From contig JAAXHO010000035.1 of NCBI GenBank assembly GCA_012270795.1, forward strand, positions 1 through 54,154: DNA of 54,154 nucleotides. Direction: 5' to 3'. Positions within the stretch are counted from its first letter, which is position 1; every line of letters begins with the position of its first letter. Of the stretch, positions 1 to 54,154 are shown piece after piece. The notes beneath the pieces are model-generated. The model worked only from the letters and a program-made list of their open reading frames with translations, made no database searches and was not told the origin of the DNA. The translations under genes were made by a program, and so were the position numbers. The DNA comes from Candidatus Poribacteria bacterium (lineage in GTDB: Bacteria > Poribacteria > WGA-4E > WGA-3G).

Positions 1-24
1 AATTAACTGGCACAAGTCGTTAAT

Positions 25-64
25 ATACCATTTCCGTAGGTCGGATACCATTTCCGTAGGTCGG
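25..64. repeat. 20-bp tandem repeat, two copies
   Basis: The unit ATACCATTTCCGTAGGTCGG occurs twice head to tail at 25-44 and 45-64 with no mismatch. The second copy runs directly into the start of the GTAGGTCGGGTAGAGC palindromic family. No gene overlaps it. Confidence 0.85.
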
Positions 65-124
65 GTAGAGCGAAACGAAACCCATAAATCAACGGTATGA
101 ATGCCATTTAGGCATTCCCCGACT
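55..124. repeat. GTAGGTCGGG repeat interrupted by a 35-bp palindromic element
   Basis: The GTAGGTCGGGTAGAGC...GAAACCC family member that starts at 55 is cut after GAAACCC. A 35-bp element at 86-120 (AAATCAACGGTATGAATGCC, short loop, GGCATTCCCC) follows, and the expected GAC resumes after it. Intact members of the host family lie at 722-747 and 768-793. The inserted element recurs at 41041-41074 and, reversed, at about 14419-14452. Confidence 0.7.
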
Positions 125-440
125 ACGAAGTAATGTAAGATTATCATATAAAAATGTTATTACCAGTATTGCTTTTCTTTTTCCATTCCTATTTGAGCCT
201 CATTTATCCCGCCCCCCAACCCTCCGCAAGCGAGAAGAGATGGATCCCCTGATAAGAGGGAAGGGACCTCCTAGCGATAGTGTATGGAAGAGTGGGTTTC
301 TTCCGAGCCAAAACTTTACACCCGCTATCAGAATAAACTTGACTGTATAGACAAAATAGGTTACTATTAAACTAAACAAGTTCTGTATTTTGCATATTTG
401 GAGAATAGGAATAAAATAGTGGATTGTCTACTCTTACATT
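125..440. other. non-coding stretch with one possible promoter
   Basis: No credible gene is seen here. A possible sigma70 promoter reads TTGACT at 339-344, a 17-nt spacer, and TACTAT at 362-367. It points towards the oxidoreductase, but with about 490 nt of repeat-filled leader between them, so the link is uncertain. The rest is unremarkable mixed-composition sequence. Confidence 0.35.
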
Positions 441-800
441 GTAGGTCGGGTAGAGCTTGTGAAACCCATAGGTGTCAATTTAAGGGATAAATCCGTTGTG
501 GGAGTGTCTTCAGTCCCGTAGGGACGATATGTTTATAGAAAACGTTGAATACCTGCTCTTGAGTTCCGTAGGAACGATATGTAGAAAAATATGTTATTGG
601 TATCCACATATCGTCCCTACGGGACTAAAGACAAACGGACATCTCATATCTATAAACATAGCGTCCCTACGGGACTAAAGAGGATTTCTGCATCTGAAAA
701 TTCCTTAAGTTTACACCTATGGGGTAGAGCGCAGCGAAACCCGACATTAATTCAAATAGTTAGAATCATGTCGGGTTTCGCTGCGCTCTACCCGACCTAC
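441..800. repeat. composite of nested palindromic repeats
   Basis: Several inverted repeats are nested. The outer arms (CCCATAGGTGTCAATTTAAG type) lie at about 466-485 and 704-722. Inside is a GTCCCGTAGGGACGATATG pair at 513-538 and 650-675, and a further pair at 563-582 and 606-626. To the right, perfect 26-bp arms of the GGGTAGAGCGCAGCGAAACC family lie at 722-747 and 768-793 around a 20-nt loop. Related copies occur at 38780-38867 and 49221-49365. Short open frames here are by-products of the repeats. Confidence 0.8.
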
Positions 801-855
801 AAGCTAGGTGTTGACACAGCAATAGGTTTTATTTTCTGAATAGAAGTAAATTTGA

Positions 856-2046
856 ATGAATACCCAACAGAGAGTCTATAGGGTTGCCATATTAGGTTGC
901 CGTAGTCGTGGTACTTCCGCAGCAAAAGCGTATCATGCACACCCACGCACAGAGATCGTCGCACTTTGTGACCTGCTTCAGGATAGGTTAGATGCACTCG
1001 GTAAAGTCGTAGACGTTTCAACGCATTTCACCGATTTAGATGAGATGATCCAGCAGACGAAACCTGATATTGTCGCAATACCGACAGCAACCAATTTACA
1101 CTATCCGCTTTGCATGAGTGTGCTTGAACATGGTGTAAACATTGAAGTAGAAAAACCGCTCTGTGTGGATTTAGTGCAAGCAGATGCGATTATGGCAAAA
1201 GCAAGGGAGAAAAACGCGCGTGTGGTTGTGCATCATCAACGCCGCGTTAGTCCCACTATGCAAGCAGTTGCCAAAGCACTTGATGAAGGGAAAATCGGTG
1301 AACTGCGTTATATCTATGCTTGTGGCAAGGGTTATTACGCTGGTTACGGTTTGATGAACATCGGCACACATGTCGTCAACAATATGCTGCGTTTCGGTGG
1401 ACACTGTAAAAGCATTATGACACAAGCAACGGCAGGTGGGCGCGAACTAACACCAGAGGACGTTCTGCCTTCACCCGCGGGTATGGGTACAGTCGCAGCA
1501 GAATATACCACTTCTACACTTCAATTTGATGGAAATGTTACAGGCACACTCATTCAACATCGTTTTCCTAAAGTTAGTAGTGATGCTTATGTCCTTGAAC
1601 TCTACGGTAGTGAAGGCAGATTGCTTTGGTCGGAATTGAAAGGTTCATGGTGGTTACCCACACCGCATTTTATTCCTGATGGCAATCTTGACCGATGGGA
1701 AAAACTTACACCCATCTATCCTGAACATTTTGATAATAGTAAAGGGGCAAACGCAGACGACTACTGCCTTGTTGACGAATATGTGAATGCACTGGACGAA
1801 AACAGAGACCACGAATGCAGTGGTGAAGAGGGACGACATGTAATGGAGATATTGATGGGAGTCTTTGAGTCTGCTATCTATGGAACGCGAGTTGAACTTC
1901 CTCAGAAAAATAGAGAACACCCCTTATTACGATGGCGTAAGGAAAATGGACTTGGTCCGCTTAAAGAGATGCCACGTGATTATGGTTCTTGGTTATCGTT
2001 AGAAAATGAACGACTGTATGAAAATTATGGTGAATTATTAAAATAA
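856..2046 (+). CDS. Gfo/Idh/MocA family NAD(P)-dependent oxidoreductase
   Basis: This 396-residue protein fits a cytoplasmic sugar or polyol dehydrogenase of the Gfo/Idh/MocA family. The N-terminal Rossmann fold starts at residue 8 (VAILGCRSRG) and ends in the family EKP motif at residues 99-101, whose lysine is a substrate-side catalytic residue in this family. The C-terminal half (about 125-370) is the alpha/beta substrate-binding domain. Length is normal. It opens a same-strand run with a PhyH dioxygenase and an enolase-superfamily dehydratase, suggesting degradation of a sugar acid or polyol. The substrate cannot be read from the sequence. The ATG has no strong ribosome-binding site, but no alternative start is better. 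Confidence 0.88.
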   Translation: MNTQQRVYRVAILGCRSRGTSAAKAYHAHPRTEIVALCDLLQDRLDALGKVVDVSTHFTDLDEMIQQTKPDIVAIPTATNLHYPLCMSVLEHGVNIEVEKPLCVDLVQADAIMAKAREKNARVVVHHQRRVSPTMQAVAKALDEGKIGELRYIYACGKGYYAGYGLMNIGTHVVNNMLRFGGHCKSIMTQATAGGRELTPEDVLPSPAGMGTVAAEYTTSTLQFDGNVTGTLIQHRFPKVSSDAYVLELYGSEGRLLWSELKGSWWLPTPHFIPDGNLDRWEKLTPIYPEHFDNSKGANADDYCLVDEYVNALDENRDHECSGEEGRHVMEILMGVFESAIYGTRVELPQKNREHPLLRWRKENGLGPLKEMPRDYGSWLSLENERLYENYGELLK

Positions 2047-2055
2047 TTATACACC

Positions 2056-2147
2056 TCTTCTGTAGGAGCGACCTTTGGTCGCGACCTTGCGATATCTTCT
2101 GTAGGAGCGACCTTTGGTCGCGACCAAAGGTCGCTCCTACAGAAGAT
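2056..2147. repeat. 54-bp perfect palindrome preceded by a partial copy
   Basis: Positions 2094-2147 form a perfect loopless palindrome centred on GGTCGCGACC, with arms ATCTTCTGTAGGAGCGACCT and onward. A 30-bp direct copy of the left arm sits just upstream at 2057-2086. The same GTAGGAGCGACC family occurs at 41025-41102. It lies between the oxidoreductase and PhyH genes and could act as a hairpin in the transcript. Confidence 0.9.
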
Positions 2148-2173
2148 GGGTAATCAAAAAGTGAGAGAAAATT

Positions 2174-2980
2174 ATGCCAAATCCTACAACAAATGCTGAC
2201 AATTTACCACCGATTCCACTTACAGAAGAACAACGTTTTCTCTTTGATACACGCGGATGGCTTCTGTTTCCCGGTGTGTTAAGTGAAACGGAAACTAAAG
2301 AGATGCGTGAATTCTGTTATCAACTAAATCAGGACCCGCAATCAATACCTGAACAGCATCGTTCATCTATCGGCGGTCCATTAGAATCGCTGACCGACCA
2401 TCCCGTTGTACTCGGATATATGAACGAGTTTTTGACATCAGGATACGCTAATGAGAACTGCTACGGTTTTCGTTTGGAAGGTACTTTCCTTACAATTCGT
2501 GGTAACGGACATGACAACTTCCGCCCACACGGAGGCCGCGGCATGCTCAATTTTCCCGGCAATTCACACACCTACCATCTACATCACGACAGAGCACACA
2601 GCGGTTTGACGCGCTTTGTCTGGGAACTCAATCCTGTGAAAGAAGGTGGCGGCGGCACAATGTTCCTGACGGGTAGTCACAAAGGTGCGTTTCCTGCACC
2701 AAAGTCAACAGCAGACCGAAATTCACCATTATGGGAGGACTATAGTTGTCCTGCTGGTTCCATGCTGGTTTTCACAGAAGCAATTACGCATACGGGTGCA
2801 AAATGGACAGATGAAGAATATGACCGTGTTGCTATCTTTAACTGCTATAACACAGTCGGCAACAAATGGCACAGATGGGAACCACACCCAAAACATGTTG
2901 AAGAGATGCCTTTCAAACGAAAAACACTTTTTCGTCCTGTTTATTGTCAAGACAATGTGCCGAATTTAGATGCCGGTTAG
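2174..2980 (+). CDS. phytanoyl-CoA dioxygenase (PhyH) family protein
   Basis: This 268-residue protein is a probable Fe(II)/2-oxoglutarate-dependent oxygenase. The jelly-roll core runs from about residue 20 to 235. The iron-binding H-x-D is visible at H137/D139 (HLHHD) and the distal histidine at H206 (ITHTGAKW). Length is typical of the many bacterial PhyH paralogues acting on unknown small molecules. It lies between a Gfo/Idh/MocA oxidoreductase and an enolase-superfamily enzyme on the same strand, consistent with a catabolic or modification pathway. The substrate is unknown. Confidence 0.88.
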   Translation: MPNPTTNADNLPPIPLTEEQRFLFDTRGWLLFPGVLSETETKEMREFCYQLNQDPQSIPEQHRSSIGGPLESLTDHPVVLGYMNEFLTSGYANENCYGFRLEGTFLTIRGNGHDNFRPHGGRGMLNFPGNSHTYHLHHDRAHSGLTRFVWELNPVKEGGGGTMFLTGSHKGAFPAPKSTADRNSPLWEDYSCPAGSMLVFTEAITHTGAKWTDEEYDRVAIFNCYNTVGNKWHRWEPHPKHVEEMPFKRKTLFRPVYCQDNVPNLDAG

Positions 2981-3008
2981 TTAATAGTATTTTTGAGGAT
3001 TTGATTCT

Positions 3009-4142
3009 ATGAAAATTACAAATGTCAAATCGTTCGTTTCATCATCAGGACATTTTTTCGTCAAGGTAGAAACCGATGCAGGTATATACGGTGTCGGTGA
3101 AGGTGGATTGAGACGGCGTGGTCCTGCATTAGCAGAAGTTGTGCGATCTTTTGAACCTATTCTCATCGGTGCTAATCCGTTTCAGACTGAACATCTTTGG
3201 CAAGTCATGTTTCGCGGTGGCTTTTTCCCTGGCGGTGTCGTTCAATCTGCGGCTGTCAGTGCAGTAGACATAGCATTGTGGGACATTAAGGGAAAAGCAC
3301 TGAATGTTCCTGTCTATGAACTGTTGGGCGGACGCACGAGGGACAAAGTTGTCTGCTATCCACACAATGGTGGAGGTTCTATTGAAGCACTCGTAGAGAG
3401 TTGTCGTAAAACACACGATGCTGGATGGAAATTTGCACGATGGGGTTTGGCAGATGGATCAGACACAGGGACGTTTGAACCCAAGCGAGCTATTCAGTAC
3501 GGCATTCAACAGGTAGAAGCAGTTCGAGAAGCATTAGGTGATGAGATAAACATTCTTGTTGATGTACATACCCGTCTTGACCCAGCAGGTAGTCTTGAGT
3601 TTTGTAAAAAGGTTGAACCCTACAATCCATTTTTTATTGAAGACCCACTGAGAAGCGAAAATCCCGCAAGTCTCAGACGGCTACGACAACAGACCTCTGT
3701 TCCAATTGCAGTCGGTGAACAATTTGACAGCAAGTGGAGTTTTCGCGAAGTGATTGAAGAAGACCTAATAGACTATTGCCGCGTTGACCTATGCATAGCA
3801 GGCGGATTGACAGAAGCACGGAAAATCGCTGGATGGTGTGAAACGCACTATATCCATCTTGCCCCACACAACCCGCTTGGTCCTGTCTCCACCGCAGCGT
3901 GTTTGCATCTCTGTTTAGCATCTTCCCTCGTTGGTGTGCAAGAACTTCCGCGTGCCCCTATGTCCTCACTGACCGATGTTTTTCCGGTTCAAGTGCCGTT
4001 TGAATCGGGTTATCTCCTGCCACCTGAATCCCCGGGACTCGGCATTGAGTTCAACGAAGATGCACTCACAAACGTGTCAAAACCAGAATACTCACCACCA
4101 GTCGGCTATCAACGTGATGACGGTTCTTATACAAACTGGTAA
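3009..4142 (+). CDS. mandelate racemase/galactonate dehydratase-like enolase-superfamily enzyme
   Basis: This 377-residue cytoplasmic enzyme has an N-terminal capping domain (about 1-115) and a barrel carrying the three metal ligands D185 (LVDVH), E211 (IEDP) and E237 (GEQ). H287 in the HNPLGP motif is the usual general base of the D-galactonate dehydratase branch. These residues suggest acid-sugar dehydration rather than racemisation, but substrate specificity is inference. It is 28 bp downstream of the PhyH gene and probably co-transcribed. A weak GAGGA lies ahead of the ATG. Confidence 0.87.
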   Translation: MKITNVKSFVSSSGHFFVKVETDAGIYGVGEGGLRRRGPALAEVVRSFEPILIGANPFQTEHLWQVMFRGGFFPGGVVQSAAVSAVDIALWDIKGKALNVPVYELLGGRTRDKVVCYPHNGGGSIEALVESCRKTHDAGWKFARWGLADGSDTGTFEPKRAIQYGIQQVEAVREALGDEINILVDVHTRLDPAGSLEFCKKVEPYNPFFIEDPLRSENPASLRRLRQQTSVPIAVGEQFDSKWSFREVIEEDLIDYCRVDLCIAGGLTEARKIAGWCETHYIHLAPHNPLGPVSTAACLHLCLASSLVGVQELPRAPMSSLTDVFPVQVPFESGYLLPPESPGLGIEFNEDALTNVSKPEYSPPVGYQRDDGSYTNW

Positions 4143-4205
4143 AGTAAAAACATTCTTTCTGTTTAATTTTGAATTTATCCACAAATCACACAAGGGAAAA
4201 GCAAA

Positions 4206-5128
4206 ATGAATGTAATAAAAGAGGCGTTTGACTTTGTAAAACGGCAGATATCAATAGCAGACAATTACAACCCTAATGCAGACGTTGTTCTTTTTGATGG
4301 GAATTGTAGTGATCTGCTAAAGGAAATTCCCTCAAGTTCAGTAGATTTAGTGATCACATCTCCACCATACAATTTGGGAAAAAAATATGAGAAAAAAATG
4401 TCTTTACCCGCATATCTAAAAAATCAGGAACCTGTTATAGTTGAGCTTGTTAGAGTGCTTGCGGATACTGGAAATCTGTGTTGGCAAGTAGGCAATTATG
4501 TTGAGAAGGGTGAGGTCTTTCCGCTTGATATTTACTACTATGACATTTTCAAAAGGTTTGGTTTAAAACTACGGAATAGGATTATCTGGCGTTTTAATCA
4601 CGGTTTACATTGTAAAAATCGTTTTTCAGGTAGGTACGAGGTGATCCTATGGTTTTCAAAAACTGACGATTATATTTTCAATCTTGATCCTGTGCGAGTA
4701 CCCGCTAAATATCCTGGAAAACGGTAAATCCCCTTGGCAAAAATCCTTCTGATGTATGGGATGTAGTGGTACATGACTGGGAAGATGGTGTGTGGGATAT
4801 TCCAAACGTAAAAGCGAATCATCCAGAGAAAACCGAACATCCGCGTCAGTTTCCTGTGGAATTAGTTCAGCGATGTGTTTTAGCACTCACGCAGCCTGGG
4901 GGAGTCGTTTTTGATCCATATTGTGGCGTCGGGGCAACGATTATTGCTGCCTTGCAGCATGACCGTAAAGCAATTGCTGCAGAATTAGATTCAAACTACA
5001 TCACAATTACGCGTGAACGATTACAGAAGTTCGTTGATGGAGAATTACCACTACGCCCGCTCGGGAAACCGATCCACGAACCGTCAGGAAAAGAACGTGC
5101 GGCACAGCTGCCTCTGGAATGGAAATAG
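4206..5128 (+). pseudogene. DNA methyltransferase (beta class, N4-cytosine or N6-adenine) with internal deletion/frameshift
   Basis: The first part (4206-4727) carries the catalytic TSPPYN motif at about residue 50 and ends at TAA after KYPGKR. The second part runs in another frame (open from about 4727, first ATG at 4766, to 5128) and begins NPLGKNPSDVW. It carries the conserved KANHPEKTEHP block and the FDPYCGVGAT SAM-binding motif. Motif order (catalytic before SAM motif) is that of beta-class enzymes. Homologues have about a dozen residues between KYPGK and NPLGKNP, so the join looks like a deletion of 3n+1 bases (about 34) rather than one miscalled base. It is followed 6 bp later by a BglII-like endonuclease, its expected partner. 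Function is probably lost unless both halves reassemble. Confidence 0.8.
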
Positions 5129-5134
5129 ACGATC

Positions 5135-5710
5135 ATGATTATTGCTGCCAAGTATTCTTTTAATGATGGGGATGCCATTCAAAAGATACGGCCACACCTG
5201 ATAAAAGAAGTAGAAGATATTATTGTGTCTGTTGATGCTTCACAGTGCAAAACCAAAAAAAGTAAAGAGATTACAATGCCAGGGAAAATGTTGTATAGTC
5301 CCAGGGACCTTAATAGCGTTTTTGCAGAGGGTTTTGTATCTAAAGGATGGGAAAAGAAACGCGTAAAATGCAACTATTCAACAAACTACTATCTACCTGG
5401 ACATACTCCAAAACCTATGCGCCAATCTGCATACCAAGAAATGGATTTTTTAAAAGAGAGACTTGGGATTGAGGTGCAGTTCGGAAAATACGCTTTTATG
5501 GTATACAACGTCTGTGCAAAAATGACTATTTTCCACAACTTGGGCTACATTGACGCAGGGATTGAAATTGTTCCTGTGAAATCTTTTGCTGATGAGATGT
5601 CTACCGGTGTTTCATATTTTGAGCAGTTCGTGTGGGATTTACAAACACGTGGCGTTGCTGACATTGACATTCCTGTACTTATCTATGGTATTGATATAAC
5701 AAACGATTAA
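5135..5710 (+). CDS. BglII-like type II restriction endonuclease
   Basis: This 191-residue protein resembles BglII through the block around residues 102-124. An aspartate (D104 in EMDFL) is followed nine residues later by E-x-Q (E113, Q115 in IEVQFGKY). BglII has D84, E93 and Q95 with the same spacing, and the flanking EVQFxxYxF pattern is also shared. The C-terminal FEQFVWDL and DIDIPVLIYGID segments fit the end of the fold. The protein is somewhat shorter than BglII (223 aa). Its upstream neighbour is a damaged methyltransferase. Recognition of AGATCT is not proven; the specificity residues cannot be judged here. Confidence 0.75.
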   Translation: MIIAAKYSFNDGDAIQKIRPHLIKEVEDIIVSVDASQCKTKKSKEITMPGKMLYSPRDLNSVFAEGFVSKGWEKKRVKCNYSTNYYLPGHTPKPMRQSAYQEMDFLKERLGIEVQFGKYAFMVYNVCAKMTIFHNLGYIDAGIEIVPVKSFADEMSTGVSYFEQFVWDLQTRGVADIDIPVLIYGIDITND

Positions 5711-5745
5711 AATTGGAAATACTAAATTTACTAAGGAGAATATTT

Positions 5746-6936
5746 ATGACAACATCTGAAATAAAAGCAGTAGCAACGGAATATATTATCAACACTTACG
5801 GTGACAGAGGTCTCGCATTCGTCAAGGGTGAAGGTCCCTATCTCTGGGATGCGGAAGGGAAAAAGTATCTCGACTTTTTAGGCGGGTTGGCAGTCAACGG
5901 ATTAGGACATGCCCATCCTAAAGTTGTTGAAGCAATTCGTGAACAAGCAGGAAACATATTGCACACTTCCAACCTTTACTACATACAACCGCAAGCAGAG
6001 TTGGCAAAACTCCTGATTGACAATTCAGACATGGATCAGTGTTTCTTCTGCAACAGCGGCGCGGAAGCGAATGAAGCAGCGATCAAATTGGCGCGGAAAT
6101 ATACCAAAGACAGTGGAAGAACAGACGCTTACGAAATCATCACGATGGACAATTCATTCCATGGCAGAACTATGGCAACAATCACTGCAACTGCACAGAC
6201 GAAATATCACATCGGGTTTGAACCGATGCTGGAAGGATTCAAATATGTACCGTTTGATGATCTGGATGCCACTGAAGCAGTAATCAGTGAAAAAACATGT
6301 GCAATTTTAGTTGAACCGATCCAGTCTGAAGGTGGTGTGAACATCCCGAGCGATGGCTACCTACAAGGTTTAAGAGAACTATGTGATAAGCACAATCTGT
6401 TGTTGATGTTTGACGAAGTGCAAACTGCTATGGGACGATTAGGGACATTTTTCGGTTATCAGAGTTACGGTGTTGTTCCTGATGTGATAACGATGGCGAA
6501 AGCTCTCGGTAGTGGTGTGCCAATTGGTGCTATGTTAGCCAAACGAGAAGTCGCAGAAAGCTTCGTACCAGGCACGCATGCAGCGACATTCGGTGGGAAC
6601 TTCCTATCCAGTGCTGCCGCAGTGGCAACAATAAAGACAATATTTGAAGAGAACCTTGCAGTAAACGCTGTGAAGATGGGGAACTACCTTGCAGGGGGGC
6701 TAATGGAACTCAAAGGGAAATATCCGATCAAAGAAGTACGTGGAAAAGGGTTGCTACGAGGTCTTGTGATGGATGTTGATGCAAAACCGCTCGCTGCGAA
6801 ATGTATTGAAAATGGCTTAGTGACAATCTGCACCAATGACTACGTACTCAGATTCTTGCCACCACTCAATATCAACGCTGCACATGTTGAAGAAGCTGTG
6901 AATATCGTTGAGAAATCAATGTCTGAGGTATTTTAA
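5746..6936 (+). CDS. argD: acetylornithine aminotransferase (class III PLP aminotransferase)
   Basis: The 396-residue product matches the argD family, which converts N-acetyl-glutamate semialdehyde to N-acetylornithine in arginine synthesis. PLP-binding features are visible: NSGAEANE (103-110), FDEVQTAMGR with D223, and the Schiff-base lysine K252 in MAKALGSG. The ATG at 5746 is preferred over an in-frame upstream one because AAGGAG sits 8 nt before it. The subfamily could also be a close omega-aminotransferase, since no other arginine gene lies nearby. The stop directly abuts the next gene's ATG, suggesting coupled translation. Confidence 0.88.
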   Translation: MTTSEIKAVATEYIINTYGDRGLAFVKGEGPYLWDAEGKKYLDFLGGLAVNGLGHAHPKVVEAIREQAGNILHTSNLYYIQPQAELAKLLIDNSDMDQCFFCNSGAEANEAAIKLARKYTKDSGRTDAYEIITMDNSFHGRTMATITATAQTKYHIGFEPMLEGFKYVPFDDLDATEAVISEKTCAILVEPIQSEGGVNIPSDGYLQGLRELCDKHNLLLMFDEVQTAMGRLGTFFGYQSYGVVPDVITMAKALGSGVPIGAMLAKREVAESFVPGTHAATFGGNFLSSAAAVATIKTIFEENLAVNAVKMGNYLAGGLMELKGKYPIKEVRGKGLLRGLVMDVDAKPLAAKCIENGLVTICTNDYVLRFLPPLNINAAHVEEAVNIVEKSMSEVF

Positions 6937-7812
6937 ATGAAGACCTACCTAAGCTTATGTCAGCTGAGAACGATAGGTTTCTCTATCATTTTCCTTGGAT
7001 TGGTATCCTTTATGGGGTGCGTTACAGCTACCTCCGAAATTCAAGGTGCCATTGTTGATATATCGGAAATTGCTCCATATTTAGATACGCTTAAAGCCAG
7101 ATACGACCTTACCGAAACCCTAAAGACGACAAAGATGATGGTGACAATTCAGGAAGGAGACCGTGATGCTGAAGCACTCCGAGAGATGTTGTGGTACAAA
7201 AAATCCTCAGATGGAGACGATCAACTTCGTATTCAAGTTTTAGGTGCCTTTAACGATCCAAAGGGCGTTGCCATTGTAAAAGATGAGCAGTTTCTGTTGG
7301 CACTTATTGAGGAACAGGAAGCATATTACGGTAAGTTAACTGATGGTGTTTTGCGTGAAATCTTCGGTATTGATTTGCGCGTTTCTGATGTGTTAAGTGC
7401 AATCTTTGCAAATCCTTTTCTTGATGGACGTACCAATGCTTTAAGAATCACTAAATCTGGCACAAAATACGTTGTGAAGCGACCAGGTATTGAAGCAGAG
7501 CATACAGAAATAATCATGCTGCTTGTGCAAAAGAATGAACCGCGCGTCACCGAGTGGCGTATCACTGATAAAGAAGGAAAAACACTGCAACTTGCTATTT
7601 TTGACGATTATAGGGAAGTTGATGGTATCCTCAGACCACACAAAGTTGAAATCCAACGCCCCCTTGAAAAAACACGCGTCGTTGTGAAGATGTCAGATGT
7701 GCAACTGCATACCGATATAAAAGATAGTAGATTTGATTTCACTCCGTTTCTGAATGGAGACCTAACAGTTATTCCTATCTCAGAATCCGATGGGACAGAT
7801 ACGAATGAATGA
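6937..7812 (+). CDS. predicted lipoprotein of unknown function
   Basis: This 291-residue protein begins with a basic and hydrophobic leader ending in FMGC (C27), a plausible but not perfect lipobox. The body is mixed beta-strand sequence recalling LolA/LolB-like or DUF4292 outer-membrane lipoproteins (TKYVVKRPG, AIFDDYREVDG, ILRPHKVEI), which is a tentative resemblance. It starts immediately after argD stops and overlaps ispE by 4 bp, so it belongs to the same transcript. Confidence 0.7.
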   Translation: MKTYLSLCQLRTIGFSIIFLGLVSFMGCVTATSEIQGAIVDISEIAPYLDTLKARYDLTETLKTTKMMVTIQEGDRDAEALREMLWYKKSSDGDDQLRIQVLGAFNDPKGVAIVKDEQFLLALIEEQEAYYGKLTDGVLREIFGIDLRVSDVLSAIFANPFLDGRTNALRITKSGTKYVVKRPGIEAEHTEIIMLLVQKNEPRVTEWRITDKEGKTLQLAIFDDYREVDGILRPHKVEIQRPLEKTRVVVKMSDVQLHTDIKDSRFDFTPFLNGDLTVIPISESDGTDTNE

Positions 7813-8699
7813 AAACACTAAAAGAATTACGCATTCGCGCACACGCAAAAGTCAACCTATATCTGGATGTTGTCGGTAAACGGCAGGATGGATATCACAA
7901 TCTTGAAACTGTCTTTCATTCCATCGGACTACATGATCAGGTAATTCTTCATGAACAATCTGAAAAGGGATTTACAGTTCTGTGTGAACACAAAGATGTA
8001 CCAACAGATTGCAATAATTTGGCTTATGGAGCAGCACAAATCCTGAACGATGTCGTTGGTGGTATCGGTGGACTTGAGATACGCATAAACAAACGTATAC
8101 CCGTTGCAGCAGGGCTTGCTGGTGGCAGTGCAAACGCAGCTGCAGTGCTTTACGGTGTAAATGAATTATTCGCATTAGGTTTGTCAACAAAGCAGTTAAT
8201 GGATATCGGAGTGAAATTGGGGGCAGATGTTCCGTTTTGCTTACACGGCGGCGCAGCTTACGGCACAGGTATAGGTGATATCCTAACGCCATTACCTTCT
8301 CTTTGTGACATTCCACTTGTCCTAATAAACTCTGGTATTGCTGTCTCTACAGCAAACGTGTTTAAAAACTTTAACATTACCTTGACAAAGCAGAAAAAAG
8401 AAAGTATAATTATAAGGACTTGTGTTGAGAAGAGTGACATCATAGGTGTTGGTAAGAACTTATACAATATTCTTGAAGGTGCGGTTTTTGCTAAACACCC
8501 CGAACTTACCGAACTCAAAGACCAGTTGTCTACACAGACTGGCTGTTATGGTGCCTTGATGTCAGGCAGCGGGGCGACAATGTTCGCTTTGATGGAAGAT
8601 ACCGATGCAGCAAAACAGGCTCAAGTTCTCTTTGAAAACAACATCGGTTTTTGTACAACAACTAAAACCACATCTGTCGGTGTGTGTTTTGATAATTAA
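7809..8699 (+). CDS. ispE: 4-diphosphocytidyl-2-C-methyl-D-erythritol kinase
   Basis: IspE phosphorylates CDP-ME in the non-mevalonate isoprenoid pathway. The 296-residue protein has the family N-terminus (AHAKVNLYLDVVGKRQDGYH), the GHMP ATP-binding loop VAAGLAGGSANAA near residue 100, and the C-terminal GSGAT motif. Length is normal. The ATGA overlap with the lipoprotein gene indicates translational coupling. The stop codon is followed directly by the first base of a tRNA gene. Confidence 0.95.
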   Translation: MKTLKELRIRAHAKVNLYLDVVGKRQDGYHNLETVFHSIGLHDQVILHEQSEKGFTVLCEHKDVPTDCNNLAYGAAQILNDVVGGIGGLEIRINKRIPVAAGLAGGSANAAAVLYGVNELFALGLSTKQLMDIGVKLGADVPFCLHGGAAYGTGIGDILTPLPSLCDIPLVLINSGIAVSTANVFKNFNITLTKQKKESIIIRTCVEKSDIIGVGKNLYNILEGAVFAKHPELTELKDQLSTQTGCYGALMSGSGATMFALMEDTDAAKQAQVLFENNIGFCTTTKTTSVGVCFDN

Positions 8700-8771
8700 A
8701 GGGCGGTGGCCAAGCGGTAAGGCACAGGTCTTTGGAACCTGCATGCGTAGGTTCGAATCCTACCCGCCCTG
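8700..8771 (+). tRNA. tRNA-Gln (anticodon UUG)
   Basis: A full cloverleaf can be folded by eye. The acceptor stem is 8700-8706 with 8764-8770. The D stem is 8709-8711 with 8721-8723. The anticodon stem is 8725-8729 with 8737-8741, with TTG at 8732-8734. The T stem is 8747-8751 with 8759-8763 around TTCGAAT. The discriminator is G8771 and CCA is not encoded. The gene begins at the base after the ispE stop codon. The order ispE, tRNA-Gln, rplY, pth resembles an arrangement common in bacteria. Confidence 0.95.
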
Positions 8772-8804
8772 TTTATTTTACACAATAAGGTTTGGAAGAT
8801 CATC

Positions 8805-9509
8805 ATGCAACAAGCGAAATTAGAGGTCCAGCAAAGAAACGCTTTTGGTAAGCAAAACGCTCGCGCCATCCGACGGGCAGGGGATGTACCAGCCATCGTA
8901 TATGGACGCAAACAGGACACCGTTCCACTTAAAATAAATGAACGGATATTTAAACAGTTCCTCAGAACTTATGGCGAAAATGTAATTATAAATATGGAAG
9001 TCTCCGAAGGCACTTCAGAACCCGTTATCATAAAAGAAATTCAACGTGACCCCGTTGAAAAACAGACTCTACTCCATGCAGATTTTATTCGTATCTCGTT
9101 AGATGAACCAGTTACCTCGTCAGTTCCGATAGTATTAGTAGGAACTCCCGCTGGTGTTCAACAAGGTGGTGTTGTTGAATTTCCATTACGTACTCTAACC
9201 CTAAACTGTCTACCCGCATCAATGCCAAACGAAATAAATGTTGATGTGGCGAATATGGAAATTGGTGATATTGTCTATGTTCAAGACATAGACCTTGATG
9301 ACGAAGTAGAGGTATTAGACGAACTACAACGAATCATCGTTTCTATCAGTCAACCACGTGTCATTGTTGAAGAGGTAGAAGAAGTTGAAGAAGGTGAGGA
9401 AGGTGAAGAAGGCGCAGCTGAAGAAGGCACTACCGAAGAAGAAGATGCTGAAGAACGCGCCGAACCTGAAGTAATTTCACGAAGACGTAGAAATGACGAC
9501 GCTGAATAG
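8805..9509 (+). CDS. rplY: 50S ribosomal protein L25/Ctc (long, two-domain form)
   Basis: L25 binds 5S rRNA. Residues 1-95 form the L25 domain (AIRRAGDVPAIVYGRK) and about 100-185 the TL5/CTC C-terminal beta domain (LRTLTLNCLP, IEVDV-like strands). A highly acidic Glu-rich tail follows (about 190-225). At 234 residues this is the long Ctc form. It is followed on the same strand, after two cell-envelope genes, by pth. Confidence 0.93.
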   Translation: MQQAKLEVQQRNAFGKQNARAIRRAGDVPAIVYGRKQDTVPLKINERIFKQFLRTYGENVIINMEVSEGTSEPVIIKEIQRDPVEKQTLLHADFIRISLDEPVTSSVPIVLVGTPAGVQQGGVVEFPLRTLTLNCLPASMPNEINVDVANMEIGDIVYVQDIDLDDEVEVLDELQRIIVSISQPRVIVEEVEEVEEGEEGEEGAAEEGTTEEEDAEERAEPEVISRRRRNDDAE

Positions 9510-9525
9510 CTGAATAAATGTTAAA

Positions 9526-10689
9526 ATGTGGTTACACACATTGAAACCCTCTATCATTTTACTATTCATTCTTATATTAGCCTCCGCAACGCACGGTTAT
9601 GTCCAAGCAGCAACCGTGCGTTTTGTTGATGCCGACGGTGAAACACTTGATGAAGTAGAATACATACTCCATCAAGAAAATGTGTACCTTCCGGTGGATA
9701 CACTCAAATCTGTATTCGATTCGGAGATGTCCGACCTCTACCACCGACCAAAAAAACAACTCGTTATAAAAACTAAAGGCAAGGAAATCCTAATACGAAT
9801 GGGTAAATCCTTGGTCAGTATTGATTCAGGAAAACAGACACACACACTCACCGTCCCTCCACTTGTGCTTCAAGGACAACCCATGTTACCCGTGGCTTTC
9901 TTTACGGAAATACTACCACTCCTTGATGACGTTGAAGTGTTATATAACCCGAATCTACGACGAATTAGAATAATGCCCGAAACGGTATGGGAGAATGATA
10001 ACGCAGATGGCATTCAGAACTGGACAATCATTATTGATCCTGGACATGGCGGGGATGACTTGGGATGCAAAAGTCAGAATGGATTAATTGAGAAGGAGGT
10101 GGTTTTAGCTGTTGCTAAACAGATACAAATTCTCGCAAAACAAAGTGAACTTAATATTAAACTTACCCGCGACCAAGATAGCAAAAAAACACGCGTTCAG
10201 CGCGTACAGGTTACTAACAAGAATCAGGGGCGACTCTTTTTGAGCTTACATTGCAACACGTCTTACTCACCCAGTCATAAAGGTATGCGTATTTACCTGA
10301 ATAATCCAAATGGACAGCTGCGATTTAGTACTGCTGCCATGCCCGTATTTGGTAAAAAAAGCCTAAACATTCGCACACAATCCAATTTCTTGAAACAGAG
10401 CAAAGAATTTGCTTCATTCTTACAAAAAGAACTGAATTTCGTTTTAGATGAACCGATTGTTATTTCCGAATTTCCCATCATCGCCTTGAAAGAAATCTAT
10501 ATGCCAGCAATTCTATTAGAACTCGGATATCTATCAAATTTGGATGATGCTAACAGACTTTCCAAATCTGAATTTCTTTCTGAAATCGCAGAAGCCATCA
10601 TCCGTGCAGTCCAATTATATTCTGCATCAGTTAAACAGACGGAAAAACCTAAAGAAACCTCAACAAAGGAAACCTTAAATTCTGATTGA
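9526..10689 (+). CDS. N-acetylmuramoyl-L-alanine amidase (Amidase_3) with N-terminal copper-amine-oxidase-like domain
   Basis: This 387-residue exported enzyme cleaves the amide between MurNAc and the stem peptide. A signal peptide covers residues 1-29. Residues 35-150 resemble the CuAO_N1 substrate or wall-binding domain seen on other amidases. The catalytic domain spans 166-370, with zinc ligands H174 (DPGHGG), E189 and H242 (SLHCN) and the catalytic glutamate E332 (LELGYL). All key residues are present. It starts 16 bp after rplY and precedes a GerMN protein. Confidence 0.9.
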   Translation: MWLHTLKPSIILLFILILASATHGYVQAATVRFVDADGETLDEVEYILHQENVYLPVDTLKSVFDSEMSDLYHRPKKQLVIKTKGKEILIRMGKSLVSIDSGKQTHTLTVPPLVLQGQPMLPVAFFTEILPLLDDVEVLYNPNLRRIRIMPETVWENDNADGIQNWTIIIDPGHGGDDLGCKSQNGLIEKEVVLAVAKQIQILAKQSELNIKLTRDQDSKKTRVQRVQVTNKNQGRLFLSLHCNTSYSPSHKGMRIYLNNPNGQLRFSTAAMPVFGKKSLNIRTQSNFLKQSKEFASFLQKELNFVLDEPIVISEFPIIALKEIYMPAILLELGYLSNLDDANRLSKSEFLSEIAEAIIRAVQLYSASVKQTEKPKETSTKETLNSD

Positions 10690-10818
10690 GATATACTTCT
10701 GTTTTTAATGTTATTATGTTGGACTGAAAAAAGGGAACGATACCAAAGCACAATAGCCATTTATGATTATTTGGACATTCAATACCGCACAATTTGCTTT
10801 ACAGAATCGGAATTCACT

Positions 10819-11400
10819 GTGAATATTATACGCAGAATTACACATTCAAGGCTTTTTATATTATGGGGGATAACCCTTGTTGTCATCCTAATTTGTCTTG
10901 CAATTTCACTGTTATTAATTGCCCATACAAAACAAACTGCCAAACAGCAGCCGCCACCAAAACTCCCTGGAAATACATCTGGCAACCCGCCGCCAACACA
11001 ACAGATAAACCTATTTCTTTTAGAGGCTACAGGAGTAAAACTGACTCCACTCAAAGTTGAAATACATATATTTCCTGAGCCGACCAAACGATTAAAACAG
11101 ATCGTCACAGCACTGGTACAAGAAAGACCTCCTAATTATAGGAATCCTATACCAAATGGCACATTGGTTAACGAAGTGTACATTGATAGCCGCAAGACTG
11201 CATATTTAGATTTTTCTCATCATCTTGCCGATGGACATATCGGAGGGACAACAGCAGAATATCAAACCGTATCTGCTATCCTAAAAACTGTCTTTGATGC
11301 ATTTCCTGATAAAATAAAACACATCCAAATTCTTATTGACGGTAAAGAGGTAGAAACGCTTTCTGGACACATCAATGTCTCTCAACCTATACGGTTTTAG
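10819..11400 (+). CDS. membrane-anchored GerMN-domain protein
   Basis: The product has an N-terminal transmembrane helix (FILWGITLVVILICLAISLL), a Pro-rich linker, and a GerMN domain (TAYLDFS, GGTTAEYQTVSAI, IQILIDGKEVETLSGH). GerMN domains are found in sporulation and peptidoglycan-associated proteins, which fits the amidase gene upstream. I prefer the GTG at 10819, giving 193 residues with the helix at the N-terminus. The open frame extends back to an ATG at 10708 that lacks a ribosome-binding site. It ends 20 bp before the pth start. Confidence 0.8.
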   Translation: MNIIRRITHSRLFILWGITLVVILICLAISLLLIAHTKQTAKQQPPPKLPGNTSGNPPPTQQINLFLLEATGVKLTPLKVEIHIFPEPTKRLKQIVTALVQERPPNYRNPIPNGTLVNEVYIDSRKTAYLDFSHHLADGHIGGTTAEYQTVSAILKTVFDAFPDKIKHIQILIDGKEVETLSGHINVSQPIRF

Positions 11401-11419
11401 AATAAAAATAATAACTATC

Positions 11420-12034
11420 ATGGAATGCACTAACATATCACCACAATCCGTGAGACTTTTTGTCGGTCTTGGAAATCCCGGACTCCGTTACGAACAGACC
11501 AAACACAATGTTGGTTTCCGAGTCATTGATGCACTCTATGACAAATTGATTTCAGAACAAACCTCTAACAACCTGTTAGCAAAACGTGTAACCTCTATCT
11601 GTAATTCCCTCGTCATACAAGCAGAAATAAACGATACACCTATCATCCTTGCAAAGCCGATGACATATATGAACAACAGTGGTTCTGCTGTTGCTGCACT
11701 TGTCAACCGTTTTGAGATTTCACCATCACATATTTGTATCATTTACGATGATGTCCATTTAGATATCGGGATGATTCGAATTCGTCGAAAAGGAAGTGAT
11801 GGTGGTCAAAAAGGCATGCAGTCTATTATCCATCACCTAGGCACAACTGAAGTCCCCCGTTTACGTATTGGTATTGGTGAACCTGTTGGGGACATAACGG
11901 ATTATGTCTTATCAGAATTTACGAAAGAGGAAGAAATTGAGATTGAGCAGACAGTTGAACGGACTGTTGAAGCGATTGAAATAATCTTACAAGAGGGTAT
12001 CCAAGCAGCTATGAATAGGTTCAACACTCGCTAA
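11420..12034 (+). CDS. pth: peptidyl-tRNA hydrolase
   Basis: Pth releases tRNA from prematurely dropped peptidyl-tRNA. The 204-residue protein carries the family blocks FVGLGNPGLRYEQTKHNVGF with N19 and catalytic H29, KPMTYMNNSG with N85, the YDDVHLDIG loop and GSDGGQKGMQSI. Length is typical. The ATG at 11420 is chosen over an upstream in-frame ATG that would overlap the GerMN gene. It follows rplY, an amidase and a GerMN gene in one operon-like run. Confidence 0.95.
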   Translation: MECTNISPQSVRLFVGLGNPGLRYEQTKHNVGFRVIDALYDKLISEQTSNNLLAKRVTSICNSLVIQAEINDTPIILAKPMTYMNNSGSAVAALVNRFEISPSHICIIYDDVHLDIGMIRIRRKGSDGGQKGMQSIIHHLGTTEVPRLRIGIGEPVGDITDYVLSEFTKEEEIEIEQTVERTVEAIEIILQEGIQAAMNRFNTR

Positions 12035-12054
12035 AAAGAAAAGGAACTGAAAAT

Positions 12055-13164
12055 ATGGATCAGAAATATCACATACAGAATAGCGATAAAATACCCAGCC
12101 CCGCACTTGTTGTTTATCTTGAACTTGTGCAGCAAAACATTGAACGCGCAATCACTACGGTTGATGGTGATGTGTCTAAACTTAGACCGCATGCCAAAAC
12201 ACATAAAACAGCACAGATAATTGAAATGGAACGAGAAGCAGGTATCCTAAAACACAAATGCGCTACGCTACGAGAAGCAGAAATGCTTGCAGAAGTTGGT
12301 ATAGAGGATATTCTTATTGCTTACCAAATGGTAGGTCCAAATATCTCCCGATTTGTTTCGTTGCAGCAAAAATATCCAAATGCCGATTTCAAGGTTATCG
12401 TTGACCATCTGGATGCGGTAACTGCACTTGCCGAAGCAGCGATCGCTCAAGGTTTGAAGGTCAAAGTCATGCTTGACCTTGATGTTGGCATGCATCGCAC
12501 AGGTGTACCTGTTGGGAAAGCTGCTGTGAAGATATATGAATCCATTGATCAGTCAAATGGATTACAAGTATGGGGGCTGCACGTCTATGATGGACATATC
12601 CATGATGAGGACATATTAGCACGTAGAACTGCCTGCAATCAAAGTTTGGCACAAGTTGAACAGATGCAGGACATGCTTTCTGCTAAAGGACTTTCGATCC
12701 CATTAGTGGTAATGGGGGGTACACCGACATTTCCTATCTATGCCGAAACCCCAGGCGTTGAAGCATCTCCAGGTACATTTGTATTTCACGACTACGGTTA
12801 TGCGACCCACTATCCCGATCTTGGTTTTACACCTGCAGCACTTCTACTCAGCCGTGTCATTAGTATCCCTACATCAAGCCGCATCACGCTCGATCTGGGA
12901 CACAAGGCAATCGCAGCGGATCCGGATGGTGCGCGCGGCACTATCCTAAACATTGAAAATGCTGAAGTAGACAAACAACATGAAGAACATTGGGCAGCGA
13001 ATATTCCCGCAGATACACCAGTCCATATTGGACAAGAGGTCTACGTTTGTCCAACCCATATCTGTCCATCGGTTGCATTACATCCATTCTATTATGTCAT
13101 AGATGCAGATGGATATTGCCGCGATACGTGGGAAGTCGCCGCGCGAAATCGGCAAGTTACGTAA
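12055..13164 (+). CDS. D-threonine aldolase/D-serine dehydratase-like PLP enzyme (alanine racemase fold type III)
   Basis: The 369-residue protein has an N-terminal TIM-barrel PLP domain with the Schiff-base lysine in RPHAKTHK (about K50). Its C-terminal beta domain has the metal-binding His and Cys in CPTHICPSV. These mark the metal-activated D-threonine aldolase/DSD1 family, which acts on D-3-hydroxyamino acids. AAGGA precedes the ATG. It is convergent with a DUF1611 gene, with only 6 bp between stops. DUF1611 proteins are linked to D-amino-acid metabolism in other bacteria, so a joint role is possible but unproven. Confidence 0.85.
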   Translation: MDQKYHIQNSDKIPSPALVVYLELVQQNIERAITTVDGDVSKLRPHAKTHKTAQIIEMEREAGILKHKCATLREAEMLAEVGIEDILIAYQMVGPNISRFVSLQQKYPNADFKVIVDHLDAVTALAEAAIAQGLKVKVMLDLDVGMHRTGVPVGKAAVKIYESIDQSNGLQVWGLHVYDGHIHDEDILARRTACNQSLAQVEQMQDMLSAKGLSIPLVVMGGTPTFPIYAETPGVEASPGTFVFHDYGYATHYPDLGFTPAALLLSRVISIPTSSRITLDLGHKAIAADPDGARGTILNIENAEVDKQHEEHWAANIPADTPVHIGQEVYVCPTHICPSVALHPFYYVIDADGYCRDTWEVAARNRQVT

Positions 13165-13170
13165 CAAGTG

Positions 13171-14241
13171 TTAACAGCCCTTTTGTATTGCTACAACGAG
13201 TTTTTCTGAACCGAACCGCACCACATCTGTGGCAGGTAGACCAGTCTCATCCTCTGCAGTAGCAATTGCATCTTGTGCCTCCTTTTCAGTCAGGTCAAAA
13301 CAGTTGAGGGCTAAACCGATCACCTTTGCAGGTTTGATAGGCGCAGCTAACATCTCATACTGAGTTATCATTTCAGGTAGTGATGGCAGCGGCACAGTAT
13401 ACCGCGCGACCTCTTGCCGTGAGGGTTGATGGCAGAATATCATTGCATCCGGCATGCTGCCGTGAAGCAGACTTAACGTCACTCCCGAATACCCAGGATG
13501 AACTAACGATCCCTGTCCCTCAACAATTAGCAAATCGTGATTCTTCGCGCCTTCAAGCACAATCTGTTCTGCAGCACCAGCAGTAAAGTCAGAAACTACA
13601 GCATCTATTGCGATCCCCCAACCCCAAACCATAATGCCGTTTTGTCCAGTCGGGCAAAATTCTGCGTTGAGTCCCCGTTCTCTTGCAGCATTAGTAATTT
13701 CAATGCCCGACAACATCTTCCCAACTCGACAATCTGATCCGACGGTGAGAATGACAGCAGCATCTACATCTGCGGCTTTACATGTCGCTACAGGTAAGTT
13801 GTCAGGAGGTTTACGTGCGTCCCACAATACAACGTTGTGCTTTGCAGCTAATTCAGAAAATTCAGTATTCTCACTTAAAAAATGATGAAGACCACTCATG
13901 ATGTGTAATCCGCTACAAATTGCTTCGCGGATAATCACACGCCACGCTGCTGGTAACTCACCACCTGGCGGGGCAATACCAATTGACAACATTGTTGGCT
14001 GAAACTGCATTGCATCTGCAAGATTTCTGACAATCGGAATCCCTCGACCAATTCCGATGACATCACCCACATCTTTGTCTGCTTTAGTACTATCAATAAC
14101 AGCAACAACGTTATCAGATAGGTATCGCACCAACACCGTCGCGGTTTTTGATTCAAGCACACCAAACGAACCTTCTGCAAGTATGGCAATTTTATGTGAT
14201 TTAGGTTTTAATTGCTTTATCATTTTGAGTAAAACTAACAA
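13171..14241 (-). CDS. DUF1611 family P-loop protein (DgcN-like)
   Basis: The 356-residue protein (or 350 from the in-frame ATG at 14223, which better matches relatives starting just before KIAILAEGSFG) matches DUF1611. It has an N-terminal Rossmann-like domain (about 15-125) and a P-loop NTPase domain starting at VGSDCRVGKM with LLIVEGQGSLVHPGY downstream. Family members such as DgcN act with a DgcA-type epimerase in D-glutamate metabolism. No DgcA is seen beside it here, though an enolase-superfamily gene lies 9 kb upstream. No terminator separates it from the convergent aldolase-like gene. Confidence 0.8.
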   Translation of the reverse strand: MLVLLKMIKQLKPKSHKIAILAEGSFGVLESKTATVLVRYLSDNVVAVIDSTKADKDVGDVIGIGRGIPIVRNLADAMQFQPTMLSIGIAPPGGELPAAWRVIIREAICSGLHIMSGLHHFLSENTEFSELAAKHNVVLWDARKPPDNLPVATCKAADVDAAVILTVGSDCRVGKMLSGIEITNAARERGLNAEFCPTGQNGIMVWGWGIAIDAVVSDFTAGAAEQIVLEGAKNHDLLIVEGQGSLVHPGYSGVTLSLLHGSMPDAMIFCHQPSRQEVARYTVPLPSLPEMITQYEMLAAPIKPAKVIGLALNCFDLTEKEAQDAIATAEDETGLPATDVVRFGSEKLVVAIQKGC

Positions 14242-14330
14242 ATACTGTAATGAGTTTTTTACAGATACATCACCAATAACAGTAAAAAGTATATCAGAAA
14301 TTGAGAATTATCAAAAGGTCAATTCTCAGA

Positions 14331-14519
14331 GGTATTCTATTGTTGAAATGTCTTCCAACAAAGATACTTCATGACAATTGAATGCCTTTGATTAAAGGTA
14401 TCTTTTCCGTGTATTCCGGGGAATGCTCTATAGCATTCATACCGTTGATTTCTTGATTTGGTGAAATCCGCGAATTCCGCGATGCCGAACCTAAATCTGC
14501 AAAAACCGACAATTGAATG
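14331..14519. repeat. dispersed repeat, copy 1 (with inserted palindrome at about 14419-14461)
   Basis: Starting GGTATTCTATTGTTGAAATG, this stretch matches 44003-44147 along its length, including two internal GACAATTGAAT direct repeats. Copy 1 is 44 bp longer because a palindromic element (GGGGAATGC, loop, GCATTCATACCGTTGATTT) interrupts it after GTATTCCG; copy 2 reads through. The whole 14242-14633 gap holds this repeat and the leader of the next operon, and no gene is seen. Confidence 0.8.
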
Positions 14520-14633
14520 GCTCTGAGACACTCCCAATTTAAGGTTGACAATCATACACAAATTGGGTATCCTTATAATAAGAAAATAATCAGACATGAT
14601 GTATCATAAGTAGATAGAATTGGAGGAACAGAT

Positions 14634-15488
14634 GTGAAAAATTTTGAGTTTTTTGAACCGACTACCCTTCCTGAAGCGTCCCGCCTGTTTGCACAAGAAC
14701 ATGCACAGTTGCTTGCAGGTGGGACGGACCTTGTAATCGGTATGAAGGCAAATACGGAAACACCACAAACTGTGATTAGTCTACAGAAAATTCCAGGATT
14801 AGACGGTATCAGCACTGATGCAAACAACAACGTCACGATAGGTGCAATGACGAAGGTGCGAGAAGTTGAACTATCAGAGGATATACAAAAATACCACACC
14901 GCATTAGCCGAAGGCGCATTAGAAATTGGTTCAATCCAAATACGCAACTTGGCAACGATCGGTGGAAACATTGCACATGCATCCCCTGCAGCTGATACAG
15001 TCGCAGGTCTTCTCGTTGCAGACGCTCAGGTTGACATCGCAAGTGCTGACGGCGGACACACAGTACCTATAAACGAACTCTTTACAGGACCGGGACAGAC
15101 CGTCTTAAAACAAGGAGAGATTATTACACAATTTCGCCTGCCGAATCCCGCTTCAGGTTCACACTATATCAAGCATAAAATCCGTGAAGTTATGGATTTA
15201 GCATTTATCGGTGTCGCATCTGCAGTCAACTTAGAAAACGGAGCAATTACAGATGCCAAAATAGGACTTGCAGCTGTTGCCCCAACGCCTATCCGAGCAA
15301 CTGAAGCAGAAAACTTACTGAAAGGAAAAGAAATCACACCTGAACTCATAGAACAAGTTGGTGAAGCAGCTGCCGCAGCAACCAGTCCAATATCCGATTT
15401 ACGCTGTTCCGCTGAACACCGAAGAGAAATGGTTAATGTCCTAACAAAACGAACGCTGCAACGTGCTTTGGATAGAGCAAATAAGTAA
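14634..15488 (+). CDS. molybdenum hydroxylase FAD-binding subunit (CoxM/XdhB-like)
   Basis: The 284-residue protein is the FAD subunit of a xanthine-dehydrogenase/CO-dehydrogenase-type complex, passing electrons from the Fe-S subunit to FAD. FAD_binding_5 motifs LLAGGTDLVIGMK (residue 25 on) and TIGGNIAHASPAAD (about 105-118) are clear, and the C-terminal CO_deh_flav_C domain follows. The start is GTG at 14634 with GGAGG 7 nt upstream; the overlapping ATG at 14632 gives an immediate stop. The Fe-S subunit follows, and the large subunit lies 3 kb further on. Confidence 0.92.
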   Translation: MKNFEFFEPTTLPEASRLFAQEHAQLLAGGTDLVIGMKANTETPQTVISLQKIPGLDGISTDANNNVTIGAMTKVREVELSEDIQKYHTALAEGALEIGSIQIRNLATIGGNIAHASPAADTVAGLLVADAQVDIASADGGHTVPINELFTGPGQTVLKQGEIITQFRLPNPASGSHYIKHKIREVMDLAFIGVASAVNLENGAITDAKIGLAAVAPTPIRATEAENLLKGKEITPELIEQVGEAAAAATSPISDLRCSAEHRREMVNVLTKRTLQRALDRANK

Positions 15489-15559
15489 AGGCAGTCAAAA
15501 ATATAGAGAGGAATGGTATGCATTTCTCGTAACGTAAATATCAGTCAAGGAGATAGAAT

Positions 15560-16039
15560 ATGACAAAACACCCTGTCAATCTTAAAGTCAACGGAGATGA
15601 ACACGATTTACTTATAGAACCCCGTAAAACCCTACTTGCAGTACTACGCGACACCATCGGTTTGACAGGCACGAAAGAGGGTTGTAGCACAGGAGATTGC
15701 GGCGCATGCACCGTTATTGTAGACGGAAAAGCTGTCACATCCTGTATGGTACTCGGTGTTACCGCTTCAGGAAAAGAAATTACCACTATTGAAGGTTTGG
15801 CAAGTGGTGGCGAACTCCACCCAATTCAGCAAGCGTTTATTGATACTGGTGGCTACCAATGCGGTTTTTGCACACCAGGTTTCATCATGGCATCAAAGGC
15901 ACTTGTAGATGAGAATCCTAACCGAACAGAAGAGGAATTCCGCTTCGCACTCGGTGGAAACATCTGCAGATGCACAGGTTATACGAAAATTCTTGAGGCA
16001 GTTCTACAAGCAGCTGAAGAGATACGAACAAATTCATAG
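15560..16039 (+). CDS. molybdenum hydroxylase 2Fe-2S subunit (CoxS/XdhC-like)
   Basis: This 159-residue protein binds two [2Fe-2S] clusters. The plant-type cluster uses C42, C47, C50 and C62 (EGCSTGDCGACT and SCMV). The second uses C101, C104, C136 and C138 (CGFC and CRC). Length and cysteine pattern are canonical. AAGGAG precedes the ATG. It follows the FAD subunit and is presumably co-transcribed with it. Confidence 0.95.
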   Translation: MTKHPVNLKVNGDEHDLLIEPRKTLLAVLRDTIGLTGTKEGCSTGDCGACTVIVDGKAVTSCMVLGVTASGKEITTIEGLASGGELHPIQQAFIDTGGYQCGFCTPGFIMASKALVDENPNRTEEEFRFALGGNICRCTGYTKILEAVLQAAEEIRTNS

Positions 16040-16213
16040 AGAAAAGGTGGATTTAGTTCTATCCTTCAATTAACTATAGCATTGCCACCCGAACATACAA
16101 TATAAGGTTACAGTCAATATCCAGTGAACAAACTACACTTCAGGGACGATTTTGAAACCATGCACAGAGACGTTAAACTCTTAGTTTGCCTTATGCACAC
16201 ACTAAAGCATAAA

Positions 16214-17683
16214 ATGCAAGTCCACAGATACCTTCTTCTTATATGTCTTTGTATTTTTGCTCTGGTTTCGAACGGGTTTGCAGCAGACATCCCATCTGTC
16301 CCCGCATTTCCTGGCGCAGAAGGTTATGGCGCAATCACTCGCGGCGGTAGAGGCGGAAAAGTGTTATTGGTGACGAATCTGAACGACTCCGGTCCAGGCA
16401 GCTTGCGAGAAGCAGTGAGAACTGAAGTACCACGGATAGTCATCTTCACAGTTTCAGGAACGATCATACTTGAAAGTAAATTGAGAATCGCCGATCCCTA
16501 TATCACTATTGCGGGGCAAACAGCACCGGGAGATGGTATTTGCATTAGGAGATATCCGCTTTTAATTAATACCAACGAAGTAATTATCAGGTATATAAGG
16601 GTAAGACTGGGAGATGAAACGGATGATGATTCAGATTCTATATCAAGTGATCGGCGCAAGAACATTATACTTGACCATGTCTCTGCAAGCTGGAGTATAG
16701 ATGAGACAGTATCTATCTACTATTGCGAAAATGTAACAATTCAATGGTGTCTGATATCAGAAAGTTTACGCTTTGCTGGGCACGCCAAAGGTGCACATGG
16801 ATTTGGTGGTATATGGGGATCAAACCGTAGCACCTATCATCATAATTTATTTGCGCACCACAGCAGTCGCAATCCCGCTTTTGCTCGAGGTTGCGGATAT
16901 AACGATTTCAGAAATAATGTGATATACAACTGGGGTTACAACAGTGCCTACGGTGGCGGAAAGCAACACGCAGACGATGAGAAGTTTAACTTTACCGTTG
17001 TCAACATGGTGGCAAATTATTACAAGCCGGGCCCCGCGACTCGCCCTGGCAAATGGTCTTACCGCATTGTTAATCCATTCTCGGAAAATTCTGACAACAA
17101 TTTTGGCAAATGGTTCGTTGCTGATAATGTTGTCCATGGCAATCCTGCAGTTACTGCTAACAACTGGGCCGGTGGCGTACAACCTGCGGGTGGCAATTCA
17201 CATATTCCAAAATTAAAACTCGATCAACCTTTTGACGCTGCCCCTATCAACCAGCAAACCGCTGAACAGGCATACCTTGCCGTTCTTGAACGTGTAGGTG
17301 CTTCATTGCCTAAACGCGATACAGTAGATGCACGCATTATTGATGAAACCCGTAATGGCTATGCAACTTATGAAGGAGGAACATATAAAAATAGGTGGCC
17401 CGTACTTGATAAATCAAAAAAAATCGGTATTATTGACTCACAGGAAGATGTCGGTGGGTGGCCAGAACTCAAGAGTCTACCTGCACCACTTGACAGCGAT
17501 AGTGATGGTATGCCAGACGCATGGGAAAAACGGTATGGATTTAATCCGAGTGATGCTTCCAATTCCTCACAGGACAAGGACAATGATGGATACACCAACA
17601 TTGAGGAATACCTCAACGGCACTGATCCGACTGAGTTTGTAGACTATACCAAGTCAAAGAATAACATAAACACGTTGAAGTAA
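16214..17683 (+). CDS. secreted pectate lyase-like (PL1-type) beta-helix protein
   Basis: Counting from ATG 16214 the product is 489 residues with a signal peptide (YLLLICLCIFALVSNGFA). The beta-helix follows, with FPGAEGYG, DSGPGSLREAV, ITIAGQTAPGDGI, LDHVSASWSIDE and ISESL motifs typical of pectate lyase family 1 relatives. The C-terminus carries an Asp-rich calcium-binding segment (DSDSDGMPDAWE, DKDNDGYTNIEEYLNG) like thrombospondin type 3/EF-hand repeats. An in-frame ATG 90 bp upstream would add a non-signal extension. It probably degrades uronate-containing polysaccharide outside the cytoplasm. It splits the Mo-hydroxylase subunit genes. Confidence 0.85.
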   Translation: MQVHRYLLLICLCIFALVSNGFAADIPSVPAFPGAEGYGAITRGGRGGKVLLVTNLNDSGPGSLREAVRTEVPRIVIFTVSGTIILESKLRIADPYITIAGQTAPGDGICIRRYPLLINTNEVIIRYIRVRLGDETDDDSDSISSDRRKNIILDHVSASWSIDETVSIYYCENVTIQWCLISESLRFAGHAKGAHGFGGIWGSNRSTYHHNLFAHHSSRNPAFARGCGYNDFRNNVIYNWGYNSAYGGGKQHADDEKFNFTVVNMVANYYKPGPATRPGKWSYRIVNPFSENSDNNFGKWFVADNVVHGNPAVTANNWAGGVQPAGGNSHIPKLKLDQPFDAAPINQQTAEQAYLAVLERVGASLPKRDTVDARIIDETRNGYATYEGGTYKNRWPVLDKSKKIGIIDSQEDVGGWPELKSLPAPLDSDSDGMPDAWEKRYGFNPSDASNSSQDKDNDGYTNIEEYLNGTDPTEFVDYTKSKNNINTLK

Positions 17684-17789
17684 TACTAAAGATTATCGCA
17701 ATAAGTAGCTTTAGGCTTGAAAAAAGATTTTAAAATCGCTATAAATATAGATTTAGACTACATTTTTCGCTTATTTTATTTTTGGAACA

Positions 17790-17873
17790 TGCTACAATAT
17801 AGATAAGAAATTAGGGTGTTGTGAACCCCCTAAATGAACATCAAAAAAAAGAGTCGTTTTTTCTGATGTTCAT
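17790..17873 (+). promoter_or_regulatory. extended -10 promoter and leader hairpin before the zinc-ribbon gene
   Basis: TGCTACAAT at 17790-17798 is an extended -10 element, with only a weak -35. Downstream, 17834-17873 forms a hairpin: 10 perfect pairs (ATGAACATCA with TGATGTTCAT), extendable through an A6/U6 stretch around GAGTCG. The gene starts 45 bp after the hairpin. It could be a regulatory leader or the terminator of the pectate-lyase gene. Confidence 0.5.
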
Positions 17874-17917
17874 AGAAGTACAATTAATAACAGAAGAACA
17901 ATTATAAGGAGAAAAAG

Positions 17918-18169
17918 ATGGGAAAAACAAAACGAGGAAAAGGTATTAGACATCTTTACATTGACCCAAACGGAACAGTGCATCAAGGCGAGTACAATAA
18001 CGGGCGCGGCACTTGTCCCGTGTGCAAACGGACCGGTGTCAAAGTACTACCAGATCACTATAGCATAGAGGTAGGTGAGAATACCGTAGTGGTCTGTAAA
18101 AGATGTTATACCGCTATTGGACGTGGAAAAATACAGCTCCCAGCTGCAAGCACAGCCTCTGAGGAATAG
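17918..18169 (+). CDS. small zinc-ribbon protein of unknown function
   Basis: The 83-residue basic protein has two cysteine knuckles, CPVC (about residues 29-32) and CKRC (about 63-66), as in a zinc ribbon. Its N-terminus is Lys/Arg-rich (GKTKRGKGIRH), suggesting nucleic acid or ribosome binding. I recognise no named family. AAGGAG precedes the ATG with good spacing, and an extended -10 promoter lies about 120 bp upstream, so it is probably expressed on its own. Confidence 0.7.
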   Translation: MGKTKRGKGIRHLYIDPNGTVHQGEYNNGRGTCPVCKRTGVKVLPDHYSIEVGENTVVVCKRCYTAIGRGKIQLPAASTASEE

Positions 18170-18222
18170 CTGGTTTCACCTACTAAAAAATGGTAAATTT
18201 TGAAATTAATATACACAGACCA

Positions 18223-18250
18223 CGGTAGGTGCGGTTTCCCCAACCGCACT
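18223..18250. repeat. GGTAGGTGCGGTTTCC hairpin repeat
   Basis: GTGCGGTTTCCCCAACCGCAC folds into a 7-bp stem. The same family appears at about 38908-38937 in the opposite orientation and in part at 31007-31022. It sits in the leader of the Mo-hydroxylase large-subunit gene. Confidence 0.7.
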
Positions 18251-18319
18251 AAAACTGAATGTAGACTTAATTGTATAATCTACCATAAACAGAACTTATC
18301 AATGTAAAAGGAGAACTGC

Positions 18320-20623
18320 ATGTCAGAATACAATGTTGTCGGTCAAAAACTACCGCGCGTGGATGCTGTTGAAAAAGTTACGGGGGCTGCCCAATACGGC
18401 GCAGATGTCCATCCAGCTGGAATGCTCTACGGTAAGGTCGTTAGAAGCAAACATGCACACGCGAATATCCTCAGTATTGATACCAGTGATGCAGAAAAAC
18501 TACCCGGTGTCAGAGCGATTGTTACGCAGGAAGATGTCCCCAGTGGTAGTAGAATCTTCGCAACTGACAAGGTGTTATACTTAGGTGAACCTATTGCTGC
18601 TGTTGCAGCAACGGATCCGGATATCGCTGAAGAAGCAGCCGAACTCATCAAAATAGAATACGAAGTACTACCTGTCGTTCAGGACGTTATGGAAGCGATA
18701 AAATCAGATGCACCACGGCTACACGGGGATGCAACAAAAAACGGACCAAACCGAAGATATATCACCGCAAAAATAAAGGAACTTTCTGATAATCAGGAAG
18801 TTGATAATAACGAGGAAATTCGCAAGCTTGAAGCAGAATTAGAAAAATATTCTGATGAAATCTATTACAATATTTCTGCTGAAACCCATAATGCTGCTGG
18901 CGATGTTGAAAAAGGTTTCGCAGAATCTGACATCGTCGTTGAAGACACATACGTAATACCGCGTGTGCATCAAACCTATATGGAACCCCATGTCTCAGTC
19001 GCAAGTGCAGACTCGTCAGGAAAGGTCACCGTGTGGGCATCAACGCAAGGTCCCTTTGCAATCCGGTCTGGAATTGCTGGCAGACTCGGTATCCCTTTGA
19101 CACAAATTAACGTCATCGGAACGACTATGGGTGGAGGTTTTGGTGGACGATTCGGCGTGATTATCACACACGTACCCGCAGTGCTGCTCTCACAAAAAGC
19201 CGGACGCCCCGTGCGTGTTCAAATGACACGTGAAGAGGAATTTCTTGATGGAAGACCCGCACCCGGTTGCGTTATCAAACTCAAAACCGGCGCAACTAAA
19301 GACGGACATATCCTGGCACGACAAGCACTCGCATTCTGGGATTCTGGTTCAGTTTCCGGTGCTTCTATCGGTAGTACAATCCGTGTCCGCGGTGTCTACA
19401 AAATACCAAATATCAAAATTGACGCATACGGAGTGCATACCAACAAATCTGGTACTGCTGCGTATAGAGCACCGGGGGCACCACAAGCCATTTTCGCAGG
19501 TGAATCGCAGCTTGACGATATCGCAGAAAAGATCGGCATGGATCCTGTCAAATTCCGTCTGATGAATATGCGCGAAGAGGGAGATGCTGTTCCCGCTGGC
19601 GGAAGCGAACCGAAAGTCGGGTACAAAGAAACATTGGAAGCAGTCGCTGATGCTGCAGGTTGGTGGAATCGAGACACAGATGAAAACCAAGGTTGGGGTG
19701 TTGCTGTCGGTGATTGGACAAACGGATGCGGTCCCGGTGGCGTTTATGTGTCTGTCCACGAAGATGGTAGCGCGCGAATCTTCCACGGATCTATGGACAT
19801 CACTGGCACAGATACTGCTATCACACAAATCATCGCTGAAATCTTGACCATTCCATACAAAAACGTCACTATCCGGCGTGGAGACACAGATTCAGCTCCG
19901 TACTCCACAGGTTCAGGTGGTAGCGTTGTCACTTTTACAATGGGTAACACTGCAAAACTGGCAGCTGAAGACGCACGTAACCGCATACTTGAACTCGCTT
20001 CCGAAAGGCTCAATACAAACGCAGATAACCTTGAACTCAGAGAAGGTGCTGTCCATACAATCACAGCAGACCCTCCGAAATCCATTACATTAGGTGAATT
20101 AGCAGCGTATAGCCTGTCAACAACTGGCGGTCCAATTGTCGGTAAAGGTTCTTTTGCAAGAAAACCGAGTACCCCCGCACTTGCAGCACAAATCGCAAAG
20201 GTAGAAGTTGATCCTGACACCGGTAGAACGAGAGTGCTAAAACTTGTTGTTTCACAAGATGTCGGATTTGCTATAAATCCAATGGCAGTGGAAGGGCAAA
20301 TTGAAGGGGGTGCTGTACAAGGTTACGCATGGGCTATGATGGAAGAGATGCAATACGGTGAAAACGGAAACATCAATCCCGGATTCGTTGATTACCGTGT
20401 GCCGACATCTGCTGACCTTCCGACAGTTGAATCGGTCATCGTTGAAGTGCCCGCCGCGAACGGTCCCTACGGCGCAAAAGGTGTTGGAGAACCACCCATC
20501 ACACCCACATTAGCAACGATGGCAAATGCTGTCAGAGATGCTGTCGGTATCCGTATCACCGAACTGCCGATTAAACCTGAAAAGGTTGTTGAAGCACTGA
20601 AAAACAACGGGCACAAAACGTAG
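18320..20623 (+). CDS. molybdenum hydroxylase large subunit (CoxL/XdhA-like)
   Basis: The 767-residue molybdopterin-binding subunit carries the family motifs GGGFGGRFG (about residue 271), AYRAPGAPQ and the catalytic glutamate E724 in GAKGVGEPP. The Mo cofactor here oxidises an unknown aldehyde or heterocycle. CoxL's active-site Cys motif is not seen, arguing against true CO dehydrogenase. A Lys/Glu-rich stretch at about residues 142-188 looks like an inserted coiled-coil. AAGGAG precedes the ATG. It is separated from its FAD and Fe-S subunits by two unrelated genes. A perfect 9-bp hairpin with a TTCG loop follows the stop. Confidence 0.92.
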   Translation: MSEYNVVGQKLPRVDAVEKVTGAAQYGADVHPAGMLYGKVVRSKHAHANILSIDTSDAEKLPGVRAIVTQEDVPSGSRIFATDKVLYLGEPIAAVAATDPDIAEEAAELIKIEYEVLPVVQDVMEAIKSDAPRLHGDATKNGPNRRYITAKIKELSDNQEVDNNEEIRKLEAELEKYSDEIYYNISAETHNAAGDVEKGFAESDIVVEDTYVIPRVHQTYMEPHVSVASADSSGKVTVWASTQGPFAIRSGIAGRLGIPLTQINVIGTTMGGGFGGRFGVIITHVPAVLLSQKAGRPVRVQMTREEEFLDGRPAPGCVIKLKTGATKDGHILARQALAFWDSGSVSGASIGSTIRVRGVYKIPNIKIDAYGVHTNKSGTAAYRAPGAPQAIFAGESQLDDIAEKIGMDPVKFRLMNMREEGDAVPAGGSEPKVGYKETLEAVADAAGWWNRDTDENQGWGVAVGDWTNGCGPGGVYVSVHEDGSARIFHGSMDITGTDTAITQIIAEILTIPYKNVTIRRGDTDSAPYSTGSGGSVVTFTMGNTAKLAAEDARNRILELASERLNTNADNLELREGAVHTITADPPKSITLGELAAYSLSTTGGPIVGKGSFARKPSTPALAAQIAKVEVDPDTGRTRVLKLVVSQDVGFAINPMAVEGQIEGGAVQGYAWAMMEEMQYGENGNINPGFVDYRVPTSADLPTVESVIVEVPAANGPYGAKGVGEPPITPTLATMANAVRDAVGIRITELPIKPEKVVEALKNNGHKT

Positions 20624-20641
20624 TCTTTCTAACAACGTCTT

Positions 20642-20663
20642 TGCGAGGCATTCGTGCCTCGCA
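20642..20663 (+). terminator. UUCG-loop hairpin after the Mo-hydroxylase gene
   Basis: TGCGAGGCA, loop TTCG, TGCCTCGCA gives a perfect 9-bp GC-rich stem 19 bp after the stop codon. There is no U-tract, so it is either a weak terminator or an RNA-stabilising hairpin. Confidence 0.55.
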
Positions 20664-20698
20664 TTACAAAATTACTATATAACAAAAACGTTATTTTA

Positions 20699-21451
20699 AT
20701 GAAAGAATACGCTGCAATCAAACCGACAGTCTATGTTGAAACATCAGTAATCAGTTATTTAACTTCACTTCCAAGTCGTGATATTCTTGTATTATCTCGA
20801 CAAGAAGCGACTCAACAGTTATGGAATGAGTACTTTGATGATTTTGACTTCATCATTTCAGATATAGTAGCCACCGAAATTGCACAAGGTGATAAAAAAG
20901 AAGTTCAACTTCGACTTCAAGCGATTGCAGGCTTTAAAATTTTGGATAAATCATCGGCTGCAGATAATCTTACACAACTCTTAATAGATACAGGTGCAGT
21001 TCCACAGAATTCACGATCTGATGCTCAACACATCTCTATTGCAACAGTTTTTGGTCTTGATTATCTAATATCATGGAATTTCAAACATATTGTCAATGAA
21101 ACAAAACGGCAGCATATTGACCGAGTATGTCGTACCGCTGGGTATACACCAACAAATTTATGTACACCTTCAAACCTTATTGAGGAGATCACAATGAAAG
21201 AAAAACCTGAACCCCCAACTGATCCTGTCCTTGAAGAAATCTATCGAATGAAAGCAGAATTCAATGCCCAATTCAATTCAATAGAAGAACTCAATGCTTA
21301 TCTGAAAGAAGTCAATGCACGGGAAAAAGCACGTGGCAGGAAATATATCCCCGCACCACCACCGCCACCTGATTTTGAAAAAAACGTAGAAAAAATGTAT
21401 AAAGAACTTGCTATCAAAAGGGAACAGGAAAACAAAATGTCTGATGAATAG
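20699..21451 (+). CDS. PIN-domain toxin fused to a C-terminal antitoxin-like domain
   Basis: From ATG 20699 the product is 250 residues. Residues 8-155 form a VapC-type PIN ribonuclease domain with acidic positions in TVYVETSVISYL, SDIVATEI and SDAQHISIA. The rest (MKEKPEPPTDPVLEEIYRMK onward) is a charged helical segment that looks like the small antitoxin-type partner, ending in a Pro-rich GRKYIPAPPPPP tail. GAGGAG at 21182-21187 sits 6 nt before an in-frame ATG (21194), so the second part may also be made on its own. A related locus at 26069-26747 has the two as separate genes overlapping by 4 bp. Confidence 0.75.
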   Translation: MKEYAAIKPTVYVETSVISYLTSLPSRDILVLSRQEATQQLWNEYFDDFDFIISDIVATEIAQGDKKEVQLRLQAIAGFKILDKSSAADNLTQLLIDTGAVPQNSRSDAQHISIATVFGLDYLISWNFKHIVNETKRQHIDRVCRTAGYTPTNLCTPSNLIEEITMKEKPEPPTDPVLEEIYRMKAEFNAQFNSIEELNAYLKEVNAREKARGRKYIPAPPPPPDFEKNVEKMYKELAIKREQENKMSDE

Positions 21452-21514
21452 TTGTGAATTTATCAGTCATCACATTCTATTGATACAATTTTTATTTAGG
21501 AAAACAAGGAACTT

Positions 21515-22231
21515 ATGTTTGGTGAAATAAGAAACGAACACGGCGAACGCCTTGACTACACATATCACAAAGGCGAAGACAACAGAATCGTAGTGATTGG
21601 GCACGGTGTTACTGGCAATAAAGATAGACTTGCCCTAATCGCTTTGGCAGAAGGACTTGCTGATGTTGGCATCTCTGCTTTGCGCTTCTCATTCTCCGGC
21701 AACGGTGAATCAGAAGGTAAATTCACAGACTCCACTATAACAAAAGAGGTTGCAGACCTCGGCAGCATTATTGATGTGCTCAATGATTACAATGTTTGCT
21801 ATGTTGGGCATAGTATGGGTGGTGCAGTCGGTGTGCTACGTGCCGCCACCGATGAACGCATCCAAGTACTCGTCTCGCTTGCAGGTATGGTGCATACAAA
21901 AACATTTGCCGACCGTGAATTCGGAGATGTAATTCCCGACGAAGGTTTTATGTGGGATGAACTCGATTGTCCGCTTTCACAAGTCTATGTGGACGACATG
22001 GCAGCGATTGACAGTGTCGCAAAACACGCAAGCAAATTTGGTGGTCCTTGGTTGTTAGTTCACGGTTCAGAAGACGATATTGTACCAATTCAAGATAGTA
22101 TTGACATCCTCAACTACGCAAATGAACCAACCGAACTCCTTGATCTCCCCAGCACAGACCATGTTTTCTCTGGTGACTCAACTGCTGTCATGGTAGAAAA
22201 AGTTGTCGCGTGGATTAGCCAAAAGCTATAA
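21515..22231 (+). CDS. alpha/beta hydrolase
   Basis: The 238-residue cytoplasmic protein has an intact catalytic triad: S100 in GHSMGG, an aspartate in HGSEDDIVP (D187 or D188), and H216 in STDHVF. The oxyanion region is GHGVTGNKD. Length and motif spacing match small serine hydrolases/esterases. The substrate is unknown. It lies between two toxin-antitoxin loci in an accessory zone. Confidence 0.88.
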   Translation: MFGEIRNEHGERLDYTYHKGEDNRIVVIGHGVTGNKDRLALIALAEGLADVGISALRFSFSGNGESEGKFTDSTITKEVADLGSIIDVLNDYNVCYVGHSMGGAVGVLRAATDERIQVLVSLAGMVHTKTFADREFGDVIPDEGFMWDELDCPLSQVYVDDMAAIDSVAKHASKFGGPWLLVHGSEDDIVPIQDSIDILNYANEPTELLDLPSTDHVFSGDSTAVMVEKVVAWISQKL

Positions 22232-22244
22232 GGAATCAATTTAT

Positions 22245-22334
22245 ATGGCACGTATTGATAAACTCAAGGAAGAAATGGGTTGGCTAAAGGTTATATTCGC
22301 CATCTCAATGGCTAAACATGCCAATAAAAGTTGA
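22245..22334 (+). pseudogene. 29-residue remnant resembling a small membrane protein N-terminus
   Basis: An ATG 14 bp after the hydrolase stop opens a 29-codon frame reading ARIDKLKEEMGWLKVIFAIS. Small membrane proteins with a LKEEIGWLKV-type start followed by a hydrophobic helix occur in toxin-rich regions of other genomes, from memory. Here the frame ends before a complete helix, suggesting truncation. It could also be chance. Confidence 0.35.
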
Positions 22335-22427
22335 TCTGAAATAGATTACTAAATTGCTGTCTAACAGCACAATGGAGTTACCTAAAACTTTCAATGCTTC
22401 AAATTCAACATTTTTGGAGAATTTATT

Positions 22428-23252
22428 ATGCCAACACCTCGCCTCTCTGTCTCAACATGGAGCTTACATCGTCAACTCGGAAAACCCGGATTTACCGGAC
22501 CTGCTAACGACATGCAAATCCCTATTGAAACCCATAACAAAGGTCCCATCTCACTTCTGGATTTGCCGATGCGTATCGCTGAATTCGGCATAAACACTCT
22601 TGAAATATGTCATTTTCATCTGCCATCCACAGAAAAGATTTACTTGTATGAACTCCGTGCTGCACTTCAAGACGCTGATGCCGAACTTTTCTCACTGCTT
22701 ATAGACGATGGTGACATAACACATCCCATCAACGCTGAACGAGACATCACATGGATTGAAAAATGGATTGACATTGCAGGCGAACTCGGTGCAAGTTGTG
22801 CGCGGGTCATCGGCGGCAAAGCAACACCTTCTACAGAAACCTTAGCACAAAGCCAAAGTGCCCTCACATACCTCTCCGAACGCGCACAAACCGCTGGCAT
22901 CCGCTTGATGACAGAAAACTGGTTCTCTATTTTCTCCACACCTGAAAATGTCAACACAATTTTAGACAGATTAGATGGTAAAGTTGGGTTATGTCTTGAC
23001 TTCGGCAACTGGCGCGGAGGGACAAAATACGATGACCTTGCAGCAATCGCACCAAAAGCAGAATCCTGCCATACGAAAGCACATTTTGATGCCCCGCGCG
23101 AAATAGACAAAGAAGATTACATCCAATGCCTTGAACTTACGCAGAAAGCCGGTTTTGCTGGGCCACATACCCTTATCTACGATGGCCCGGGGGACGACGA
23201 ATGGGAAGGTTTAGCTATTGAACGCGAAGTCGTGAACCCTTACCTTAACTAA
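22428..23252 (+). CDS. sugar phosphate isomerase/epimerase family TIM-barrel protein
   Basis: The 274-residue protein has the AP-endonuclease-2-like barrel pattern: LSVSTWSLHRQLG start, LEICHFHLP, GASCARVIGGK, LMTENWFSI, GLCLDFGNWRGG, CHTKAHFDA. The Glu, Asp and His residues at strand ends are the usual divalent-metal ligands. The family includes xylose isomerase-like and inosose dehydratase enzymes. The substrate is not evident. It precedes a toxin-antitoxin pair by 16 bp. Confidence 0.82.
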   Translation: MPTPRLSVSTWSLHRQLGKPGFTGPANDMQIPIETHNKGPISLLDLPMRIAEFGINTLEICHFHLPSTEKIYLYELRAALQDADAELFSLLIDDGDITHPINAERDITWIEKWIDIAGELGASCARVIGGKATPSTETLAQSQSALTYLSERAQTAGIRLMTENWFSIFSTPENVNTILDRLDGKVGLCLDFGNWRGGTKYDDLAAIAPKAESCHTKAHFDAPREIDKEDYIQCLELTQKAGFAGPHTLIYDGPGDDEWEGLAIEREVVNPYLN

Positions 23253-23268
23253 ATTGGAGGATGCTATT

Positions 23269-23499
23269 ATGACTTCTAATGCGATTACTACCATTACCAG
23301 AATGATGGAGACACTACCAGAGGTAATACAGGATCAGATTGTGGAACATCTACGCGAGTATATTGCCGAGCTGGAAGACGAACTTCATTGGGAAACCTCT
23401 TTTAACAATACGCAAGATCAACTCATCGCAGCTGCACGACGTGCTAAACAGGAAATTGCTGAAGGAAAAGCTGAGCCAATGGATTTAGATCGGTTATGA
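23269..23499 (+). CDS. antitoxin of a RelE/ParE-like toxin-antitoxin pair
   Basis: The product is 76 residues from the ATG at 23269, which follows GGAGG with good spacing; a TTG at 23254 is in frame but less likely. The protein is acidic and helical (VIQDQIVEHLREYIAELEDE) and ends with a short EGKAEPMDLDRL tail. Its last 4 bp overlap the toxin's ATG, the usual antitoxin-first coupling. I assign it by position and shape rather than by a named family. Confidence 0.72.
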   Translation: MTSNAITTITRMMETLPEVIQDQIVEHLREYIAELEDELHWETSFNNTQDQLIAAARRAKQEIAEGKAEPMDLDRL

Positions 23500-23759
23500 A
23501 ATCTGCAACATTACCTTCTTTTTGGTCAGCTTATCAAAAACTTGATAGCACGCTCAAGAATCAAGCTAAAAAGGCTTATCGTTTATGGATTTCCAATCCC
23601 TTTCATAATTCTTTGCGTTTCAAATGTATTAATGCTAAAGAAGATATTTGGTCTGTCCGAATCACTCAAGGTTGCCGTGCCGTTGGGATCTTAAAAGGTG
23701 ATACGGTTACATGGTTCTGGATAGGGCATCACGATGGTTACAAGCGATTCTTTTCATAA
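23496..23759 (+). CDS. RelE/ParE-superfamily toxin
   Basis: The 87-residue basic protein has the layout of the family: LPSFWSAYQKLDSTLKNQAKKAY helices, then beta strands IWSVRITQGCRAVGIL and VTWFWIGHHDGYKRF. Such toxins are ribosome-dependent mRNA interferases or gyrase poisons. The FWIGxHDxY block is shared with the toxin at 32372-32641. An ATGA overlap couples it to the antitoxin upstream. Confidence 0.82.
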   Translation: MKSATLPSFWSAYQKLDSTLKNQAKKAYRLWISNPFHNSLRFKCINAKEDIWSVRITQGCRAVGILKGDTVTWFWIGHHDGYKRFFS

Positions 23760-23870
23760 TATTGCCTACAGGACTTTAAGAAAAAATGCGTCTATCCTGA
23801 ATCCTATAATCTCAGCGAATTGCTTACTCGTGCGAAAGCATCAAGTTAGGAAATTGGAGGCTAAGATCTA

Positions 23871-24671
23871 ATGAATAACGAATTTATCTCAATCATGACA
23901 GCCCGCATTGTGCGTGAGTTTGATCCACTACATATTATCCTCTTCGGTTCACAAGCACGAGAGGACACCGATCAACATAGCGACATAGATCTACTCGTTG
24001 TTTTTGCCGAACTATCGGATAAACGGAAAACAGCAATTGATATTATGAACGCCCTGTCCGACTTACCCGTGGCGAAAGATATTATTGTTTCAACACCAGA
24101 AGAGTTGGAACGCAGCCGCACACGAATCGGGTCAGTGCTACGTTATGCCCAACAGGAAGGTAAAGTCCTTTGGAAGAGTTGGAACGCAGCTCCATCCAAA
24201 TCATCTCAGTTCAGTGGTCTATATGAAAAGGAAGAAAACACAGATATACATACAGTTGATCGATTTGAAGATACCACCCGATGGCTCCGCTATGCAGAAG
24301 AAGATTTGATAACCGCTGAAACATTCTTAGGACATCCGCACGTGCCGCCTCGTCAGTCGTGTTGGTTAGCACAACAAGCAGCAGAAAAAATACTAAAAGC
24401 AGCATTAATTTTCTTACAAATTGATTTTCGCAGAACACATGACTTGGTTGAACTGCAGGACATGTTTCCTGAAAGTTGGCAACTCAAAAAAACACACCCA
24501 AACCTGTCAAATCTAACCCGTTGGGTAGTTGAAGCCCGTTATCCGGAGAAAATACAAGATGCTACCGAAGCAGAAGCGTCCGAAGCTGTTAAGCAAGCGC
24601 GCGCAATCTGGACATCTGTATCAACTACTCTGACAGAACACGGTTTTCAAATTGAAGAAAAAGACTTATAA
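23871..24671 (+). CDS. MNT-HEPN fusion (nucleotidyltransferase + HEPN domain)
   Basis: The 266-residue protein joins the two halves of the MNT/HEPN toxin-antitoxin type. Residues 10-110 are a minimal nucleotidyltransferase with GSQAR (26-30) and the catalytic D38-x-D40 (HSDIDLLV). Residues 135-260 are a HEPN domain (RWLRYAEEDLITAE, SCWLAQQAAEKILKA, RRTHDLVEL). In two-gene systems the MNT enzyme adds AMP to the HEPN RNase to silence it; fusion would place toxin and inactivator in one chain. It may instead be a housekeeping MNT-HEPN enzyme. GGAGG precedes the ATG. Confidence 0.82.
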   Translation: MNNEFISIMTARIVREFDPLHIILFGSQAREDTDQHSDIDLLVVFAELSDKRKTAIDIMNALSDLPVAKDIIVSTPEELERSRTRIGSVLRYAQQEGKVLWKSWNAAPSKSSQFSGLYEKEENTDIHTVDRFEDTTRWLRYAEEDLITAETFLGHPHVPPRQSCWLAQQAAEKILKAALIFLQIDFRRTHDLVELQDMFPESWQLKKTHPNLSNLTRWVVEARYPEKIQDATEAEASEAVKQARAIWTSVSTTLTEHGFQIEEKDL

Positions 24672-24737
24672 ATCATAGAAAAGTTGAAACTATGGACTAA
24701 GAACAAAATTGAAATCACAAAGGTATTAGGAAAAAAC

Positions 24738-25586
24738 ATGTTCTCACTAACAAAAACACAACACAGTCTCACTGTCGTTTGGAATGACCAGCAAGTCTTG
24801 GGATACCACTTTCCCAAAGATGGCAACCGTCCCTTTTGCCATCCGTTGAATCTGCCCGGCGCGCCTCCCCTCACCATGAACGAACCAGGAGATCACGTCC
24901 ATCATCAAGGACTATGGGTCGCGTGGAAAATGGTAAACGGTGTTAACTTCTGGGAACAACCCGCACTAGGTACTGACCCTACAGGTTTCGGTAAAATCGT
25001 TCACCAACGAATTATATCGCTAAATACCACCACCGACAGCGCAAGCATATCAACAGAAAACGCATGGATTGATTGGAAAGCTATAACCCATCTGACAGAA
25101 CATCGTAAAATAACCGTTTATGCTCCTTATGACAATACTATGCAAATTTTCGTAGGATTGACACTGCGTCCGAAAGAACGTGATGTAGTGCTTGATCTGC
25201 GCCGCGGTGACCCTGGCGGGATGGGGAGATACTACAGCGGCATGGCAATCCGATTTGACAATATCATCACACCCGGCAACCTATTGGACGCTGATGGACG
25301 CACAGAACCGATGGACATCTTCGGCAAACAGAGCAAATGGTGCAGTTTCACTTCACAACACCCAACCGACAACGAAACCTACGGTGTCGCTATCATTGAC
25401 CATCCTGATAACCCTCGCCATCCAACACCATGGTGGGTTCGCAACCGAGAAAACTACTGCTTAATCCATCCCTCACCTGTCTACAATGAACCGTTCCGCC
25501 TTGCCCCTGATGAGTCTTTGACGCTGCGATATCGTGTCGTTCTCTATCACGGACAACCGAATGCAGAATTTTTTGAGAAAACATAA
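24738..25586 (+). CDS. DUF6807 (PmoA-like) family protein
   Basis: The product is 282 residues from the ATG at 24738, which has AGGA 8 nt upstream; the frame extends 18 codons back to 24684 without a ribosome-binding site. Motifs include HPLNLPGAPPLT, GDHVHHQGLWVAW and a C-terminal LRYRVVLYHG. The family was named for resemblance to PmoA of methane oxygenase and is common near sugar-catabolic genes. It is not a monooxygenase subunit by sequence. Function is unknown. Confidence 0.78.
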   Translation: MFSLTKTQHSLTVVWNDQQVLGYHFPKDGNRPFCHPLNLPGAPPLTMNEPGDHVHHQGLWVAWKMVNGVNFWEQPALGTDPTGFGKIVHQRIISLNTTTDSASISTENAWIDWKAITHLTEHRKITVYAPYDNTMQIFVGLTLRPKERDVVLDLRRGDPGGMGRYYSGMAIRFDNIITPGNLLDADGRTEPMDIFGKQSKWCSFTSQHPTDNETYGVAIIDHPDNPRHPTPWWVRNRENYCLIHPSPVYNEPFRLAPDESLTLRYRVVLYHGQPNAEFFEKT

Positions 25587-25607
25587 CACTAAAATTTCAT
25601 TTTTTTC

Positions 25608-25636
25608 TTGACAAGCATAATATTTTATGTTATAAT
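25608..25636 (+). promoter_or_regulatory. perfect consensus sigma70 promoter
   Basis: TTGACA at 25608-25613, a 17-nt spacer and TATAAT at 25631-25636 match the consensus exactly. The predicted start is near 25643. No gene follows for 420 bp, but a hairpin with a U-tract lies at 25817-25858. Confidence 0.85.
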
Positions 25637-25642
25637 TGTATT

Positions 25643-25858
25643 TACATAACATTTATTGAGTTTAAACTACACATAATAACAAACAAAAAATGAGAAGAAT
25701 AGAAAAAATTAAAATGTTACACTTTCCAAAAAATATTTTTTTTTGAATTCCGAAAATTACGCAAAAATATGCCTGTAAACCCTTACTATGACTGGATTCA
25801 CTGCAAATAATTAAATGTTACCAAAAAAACGAAAAAAGTGTCCATTTGGTAACTTTTT
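25643..25858 (+). ncRNA. candidate small RNA between consensus promoter and terminator
   Basis: The span runs from the predicted start of the consensus promoter to a terminator-like hairpin (GTTACCAAA at 25817-25825 with TTTGGTAAC at 25845-25853, then TTTTT), giving about 215 nt. It holds only a 17-codon ORF (MRRIEK...) with no convincing ribosome-binding site. It is strongly AT-rich. No known RNA family is recognised. It lies upstream of a PIN toxin gene, so it could be a long leader if the terminator is weak. Confidence 0.45.
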
Positions 25859-25873
25859 ATTTGATATTCCCTT

Positions 25874-26003
25874 TGTCTGAACTAGGATTTGCAGGATTAT
25901 CAAATTACCAGGATTTCCTTATCAAGGCTATTTGATGCACTTTAAATGCCAACTTTGGGAATATAACCTGTTGAGGAAAATCCTGAAAATCCTGGTTCAG
26001 ACA
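25874..26003. repeat. 25-bp inverted repeat (GGATTTGCAGGATT type)
   Basis: Left arm 25874-25898 (TGTCTGAACTAGGATTTGCA...) and right arm 25979-26003 are complementary at 23 of 25 positions, about 80 bp apart. Similar CAGGATTTnCAGGATT repeats are widespread in several bacterial phyla. The remainder of the 25587-26064 gap is AT-rich with no gene. Confidence 0.7.
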
Positions 26004-26032
26004 TAAGCAAAAACTTTACACACCCAAAACGC

Positions 26033-26061
26033 TTGCACCAAAGAGTTTTTTATGTTATCAT
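26033..26061 (+). promoter_or_regulatory. promoter of the PIN toxin locus, probably leaderless
   Basis: TTGCAC at 26033-26038, 17 nt, then TATCAT at 26056-26061. The predicted transcript start coincides with the ATG at 26069, so the mRNA would have almost no 5' leader. Confidence 0.55.
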
Positions 26062-26068
26062 TTAATGA

Positions 26069-26568
26069 ATGAAAACCCATCCGAAAGAAAGGCAGAGTGT
26101 GTTTACTGTTTACGTTGACTCGACGATACCAAGTTACCTTGTATCAAAACCGAGTCGTGTCCCACGAAAATCAAAATGGCAAAGAATTACACGTGAGTTT
26201 TGGGACGATAAACGTTTTGAATTCGTGTTGTCTGACCTTGTAATTACCGAAATGTCAATTGGGGATAGAACCCAAGCAGTAGATAGATTGAAGGCTATAG
26301 AAGGCCTGCCAGTAGTGCTCGTTTTGGGTTTGAGCGGTCATTGGCACAGCAACTCATCATTGGAAAAGCAATACCGGAGGTAGCACTTGCTGATGCCGTC
26401 CACGTAGCAGTTACAGCAATTCAGGCAATACCCTATTTAGCGACGTGGAATTTTGCACATCTTGCAAACCCGCACACAATACCGAAAATTGAACAGATTT
26501 GTCGTGAAGCAGGTTATTCGCCTCCGCGCATTGCATCACCAAAGACGATACTGGAAGAACTCTCATGA
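26069..26568 (+). pseudogene. PIN-domain (VapC-like) toxin with a frameshift
   Basis: The first frame (26069 to about 26315) gives TVYVDSTIPSYL...FVLSDLVITEMSIGD...LKAIEGLPVV. The remainder of the domain continues in a different frame (about 26317-26568) as LAQQLIIGKAIPEVALADAVHVA...YLATWNFAHL...PKTILEEL. The two parts align end to end with the intact PIN protein at 20699. One missing base near 26313-26320 explains the break. The 3' end overlaps the small downstream gene by 4 bp. Either the toxin is dead or a base is missing from the assembly. Confidence 0.8.
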
Positions 26569-26747
26569 ATGATAAAATTTTGAACGAATGCCGACAAGCA
26601 AAAGAGCGGATTGCAGCACTGTTTGGAGACGTGGACACCCTTATGGATTTTTTGATGAAACGGCGGGAACAACGTCTGAAGCAGGGTAAAAAGTACATAG
26701 ATTTCTCACCCTATCGGGAAAAGAAAACAAGCAACCGTAAATCTTAA
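26565..26747 (+). CDS. small antitoxin-like protein downstream of the PIN gene
   Basis: The 60-residue, highly charged helical protein (LNECRQAKERIAALFGDVD, KRREQRLKQGKKYIDF) is coupled to the PIN gene by ATGA. Its KRREQRLKQGKKYI segment recalls the NAREKARGRKYIPAP segment at the C-terminus of the fused PIN protein at 20699. This supports the reading that the two are the same partner domain, separate here and fused there. The antitoxin role is inferred. Confidence 0.6.
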   Translation: MNDKILNECRQAKERIAALFGDVDTLMDFLMKRREQRLKQGKKYIDFSPYREKKTSNRKS

Positions 26748-26858
26748 TCACATAATAAATTTTGCATCCGCCTACCCAATGGATGCATTAATGCCGCAAT
26801 ATAATCATTTAGAAATGGTATAACAATAAGAGATAAAATCTTCAATAGGAGGTCCACA

Positions 26859-28700
26859 ATGCAAACCCCAACTTCTTCCCTTCAAGAAACCAGCATCGGC
26901 TCCATCCACGTGGAACCAATACCCCCAACAGAAATAGATGATTCACAACTCATCTACCACCAACTCTGTCCCGCTGACGATTTTGAGGAACTGGAAGGTA
27001 AGCCCTTCCATGTCAACGGCACACACTTGGCTGTCTTCAAGAACAACGGTAATTACTATGCAGTTGACAATCGCTGTCCACACATGGGCTATCCAATGTC
27101 CAAAGGCAGTATCCGTGACGGAGTCCTAATCTGCCACTGGCATCACTGGGAATTTGACCTCAGATCCGGTGCATGCTTCCTCGCTTCCGGTGATGACCTA
27201 AAAGCATTTCCGGTTGAAGTCCGCGACGACGGATATTTATACGTCGGGTTAGCAAGAGGTGAACGAGAAGCAGCAAAACAACGTGTCATCGCAAACGGAA
27301 AACGCGCTTTAGAACGAGGACTAAAAGACAGAAGCACCTTCTTTATCGCAAAAGCAGTTACAGTACTTCGTGACGCAGGCGCACCGCCAGCAGAGATTAT
27401 TCAACAAGGACTCCACTACGGCGCACACAAAAGCAGTGATGGCTGGTCATCGGGTGTGGCAATCCTCACACTGGCAGCGAACATGTGGGATGACGTTGAC
27501 CCAGACGACCATAACCTATTTCTCGTACACGGATTAAGCCAGATCAGCAGAAGAACATCAGGAAGTGCAAGACCCTATCGCGCACCATTTCCCCGCGTCA
27601 AGGAAGAACACGACCTGGAAACACTGAAACGTTGGTTCCGTTATTTTATCCGTAAACGCCACAGAGGCGCAGCAGAACGTATCCTACTCACCCTAAATGA
27701 CAGAGATTTTGATAAAACTATCATTGCAGACTTCATCTACACCGCAGCAACCGACTATTACTTCACAGGTGACGGACACGCAGTTGATTTCGCGAATAAG
27801 ATGTTTGAAGCATTGGAATACATTAACTGGGAAGGATCACACGAAATCTTGCGACCAATTGTCGTTGATTTGGTCGGCAGAACACGCCATGAGGAAACAT
27901 CACGATGGGCAGACGCTGTACCTGTCTTACGCCCAGTGCTTAAGAGGATTGAGAGTATTTGGGAGGACAATCAAGCGAACAATGCAGAGCTTGATATATC
28001 TGCATTTTCACAGACGCTCCTCGCTGACGATTTTGAACCAACCGTTGCTATAGTTGAGGAAGCACTCCGTAGCGGAGTCAAACCAACCGACATCTGCCGC
28101 GCAATGACCTATGCCTCGGCTGTTCGCACCGCAAGGTTCCATCTCAAAAACGAAGGTGACTGGCACGATGTTGCAAACATATACTCCTATGCACACGCAC
28201 TTTACAAAGCATTTCAATATGCACCAAGTGCAAATCTGCTACGCGGTATATTCCACGGTGTGGTGTTCTTAGCATACATGCGCTGGTTGAACATGCCTGC
28301 TGCCCGTATTCCTAAACCCGGACAGCGACTTGATGAAACTTACGCATCCCCTAAAAAAATGTTAGAACGACTACAAGAATTCGCTGATTTCCAAAAAGTC
28401 TATGAAGCAGAAATCTTGGTCAATCAGTACCTTGAAGAAGGACATGATGTTGATGCACTCAAGCGAACGCTCGCACACATCCTGCTCCGTGAAGACGCTG
28501 AACTCCACATGTTCCAAGTACTTGAAGTCGCATTCAGACATTACGACCTATCAGACGACTTTGAAGAACAACGTATGCATCTATTGGCAGCCACGCGTTA
28601 CATCACAGCACAGAAATTGATGAAGAACATCCTGTGGTCCACCGAAAACGCAGAACGACTCGCACGCGGCGAACTACTCAGCGAACGCGACGATGACTAA
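26859..28700 (+). CDS. Rieske [2Fe-2S] protein with long helical C-terminal domain
   Basis: The 613-residue protein has a Rieske domain at about residues 30-135, with C73-x-H75 (CPHMG) and C92-x2-H95 (CHWHHWEF) binding the cluster. Residues 150-613 are mainly alpha-helical with no motif I can name. Rieske domains of this nitrite-reductase/dioxygenase-ferredoxin type carry electrons. A sulfite-oxidase-like Mo enzyme lies downstream, so the pair may act in one redox pathway. AGGAGG precedes the ATG. Confidence 0.85.
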   Translation: MQTPTSSLQETSIGSIHVEPIPPTEIDDSQLIYHQLCPADDFEELEGKPFHVNGTHLAVFKNNGNYYAVDNRCPHMGYPMSKGSIRDGVLICHWHHWEFDLRSGACFLASGDDLKAFPVEVRDDGYLYVGLARGEREAAKQRVIANGKRALERGLKDRSTFFIAKAVTVLRDAGAPPAEIIQQGLHYGAHKSSDGWSSGVAILTLAANMWDDVDPDDHNLFLVHGLSQISRRTSGSARPYRAPFPRVKEEHDLETLKRWFRYFIRKRHRGAAERILLTLNDRDFDKTIIADFIYTAATDYYFTGDGHAVDFANKMFEALEYINWEGSHEILRPIVVDLVGRTRHEETSRWADAVPVLRPVLKRIESIWEDNQANNAELDISAFSQTLLADDFEPTVAIVEEALRSGVKPTDICRAMTYASAVRTARFHLKNEGDWHDVANIYSYAHALYKAFQYAPSANLLRGIFHGVVFLAYMRWLNMPAARIPKPGQRLDETYASPKKMLERLQEFADFQKVYEAEILVNQYLEEGHDVDALKRTLAHILLREDAELHMFQVLEVAFRHYDLSDDFEEQRMHLLAATRYITAQKLMKNILWSTENAERLARGELLSERDDD

Positions 28701-28712
28701 TATCTATCAAGC

Positions 28713-28806
28713 AATCAGCAATCAGCAGTCGGTAATCGGTCAAGATCCATCTGCGGCAGAAAGTTAGAGGCAACCGTCTAAAACGATCTGCCGACAGCCG
28801 ATAGCC
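28713..28806. repeat. heptamer tandem repeats flanking the sulfite-oxidase 5' end
   Basis: Four degenerate 7-mers (AATCAGC, AATCAGC, AGTCGGT, AATCGGT) run from 28713 to 28740. Related complementary heptamers (CCGACAG, CCGATAG) lie at 28791-28804. The pattern resembles the short heptamer repeats of cyanobacteria. The right block lies inside the reading frame of the Tat signal of the next gene. Confidence 0.6.
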
Positions 28807-30026
28807 ATTCAAGGCGAGATTTTCTTGCCAAGGTAGGCAGGGGAGCAATGCTCACGAGTTTAGGCATGTTCGGTGCAGGATGCGAAGCTGTTAACCGAGG
28901 CTTGTTGGATCGCGGACTCATCCCCGTTGGCTTGGAAGATTTGCAAGCAGCAGGACTCCCGAAACCCGAAATGCTTGTTCACTCGGAGAAACCTTTTAAC
29001 GGAGAGTTACCGCCGCACCTCCTCAATGATGATGTTACACCCACGGCACGGCATTTCGTCCGCAATAACAGCGGCATCCCAGAACGAGCGATTAAAAACG
29101 ATCTACATGGGTGGAAATTGATTATAGACGGTGAAGTGCATAAAGAACTTGCATTGTCTATGGAGGATTTGCTTCGCTTTCCGCAGGTCACTATGCAGGT
29201 AGTATTGGAATGCGCAGGAAATGGTAGAAGTCTATTTGTACCAGAAGTTGATGGCACACCGTGGCGACGTGGTGCCGTTGGTTGTAGTAAATGGACTGGT
29301 GTGCGGTTACGTGATGTCCTACAGGAAGCAGGTTTAAAACCAAGTGCCATCTATACCGGAAACTACGGTGAAGACCTTCCTCCCGATGGTAGTGAACCGT
29401 TTTCACGTGGTATCCCAATTGAGAAAGCGATGGATGAACACACACTCATCGCTCTTAAGATGAATGGAGAAAAGCTACCCGCAGCACATGGATTCCCAGC
29501 AAGATTGATTGTCCCCGGATGGATCGGAAGTTCCATGCAAAAGTGGCTTAACCGTATCTGGATTAGAGATCAAGTTCACGACTCAGAAAAAATGAGTAGA
29601 TATGCCTATCGTATCCCTTCGTCCCCTGTGGAACCGGGAGTTATTCCCCCTGTAGAGGATATGGAAATAGCAACATCATTGCGAGTAAAGTCGCTCATCA
29701 CACAGCCAGAATCACTTCAGAGGTTCAACATTGACACACCAATAAAGGTACGAGGACACGCCTGGGCAGGAGAAAACCAAATTGAAAATGTCCTCGTCTC
29801 AACAGATTTTGGTATCCAGTGGGAAGAAGTACTGCTGACGCAACCATCAAATAGATACGCGTGGTACCATTGGGAAACTGAACTCACCTTTACAAACAGA
29901 GGGTATTATGAAATATGGGCACGCGCCTATGATGACAATGGCAACGCACAGCCTTTTAGTCAACTATGGAATCCAAAGGGATACCTCGGCAATGTCATTC
30001 ACAGCCTACCTATTACCATAACCTAA
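28788..30026 (+). CDS. sulfite oxidase-like molybdopterin enzyme with Tat signal
   Basis: From the first ATG (28848) the frame gives 392 residues: an oxidoreductase molybdopterin domain with the Mo-ligand cysteine in VLECAGNGRS (C122), and a C-terminal Mo-co dimerisation domain (about 275-390). Upstream, the same frame is open to 28779 and encodes SRRDFLAKVGRGAML..., a twin-arginine signal followed by a hydrophobic stretch ending GAGC. The true N-terminus therefore lies before 28848. No ATG, GTG or TTG exists between the stop at 28779 and the RR motif; CTG at 28788 is the only near-start. Repeats seem to have overwritten the original start. The enzyme probably acts in the periplasm. Confidence 0.8.
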   Translation: MPTADSHSRRDFLAKVGRGAMLTSLGMFGAGCEAVNRGLLDRGLIPVGLEDLQAAGLPKPEMLVHSEKPFNGELPPHLLNDDVTPTARHFVRNNSGIPERAIKNDLHGWKLIIDGEVHKELALSMEDLLRFPQVTMQVVLECAGNGRSLFVPEVDGTPWRRGAVGCSKWTGVRLRDVLQEAGLKPSAIYTGNYGEDLPPDGSEPFSRGIPIEKAMDEHTLIALKMNGEKLPAAHGFPARLIVPGWIGSSMQKWLNRIWIRDQVHDSEKMSRYAYRIPSSPVEPGVIPPVEDMEIATSLRVKSLITQPESLQRFNIDTPIKVRGHAWAGENQIENVLVSTDFGIQWEEVLLTQPSNRYAWYHWETELTFTNRGYYEIWARAYDDNGNAQPFSQLWNPKGYLGNVIHSLPITIT

Positions 30027-30034
30027 GTTACTAC

Positions 30035-30126
30035 CTGTAGCACATACTTCCAGTTTGTGCATCTTACCTGTAGCGCATACTTCCAGTTTGTGCATCTTTA
30101 TTATGCAAACTGAATGTTTACGCTAC
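30035..30126. repeat. 33-bp tandem repeat with inverted remnant
   Basis: ACCTGTAGCACATACTTCCA...TTGTGCATCTT occurs twice in a row (second copy with one base changed). A reversed partial copy follows (ATGCAAACTGAATG...CGCTACA). It lies between the Mo-enzyme and phosphoesterase genes and could form a transcript-end hairpin. Confidence 0.75.
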
Positions 30127-30178
30127 AAAATCTTGATGAAATAATGAGCCATTCACGATAAATAGAAAGGAATACGAA

Positions 30179-30664
30179 ATGAAACTTGGTGTCATGTCTG
30201 ATAGTCACGATAACATTCCAAACGTCAAACGTGCTGTCACCCTTTTCAACGAAATCGGTGTGGATCTCGTTGTCCATGCGGGTGATTTCATCGCTCCGTT
30301 TGCGATTGACCCGTTAGCCAATTTGAACTGCCGCGTTGTCGGCGTTTTTGGAAACAATGATGGTGAACGTATCGTCGTTGCAAAACGGTTTGAAGCCATC
30401 GGTGGTGAAGTGCATCCTAACCTTGCCAGCACAACACTTGGCGACAGAACCATCGCTGTGATGCACTATCCTGAACTCGCTATCCTAATAGCAAAAAGTT
30501 GCGATTACGACATTGTCGTCTATGGGCACACCCACAAAATAGACATCCAAAAAGAACAATCGCTTTTACTCAATCCTGGTGAAACTGGTGGTTGGACAAC
30601 AGGCAAATCCACGGTTGCAGTTGTGGACATAGATACACTTGAGGCTACAGTTCATGAACTGTAG
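30179..30664 (+). CDS. YfcE/MJ0936-type metallophosphoesterase
   Basis: The 161-residue calcineurin-like phosphodiesterase has all metal motifs: D7-x-H9 (SDSHDN), GD at residues 35-36 (HAGDF), GNND (about 58-61) and GHTH near residue 116. Family members hydrolyse phosphodiesters such as cyclic nucleotides or bis-pNPP in vitro. The 3' two-thirds is duplicated at 32673-33023, with two blocks (30338-30408 and 30539-30642) identical at the DNA level. Confidence 0.9.
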   Translation: MKLGVMSDSHDNIPNVKRAVTLFNEIGVDLVVHAGDFIAPFAIDPLANLNCRVVGVFGNNDGERIVVAKRFEAIGGEVHPNLASTTLGDRTIAVMHYPELAILIAKSCDYDIVVYGHTHKIDIQKEQSLLLNPGETGGWTTGKSTVAVVDIDTLEATVHEL

Positions 30665-30751
30665 AAACTGGTAATTTGCAAACTCCTAAATTTCCATCAC
30701 CGTTCTGAGATATCAATTTAGGAATAAGGTAGAAATTTTGAACAGAATAGT

Positions 30752-30780
30752 TTGACATTGGTGTAAAAAAATGTTAATAT
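30752..30780 (+). promoter_or_regulatory. sigma70 promoter of the Ntn-hydrolase operon
   Basis: TTGACA at 30752-30757, a 17-nt spacer, then TAATAT at 30775-30780. The predicted start near 30787 leaves a leader of about 300 nt before the first gene, which includes the palindrome at 30953-30992. No other gene is seen in 30665-31094. Confidence 0.65.
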
Positions 30781-30952
30781 GTTATTTCTATATTACATAG
30801 AATACAGTCTGCAGGGGTAGGGGTTTCGCCTCAAGACACTATAAGTGTTAAGGACTGATCTAACCATGAACGGTAATGTACATGTTGCATACAAGAATTT
30901 TCCTAAATTCTATTTATGGTAAAATTTGAAAATGATTAGTCACTTTCGTCTC

Positions 30953-30992
30953 ACGGCAGGTGGGAATGCTATATAGCATTCCCACCTGCCGT
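30953..30992. repeat. 40-bp perfect palindrome
   Basis: ACGGCAGGTGGGAATGCTAT and its exact reverse complement meet without a loop. The following TTGATTTCTTGATT and the central GGGAATGC...GCATTC tie it to the palindromic element at 86, 14419 and 41041. A partial GCGGTATCCTAACCGCAC hairpin follows at 31006-31023. Confidence 0.9.
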
Positions 30993-31094
30993 TGATTTCT
31001 TGATTGCGGTATCCTAACCGCACTGGCGCAGACTGTATAATTAATCAAATAATTCACCATATATAGGAGATCCGAACTTGAAAGGGAAGTTTAT

Positions 31095-31907
31095 ATGACA
31101 CTAATTGTATCAGTTACATCGGCGGATGGCATTGTGATTGCTGGAGATAGCCTTTCTTCGTTGAATAGGCAAATCAATTTGAACCAGTCTAATATGGTTT
31201 CTTGTCCACACTGCCAAAAAGAGCATACAGTGAAAGCGAATTTTCAAGGCAATGTGAGGCAGGCAACCTACTCTTATACCGAAAAAGTTATTCCTTTTTT
31301 AGAAAAATTCGGTATTGGTGTGTACGGATCGGGACTCATCGGCAGTCATTCTGTTAACTTTCTAATACGCTCCTTTGAGCATAATATAAAAAAACAAAAA
31401 AAAGAAATTGATAGTGTTACCGACCTCGCCGAAGAAATAGGTGTTAACTTGCATAATCTTGTAAAAAAACAACTTGATCTTGAAAAAAAATCACTAGATG
31501 ATTTTCCTAAAGGACATGTTTTTCTCGGTTTTCAAATCGTAGGTTACGACGATTTGAAACCTAAAATAATTGAAGTTTTGCTGGGTAAAGATGTCGGATA
31601 CAAGGAATTCTCAAAATTAGGGTGTTATGCATCAGGTAATAGAGAGGTTGTAACGGCAATATGGGAACTCTATAAGAAGCATCCTGAAGGGCATCCAATC
31701 TATGAGGTATTTTCTCTGCAAGAAGCTGTTGATTACGTTGATTTTTTGATTAGTTCAACAATCTCTTTTCAAAGGTTCTCTCCAATAATTCCAAGTGTCG
31801 GCGGGAAAATTGATATTGCCCTTGTGAGACCTTTTGACAAATTTCAATGGATTCGTCAGAAACCACTTGGTGAACTTTTAGATGGAGGCAAACATGAAAC
31901 AAGATAA
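31095..31907 (+). CDS. proteasome beta/HslV-like Ntn hydrolase with inserted Cys-His knuckle
   Basis: The 270-residue protein begins MTLIVSVTSADGIVIAGDS. After Met removal, Thr is residue 1 and Asp falls at position 17, the spacing of the catalytic Thr1 and Asp17 in proteasome beta subunits and HslV. A lysine in TEKVIPF followed by GIGVYGSGLIG matches the Lys33/Gly47 region. It is displaced by about 30 extra residues that contain CPHCQKEH, a possible zinc site. The C-terminal half is helical and unrecognised. It overlaps the next gene by 14 bp and forms an operon with a toxin-antitoxin pair. Proteolytic activity is inferred. Confidence 0.6.
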   Translation: MTLIVSVTSADGIVIAGDSLSSLNRQINLNQSNMVSCPHCQKEHTVKANFQGNVRQATYSYTEKVIPFLEKFGIGVYGSGLIGSHSVNFLIRSFEHNIKKQKKEIDSVTDLAEEIGVNLHNLVKKQLDLEKKSLDDFPKGHVFLGFQIVGYDDLKPKIIEVLLGKDVGYKEFSKLGCYASGNREVVTAIWELYKKHPEGHPIYEVFSLQEAVDYVDFLISSTISFQRFSPIIPSVGGKIDIALVRPFDKFQWIRQKPLGELLDGGKHETR

Positions 31908-32382
31908 GAAAACTAAACCGATTGATACCTATACAGAGGTGACTTTGTCACTTGACTATAGTTTTACTCCTCTCATTCCTGAGATTCCTATATTTCTTGA
32001 GGTGCCGCAAGGTTATAAAACAGCTTCTGTAGGACCAGAGGAACAACCCTTAAGTAAACCCTCTGCTGATTTTAAGGTAATATACTCTCGAATAGTCGAA
32101 ATTGAGGATCCTCGCTTTGAGGAAACCTATACTGCTTATGTAACAAGAACGTCTACTGGATGGAATGGACGAATTCCGGATGTGCCAGAAGTTAATAAGT
32201 GTGCAGGAACTACTAAGCAAGCATTATTGGTAACTCTCAAAGATAATCTCTACGAAGTTCTAAAGGCTCGTTCAGATGCTTGGGACAGGCAAATAGAAGC
32301 GGACATAAAAGCAGGGAAATTTGATGATTTTCGCGATGAAATACTTGAAGATGTTGAGACAGGGAGGTTGACTGATCTATAA
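31894..32382 (+). CDS. HicB-like antitoxin candidate
   Basis: The product is 162 residues from the ATG at 31894, preceded by GGAGG inside the previous gene. Residues 70-130 (TYTAYVTRTSTGWNGRIPDVP, TTKQALLVTLKDNLYEVL) have the strand-strand-strand-helix pattern of HicB. The tail (DDFRDEILEDVETGRLTDL) resembles antitoxin C-termini that wrap RelE-type toxins. The N-terminal 60 residues are unrecognised. A RelE-like toxin frame overlaps its end. Confidence 0.6.
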   Translation: MKQDKKTKPIDTYTEVTLSLDYSFTPLIPEIPIFLEVPQGYKTASVGPEEQPLSKPSADFKVIYSRIVEIEDPRFEETYTAYVTRTSTGWNGRIPDVPEVNKCAGTTKQALLVTLKDNLYEVLKARSDAWDRQIEADIKAGKFDDFRDEILEDVETGRLTDL

Positions 32383-32641
32383 AGCTAATCCTAATTTTTG
32401 GGATTGTTATGACAAACTTCCATCCCGTATTCAAAAACTTGCAGACAAGAAATATGAATTATTGAAACGAGATCGAAGTCATCCTTCCCTTGAATTAAAG
32501 AAAGTCCAGGATTGGTGGTCAGCAAAAGTTGGTGATAACTATCGTGCTTTGGCTTTTGAAACCAAGGAATACTTGGTTTGGTTCTGGATCGGAGACCACG
32601 ACGAGTACATGTCGTTAATTCGTAGTAAGAGGAGGAGGTGA
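32372..32641 (+). CDS. RelE/ParE-like toxin with non-standard start
   Basis: The open frame from 32372 translates as LIYKANPNFWDCYDKLPSRI...WWSAKVGDNYRALAF...VWFWIGDHDEYMSLI (89 residues). It aligns along its length with the toxin at 23496 (NPNFWDCYDKL against LPSFWSAYQKL; VWFWIGDHDEY against TWFWIGHHDGY). The in-frame stop at 32369 and lack of ATG, GTG or TTG before the conserved region leave only CTG 32372 as a near-start, overlapping the antitoxin by 11 bp. It is translated from an unusual start or has lost its start codon. Confidence 0.7.
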   Translation: MIYKANPNFWDCYDKLPSRIQKLADKKYELLKRDRSHPSLELKKVQDWWSAKVGDNYRALAFETKEYLVWFWIGDHDEYMSLIRSKRRR

Positions 32642-32672
32642 CTAAAAGTTCTGTTGGCAACACCATAACAAA

Positions 32673-33023
32673 ATGTTCTGGGAAAAATTCTGTGTCGTCG
32701 GCGTTTTTGGAAACAATGATGGTGAACGTATCGTCGTTGCAAAACGGTTTGAAGCCATCGGTGGTGAGGTGCATCCCAACATTGCCAGTGCCTCACTCGG
32801 TAACAGAAGCATCGCTGTGATGCACTATCCCGAACTCGCCATCCCAATTGCAAAGAGTGACGATTACGACATCGTCGTATATGGACACACGCATAAGATA
32901 GACATCCAAAAAGAACAATCGCTTTTACTCAATCCTGGTGAAACTGGTGGTTGGACAACAGGCAAATCCACGGTTGCAGTTGTGGACATAGATACACTTG
33001 AAGCAAAAATATATGAAATTTGA
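32673..33023 (+). pseudogene. truncated duplicate of the YfcE-type phosphoesterase
   Basis: The 116-residue frame repeats the GNND-to-end part of the enzyme at 30179 but lacks the D-x-H and GD metal motifs, so it cannot be an active phosphodiesterase. DNA at 32697-32767 and 32898-33001 is identical to 30338-30408 and 30539-30642, while the 130 bp between them differs at many positions. The first seven codons come from unrelated sequence after the toxin gene. Confidence 0.85.
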
Positions 33024-33069
33024 ATAGGTTACTTGTTAATGTTTCTGATCTGTGAAATTTACCGTAAAG

Positions 33070-33585
33070 TTATGAAAATAGATGTTGAGCTACATTAGTG
33101 CCTTTTAGGGCATCTGCTACCTCTACCATTCTATCCCAATATTTGCTTTCTTGACCAGGTTCAGGGATTAATTTCATATCCATCGCTTCAAAAGAGGTGT
33201 TACTACAATTCATCAATATTCTCCCGTACTTGAGTTGATCTACTTCCGATTTTTTTGAATCATCTTGTCGAAAATAAAAGTTTTCCCAGAAGACGCGTAA
33301 TTCTTGTTGCAATTCAGAAGTTAACAAACGCATTTCACATAAAGTTCCATGTGCTAACAGCATACGGAAAACTGAAACTTGCTTCGGATCGGGATATAAC
33401 TCAAGGAATGCAGTCTTTTCTGATACATAAGTAATTTGCTGCGCTGATACCGAATAAGCAAGACGCGCATCTATTTCCACAGCTGCACTTCTTAATACGC
33501 CATCTGAAAATGCAATCCGTTTCAAACTGACTGCCTCAAGGATATAAATATCCTCATCAAGATCTTCATAAGTATATTTATTCAT
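33070..33585 (-). CDS. hypothetical protein
   Basis: The 171-residue protein has good coding character and a clear AAGGAG before its ATG. It is mainly alpha/beta, with acidic start (YTYEDLDEDIYILEAVSLKR) and a C-terminal NTSFEAMDMKLIPEPGQESKYW segment. No signal peptide or membrane helix is present. I recognise no family. It is on the strand opposite to the neighbouring phosphoesterase duplicate and the ASCH gene. Confidence 0.65.
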   Translation of the reverse strand: MNKYTYEDLDEDIYILEAVSLKRIAFSDGVLRSAAVEIDARLAYSVSAQQITYVSEKTAFLELYPDPKQVSVFRMLLAHGTLCEMRLLTSELQQELRVFWENFYFRQDDSKKSEVDQLKYGRILMNCSNTSFEAMDMKLIPEPGQESKYWDRMVEVADALKGTNVAQHLFS

Positions 33586-33673
33586 AATCTTTCTCCTTAG
33601 TTATGGGACACATTGAAAGTTTGCAATTCATTTTATGAGAAACCTTATCACTAATAGATAACATCCAAAAAAC

Positions 33674-34091
33674 ATGATAATGCAACACCATCTCGCTATT
33701 TTCACACAACCGTTGCTCGATCTTATTGGGAAAGAAAACAATTGATAGTCGATTCTCCAAAGTTCGGTGTGCGCCCTACGGCAAAGTAAGTGTCGGAGAC
33801 CTCGTCTACTTGAAAGAAAGTGGTGGCCCCGTCAAAGGGCAATTCACGGCATCCAAAGTGGAAACCTACACGGACTTGACTCCCGAAGTGCTACACGATA
33901 TTAGAAACCGTTATCATTGCCATATCTTTGCAGAACAACCATTTCAAGCATTTTTGGAAAAGTGGTCTGTGTCAAAATATGCAACGCTCATCGATATAGA
34001 CAATGTAATTACATATCAAATTCCTTTTCCAATCCAGAAAAAAGATGCACGAGCTTGGGTAATATTGGATAAACCTTTGGCTGTTTCCTGA
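33674..34091 (+). pseudogene. ASCH-domain protein with N-terminal frameshift
   Basis: The ASCH (RNA-binding-like, PUA-related) domain is readable as MQHHLAIFTQPLLDLI in one frame (from ATG 33674 or 33680) and GKKTIDSRFSKVRCAPYGKV...GDLVYLKESGGPV onward in another, from about 33726. The KTIxSRFSK and VYLKESGGPVKG blocks are typical of the family. A one-base surplus in GGG (33728-33730), or two missing bases, explains the shift. A TTG at 33726 could start a truncated 121-residue form. Confidence 0.72.
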
Positions 34092-34111
34092 CTGTTGAAA
34101 ATTGACTGATC

Positions 34112-35377
34112 TTACTCAATATACCCCAAATTCCGCAATCTACCTTCCAAAATCTTCTTCTCCTCAGGCGTTGAAGATTGTTCCTGCAGGTGCTGATAAT
34201 TGGAATTCATCAAAATCTCGTCGTAAGCATCACGGAAACGTTCCGGGTCTTCACAGGTCATATCTTTACTGTTCATAATATGCCGATATACATAATCACC
34301 TATCTGCTCATCTTCACGATAAAGATATTCGCCATCCGTTAGTGACCAGAGACGCACCCCTTCCGAGTACCTGCTAATCTCTTCGTTGTCAACCGTCGTC
34401 CGAGAAGTCACACGGTGATGCGGCATCTCCAAATTCTTCCGACTAAGGAAACCAATACCATACAAACTATCCAACTCCGACAAAACTAAACGATTGTCGT
34501 CAATTTCTGATGGAGACATCAAGTCTTTGCCATAACCGTGATAATCTGTTTCAATACCGGCAAGGTTCGTTATCGTTGGAAACAGATCAATAGCCGAAAT
34601 CGGCGCGTTTGGAAACTTTAACGCATCTACACCGGCGATATGTGCTAACAACGGTACGTGCAACACGTTCTGATGAAGCGTTCCACCATGGTCAACAATT
34701 TCATCACAGATACCCTCTCCGTGGTCCCCGAAAATAAACACTGCCCATTCCGGTAACTCAAGCTGCTTTAGGATTTCAACCAACTTGAACTCAAGTATAT
34801 GCGTTACAGCGGCATAATAAAACTGCAATGCTTCATCTGTTTTACCCTGTTTTACAAGTGACGCAAGACTCGGTGCCCCCGGAATACCACTCATGCCATA
34901 CCCACCGTGCGTATACCAAAAATGCAGAAAACAGAACTGCGGCGTATCCGATGGTTGCTTTAGATGTGCCATCAAATCCTCAAGCGAACCGAGTTGTTGT
35001 GCTTTCGCATTTGGGTCAAGTGACGTGATAAACGACTCATAGTCAAGGAAACGAAACACCTCGGCACGTTCTGAACGTCCCGTGATGTGATACCCAGCAT
35101 CCGCAAATATTTGGAAAAGGTTCGGAATACCTTCAAACATCTTGAGGTAGGTTTGGCCATAAACACCGTGTTCAAATGGATAAAGTCCTGTGAAGTAAGA
35201 CGTATGAGAAGGACGGGTTGCAGGAGCAGCAACAAAGAACTTGTCAGCAAGTGAGAAATCTTTAGTCAGTAGGTCAAACTTTGGCGTATTGAAAAAGGGG
35301 TTAGTCCGCCTCAGGGCATCATATCGCCAACAATCAATTGAGATAAGGAGGAACTTGTTTATTGGTTGGTTTGCCAT
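34112..35377 (-). CDS. sulfatase/alkaline phosphatase-superfamily protein with Thr nucleophile
   Basis: The 421-residue protein (from ATG 35377) has the superfamily metal sites: an early aspartate in LLISIDCWRYDA, HGEGICDEIVDHG, and VFIFGDHGEG. At the position of the formylglycine Cys/Ser it has Thr (ATRPSHTS, T54). It is thus not a classical FGly sulfatase; Thr nucleophiles occur in phosphotransferases such as LtaS and in phosphatases. No signal peptide is evident. Its start overlaps or abuts the end of the FG-GAP gene, so the two are co-transcribed. Confidence 0.8.
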   Translation of the reverse strand: MANQPINKFLLISIDCWRYDALRRTNPFFNTPKFDLLTKDFSLADKFFVAAPATRPSHTSYFTGLYPFEHGVYGQTYLKMFEGIPNLFQIFADAGYHITGRSERAEVFRFLDYESFITSLDPNAKAQQLGSLEDLMAHLKQPSDTPQFCFLHFWYTHGGYGMSGIPGAPSLASLVKQGKTDEALQFYYAAVTHILEFKLVEILKQLELPEWAVFIFGDHGEGICDEIVDHGGTLHQNVLHVPLLAHIAGVDALKFPNAPISAIDLFPTITNLAGIETDYHGYGKDLMSPSEIDDNRLVLSELDSLYGIGFLSRKNLEMPHHRVTSRTTVDNEEISRYSEGVRLWSLTDGEYLYREDEQIGDYVYRHIMNSKDMTCEDPERFRDAYDEILMNSNYQHLQEQSSTPEEKKILEGRLRNLGYIE

Positions 35378-35381
35378 AAAA

Positions 35382-36740
35382 TCAATCAATTAACCTTGCA
35401 TTATACTGCCGCGCTGTGTGTTGATAACCTTCATATTGGTCAGGAACAAAAGGAGCAGGGGTATAGATATAAACGACATCGCTATAAGGATCATAAAGGA
35501 TAACCTCTTCGCGTGCATCTCCACATACATCGGCAGGAAAGCAGTGATACCATCCCATTTTGCCACCAGTCGGCGGTGGCAGGTCTGGAAACGTTACAAC
35601 CTTATTTCCTACGCCATCATAAAGCGCAACAGGACTGTAAATCAATTCGGAGTTGTCTAAACCATGCCAACGGACAACCTCTAATCCTGTGTTGTTCGGG
35701 GAGTCATCAACGCGAAAACGGCTACGAATCTGCCCTTTGTTGTCCACCACCATCAAATCGGGATGATGTCCATTATATCGAATAACTAAGTTCGGTGATG
35801 CATCTGGCAGCAAGTTTCCGTATCGGATTTCTTGCCCATGCGGTACAACGTCAAAACCGAGGGAGAGAATAGCATTACCTGTTGCGCCGAGAACCTGTCC
35901 TCCACCTGAAAGGATTGCACGTTTTTCACCACCCCATTCCTCAACTAAAACCGAGTCTATATTTTCACCAAGGTATTTATCCCATAGCACTGTTCCATCA
36001 GCAGCGAGCCCAAAATTTCCTCCGTTGACTTCATCAAGACCATCACCGTTGAAATCACCTACCGCGGGAATATAAGCCGAGTGTTTCGGATAGCGAAACC
36101 ACCTATCAGTATGTTGCCAGAGCAGTTCAAGATTACGGTTAAACGCAAGCACATTTACACCAACTTTGACTACAAAATCTTGTGGTTGCGGATTACCACT
36201 GAAATTAGCGATCATCAATCGCTGATGCACATAATTCGGGATATGCCGTTCACCATTTGCGACCGCATTGCACCGCTGAAGTTCTTCTGACACGACACAC
36301 CGTTTAACAGCACCAGTCGCACCGTCTAAAATCATCAACTTAATTGCAGACAGATTCCATTTGCTTGCTTCCGTTACCTTACTGTCCACCCAAAAGCAGA
36401 TGACCTCTGCCTGTCCATCCGCATCAATATCGTAAATTGTAACGGGACCAGGTCTGTCAGGAGAAAGTGTCTTTAGGTTTGTGCCTGCTGCATCCGCATC
36501 TTTGATTTCCAAGTGTTTATCACCCAGTGACCATAACGGTTCACCTTCAAGATTAAACGCACCGAGAAAACAGGGATGAATACCTCCGAGCGACTTGTAA
36601 ACCAAAAAATCAACATTCCCATCACCCGTCAGATCACCTATACGAATATCACCTCCCCACAACCGTTCTGCTGTTTCATTGAGAAACGCATCAGGTATCG
36701 CAACCCGCTTATAGAGATGTGCTGCTTGTGGTGTTTTCAT
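35382..36740 (-). CDS. FG-GAP/VCBS-like beta-propeller protein
   Basis: The product is 452 residues from ATG 36740; the open frame continues upstream to 36902 through non-conserved sequence. Repeats of the IGDLTGDGNVDFLV, YDIDADGQAEVICF, AVGDFNGDGLDEV type with D-x-D-G-x-x-D calcium loops mark an integrin-like propeller related to rhamnogalacturonan-lyase propellers. No signal peptide is seen. It is paired with the sulfatase-superfamily gene, which begins within 5 bp of its end. It is possibly a carbohydrate-active or carbohydrate-binding protein. Confidence 0.75.
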   Translation of the reverse strand: MKTPQAAHLYKRVAIPDAFLNETAERLWGGDIRIGDLTGDGNVDFLVYKSLGGIHPCFLGAFNLEGEPLWSLGDKHLEIKDADAAGTNLKTLSPDRPGPVTIYDIDADGQAEVICFWVDSKVTEASKWNLSAIKLMILDGATGAVKRCVVSEELQRCNAVANGERHIPNYVHQRLMIANFSGNPQPQDFVVKVGVNVLAFNRNLELLWQHTDRWFRYPKHSAYIPAVGDFNGDGLDEVNGGNFGLAADGTVLWDKYLGENIDSVLVEEWGGEKRAILSGGGQVLGATGNAILSLGFDVVPHGQEIRYGNLLPDASPNLVIRYNGHHPDLMVVDNKGQIRSRFRVDDSPNNTGLEVVRWHGLDNSELIYSPVALYDGVGNKVVTFPDLPPPTGGKMGWYHCFPADVCGDAREEVILYDPYSDVVYIYTPAPFVPDQYEGYQHTARQYNARLID

Positions 36741-36882
36741 GTTTAATGAAGAATTAGTTTTTAGAGTAATTGAGAGTTTAACTATATAATGATTTATCCA
36801 ATAATCTGAAGAGTTACACTCTTGAGTAGCAGGTTTTCTTAAACATAAAAGTTTCGCCATATCATTAGTTAGTTTGTACTCT

Positions 36883-38087
36883 CTAATCTTCGACTTCCCC
36901 AAAGTATTCTAAATCTATTTGTTTGGTTTGGTAAGTATCTCCTTTAGATACACCTACGTCATACTTTATCATAAGCTGCACAAGTTGCTCACCATCAATA
37001 AGAATGACTTTTTTAGTTGTCATATTGCATGCAAACTTTTTAGCAGGTTTAGCAAAACCTGAAGTTGTAATGAATATACCTTTCCGTGCCCCCTTGCTTG
37101 CTAATGCCCCGGTAAAATCGCGAATCTCCTTTACAGGGACATTGTACTCCCAACGTTTGGCTTGAACATAAACTATATCCAGTCCAAGCGGATCCTGTTT
37201 AATAATACCGTCAATCCCGCCATCACCACTACGACCTACGGCTTCAACATCAGCTTGTGAACCACCATAACCCATTTCAACAAGAAGGTTAAGAACTAGC
37301 TGCTCAAAAAAATCTGGTGAGTTATCTTTGATTTTTTGTAGGAGTTCCTTCTCTAAATTCTTTTGAATCTCTCTATAACTTCTTTCCATGACGACTTCGG
37401 GAGATGGCGGACCTTCATCAGAAGATGACGCGTCGTCTGGAGTTCTCTCCTGAAATTGTTCGGGATTTATAATCCAACCGCGTCTTATTCTCAAAAGTTC
37501 CTCTGATTCTACCAAAGATCTCGCAGCGGTATTTACATGATTCAACCATAATTTGTAACCGTTCCGATGTTTTGCATTTACTTGTTGATCATTAAGATCA
37601 AATTGTGCAGCTAAAGCATCCGCTACATCCTTAATCCTAATTCCATTGGGAGGATACTCAAAATTGCACAGGGCATCTTTTACGACACTCGTTGCCGGAA
37701 CTTCAATATTGTATTCTGTTCCTTCAGAATCAGTTGCTGTTCTTGTTGTTGTTTCTTCGGTTTCAGTTTCCACTGGAATGTTTTCGTTTTCCGCCAGAAA
37801 GTACGGAGTCCTTGGTCCACGAGGTTGTACCAACTTTCCTTTCTGCAAAAGTTGCCTAAATTGTAACGGAAGACATTGAGATTAGATCTGTTGATCGCAT
37901 TTTTTTGTTCATTAGACAAGTCAAATTTCTCTATTAATAACTCTGTAGCTTCTTTCACTGTGATTCCATCAGGTGGATATTCAAGATCATTAAGGATAGC
38001 TTGTCTTACTTCCTCTCGTGCGGGGTATTCTACTTGATATTCTTGATTTGTAATTGGATTGATTGCATTTTGTTTTTGCTTCTTCAT
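36883..38087 (-). pseudogene. Mrr-type restriction endonuclease with frameshift in N-terminal repeat
   Basis: Reading down the minus strand, 38087 to about 37860 encodes an N-terminal winged-helix unit (YPAREEVRQAILNDLEYPPDG...FRYN). The frame then shifts, and 37848 to 36883 continues LLQKGKLVQPRGPRTPYF. A second related unit follows (VPATSVVKDALCNFEYPPNG) and the Mrr catalytic domain with GGIDGII...VYVQAKRW (D and Q-x-K motif) and ITTSGFAKPA. One missing base near 37858-37862, next to a T-run, explains the break. Mrr enzymes cut modified DNA. The second part can start at TTG 37848 and would retain the nuclease domain. Confidence 0.82.
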
Positions 38088-38159
38088 TCTAGTTCACTTC
38101 CTTTGATAAACATATCACTATAGGTGAGCAAAATTTTTATTAAATTCTTGTAAGATATT

Positions 38160-38612
38160 TTAAAAAAGTCTGGGACGTTCAAATTCAGGCCAACCGTCCC
38201 CGGGCCATAAACTCCTTCCCTGAATTTTGTTGAGTTCTGATTCGTAAATAGTGATTTTCTTAAAGAAGGGACGTGCCTCTTCTCGTAGTTCTTTCCAACC
38301 AACTGGGTAACCATTCGGGTGAAAATCAATCCGACTTGCATCTGCCAGGGCTTCGCGAACTTTGCCAAGTGATGGACATGACTCAAAGAAAATTGGACTA
38401 AATGCAATACAAGCATCAAGAAGAATATCTGGATGATCTGGAGCTGGGGGTACAATTACCTTAACTTTCCCAAGAGGACGAAATCTAACATCAAAATAAC
38501 GAGGTTCTAACCACATTTTGTCTGAAGTTCCAACTAAAATTTGATAGTAAATTGGGTTCATGCCATCCCAACCGTCTTCTCCGACGCTATAGAGTTTATA
38601 AAATCCTGCCAA
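38160..38612 (-). CDS. hypothetical protein upstream of Mrr gene
   Basis: The 150-residue protein starts at TTG 38612, with GAGGAGGA placed correctly before it. It is Pro/Trp-rich (VGEDGWDGMNPIYYQ, IVPPAPDHPDILLD, NGYPVGWKELREEARPF) with no signal or membrane segment. It lies 72 bp upstream of the Mrr-type gene on the same strand, so it may be co-expressed. I recognise no family. Confidence 0.6.
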   Translation of the reverse strand: MAGFYKLYSVGEDGWDGMNPIYYQILVGTSDKMWLEPRYFDVRFRPLGKVKVIVPPAPDHPDILLDACIAFSPIFFESCPSLGKVREALADASRIDFHPNGYPVGWKELREEARPFFKKITIYESELNKIQGRSLWPGDGWPEFERPRLF

Positions 38613-38779
38613 TTTTCTCCTCCTCTAAATTCATATCTTTCTTTAAGATCTTGCACCTGTCCTTCCAAATAATTCAACGATTTTTGAGCTGCCATCAGGG
38701 ATATTTAGTTTTCAATATTTTTATTTTTGATGGTTTTTTGCTATGACGTTAATTTTATGCGTTGCTATCTTGTCCGTGT

Positions 38780-38867
38780 CTTTAGTCCCGTAGGGACGAT
38801 ACGTTTATAGAAGAATGTTATCCATTCCTCTTAATTCTATAAACATATCGTCCCTACGGGACTAAAG
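38780..38867. repeat. 33-bp inverted repeat, GTCCCGTAGGGAC family
   Basis: Arms 38780-38812 and 38835-38867 pair with one mismatch around a 22-nt loop. Each arm contains the smaller palindrome GTCCCGTAGGGAC. Close copies lie at 513-675. Confidence 0.88.
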
Positions 38868-38907
38868 AACAATGTTCATGTTTCAATAATCTAAAATTGA
38901 TGCATAA

Positions 38908-38937
38908 TGTGCGGTTAGGAAACCGCACCTACCGCAC
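38908..38937. repeat. GTGCGGTTAGGAAACCGCAC hairpin repeat
   Basis: This is a second member of the hairpin family at 18223-18250, inverted. The rest of the gap 38613-39121 is AT-rich and shows no gene. Confidence 0.75.
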
Positions 38938-39121
38938 TTGGATATTAACTTTCAGTAAATCTAAATAACGAAAAACTCTTAAAACTGAATAAACCTGAGC
39001 TGTCATACTCATTCATTGGCGGGTTTTGATAGGGTCAATTTCTACCATAATAACCTAGTTCGCGTCTCATTTTGAATAAACAATGACTTTCTCTATTGTT
39101 TTCTGTCACTTCATTATGTAT

Positions 39122-39889
39122 TCATTTAGACAAAGCCTTGAACAGTCCAATATAAAGGGCGAGGACCTTCTCAGGATCTGGTCCTGTATAAGCACATTCA
39201 TTGGAGATGTAACCCGAAAAGCCGATGCGATTGAGCCATTGAAACATCTGGCGGTAGAGTTCAAACGTCTCTGGTGTTTCAACCTTGTGCGTATGTACTG
39301 CTGTAATATGTGGTGCAACCCGTGAAAAGAGGGGTTCAATACTTCCATCTTCGCAACCAACGAATTGTGAATTGAAAACGAAACCGACATTTGGAAGATT
39401 CACACCTTCAATTACTTCCATCGCAGAATCTGGGTTTGTGAAAGAACCGTGCATCTCTATAGAAACAGTAATATCTTTCTCTCCAGCATAAGCACCCAAT
39501 GCCTTAAGTCCATTAGTCACATAGCCTATAACTGCGTCCCGGTTTTCATCGGAATATCGATCACCGAGTACGCGCACATGGTCACACCCCATATATTCTG
39601 CCATGTCAATGACGCGTGTAACACGACGAACGGTTTCTTCACGATCTGATGCGTTTTCTGAATGAAAGTTTTGGCAACTCGTAAGAGAAGAAATCACAAC
39701 TCCACTTGAATCTATTTGAGTTTTCAGTCCTTCCCACTGATCTTTCGGTGTATCCCACTCAAACCCGTGTTTTTGCTTGTAATCCATTAGGAGTTCAACA
39801 CCGTGATAACCCGTTGCTTCAGCGGTATCAAGGATCCGCTTGAGCTCCCAATCTTGACACGTCTGATATGTGTTTAATGCCCACTTCAT
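39122..39889 (-). CDS. sugar phosphate isomerase/epimerase family TIM-barrel protein
   Basis: The 255-residue protein has the barrel motifs LNTYQTCQDWELKRIL, GYHGVELLMDYK, GCDHVRVLGDR, ITVSIEMHGSFT, GFVFNSQF, ITAVHTHKVET and GYISNECAYTG, with metal-ligand Glu, Asp and His at strand ends. It is a distinct paralogue of the protein at 22428. The substrate is not evident. It lies 6 bp after the vWA gene on the same strand, so they share a transcript. Confidence 0.82.
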   Translation of the reverse strand: MKWALNTYQTCQDWELKRILDTAEATGYHGVELLMDYKQKHGFEWDTPKDQWEGLKTQIDSSGVVISSLTSCQNFHSENASDREETVRRVTRVIDMAEYMGCDHVRVLGDRYSDENRDAVIGYVTNGLKALGAYAGEKDITVSIEMHGSFTNPDSAMEVIEGVNLPNVGFVFNSQFVGCEDGSIEPLFSRVAPHITAVHTHKVETPETFELYRQMFQWLNRIGFSGYISNECAYTGPDPEKVLALYIGLFKALSK

Positions 39890-39895
39890 ATTGTA

Positions 39896-40978
39896 TTACT
39901 CCTGAATTGGTATCGGATACCAGAGTCCACCAGTTTTTGATGATAGTGCAAGGTGCGTAGTGTCAGGTATGCCGATAACATCAACTACGATCCGGTTTTG
40001 TTGACACTGGCGCAGCACATCTAATAGTTTATAGGACCCTTTACTTGCCTCGTCTGTCACAAGGACAAACCTTCTGTTTGCTTCCTCCCGAAATTTGATA
40101 CGTCGAATCGCTTTTACAATTGCATTATGTGCTCGCTCATCCCCCGCAGCAGCAACAACATGAGATGTCAACAACCGTTTATACTGTTCAATATCCTGCT
40201 TGGGTTGATGAACGATGGTATCATCTTCAAGATAACGAAAAATGACAATACCCAACCTAAAGTCAATCCCCTTATTCTCAAACACGATAGCCATCTGTTT
40301 GAGTTGTCTGCCGACAGCACGGATATTATCTATCATACTGCCACTAATGTCAAGGAGAAAAACAATATCAACAATGCTGTCATCTGTTGTATCAGCAACA
40401 CTTTCTGCTATCCCTTCTAACGCATCACCCATCATACCGTCTCTGTCAACAGGCATCGGTGCATCCTCTAAACTATGTGAGGCAGCCTCTGTCTGTTCCT
40501 GCGACATTTCTGCTACAGGTGCTATTGTCGGTGAGGTGGGATTTTCTATCGCTATTGCTTTCCATCGCGGAGAATCATCTACTATTTCGCTGAGTGAAGT
40601 CTCTGCTATCGGTAATTCTGCCGCTGTACCTACTGTTGTCAAAGCGTTACCTGTGGTAATCGGACGCGTCGAATTAATCGGTTGTGCTGCACTTTGTTCA
40701 GTGACTTGCACCGTACTTGATGACAAAGAACGTCGTCTCGGTATAGAACGTTTCCGTTTGCTACTGATATGGAATCGCTTAATTGAGGTAATTGTGATTT
40801 CATCCTTCGTCAATGGAACAGAAGCATACATCGGACGATAGATCGTGGTATAACTCAAACTTATAAGCGCGATTGTAGCGATATGCAATACCAACGACAT
40901 CATAAAAGCTCGGGCCATTTTCTTTCTTTTTTGCTGAAGTTTAGTTGAGTAATCTTCAATAAACATGTGCTGTTTCAC
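39896..40978 (-). CDS. membrane-anchored von Willebrand factor A-domain protein
   Basis: The 360-residue protein has one N-terminal transmembrane helix (about 25-45, FMMSLVLHIATIALISL). A Ser/Thr-rich linker to about residue 190 follows, then a vWA domain with the metal-binding DISGSM (D-x-S-x-S) near 205-210 and VLVTDEAS. The N-terminus before the helix is basic, so the domain probably sits outside the cytoplasm. Such proteins often recruit partners in envelope or chaperone assemblies. No MoxR ATPase gene is next to it. Confidence 0.82.
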   Translation of the reverse strand: MKQHMFIEDYSTKLQQKRKKMARAFMMSLVLHIATIALISLSYTTIYRPMYASVPLTKDEITITSIKRFHISSKRKRSIPRRRSLSSSTVQVTEQSAAQPINSTRPITTGNALTTVGTAAELPIAETSLSEIVDDSPRWKAIAIENPTSPTIAPVAEMSQEQTEAASHSLEDAPMPVDRDGMMGDALEGIAESVADTTDDSIVDIVFLLDISGSMIDNIRAVGRQLKQMAIVFENKGIDFRLGIVIFRYLEDDTIVHQPKQDIEQYKRLLTSHVVAAAGDERAHNAIVKAIRRIKFREEANRRFVLVTDEASKGSYKLLDVLRQCQQNRIVVDVIGIPDTTHLALSSKTGGLWYPIPIQE

Positions 40979-41024
40979 CTAATACCATTTCTATTATATT
41001 ATGTCTCATTAGCTGCGGAAATCT

Positions 41025-41102
41025 GGTAGGAGCGACCTCCAAATCAACGGTATGAATGCCTTTTGGCATTCCCCGGGTCGCGACCGGGAGGTCGCTCCTA
41101 CC
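41025..41102. repeat. GTAGGAGCGACC palindrome interrupted by a 34-bp element
   Basis: GGTAGGAGCGACCTCC (41025-41040) pairs with GGGAGGTCGCTCCTACC (to 41102) around GGTCGCGACC. This is the family seen intact at 2094-2147. Between the left arm and the centre lies the 34-bp AAATCAACGGTATGAATGCC...GGCATTCCCC element (41041-41074), so one repeat is nested in another. Confidence 0.82.
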
Positions 41103-41149
41103 GAAGGGGTGTATAATTATTTCAATAATTCACCATAGTATAATATCTG

Positions 41150-43693
41150 TTAGGATAGTAAAGAGACAATTCCCCGATTACCATTTACCTGAATCATCTG
41201 ACCATCATTGATATGCTGTGTTGCATTGGGGATGTTTACCACCGCCGGGACACCGTATTCTCTTGCAACAACCGCACCATGCGACAGCATACCGCCACGT
41301 TCCATTACTAATCCCGCTGCATTGAGAAACAAGGGTGTCCACGCTGGATCTGTTGATGGGCAAACGAGAATATAATCCCGTTCAGAAGGTTGAATGTCGG
41401 ATGGATGCAAAAGTACACGCGCCTGTCCCTTTGCAATCCCAGCAGAAACACCAACCCCCGTAAATGTGTCCGCTGCTTCCGTTGACAACGATGTTCCTAT
41501 ACAATCCAACGCATCACTAAAAATTACATCGGGCACTTCAATCTGAAGTATAAGTTCACGTTGCTTTTTGCGCGTTGCTATTTTTTCACTGAAGTCATGT
41601 CCTTTAATCAGTTGCTCCAATTCATCTGGCAACAGATAAAAAATGCCCCCATTGAGATTATACCTGTTATCCAATACTACCAATGTCCGCCGTATCTGTT
41701 CATATCCGAGCATCCAGAAAAATTTCGCTGTTTCCCGAAACGGCATATATCGTCTCGTAAAATCCAGTTCGTTTTCAATCTGTTTGCGCACCCCCGGTTT
41801 CTTATCTAAAATTCCAACCAGTTCTTTCTCAGCAGCTTTACGCAGTTTTTCTTGTCGTGCAAAGTGATAGTTCTCATTTTCTTTCTGTTCTCTGTTTTCT
41901 GAATCCTCTTGAGAAATAGAGGCAATGATCTGTTCAAGATATGTTGTGTTTTCACGCCAACGGGGTTCTGCTAATTCAAACTCACCAACAGCACGGTGTC
42001 CGTATTCCTTTATGAATTCCGTAAGAGTCAACTTATCAGTTCCAACTTGCTGAAGTTTCTCATTGGTTTCAACAGTGAGGTTCCCAGAAATTCCACTAAT
42101 AAGGCGGCTTACAAGGTTTTTTGCGGTTGTCTCATCAACACATTTCTGGAGTGCCGCTTCTAAACGTTGTAACGAAAAATTAGCAATTATTGTAACAATC
42201 AAGGCTTTTGGTGCAAAGTCATCCAAAGTTCTACTACACCATAGCCTAAACTTTGTAACTAAATCGTTATCTGAAAGGTCTGAATAAGAAAGATGCTGTT
42301 CTGCTTTAACAATCTCATGGAACTTTGGAAATTCCTGTTGCGTCAACACTTGATCAAAATCTGTTCGACACTTTCGTAATTTCCTTTCTGCTTTCGTCAT
42401 GCGGATAATGTGAAGTGGAAGTTTAAACCAAAATGATGGTGTGCTATGCATAATATTCGGCATTGCATGTGCATACATCGCTTTCTGTGGATTCTGCTTC
42501 AACCCATCAAAGTCGTGTGCAAACGGGAAACCCTCAAAGTGTAGTTCTGTCTCGCGATTCAAATTAACAAAAATTCTTCCGCAGATGAGGTCAAGAATCC
42601 CCATTTTATCAACACGTTTGCTCGGATAGAAACCTAAATCACGATACGCTTTACCTAACCCACCTTCTCCAGACATAAAATGCTTCATGATCTCCCACGT
42701 CATCGGTAATGGTGTAGGTAACACTTCCGCGAGATTGTGATGACTCCAGATCGTTCCGTTAGATTCTGTTAACGTTTTGAGTTTTTGAATTTCCTCCTGA
42801 CGTAACGTCTCAATTCTCGTATTATTTTCATCAATTGGAGTATGTGTTTGTGTCGTTATTGGTCGTGCTTGCAACAGGAAAAAATTATCATCTGCCAATG
42901 TCCACTCAATGTCCATCGGTTGACCATATAATATTTCTACTTCCATACCTAATTTAACAAGTTGCCTTAACTGAGTATTTGTAAGGCTTGGTATGTTTTG
43001 TTGGTCTGTAGATACCTCATCCACACCAGCTGCTGTGATCATCTCTCGTTTTATAGCAACAGTGCTATCAATTAATTCGCCAGTATCGCGCGAGATTTGG
43101 AAACTATCCGGTGTTATTTCACCAGACACCACCGATTCCCCTAATCCCCAATTAGACTCAACAATACTAACATCTTTATTGAAAGGACTCACAGTAAAAA
43201 GAACACCAGACACATCCGCATGACACATCTCTTGAACAACAACAGCCATTGCCAATCCATCATTTGGGATGCCTTGAGAACGCCTATACGCAATGGCACG
43301 TTCTGACCAGAGTGATACCCAACATCTCTTTATAGCATCAATAAGTTCTTCGGACTCAACATGTAGGAAAGTATCTTGTTGTCCAGCAAAACTTGCTGTA
43401 TCCAAATCTTCGGCAGTTGCACTGGACCGAACAGCCACTGTGTCTGTCTGTAATTCTTCGCGCGCTTTCAGCACTTCCCCAATCAACTCTGGTGATAATC
43501 CTATGTCTTTGATATTACTTGAACTTTGTTCAGAGATGCTTCCAACAGACAATCGGTAAGCATCAGTTGTGACACAAAAACCTGTAGGTACTTGAAATCC
43601 CTCCCTTGTCAATTTTCCAAGATTCAACCCTTTTCCACCTACAAGCGGAAGATCATCATCATCTATTTCTGAAAAACGTCTAACAAATTGCAT
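41150..43693 (-). CDS. rifampin phosphotransferase/PEP synthase-like enzyme
   Basis: The product is 847 residues from ATG 43693. Residues 1-300 are the ATP-grasp nucleotide-binding domain of the PPDK_N type (LVGGKGLNLGKL, VAVRSSATAEDL). A middle helical domain (about 310-730) follows. The C-terminal phosphohistidine domain has the catalytic His at about residue 805 in GGMLSHGAVVAREYGVPAV. The order ATP-grasp, middle, His, the length and the SHGAVVAREYG signature fit rifampin phosphotransferases better than PEP synthase (TSHAAI type, PEP-binding barrel). Resistance to rifamycins is possible; a different small-molecule substrate is equally likely. Confidence 0.82.
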   Translation of the reverse strand: MQFVRRFSEIDDDDLPLVGGKGLNLGKLTREGFQVPTGFCVTTDAYRLSVGSISEQSSSNIKDIGLSPELIGEVLKAREELQTDTVAVRSSATAEDLDTASFAGQQDTFLHVESEELIDAIKRCWVSLWSERAIAYRRSQGIPNDGLAMAVVVQEMCHADVSGVLFTVSPFNKDVSIVESNWGLGESVVSGEITPDSFQISRDTGELIDSTVAIKREMITAAGVDEVSTDQQNIPSLTNTQLRQLVKLGMEVEILYGQPMDIEWTLADDNFFLLQARPITTQTHTPIDENNTRIETLRQEEIQKLKTLTESNGTIWSHHNLAEVLPTPLPMTWEIMKHFMSGEGGLGKAYRDLGFYPSKRVDKMGILDLICGRIFVNLNRETELHFEGFPFAHDFDGLKQNPQKAMYAHAMPNIMHSTPSFWFKLPLHIIRMTKAERKLRKCRTDFDQVLTQQEFPKFHEIVKAEQHLSYSDLSDNDLVTKFRLWCSRTLDDFAPKALIVTIIANFSLQRLEAALQKCVDETTAKNLVSRLISGISGNLTVETNEKLQQVGTDKLTLTEFIKEYGHRAVGEFELAEPRWRENTTYLEQIIASISQEDSENREQKENENYHFARQEKLRKAAEKELVGILDKKPGVRKQIENELDFTRRYMPFRETAKFFWMLGYEQIRRTLVVLDNRYNLNGGIFYLLPDELEQLIKGHDFSEKIATRKKQRELILQIEVPDVIFSDALDCIGTSLSTEAADTFTGVGVSAGIAKGQARVLLHPSDIQPSERDYILVCPSTDPAWTPLFLNAAGLVMERGGMLSHGAVVAREYGVPAVVNIPNATQHINDGQMIQVNGNRGIVSLLS

Positions 43694-43819
43694 GGCACAA
43701 ATATGACTGTAAATTATGGTACAAGTGGAATTAGTATAGCACCATCGACCTACAGAATGCAAATTTGATTTAGAGTAGGGGGTGTAAAGTTTTTGTATTT
43801 TGTCCTCATCGTAGAATTT

Positions 43820-43933
43820 TTTAGTTGTTTTTTTCGTGTTTTTCGCGTTTTTTTATAAGTGTTCTCGATCGTGTCGTGGCATGGGTTTATGAAGGTTTTT
43901 GAAATTTACGAAATTCTGAAAAAAACAACTAAA
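43820..43933. repeat. 16-bp perfect inverted repeat in divergent gap
   Basis: TTTAGTTGTTTTTTTC at 43820-43835 and its complement at 43918-43933 are separated by 82 bp. The gap from 43694 to 44311 between two divergent genes holds this repeat, the dispersed repeat at 44003 and a promoter; no gene is seen. Confidence 0.65.
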
Positions 43934-44002
43934 TAGCTTTTTTCTCGTTTTTTGTGTTGTATTTTCTGTTTTGAGAACAATAGAAATCATGTATAATCTA
44001 TT

Positions 44003-44147
44003 GGTATTCTATTGTTGAAATGTCTTCCAACAAAGAGACATCGTGACAATTGAATCCGTTTGATTATGGGTATCTTTTCCGTGTGTTCCGCGAAATCCGC
44101 GCGTTCCGAGATTCCGAACCCAAATCCGCAAACCCGACAATTGAATG
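44003..44147. repeat. dispersed repeat, copy 2 (uninterrupted)
   Basis: This matches 14331-14519 from GGTATTCTATTGTTGAAATG to the second GACAATTGAATG but lacks the 43-bp palindromic insertion seen there, giving an empty-site version. It lies upstream of the LamG gene. Confidence 0.8.
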
Positions 44148-44171
44148 CTTCTGTGCAGACAATATAATTGA

Positions 44172-44200
44172 TTGACACATGAATGCATCTGTGGTAGTAT
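44172..44200 (+). promoter_or_regulatory. sigma70 promoter of the LamG gene
   Basis: TTGACA at 44172-44177, 17 nt, TAGTAT at 44195-44200. The predicted start near 44207 is about 105 nt before the gene's ATG. Confidence 0.6.
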
Positions 44201-44311
44201 TAAGAAGTATATGTTGGGTTGTCCTTACATTACACATTGATGTTATAGTTTGTAAGTTAAAAAAATACTCTAATTAACCATGGTATGATAATCAAATTTC
44301 TGGAGGGAAAA

Positions 44312-45106
44312 ATGAAAAAGGTTTTGAAATGCTTAGGGATATTTAGTATCAGTTTATTTGCTATTATGCTTGCGTTCACAATGTACGTTGATGCAGCCAT
44401 CGATCCTGATACTGCAATGGCAATTTGGCTACTTGACGAAGGTGAAGGTACTGATATCAACGACAGTTCGGGAAATAACAATCATGGTGAACTACAAGGT
44501 GGACAGTGGGTTGATGGTCCTTCCGGTCCTGCCTTAAGTTTAAATGGGCAGAATGATCGGGTCATCATTCCCGATTCTGATAGTTTATATGCCTCAGAGG
44601 GCTGGACAATTACCGCATGGGTCAATGTGAATTCCGCTGAAAGCGGCTTTGGACACATTGTTGGTAAGAGACATCCATCTATTGCAGAAGCAAATTACGC
44701 TTTCAGGGTGAGTGGTAATGGTGCCCATTGGGAAGCTTATTATAGTCGAAGCGGTTGGAAAGGTGGATGGAATCAAGGAACCGTAAAGAAAAATACTTGG
44801 TTATATATGACAGCGACGTATGATGGTGTGGATACCATTAAACTCTATGAAAATGGAACAGAGTTCTCTTCAACCGGTGGCTATGGTGGTCCTGCACCAA
44901 GGGATACAAACGAAGTTAATATCGGTGGTTGGACTAACAACACTTCAGAAACTCTTTACGGTATGCTCTACGATGTCGCAATTTTCAATGTCGCGCTGTC
45001 CGCGGAAGATATAAATACCCTAATGGACAAAGGCTTAGCGGGTGTACTGCCTGTTGAACCTAAGGACAAACTCGCAACCACATGGGGAAGTATCAAATCC
45101 CGATAG
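44312..45106 (+). CDS. secreted LamG-type (concanavalin-like) domain protein
   Basis: The product is 264 residues from ATG 44312, which has GGAGGG upstream. A signal peptide (KKVLKCLGIFSISLFAIMLA...VDAA) is followed by one LamG/laminin-G-like jelly-roll (AIWLLDEGEGTDINDSSGNNNHG, LSLNGQNDRVIIPDSD, WTITAWVNV, VAIFNVALSAEDI). Such domains bind glycans or act as modules of surface proteins. The extreme C-terminus, KLATTWGSIK, may be a lineage-specific tag. A sulfatase gene follows. Confidence 0.85.
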   Translation: MKKVLKCLGIFSISLFAIMLAFTMYVDAAIDPDTAMAIWLLDEGEGTDINDSSGNNNHGELQGGQWVDGPSGPALSLNGQNDRVIIPDSDSLYASEGWTITAWVNVNSAESGFGHIVGKRHPSIAEANYAFRVSGNGAHWEAYYSRSGWKGGWNQGTVKKNTWLYMTATYDGVDTIKLYENGTEFSSTGGYGGPAPRDTNEVNIGGWTNNTSETLYGMLYDVAIFNVALSAEDINTLMDKGLAGVLPVEPKDKLATTWGSIKSR

Positions 45107-45238
45107 CAATGACATCTAATTTAATTGAAATGGTATAGAGTGAATCGCATCGCGCCCAACTTGGCTGCACGACATGCCAATTTGGGCGTTTTGCATTGTT
45201 AGTTGAAATAACAAATCATATCAAACATGGAGATAAAT

Positions 45239-46518
45239 ATGGCAAAATCACCAAACATTTTACTCATCCTTGCAGACGATCACGGATATGGCGATATATC
45301 AGCTCATGACGGACCCTCAATTCAAACACCTGACATTGATAGGATTGCCACAGAAGGCACCCGTTTAACGCAATTTTATGCAAACTCCTCTGTATGTTCT
45401 CCAAGTCGTGCATCGCTTATGACCGGACGCTATCCTGATAGAGTCGGTGTTCCCGGTGTGATACGCACGCATGCCCAAAACAACTGGGGTTATTTTCAAC
45501 AGGACGCGATGACACTGCCTTCAATGTTGAAACAGAAAGACTATCGCACGGCACTTATCGGGAAGTGGCATTTGGGACTTGAAGATGAAAATCATCCGTG
45601 CAAACGCGGGTTTGACCATTTTCACGGTTTCCTCGGCGATATGATGGACGACTATTATACGCATCTTCGACATGGCAATAACTACATGCGGCGCGGTTTT
45701 GAAACCATTGATCCAAGGGGGCACGCCACAGACCTTTTCTCGGATTGGAGCATGGACTTTATTCGCACGCATGCACATACATCCCATCCATTTTTCCTCT
45801 ATCTCGCTTACAACGCACCGCATACACCGATCCAACCTCCTGACGACTGGATCGAACGGGTGCGAAAACGTGAACCGGATATTTCAGATCAACGCGCACG
45901 TTACATCGCTCTCGTTGAACACATGGATGCAGGTATCGGACGCGTGCTGGACTCACTTGAGGAAACAGGTCAACTCTCCAACACGCTGGTGATTTACACG
46001 TCAGACAATGGTGGTGCAATGCAAGTTGGGGCAAACAACGGTCCGCTCCGTGGACAAAAAGGACAGATGTACGAAGGTGGAATCCGAGTCCCTACATGTG
46101 CAATGTGGAAAGACCACATACCAGAGGGACACGTTACAGATCAGGTGGCAATGCTTATGGATCTTTTGCCGACAGTGTGTGAAGTCGCTGATGTTCCTGT
46201 CAAACACGAAATTGAAGGGCGTTCTATTTGGCAAACACTTCAAGGGAAAAACAGAACTTCTCTGATCGTCTGCTCTATTGGGTACGCAGAGAGGGGGGAA
46301 ATCGCTTTCACGCTCAGTGTCAACACGCAATACGACAGGGTGACATCAAGTTGCTACACAATAGTCCTTTTGAACCACTGGAACTATACGACCTATCAAG
46401 TGATCCGATGGAAGCAACTGATACCTCAAACACAAACAACAAACTTTATAGGGAAATGGGACGTTTGTTTCAGGAAGAAAAACAGAAAGCAGGAAGTGTT
46501 CCGTGGCAGAAAGGTTAA
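45239..46518 (+). pseudogene. arylsulfatase-type sulfatase with a late frameshift
   Basis: The N-terminal three-quarters is a classical sulfatase: metal site LLILADDHGYGD, formylglycine motif CSPSRAS (C53), GKWHLG and TSDNGGAM. The frame breaks near 46247-46252 in GGGAAAAACAG; read with one more A it continues NFSDRLLYWVRREGG...LELYDLSSDPMEATD...QEEKQKAG to the stop at 46518, a normal sulfatase C-terminus. Unshifted, translation runs to 46537 with an unrelated tail. There is no signal peptide, so it would act in the cytoplasm. Maturation needs a formylglycine-generating enzyme; the FGE-like proteins downstream lack its cysteines. Confidence 0.85.
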
Positions 46519-46617
46519 TTCTAAAATCTACACATAGTCTCGATTTTTGCTATCCTTTTGTGTATAAAAGGTCTCAAAAATTAAGTGAGTATCTATATAA
46601 TAAGATTTGAACTTTTT

Positions 46618-46748
46618 CATAGGCATTCCATTGTCGCAAAGGATCATCGTTGGAGGGGTTTCTAACCCCGATTTGAGATACACAGCAGCAGAAATCGGGG
46701 TTAGAAACCCCTCCAACGATGATCCTTTGCGACAATGGAATGCCTATG
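46618..46748. repeat. 57-bp perfect inverted repeat
   Basis: Arms 46618-46674 and 46692-46748 are exact reverse complements around a 17-nt loop. The inner part of each arm (TTGGAGGGGTTTCTAACCCC) recurs at 49256-49324. It lies between the broken sulfatase and the promoter of the chaperone operon. The remainder of the gap to 46852 holds that promoter. Confidence 0.95.
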
Positions 46749-46766
46749 GAAATTTTTAAGCTGCCA

Positions 46767-46795
46767 TTGACAGAGTACCTTATTCGTTGTATAAT
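46767..46795 (+). promoter_or_regulatory. perfect consensus sigma70 promoter of the grpE-like/dnaK-like operon
   Basis: TTGACA at 46767-46772, a 17-nt spacer and TATAAT at 46790-46795 match the consensus exactly. The predicted start near 46802 gives a leader of about 50 nt. No CIRCE-type inverted repeat (TTAGCACTC-N9-GAGTGCTAA) is visible, so control differs from standard heat-shock operons. Confidence 0.85.
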
Positions 46796-46852
46796 CAAAA
46801 GAGATTTGGAACTACCCCTCTAAGAAAAACTCGTTGTAAGGAGGGTTCTATT

Positions 46853-47584
46853 TTGGAAAAGCAATTGAATGAAGATGATATAAAACTAAGTGCCGATATG
46901 GACACAGATGCAGATTTAGTAAAAAAGAGTGATAATGTTGAAATGGATTCGGATACTGCAACAGACACCTCTGCACAACTGGATGATCTGGAAATGTTAC
47001 AACAAGAAGACCTGGCACAGGTAAATCAAACCTTATCTTCACTACAAGATCTGTTTGAAAAGCAGATTGCACGAAATCAGAATCAGACAGAGATGTTTGA
47101 CAAAATATATGCTGAAATGAAAGAATATAAGGAGAGTTTTCTACTTGAAGTACTTCACAAACCGATTATCCACAACCTAATCCAACTATATGATAGTTAC
47201 GGGATGCTTGAAACACAACTTGACGATATATTGAACGGAAGTGAAGAAACGCTGCCAGATGAACTCAACCAATTTCGGAAGAATTTGGAGAACTTTCGGT
47301 TTAAACTTGAAGAGGTACTATACCGCATGGATGTAACTCCCTATAAGGATTCTCTGGACACACTTGATCGGCATTTGCACAAGACGCGCAAGGTAATACC
47401 GTCAGAGGACCCACAACAGGATCAGAAAATCGCAGAAGTTCACAAAATTGGGTTTCATTGGCGAGAGAAAGTGTTCCGTCCAGAAGAGGTGACAATATTT
47501 CGGTATATTCCCGATACCCAAAAATCCGAAAACCCAATAAATGTATCTCCTTCCAATGAGAAAGGAGGCGGAATAGATGGGTAA
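46853..47584 (+). CDS. GrpE-like nucleotide exchange factor
   Basis: The product is 243 residues from TTG 46853, which sits 8 nt after GGAGG; a TTG at 46787 is in frame but inside the promoter. An acidic N-terminus is followed by a long coiled-coil (LEMLQQEDLAQVNQTLSSLQ...MFDKIYAEMKEYKE) and a GrpE-like head (LYRMDVTPY, FHWREKVFRPEEVTIFRY). In GrpE the dimeric helix and head open the Hsp70 nucleotide cleft. It overlaps the Hsp70 gene by 8 bp. It is diverged from housekeeping GrpE and is probably specific to its neighbour. Confidence 0.72.
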   Translation: MEKQLNEDDIKLSADMDTDADLVKKSDNVEMDSDTATDTSAQLDDLEMLQQEDLAQVNQTLSSLQDLFEKQIARNQNQTEMFDKIYAEMKEYKESFLLEVLHKPIIHNLIQLYDSYGMLETQLDDILNGSEETLPDELNQFRKNLENFRFKLEEVLYRMDVTPYKDSLDTLDRHLHKTRKVIPSEDPQQDQKIAEVHKIGFHWREKVFRPEEVTIFRYIPDTQKSENPINVSPSNEKGGGIDG

Positions 47585-49172
47585 AGTCGTTGGGATTGAT
47601 CTCGGAACAACATTCTCTGCAATAGCACACATCAATGAACATGGACAGGCAGAGATCATTCCAAACTTAGAAAGTGAACGTATTACACCGTCGGTTATCA
47701 TGTTTGAGGACACTCTCGTAACCGTCGGCAAAATCGCCAAGCAAAATGCCAGGGCCGTTCCCGAACAGATTGTGGAGTTTGTCAAACGGGAGATGGGTAA
47801 GTCAAAGTCAGAATACTTTCGCACGTTTGACGCAAAGAACTACTCCCCCGAAGAACTCTCCGCAATCATTTTGACAAAACTCAAGCAGGATGCCGCAACA
47901 TATCTGGGTGAAGAAATCACAGATGCTGTTATCACTGTTCCCGCCTATTTTCATGATGCGGAGCGCGAAGCAACTCGAAACGCTGGGAAAATTGCGGGGT
48001 TGAATGTCCTGCAAGTCCTCAACGAACCCACTGCCGCTGCACTTGCTTACGGTATGGACCAATTGGGTACCAACCAAAATGTGTTCGTGTTTGACCTTGG
48101 TGGTGGGACGTTTGATGTGACGATCATGAAGGTGTCAGATACTGAAATCCAGATGCTCGCTACAAACGGTGACCACAGACTCGGCGGTAAGGATTGGGAT
48201 GATAAGATCATCACGCATGTTGCGGAGATGTTTGAGATTGAACACGGTGAGAACCCGTTAGAAGACCTTCACACGTATCAAGACCTACAACTGGATGCGA
48301 TCACCGCAAAAGAATCTTTGTCATTAAGGCAGCGCGCCCTCATCGTTTGCGGATACAACGGTAAAACAACACGGGTGGAATTGACCAGAGAAAAGTTTGA
48401 ACAACTCACCGCAGACCTACTTGAAAGATGCCGTGTTTTGTGCAATGTTGTCCTTACGGAAGCAGACATGACATGGGAAAATATAGACAAAATCCTGTTG
48501 GTAGGGGGGTCAACTCGGATGCCGATGGTGCGGGAGATGATAGCCGCAAGCAGCGGTAAAGAGATCAATCCTTATGAAGTCAACCCAGATGAAGTCGTGG
48601 CAATCGGTGCTGCTATTCAGGGGACACTCCGCCAGATATCCGAAGGTGACACCGAAACAGCAGATATGCCGGAAGCTGTCATTGAAAGGTTCATCGGGCC
48701 TGACGGCGCACCAAAGGTTACCGTAACTGACGGTGCAACACATAACCTTGGACTTGTCGTCCTAAACGCACAACGCGAGCATATCATCCATGTCATGATA
48801 CCGAAAATGACGGCTGTGCCATGCGAAGTCGGAGATAAGTTTTTGACAGTAGACCATAATCAACCCTCAGCGTTGATTGAAGTCGTTCAGGGACTTGAAC
48901 AGGACCAATTCAAAGAGGAAATTGATCTCTTTGATGAATACAAATTAGGTGAATGCACGCTTGAGTTACCAACAGGTTTACCACGAGGATCTCCAATTGA
49001 AGTTATCTACAAATACAACTTGCACCAAAATCTTGAAGTGACTGCAACATCTCTCTCTGAAGATGACGCTACTGCTGTTTACGACATCTTTTCCATCATT
49101 GACAGACCGACTCTCAATGAAGAAGAGGTTGCACAGGCAAAAACTGACCTACAAGACTTAATCGTTGAATAA
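47577..49172 (+). CDS. Hsp70/DnaK-like chaperone, short form
   Basis: The 531-residue protein has an intact Hsp70 ATPase domain: phosphate loops GIDLGTTFSAIA and FDLGGGTFDVTIM, connect region VPAYFHDAERE and NEPTAAALAYG, and adenosine motif LLVGGSTRMP. After about residue 385 a beta-sandwich substrate domain is present (GATHNLGLVVLNAQ, MTAVPCEVGDKF). The helical lid and C-terminal tail of DnaK (about 638 aa) are mostly missing. It sits between a GrpE-like gene and four J-domain-like/FGE-fold genes, which points to a dedicated, non-housekeeping chaperone. Confidence 0.9.
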   Translation: MGKVVGIDLGTTFSAIAHINEHGQAEIIPNLESERITPSVIMFEDTLVTVGKIAKQNARAVPEQIVEFVKREMGKSKSEYFRTFDAKNYSPEELSAIILTKLKQDAATYLGEEITDAVITVPAYFHDAEREATRNAGKIAGLNVLQVLNEPTAAALAYGMDQLGTNQNVFVFDLGGGTFDVTIMKVSDTEIQMLATNGDHRLGGKDWDDKIITHVAEMFEIEHGENPLEDLHTYQDLQLDAITAKESLSLRQRALIVCGYNGKTTRVELTREKFEQLTADLLERCRVLCNVVLTEADMTWENIDKILLVGGSTRMPMVREMIAASSGKEINPYEVNPDEVVAIGAAIQGTLRQISEGDTETADMPEAVIERFIGPDGAPKVTVTDGATHNLGLVVLNAQREHIIHVMIPKMTAVPCEVGDKFLTVDHNQPSALIEVVQGLEQDQFKEEIDLFDEYKLGECTLELPTGLPRGSPIEVIYKYNLHQNLEVTATSLSEDDATAVYDIFSIIDRPTLNEEEVAQAKTDLQDLIVE

Positions 49173-49204
49173 GTGTGGTAGTGAAATGAAATAAACTTGT
49201 GTCA

Positions 49205-49383
49205 GCAGTGTTTTTGTTTACCCATAGGTATCAATTTAAGAAATGAAACTCTTGTTGGAGGGGTTTCTAACCCCGATTTTTTGCCGTTCCATTCTGCTAT
49301 CGGGGTTAGAAACCCCTCCAACAAGAGGGAAATGGGGTAGAATAGCCCCTAAATTGACACCTATGGCAGTGTTTTTTGTTTGC
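49205..49383. repeat. composite palindrome flanked by a direct repeat
   Basis: Outer arms CCCATAGGTATCAATTTAAG (49221-49240) and its near-complement at about 49347-49365 enclose an inner pair, TTGTTGGAGGGGTTTCTAACC type, at about 49253-49277 and 49302-49326. The whole is bracketed by a direct repeat, GCAGTGTTTTTGTTT at 49205-49219 and GCAGTGTTTTTTGTTT at about 49366-49381. That pattern resembles a target-site duplication. Confidence 0.75.
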
Positions 49384-49424
49384 CCTACTACCGCCTTCAA
49401 ACTTGATTCAAGGATAATGAACCA

Positions 49425-50732
49425 ATGGCCAGTCGCGATGAATTTATTGCGATAGTTGACGCACTCAAAATTGCTTCACCCACTATAACCGATGAACAAC
49501 GAAAGGGTTTTTTGCGGTTAGGGGTACAGCAGCATGGACTCACTGTTGATGAGGCAACATATATCCTCAATGCAGCAGGACTGACTATCGGTGAACGGAT
49601 TGATTACTTTGAGGTCTTGGGATTCTCTATAGATGAAATTCAAAGATTAGACGAATTGGCAATCGTGAACCGTGTAGAGATTGCTCACAAAAAACTTTAT
49701 GCTGCTTCGTTGCGTGCAGGAGGACGACCGCGTGCAGATGGTAGGTCAGAAGAGCAGTGGCGGACACTCCTAAATCAAGCAAGAGATGTACTTGTAGACG
49801 CAGAAAAGCGATAGGAACATATCGCACTGCTGCAAAACAGTGCCATTCCTTCCATTGAATCGTTATCAGAGATAGATAATACTACTTCTGAACAGACACA
49901 ATCGGTTTTGATGGAGCAGCATGCTCCCTCTATTCCATTAGAAAAAGATGACATGGTTCTCATTCCTGCGGGTGAATTCCAAATGGGAAGTGATGACAGA
50001 GATGCGTTCAACGATGAAAAACCCATACATACGGTCTTTGTAGATGCTTTTTATATGGATAAATATCCAGTAACAAATGCACAATTTAAAAACTTTCTTA
50101 ATGAGAATCCGCAATGGCGTAAGCCGTTGAAATGGTACGAGTCGGGAAAGATTGATATTGCCAAGATCGCCAGAAAATATCACGACGGAGAACACTTGAA
50201 ACATTGGAATAGATACGTTTATCTAAGAAAAGAAGCCGATCATCCGGTAACTTGGGTCAGTTGGTATGCCGCAATGGCATACTCACAGTGGGCGGGCAAA
50301 CGGCTTCCGACCGAAGCAGAATGGGAAAAGGCGGCACGTGGTGGACTGACAGGTGAGAAATATCCATGGGGAAGTACGATTGATGCAAGTTATCTAAATT
50401 TTGACGCAAATATCAGTAAAACAACAGCAGTAGGCAAATACCCACCCAACAATTATGGTCTGTATGATATGATAGGCAATGTGTATGAATGGTGTCTGGA
50501 CAAATGGAATAAGTACTTTTATGTGCAGTCCCCACAGGATAATCCGATTGCAGGTGATAGTATATTATATGTTGTTGAAAACTTTACTGATATAAAATCA
50601 TCACGGGTTATGCGCGGCGGTTCCTGTGTGAGTACGCCTCAGAACGTTAGGGTGGCATATCGTTCGCGCAATACACCAAGATATACATGTTTCAACATTG
50701 GGTTCCGTTGTGTGATGCCAGTTAAACCTTGA
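49425..50732 (+). pseudogene. J-like/FGE-fold protein, copy 1, interrupted by in-frame TAG
   Basis: The frame from 49425 encodes the N-terminal helical and J-like region (DYFEVLGFSIDEIQ...HKKLYAASLRAGG...EEQWRTLLNQARDVLVDAEKR) and stops at TAG 49812-49814. The same frame continues without shift through EHIALLQNSAIPSIE to an FGE/SUMF1-like domain (MVLIPAGEFQMGSDD...RLPTEAEWEKAARGG...NVYEWCLDKW...RVMRGGSC...GFRCVMP), ending at 50732. Copy 3 has CAG where copy 1 has TAG, so a single C-to-T change split the gene. The FGE part could restart at ATG 49908. Confidence 0.85.
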
Positions 50733-50788
50733 CGTTTTACCGACTCACTTCTGCCCAAAATAAACTATTTATCAAAGAGAAATACGTG

Positions 50789-52015
50789 ATGTCTAAACGC
50801 GATGAATATATAATCCTCATTAACGAATTTAAAACAGTTTCACCTACAATTTCTGATGAACAACGAAAAGGGTTGCTCCGTAGAGCTGTGCAACAGTTCG
50901 GCATTACCATTGATGATGCAGCGGATATTCTAAATGCATCCGGATTAGTGATAGGTAAACAAGAGAATTACTTTGAGATTCTGGGACTTTCAACTGAAGA
51001 GGCCCAAAGTTTAGATGAATTGGCTATCACGAAACGCGTAGAAACTGCACATAAAAACTTGTACAGTGCATCATTGCAGGCAGGTGGACGACCGCGTGCA
51101 GATGGCAGGTCAGAAGAGCAGTGGCGGATACTATTGAATCAAGCACGCGATGTGTTAATAGACCCAAAAAAACGGAACGCACACCTTGCAACAGTACAAC
51201 ATACTGAAGAAACATTAGTAGACACTCCCTCAGCCCCTTTACATCTTGACAGCGACATAGAACTTATTCCCGCAGGTGAATTTGAAATGGGTGGTAGTGA
51301 TAACGAAGCATTTAATGACGAACAACCTGTACATACGGTCTTTGTGGATGCATTCTATATGGACAAATATCCTGTAACAAATGAGCAGTTTAAAGCATTC
51401 GTTGATGCAAACCCGCAATGGAACAAACCCCAAGGATTAAGTAAATTTCTACCTGCAAAATACCACGATGGATACCTCCTCCATCATTGGCATGGGAACA
51501 ACTATTTGGAAGGGCAAGCGAACCATCCGGTAGTTCACATTAGCTGGTATGCAGCCATGGCTTATGCAGAATGGGTGGGCAAGCGTCTACCAACAGAAGC
51601 AGAATGGGAAAAAGCAGCACGGGGAGGCTTAGCTGTTAAGAAGTATCCATGGGGAGATCTTATAGATACCACAAAGGCAAACTTCGGCAAAAATATCGGA
51701 TCCACGACACCAATAGGAGAGTATTCACCAAACGAGTTTGGTTTATATGATATGGCGGGGAATGTGTGGGAATGGTGCCTTGATGAATGGGATGGACGCT
51801 TCTATGCATCTTCACCAAGTGAAAACCCAATCGCAGGTGACAGTATTAGCAAGATAGTAAATAACTATAGGGATTCTAAAGCACTACGTTTACTGCGTGG
51901 CGGTTCTTGGTACAATAAGGTGCAGGACATACGAACCGCAAAACGTTCTGCCGCGCTACCGACTTATGCAAATTCTAACATCGGTTTTCGTTGTGTAAAA
52001 CCTATTACGACCTAA
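50789..52015 (+). CDS. J-like/FGE-fold fusion protein, copy 2
   Basis: The product is 408 residues from ATG 50789; an upstream in-frame ATG (50729) overlaps copy 1. Residues 1-50 are helical (DEQRKGLLRRAVQQFG). Residues 50-125 resemble a J-domain (NYFEILGLSTEEAQ, TAHKNLYSASLQAGG, EEQWRILLNQARDVLIDPKKRNAHL), with RADG where HPD is expected. Residues 150-408 form an FGE/SUMF1-like fold (IELIPAGEFEMGGSD, FYMDKYPVTNEQF, RLPTEAEWEKAARGG, NVWEWCLDEWDG, RLLRGGSWYN, GFRCVKP). The Cys pair used by FGE for catalysis is absent. No signal peptide, so it is cytoplasmic. Confidence 0.85.
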   Translation: MSKRDEYIILINEFKTVSPTISDEQRKGLLRRAVQQFGITIDDAADILNASGLVIGKQENYFEILGLSTEEAQSLDELAITKRVETAHKNLYSASLQAGGRPRADGRSEEQWRILLNQARDVLIDPKKRNAHLATVQHTEETLVDTPSAPLHLDSDIELIPAGEFEMGGSDNEAFNDEQPVHTVFVDAFYMDKYPVTNEQFKAFVDANPQWNKPQGLSKFLPAKYHDGYLLHHWHGNNYLEGQANHPVVHISWYAAMAYAEWVGKRLPTEAEWEKAARGGLAVKKYPWGDLIDTTKANFGKNIGSTTPIGEYSPNEFGLYDMAGNVWEWCLDEWDGRFYASSPSENPIAGDSISKIVNNYRDSKALRLLRGGSWYNKVQDIRTAKRSAALPTYANSNIGFRCVKPITT

Positions 52016-52066
52016 TTCTCCGTTTGAGTTGCTAAAATAGCATCAATCTTGACAAAAGGACTGAAC

Positions 52067-53353
52067 ATGCGCGAACACGAAGCTTTTGTTGCCTTCATCA
52101 ATCAACTCAAAATTGCTTCACCCACTATAACTGACGAACAACGTAAAGGCTTTTTGCGGTTAGGGGTTCAGCAGCACGGTCTCACTATTAATGAAGCAAC
52201 GTATATCCTCAATGCGGCAGGATTGACTATCGGTGAACAGATAAATTACTTTGAAGTGTTAGGTTTCTCTATTGATGAAATTCAAGGATTAGATGAAGTG
52301 GCAATCGCGAACCTTGTAGAGATTGCTCACAAAAAACTTTATGCTGCATCGTTGCGTGCAGGTGGTCGTCCGCGTACAGATGGTAAAACAGAAGAACAGT
52401 GGAGAACAATTCTCAATCAAGCACGAGATGTACTTATAGACGTAGAAAAGCGACAGGAACATATCACACTGCTGCAAAACAGTGTTACTCCTTCCATTGA
52501 AACGTTATCAGAGATAGGTAATACCACTCCTGAACAGACACAATCTGTTTCGGAGAAACAGCAAACCCCCTCTATTCCATTAGAAAAAGACGACATGGTT
52601 CTTATTCCTGCGGGTGAATTTCAAATGGGAGGTGAAGACGAAGAAGCAAACGATGACGAACAGCCAGTACATACCGTTTTTCTTGACGCGTTTTTTATAG
52701 ATAAATATCCAGTGACTAATTCAAAATTTAAGGAATTTGTTGATGCAAATCCAAGTTGGCGTAATCTTGGCTGGATGCCAAGTTCTTATATTAGAAAATA
52801 TAGAGATAATGACTATTTGAAAAACTGGCATAAAGGGAACTATCCAAAAGGAACAGGTGACCGTCCAGTGAATTGGGTCAGTTGGTACGCAGCGATGGCA
52901 TACTCACAGTGGGTAGGCAAACGATTGCCTACGGAAGCAGAATGGGAAAAGGCCGCAAGAGGAGGGTTGATAGGACAAAGATATCCATGGGGTAATGAAA
53001 TTATTGAACGCAACGCAAATTTTGGAAAACAGGTCGGGGAAACAACACCTATAGGAAAGTACCCACCGAACGGATACGGTATATGTGACATTACTGGCAA
53101 TGTAAGTGAATGGTGCCTTGATGAGTGGGATAGAGAATTTTATATATCTTCCGGAAGTCATAATCCCGTTTCTGGTGGTAGTATAGAGAATATCTCAAAA
53201 GACTTTACAAAAACTAAAACATCACGTGTGATACGGGGTGGTTCGTGGTACTCAGCGGAACATGAGGTGCGTGTCTCAAGTCGGGGCTGGTTAACGCCTT
53301 GGAAAACAAACAGCATCGTTGGTTTTCGTTGTGTAAAACCTATAAGGACATAA
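52067..53353 (+). CDS. J-like/FGE-fold fusion protein, copy 3
   Basis: The 428-residue protein starts at ATG 52067; an upstream in-frame start at 52049 is possible. The J-like region is YFEVLGFSIDEIQGLDEVAI...HKKLYAASLRAGG...EEQWRTILNQARDVLIDVEKRQEH, with RTDG in place of HPD. A 55-residue linker leads to the FGE-like domain (MVLIPAGEFQMGGED, FFIDKYPVTNSKF, RLPTEAEWEKAARGG, NVSEWCLDEWDR, RVIRGGSWYS, GFRCVKP). It is closest to copy 1 in the N-terminal region and shares the linker with it. The FGE catalytic cysteines are absent. Confidence 0.87.
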   Translation: MREHEAFVAFINQLKIASPTITDEQRKGFLRLGVQQHGLTINEATYILNAAGLTIGEQINYFEVLGFSIDEIQGLDEVAIANLVEIAHKKLYAASLRAGGRPRTDGKTEEQWRTILNQARDVLIDVEKRQEHITLLQNSVTPSIETLSEIGNTTPEQTQSVSEKQQTPSIPLEKDDMVLIPAGEFQMGGEDEEANDDEQPVHTVFLDAFFIDKYPVTNSKFKEFVDANPSWRNLGWMPSSYIRKYRDNDYLKNWHKGNYPKGTGDRPVNWVSWYAAMAYSQWVGKRLPTEAEWEKAARGGLIGQRYPWGNEIIERNANFGKQVGETTPIGKYPPNGYGICDITGNVSEWCLDEWDREFYISSGSHNPVSGGSIENISKDFTKTKTSRVIRGGSWYSAEHEVRVSSRGWLTPWKTNSIVGFRCVKPIRT

Positions 53354-53404
53354 TCCTCCGTTTGATATGTTTCAATAGAATAGATCTGGGGAAAAGAATT
53401 GAAC

Positions 53405-54136
53405 ATGCGCGAACGCGATGCATTTATTACCTTCATTAACGAGTTCAAGACAGTTTCACCGACTATAACCGATCAACAACGCATAGGTCTTCTGCAACGC
53501 GCAGTACAGCAACACGGTCTTTCGGTTGATGAGGCATCTGAAATTCTGAATGCTGCGGAAATAATTGTTGGTGAAAAGGATAACTATTTTGAGGTATTGG
53601 ACATTTCAATTGAACAGATTCATGAACTTGATGATCAAACAATCGTGAACATTGTTGAAGCAGCGCACGACAAACACTATAGAACATCGTTGACAGCAGG
53701 GGCACGCATACGTCCCGATGGTAAAACAGAAGAACAGTGGCGAACACTCCTAAATCAAGCACGAGATACCCTAATAGACCCACAAAAACGAAACGCATAT
53801 TTGGATACATTTCTGTCTGAAGGAGACACTTATGAGACACCCGCTGATGATATTCAACAAATAAATACCGAACCAAACACTGCAGAACCAATAATTTCAG
53901 AGGAAGGCACAGCACCAACAAGGCAAAATGTTAATGATGTTACTCCAGAATCAATCCAGTTAATTACCGATGTACCAGACAATATGACACTTATTCCAGC
54001 AGGAGAATTTCGGATGGGGAGCAATGAGGAAGAAGCAAACGATGACGAACAGCCAGTACATACCGTTTTTCTTGATGCATTTCTTATAGATAAATATCCA
54101 GTGACAAACGAGCAATACAAAAAATTTAAGCAATGA
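53405..54136 (+). CDS. J-like/FGE-fold fusion protein, copy 4 (3' part beyond or broken at window edge)
   Basis: The first 243 residues include the helical start (DQQRIGLLQRAVQQHG) and the J-like region (NYFEVLDISIEQIHELDD, HDKHYRTSLTAGA, RPDGKTEEQWRTLLNQARDTLIDPQKRNAYLD). This copy keeps P-D of HPD. A linker and the start of the FGE-like domain (MTLIPAGEFRMGSNEEEAND, FLIDKYPVTNEQYKKF) follow. A TGA at 54134-54136 ends the frame early; the same frame beyond it is open for the last 18 bases. Whether this is a real truncation cannot be decided inside the window. Confidence 0.7.
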   Translation: MRERDAFITFINEFKTVSPTITDQQRIGLLQRAVQQHGLSVDEASEILNAAEIIVGEKDNYFEVLDISIEQIHELDDQTIVNIVEAAHDKHYRTSLTAGARIRPDGKTEEQWRTLLNQARDTLIDPQKRNAYLDTFLSEGDTYETPADDIQQINTEPNTAEPIISEEGTAPTRQNVNDVTPESIQLITDVPDNMTLIPAGEFRMGSNEEEANDDEQPVHTVFLDAFLIDKYPVTNEQYKKFKQ

Positions 54137-54154
54137 GTAGATACGGGATTCTGG

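Follow-up and report, generated by a model that had tools for sequence, protein, structure and literature searches.

A predicted proteasome-fold hydrolase encoded together with diverse toxin–antitoxin pairs

What might a proteasome-like hydrolase do when its gene stands directly in front of an antitoxin and a toxin? The question is raised by positions 31,095 to 32,641 of a contig from a Candidatus Poribacteria bacterium, a stretch of DNA of 54,154 nucleotides whose whole length is referred to here as the window. A first-pass annotation had noticed such an operon there, and the observation has proved to be real. Fuchs, Alva and Lupas described 22 new groups of proteasome homologues in 2021 (WPH, PHI, PMI, PPH and others), and no genomic context hinting at function was found in that survey (PMC8665760). 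The present family supplies context of this kind. It bears on the questions of how antitoxins are removed and of dedicated proteases in toxin–antitoxin (TA) systems, as an enzyme, a candidate substrate segment and a toxin are brought together in one small operon, short enough for transfer to a laboratory strain.

The first gene (31095..31907, plus strand) encodes a protein of 270 aa with the N-terminal letters MTLIVSVTSADGIVIAGDS and the translation M-TLIVSVTSADGIVIAGDS. It was examined through its reading frame and translation, its individual residues, hhalign, Foldseek and VIA-align, and dN/dS. Upon the predicted loss of the initiator Met, Thr becomes residue 1 (codon 31098-31100) and Asp residue 17 (31146-31148). 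Counted with the Met, the equivalent of Lys33 is K64 (31284-31286) and that of Gly47 is G78 (31326-31328), the spacing of 14 between them being the same as in the proteasome, and a Ser129-like Ser-Gly is present as S180-G181 (31632-31637). The motif CPHCQKEH (residues 37-44, 31203..31226) belongs to an insertion that follows the Asp17 equivalent and lies ahead of K64; all these features lie on the plus strand. Both the proteasome-like start and the placement of the motif had been pointed out in the first-pass annotation, and both hold. T2, D18, K64 and G78 are invariant across an alignment of 14 homologues, S180 nearly so, and the nucleophile reads MT in all 14 aligned homologues and MS in the relatives L051, L176 and L190. 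Thr or Ser at position 2 combined with Asp at position 18 occurs in a single one of the 188 window reading frames of at least 60 aa, namely this one. Additionally, a dN/dS of 0.12-0.24 indicates purifying selection on the gene. Given this uniqueness, invariance and selection, the Ntn-type residue pattern is not a matter of chance. The 20S beta active-site residues D166 and S169 have no conserved equivalents, and VGG stands where 20S beta has its S169-G-G segment. The CPxC..H insertion is variable: L035 and L037 lack it, in L034 it is degenerate, and in distant relatives it recurs as CPHC (L176) and CPNCGDIH (L190).

Searched on its own against Pfam, NCBIfam, PADLOC and, with phmmer, the PDB, the enzyme gave no match, which places its fold beyond the reach of single-sequence search; there was no significant match to Pfam PF00227 either. 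A profile search of PDB sequences returned HslV as the sole proteasome-fold match (E 0.8, residues 1-28). With hhalign, the HslV alignment by itself gave E 0.065 over 24 columns, adding 20S beta gave 4e-4, and including the distant relative L051 as well gave 3e-5 at a probability of 73 (family plus L051 against Poribacterial 20S beta plus HslV). The residues paired by hhalign were T2 with Thr1, D18 with Asp17, K64 with Lys33 and SG with GSG. AlphaFold models were of modest confidence, with a mean pLDDT of 57 for the first, poor AF2 model and 63 for the insertion-free homologue L037, and their strands and helices follow one another as in the Ntn fold. Foldseek searches with two models placed proteasome subunits in all of the top 50 matches (best E 1.8e-7, the 20S of T. 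acidophilum), while VIA-align gave the predicted models a Z of 9.5 to 20S and 9.3 to Anbu. An alpha-beta-beta-alpha sandwich is thus supported by both programs, within the modest confidence of the models. Two helices, H1 and H2, are predicted to follow the S3-S4 region, along with a beta-hairpin-like insertion. From the hhalign score, the strand and helix order, Foldseek and VIA-align it is concluded that the first gene encodes a divergent proteasome-fold (Ntn) hydrolase. The fold proposed in the earlier annotation, which had named HslV and Anbu for comparison, is accordingly retained together with its intact catalytic residues. Neither of the two outcomes that had been named as fatal to it, a predicted fold other than Ntn or a Thr and Asp that vary among close homologues, was observed.

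The enzyme shares its fold and the catalytic Thr1-Asp17-Lys33 with 20S beta, HslV and Anbu, but differs from them in having no significant PF00227 match and VGG in place of S169-G-G, two features that rule out a canonical 20S beta subunit. It is not an HslV orthologue, as the HslV of the genome is a separate gene (contig C168) and the hhalign match to the HslV alignment was as short and weak as stated above. The predicted architecture also departs from that of connectase, which has lost H1-H2 and carries a two-helix insertion. Besides this enzyme, the host genome (G000) carries two 20S-like beta/alpha gene pairs (contigs C197 and C215) in addition to HslV. The groups of the 2021 survey resemble the present family in their beta fold, in Thr1 or Ser1, Asp17, Lys33 and Gly47, in the lack of a propeptide and in their occurrence in prokaryotes and phages. 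Connectase and PMI-5/6 further resemble it through specificity insertions between Asp17 and Lys33 (PMC8665760), and from the sheet numbering of that paper the CPxC..H insertion is inferred to occupy the S3/S4 site used by connectase. What sets the family apart from the 22 groups, which were compared by description only, is its repeated TA context and the CPxC..H insertion.

The second gene (31894..32382, plus strand) encodes the partner, a 162-aa antitoxin with an N-terminal extension. It overlaps the hydrolase gene by 14 nt, starting at ATG 31894 (in-frame alternative 31882), and its stop at 32382 falls inside the toxin frame, so that the chain of overlaps described at first pass is present as described. 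Judged from where homologue alignments start, the extension comprises about 61 aa (31894..32076, plus strand) and is the proposed contact or cleavage segment; the remainder (32077..32379, plus strand) is the HicB-like antitoxin domain common to many stand-alone copies. The name HicB-like, taken over from the earlier annotation, finds a match in PHROG, albeit a weak one (HicB-like antitoxin, E 0.04). The third gene (about 32375..32641, plus strand) encodes a ParE-like toxin of 88-89 aa, which matches Pfam ParE_like (PF24732) at E 2e-5, barely above the gathering cut-off; the toxin had earlier been called RelE-like, and it does belong to the RelE/ParE superfamily. No ATG, GTG or TTG occurs near its start. 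Initiation is likely at a conserved ATC at 32375 (CTG at 32372 being possible), behind GGGAGG at 32362, and the close stand-alone toxin copies L107 and L108 have the identical ATC start. Such a start could hold expression of the toxin low. As is characteristic of type II TA systems, antitoxin genes overlap genes for toxins of known families, in the window and in relatives. The whole cassette is flanked by a 308-bp direct repeat of 91.9% identity (window 30335-30642 and 32694-33001): a gene for a YfcE-like phosphoesterase (30179-30664) has its 3' part repeated behind the toxin (32673-33023). In the related genome G002 the cassette stands behind the same YfcE-like gene, and the list of reading frames just downstream holds no second copy.

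Homologues of the enzyme were found in Poribacteria, in 11 of 59 relatives and at 13 loci in GTDB contigs, all of them poribacterial; wider relatives occur also in one other phylum and on viral contigs. Searches of plasmid and phage records with the enzymes chosen as queries found no relative. Behind the relatives stand toxins of the ParE/RelE, PIN, YoeB, Fic/Doc and MazF families. In subgroup A (the window, L014, L015, L016, L017 and L023) the partner of the enzyme is a HicB-like antitoxin and the toxin is ParE_like, with matches in the window, L015, L017 and L023; L014 is the chromosomal locus of the window cassette in G002, and L016 has no toxin right behind the antitoxin. In subgroup B (L018, L019, L020, L021 and L031) the partner is VapB-like and the toxin belongs to the PIN family, as matched in L018, L019, L021 and L031; only similarity places L020 there. 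In subgroup C (L022/L034, L035 and L037) the partner is accompanied by an unnamed protein of 136-146 aa. A partner with a GIGLEW-like domain followed by this 136-146 aa protein recurs in type I restriction loci (L022, L035:2514-2930 and L037), and the two are possibly an undescribed TA pair. Farther afield, a distant Ser1 enzyme in G048 (L051) is joined by a GntR-HTH antitoxin and by YoeB (E 3e-28). In L176, from the other phylum (G084), the CPHC-bearing enzyme is followed by a 65-aa protein and then by a Fic/Doc toxin (E 9.7e-13), with an ATGA overlap. On viral contigs, the enzyme is followed by an 83-aa protein and PemK/MazF in L194 (E 1.2e-10), by a 122-aa protein and ParE in L200 (E 2e-5), and by a short protein in L190, L192 and L195. 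The partner has shrunk to a short peptide in L190, L192 and L024/L036, its length in L024/L036 being only 64 aa. Not every relative is so arranged: in G038 a 64-aa protein is all that follows the family member, in G015 there is an antitoxin with no toxin directly after, and the more distant L177, L179 and L181-L183 are not TA-linked.

A maximum-likelihood tree resolves two deep subfamilies with 100/100 support, each of which contains several toxin types as well as short stand-alone partners. The enzyme-antitoxin-toxin order recurs in other genomes across several toxin families and both subfamilies, and the picture is broader than the single TA pair first reported. The first-pass interpretation is thereby supported in part: the fold, the catalytic residues and the repeated TA link hold, while a protease or amidase activity directed at the antitoxin, and with it control of antitoxin stability, would be a possible role. 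A binomial estimate of this association is to be read as rough, as it assumed 3% toxin genes and independence and took in 11 of 17 loci, the final count being 12.

The partners have a further peculiarity at their N-termini. Used as a query, the window antitoxin finds a match in 49 of 82 genomes, mostly in frames of about 105-120 aa, and stand-alone homologues align only from query residue 60-67 or so onwards. Copies aligning from residue 11-16 adjoin the enzyme (G005:C99, G031 and G015), and those of G000 and G002, which align from residue 1, are both enzyme-linked; the exception among long-aligning HicB-like antitoxins is G069, with an interrupted frame. By the author's counts, the association between extension and enzyme linkage has a Fisher p of ~1e-8. 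For the VapB-like partner the corresponding value is ~0.002, again by the author's counts: matches from residue 1 in G082, G018, G032 and G044 are all enzyme-linked, and the exceptions G019 and G021 (L137/L138), with the extension and no enzyme, represent one syntenic locus. In G048 the YoeB antitoxin occurs a second time, and there its N-terminus is different. Extended antitoxins with no enzyme gene nearby occur in G019/G021, G006:C156 and possibly G074/G028, and a search beside them found no remnants of the enzyme gene. Strict confinement of the extension to enzyme-linked loci is rejected, as G019/G021 and G006 contradict it; the extension can, to judge from these genomes, outlive or precede the enzyme. 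Across partners it measures about 50-80 residues, looks flexible and evolves fast. No one motif unites all extensions, and those of different partners have little sequence in common. A Trp motif is present in 5 of 7 partners of the second subfamily; it was picked after inspection, for which reason a shuffled control is not a fair one.

Since the extra front segment is mostly confined to enzyme-linked antitoxins, the pattern suggests that the enzyme acts on the antitoxin or is held by it, and the interface is probably the N-terminal extension rather than the antitoxin domain. The explanation preferred here, to which a little under an even chance is given, is a three-component TA module whose hydrolase would make contact with the antitoxin extension and probably cut it. 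Accordingly arranged along the operon, the first gene would yield a proteasome-fold hydrolase, with Thr1 becoming accessible on removal of the initiator Met, the second, overlapping gene an antitoxin with a standard domain behind its extension, and the third the toxin. The active-site cleft of the hydrolase would receive the extension, and under some condition the enzyme would clip or degrade this segment or the whole antitoxin, by which the toxin may be freed or control of the operon reset. The hydrolase-plus-extension unit would have been combined with unrelated antitoxin/toxin pairs. The three-component module is favoured by the fold and catalytic residues, the link to toxins, the pattern of extensions, the short-peptide partners and the precedent of COG2856-Xre systems; counted against it are the low-confidence models, the dissimilarity of the extensions, the enzyme-less extended antitoxins, G038 and G015, the distant relatives without TA genes and the missing D166 and S169. 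The more general proposition, that a portable, dedicated proteasome-fold third component controls unrelated antitoxins, or is controlled by them, via an interchangeable N-terminal segment, is regarded as evenly balanced.

The nearest functional precedent is, by analogy, the COG2856 (ImmA/IrrE) protease-Xre antitoxin-RelE/PIN toxin arrangement, which was proposed as a three-component TA system in 2009 (PMC2701414). It likewise joins a protease gene to an antitoxin and a RelE or PIN toxin, with proposed proteolytic control of the antitoxin. There, however, the enzyme is a HEXXH Zn metalloprotease fused or adjacent to an Xre HTH, whereas here it is a predicted proteasome-fold hydrolase and several unrelated antitoxins are extended; neither HEXXH nor HTH was found in the window proteins, which sets the locus apart from ImmA-Xre-toxin systems. 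In TAC modules an added antitoxin segment (ChAD) can be the site read by a third component (PMC6377645, PMC5105189). The likeness lies in a third gene and an antitoxin extension thought to be read by its product. The TAC component is a SecB-like, non-catalytic chaperone and its ChAD is C-terminal, whereas the present extension is N-terminal and its reader likely a hydrolase; the locus is not a TAC module, its third component being of proteasome fold.

The main rival reverses the roles. The hydrolase would be the dangerous or effector component, and the extension or short peptide an inhibitor sitting in its active site; fusion to the antitoxin would restrain hydrolase and toxin together, and loss of the fusion protein would free both. 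This is judged unlikely. In its favour, enzyme and short peptide occur with no toxin right behind in L024/L036, L190, L192 and L195, the genes of enzyme and partner overlap in the manner of a TA pair (by 14 nt in the window and as ATGA in L176), and extended antitoxins persist where the enzyme is absent, as a redundant inhibitor could. Against this, known proteasome-fold enzymes are mostly quiet outside their assemblies (PMC8665760), and relatives beside housekeeping genes with no obvious peptide partner (L179 and L181) look non-toxic.

Rather improbable is a TAC-like addiction, in which the enzyme stabilises or matures an antitoxin that the extension has made dependent on it. The extension does track with the third gene, as the chaperone-addiction extension of TAC antitoxins is read by a co-encoded SecB-like chaperone (PMC6377645). 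A pure chaperone would, however, have no need of invariant catalytic residues, and an extension imposing dependence would leave the toxin unchecked wherever the enzyme is absent; the enzyme-less extended antitoxins thus fit a protease target or an inhibitor better than strict dependence.

Very improbable is an incidental neighbourhood, created by the accumulation of defence and TA genes in variable islands. Several loci do lie in the hsdS-hsdM interval of type I restriction systems (L019, L022 and L035), and such sites also hold TA genes with no enzyme (L149 and L150). Yet the shared strand, constant order and overlapping genes across several toxin families and two subfamilies, and the occurrence of the extension mainly in enzyme-linked copies, speak against it. 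Least credible of all is a role in modifying proteins, as a connectase-like ligase or a specific peptidase acting through a recognition segment, with the TA neighbour serving only to keep the cassette in the genome. In its favour is the position of the CPxC..H insertion, apparently at the S3/S4 site of the specificity insertions of connectase and PMI-5/6 (PMC8665760). Against it, the insertion is dispensed with in L035 and L037 at identical gene order, and H1 and H2 are predicted here but absent from connectase.

No relevant earlier report emerged when the literature was searched for antitoxins in combination with proteasome homologues or Ntn hydrolases. Three-component TA systems that include a protease or an extended antitoxin have been described before; a proteasome-fold member is, as far as found, new, with the 22 survey groups compared by description only. 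If the three-component module is correct, one enzyme-plus-segment unit would have been reused across toxin families, and the segment would be a natural tag for controlled turnover.

Two minor observations concern neighbouring genes of relatives. In L178 and L190 the enzyme has a SocA/Panacea antitoxin gene upstream of it, the L178 copy being fused to an MqsA-like part. In L184 (G368:C311) a proteasome-fold enzyme stands directly behind a prokaryotic ubiquitin-like system, composed of a Prok-E2_E-like protein, a ThiF/E1 protein and a weak Multi_ubiq match, and is followed by an 831-aa protein resembling a type I restriction subunit.

Follow-up and report, generated by a model that had tools for sequence, protein, structure and literature searches.

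An in-frame TAG codon in one copy of a tandem J-like/FGE-fold gene array of a Candidatus Poribacteria genome

The first copy of a tandem gene array in a sponge-associated member of Candidatus Poribacteria is interrupted by an in-frame TAG codon at a site where its closest relative and a neighboring copy carry glutamine codons. We consider it likely that a nonsense change has recently disabled this copy, a redundant member of the array, in an ordinary case of copy loss. The TAG itself matters little, as it adds a further broken copy to an array that is redundant, and the loss shows that array copies are dispensable and turn over. The more interesting object is the array: Hsp70-linked J proteins without an HPD motif and with interchangeable FGE-fold or WD40 parts.

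The window—the whole stretch of DNA analyzed, 54,154 nucleotides—is an entire contig (C116) of a 5.18-Mb genome assembled in 298 contigs. From position 46787, a GrpE-like gene, an Hsp70-like gene, and the array follow one another on the same strand (Table 1). Each array gene encodes an N-terminal J-like domain of about 137 residues and an FGE-fold domain (PF03781). The array probably continues on a second contig (C289, positions 1–3514), because the ends of both contigs carry the same 21-base sequence. The genome has this sequence exactly four times, at a contig end in every case (in the window and at C289:4–24, C139:4–24, and C295:17795–17815), and it is probably the terminal repeat of an unassembled multicopy insertion element, one of which would lie inside array copy 4. 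A collapsed element of this kind within copy 4 would explain the shared contig ends; the contigs were kept separate.

Table 1. Features of the GrpE–Hsp70–array locus in the window
Feature	Position	Strand	Evidence
GrpE-like gene	46787–47584	+	PF01025, E 2.7e-11
Hsp70-like gene	47577–49172	+	PF00012, E 2.4e-118; 81–98% identical gene upstream of the array in 16/16 relatives examined
Copy 1, J-like portion, 129 codons up to the TAG	49425–49811	+	J-domain fold of the homologous part of copy 3
In-frame TAG, copy 1 codon 130	49812–49814	+	Copy 3 and the G013 orthologue both read glutamine here
Copy 1, remaining frame (linker and FGE-fold domain)	49815–50732	+	Pfam match at about 49944–50714; a separate start is not supported
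Copy 2, intact J-like/FGE-fold gene	50789–52015	+	ORF and Pfam
Copy 3, intact J-like/FGE-fold gene	52067–53353	+	ORF and Pfam
Copy 4, FGE-fold part cut by an IS-like end at the contig edge	53405–54136	+	
21-base sequence, probable insertion element end	54131–54151	-	Four occurrences in the genome, all at contig ends

The TAG codon of copy 1 and its decoding

The letters around the stop read GCA GAA AAG CGA TAG GAA CAT ATC. TAG is in frame with the ATG at 49425, and in a codon alignment the frame stays open past it until the stop at 50730–50732, in agreement with the initial annotation, which had described the frame as unbroken on both sides. At the same site copy 3 reads CGA CAG GAA and the orthologue in the closest relative (G013) reads CGA CAA GAA. 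Because both carry glutamine codons, it appears that a glutamine was replaced by a stop in copy 1. The nonsense change that had been proposed by comparison with CAG in copy 3 is thus borne out as an in-frame stop against a sense codon, and the suggested check of related strains for CAG turned up, in the relative G013, CAA, another glutamine codon. No genome of the same species was found, and within the genus G013 is the only genome with a close orthologue.

The stop had also been placed exactly between the two domains, which is wrong. It lies inside the last predicted J-like helix (residues 126–136 in the copy 3 model), ten codons ahead of a low-confidence linker (residues 140–169 in the same model) and 44 codons before the Pfam FGE match, which starts at residue 13 of the 49908 ORF, equivalent to codon 174. 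Among the 43 sites of copy 1 at which a single transition creates a nonsense codon, five fall within codons 130–167, so a position such as this one is expected by chance about one time in nine.

Is TAG read as a stop in this genome? A gene for RF1 is present (profile match over its cut-off), and no CUA anticodon was found among the tRNAs (46 RF00005 matches, with ARAGORN run on the loci covering them). Of the 92 intact array copies, 11 terminate in TAG, as do 10 of 44 nonoverlapping window ORFs of at least 150 codons. These include the genes for an L25/TL5 ribosomal protein (8805–9509) and a molybdopterin-binding protein (18320–20623), as had been pointed out when TAG was first described as a normal stop elsewhere in the window. 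Together, RF1, the missing CUA tRNA, and the common use of TAG as a terminal stop indicate that translation most likely ends at codon 130 of copy 1; recoding, judged unlikely from the outset, was rejected on the same grounds. In a separate observation, ARAGORN called a tRNA-Sec with anticodon tca at C275:2932–3020; selenoprotein synthesis in this genome is possible.

Broken copies, the age of the stop, and competing explanations

How often are array copies broken? We examined 22 stretches from 17 genomes (20 from 16 relatives, plus the window and C289), leaving out five further genomes with J-like matches and some extra matches in the genomes used. The 100 J rows obtained correspond to about 99 copies, one frameshifted copy giving two rows. 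A total of 92 rows are open beyond 400 codons, counting as open the fourth copy of G013, whose match to the J query starts only at residue 20, and eight rows (seven copies) are broken. The broken frames end at codons 130 (copy 1, TAG), 244 (insertion end), 116 (frameshift on C289), 252 (TAG in G013), 116 (frameshift in G011), 61 (TAG in G011), and 121 (frameshift in G017). Breaks are sporadic, affecting 7 of about 99 copies at various places and in various ways, and only the break in copy 1 both leaves the frame intact and lies close to where the J-like domain ends. In this genome three of the six array copies are broken: copy 1, copy 4 (cut by an insertion end, with a frame change near C289:170), and copy 5 (a frameshift near C289:1055). 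The G013 copy with TAG at codon 252 has its orthologue on C289, which is independently broken by a frameshift.

Nonsense pseudogenes are familiar from tandem paralogue arrays under birth-and-death evolution. The array resembles such cases in that one copy has a nonsense codon, others are intact, and more are broken by frameshift and insertion. It differs in that copy 1 so far shows no sign of relaxed selection after the stop, as would be expected if the stop were very young. Between this genome and G013, dN/dS of copy 1 is 0.12 before the TAG and 0.15–0.16 after it; the matching parts of the intact copy 2 give 0.16 for the first and 0.12–0.13 for the second. With three outgroups, amino acid changes after the TAG on the branches to this genome and to G013 number 18 versus 11, 12 versus 15, and 12 versus 14, none of these differences being significant, and copy 1 retains all 42 of the 42 most conserved columns after the TAG. 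The choice of outgroup sets the upper 95% bound for neutrality at 14, 17, or 49% of the branch. As the sequence after the TAG shows no sign of decay, the stop should be recent, still segregating, or an error in the consensus, or else the second part continues to be produced; these numbers fit all four alike.

Under the loss that we favor, the glutamine codon of copy 1 would recently have become TAG, and the allele could be fixed in the population or still segregating. RF1 would end translation there, as its gene and the use of TAG suggest, and copy 1 would yield at most a 129-residue J-like fragment without the FGE-fold part. On the copy 3 model, this product is predicted to lose most of the last J helix. 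The array, which has further copies and undergoes copy gain and loss, would tolerate this, copies 4 and 5 being broken in other ways in the assembly. The intact G013 orthologue, RF1 with no CUA tRNA found, the use of TAG as a terminal stop, the sporadic breaks, the three broken copies out of six in this genome, the broken sulfatase gene beside the array, and the absence of a good ribosome-binding site at a second start all speak for this explanation. The undecayed sequence after the TAG speaks against it, being just as compatible with an error or with continued production of the second part as with a very young stop. We regard it as rather unlikely that the TAG is a consensus or assembly error, or an allele of a minor strain mixed into the MAG, with the real gene intact. 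The codon is known from one contig, and this genome has, besides two further broken array copies, five sulfatase genes with changed frames. One of them is next to the array (45227–46537) and is frameshifted after residue 343, with a conserved C-terminal piece in another frame (46228–46518), while G013 and other relatives have both pieces in a single frame. Four more are split into two frames (on C11, C144, C238, and C278), three of them near the same PF00884 profile position (about 185–200), and in another MAG (G012) the conserved Hsp70 is frameshifted. Part of this broken-gene background may be assembly error. However, a lone C-to-T substitution is an ordinary mutation, and neither the insertion ends nor the substitution plus deletion of copy 5 resembles a simple homopolymer error.

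Could both halves of copy 1 still be in use? The initial annotation had envisaged that a J-like protein would be released and possibly also a free FGE-fold protein, and we find such a split into two working products, the latter starting near 49908–49911, improbable and the claim unsupported. In favor of a split, the frame after the TAG is open and conserved, it contains in-frame start codons at 49908 (TTG) and 49911 (ATG), and this ATG is absent from the G013 orthologue and from copy 3. Against it, predicted anti-Shine–Dalgarno pairing is weak, at 0.4 kcal/mol for 49908, −2.4 for 49911, and −1.1 for 49953, whereas the medians for 81 array starts and 1503 internal start codons are −3.5 and −2.9; the pairing is worse at 49908 than at 93% of the 81 true array starts and worse at 49911 than at about 83%. 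The TAG also falls within the last predicted J helix, and among the roughly 99 copies there is no J-only gene without a break, every short J frame being the product of a nonsense codon, a frameshift, or an insertion. Stops "inside" many copies had suggested a recurring split, which we rejected: nearly all of them lie just upstream of the true start. We judge it highly improbable that the TAG is read through or recoded in the array family and that the full-length protein continues to be produced. Each of the family's three in-frame nonsense codons is a TAG with an intact frame after it: that of copy 1, codon 252 of array copy 3 in G013, and codon 61 of a G011 copy (L059, position 13736). The chance of this is about 0.05 (an estimate from mutational opportunity, TAG accounting for 1677 of 4098 stop-creating transitions and 3844 of 14262 stop-creating transversions, that assumes two transitions and one transversion), a weak result on which we retain a small probability of read-through. 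Against it stand the decoding evidence above—RF1, no CUA anticodon, and terminal TAG in array copies and long window ORFs alike—and the fact that TAG is the stop most readily reached by a single transition (1677 of 4098). These isolated TAGs, one in each of three species and all followed by an intact frame, are the basis of a yet more speculative and extremely improbable idea, that amber codons are tolerated switches in chaperone-linked arrays, copies alternating between a J-only decoy and a full J-sensor through weak read-through or back-and-forth mutation.

The array proteins, their distribution, and related systems

What kind of proteins does the array encode? The J-like part resembles DnaJ/Hsp40 J-domain proteins in its fold and in its adjoining Hsp70 and GrpE genes: in the copy 3 model, residues of about 57–137 fold as a J domain (best Z 10.0, rmsd 2.1, 68 residues aligned), and nearly all rows of the structure comparison are J domains. 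It differs from them in an extra N-terminal helical part, seen in the same model, and in lacking the HPD motif in all 96 J-like domains; the motif R-x-D-G is found in 94 of the 96. Pfam DnaJ gave no match over its cut-off for this domain, a PDB sequence search with the J-like profile returned one match (E 0.66) that we took as chance, and no viral relatives were found among 44 pattern stretches. The second part resembles the FGE/SUMF1 family (PF03781) in matching the whole domain (E 2e-66, residues 13–269 of the 49908 ORF), with PDB matches to FGE at E of about 1e-37; in the full-length model pLDDT is below 50 over residues 300–417, and its FGE-fold part was set aside. Unlike active FGE, none of 92 array copies has the cysteine-pair motif, which we take to be the active-site pair, so that a free FGE-fold piece is unlikely to act as an FGE enzyme.

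In 18 of 20 arrays the copies resemble one another more closely in the J-like part than in the FGE-fold part (copies without both parts dropped), and five J proteins run through Pfam gave WD40 repeats in two, an FGE-fold domain in one, and no confident domain in two. These proteins may combine a common J adaptor, docking on Hsp70, with varying sensor parts. In intact copies the J-like domain would dock on the neighboring Hsp70, and the FGE-fold or WD40 part would bind a ligand; if both activities were shown, the array would be a chaperone-run sensor system.

How widely is the arrangement distributed? The J-like domain was found in 22 of 59 genomes: 15 of 18 in the genus (this genome included), 7 of 17 in the rest of the family, and 0 of 24 outside the family. 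In named genomes, every array relative (34 loci) belongs to Candidatus Poribacteria. Each of the 17 genomes with examined stretches has one array downstream of an Hsp70, and 12 of the 22 stretches yielded a GrpE. GrpE–Hsp70 with tandem HPD-less J genes bearing FGE-fold or, in relatives, WD40 parts was found here only in one poribacterial family. The limited literature searched yielded no earlier description of a poribacterial J/FGE array.

The nearest published theme, in the part of PMC7159879 available to us, is the HSP70–GrpE–DnaJ subset of the GAP1-N2 conflict systems. FGS (FGE-fold) domains are effector or sensor parts in related systems (PMC7159879), and FGE-fold domains are named as C-type-lectin-fold, ligand-binding parts in the available portions of that source and of PMC10907252. 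Like that subset, the present locus brings together HSP70, GrpE, and a J domain fused to another module in one neighborhood; unlike it, the J/FGE-fold genes here form tandem arrays. Poribacteria go unmentioned in PMC7159879. The available part of PMC3909097 describes WD40 as abundant and does not contain the words FGE and sulfatase. A known defense system was rejected as a candidate, with a single, weak PADLOC match (E 0.0005), to the Hsp70, as was diversification of the FGE-fold genes by a DGR, since the array contigs lack a reverse transcriptase (neither C116 nor C289 carries any of the genome's three RVT_1 matches). In the spacer between the Hsp70 gene and copy 1, we also observed a near-perfect hairpin sequence (GGAGGGGTTTCTAACCCCGAT...) at 49243–49330, possibly a small mobile or repeat element, and a similar motif lies upstream of GrpE at about 46530–46800.
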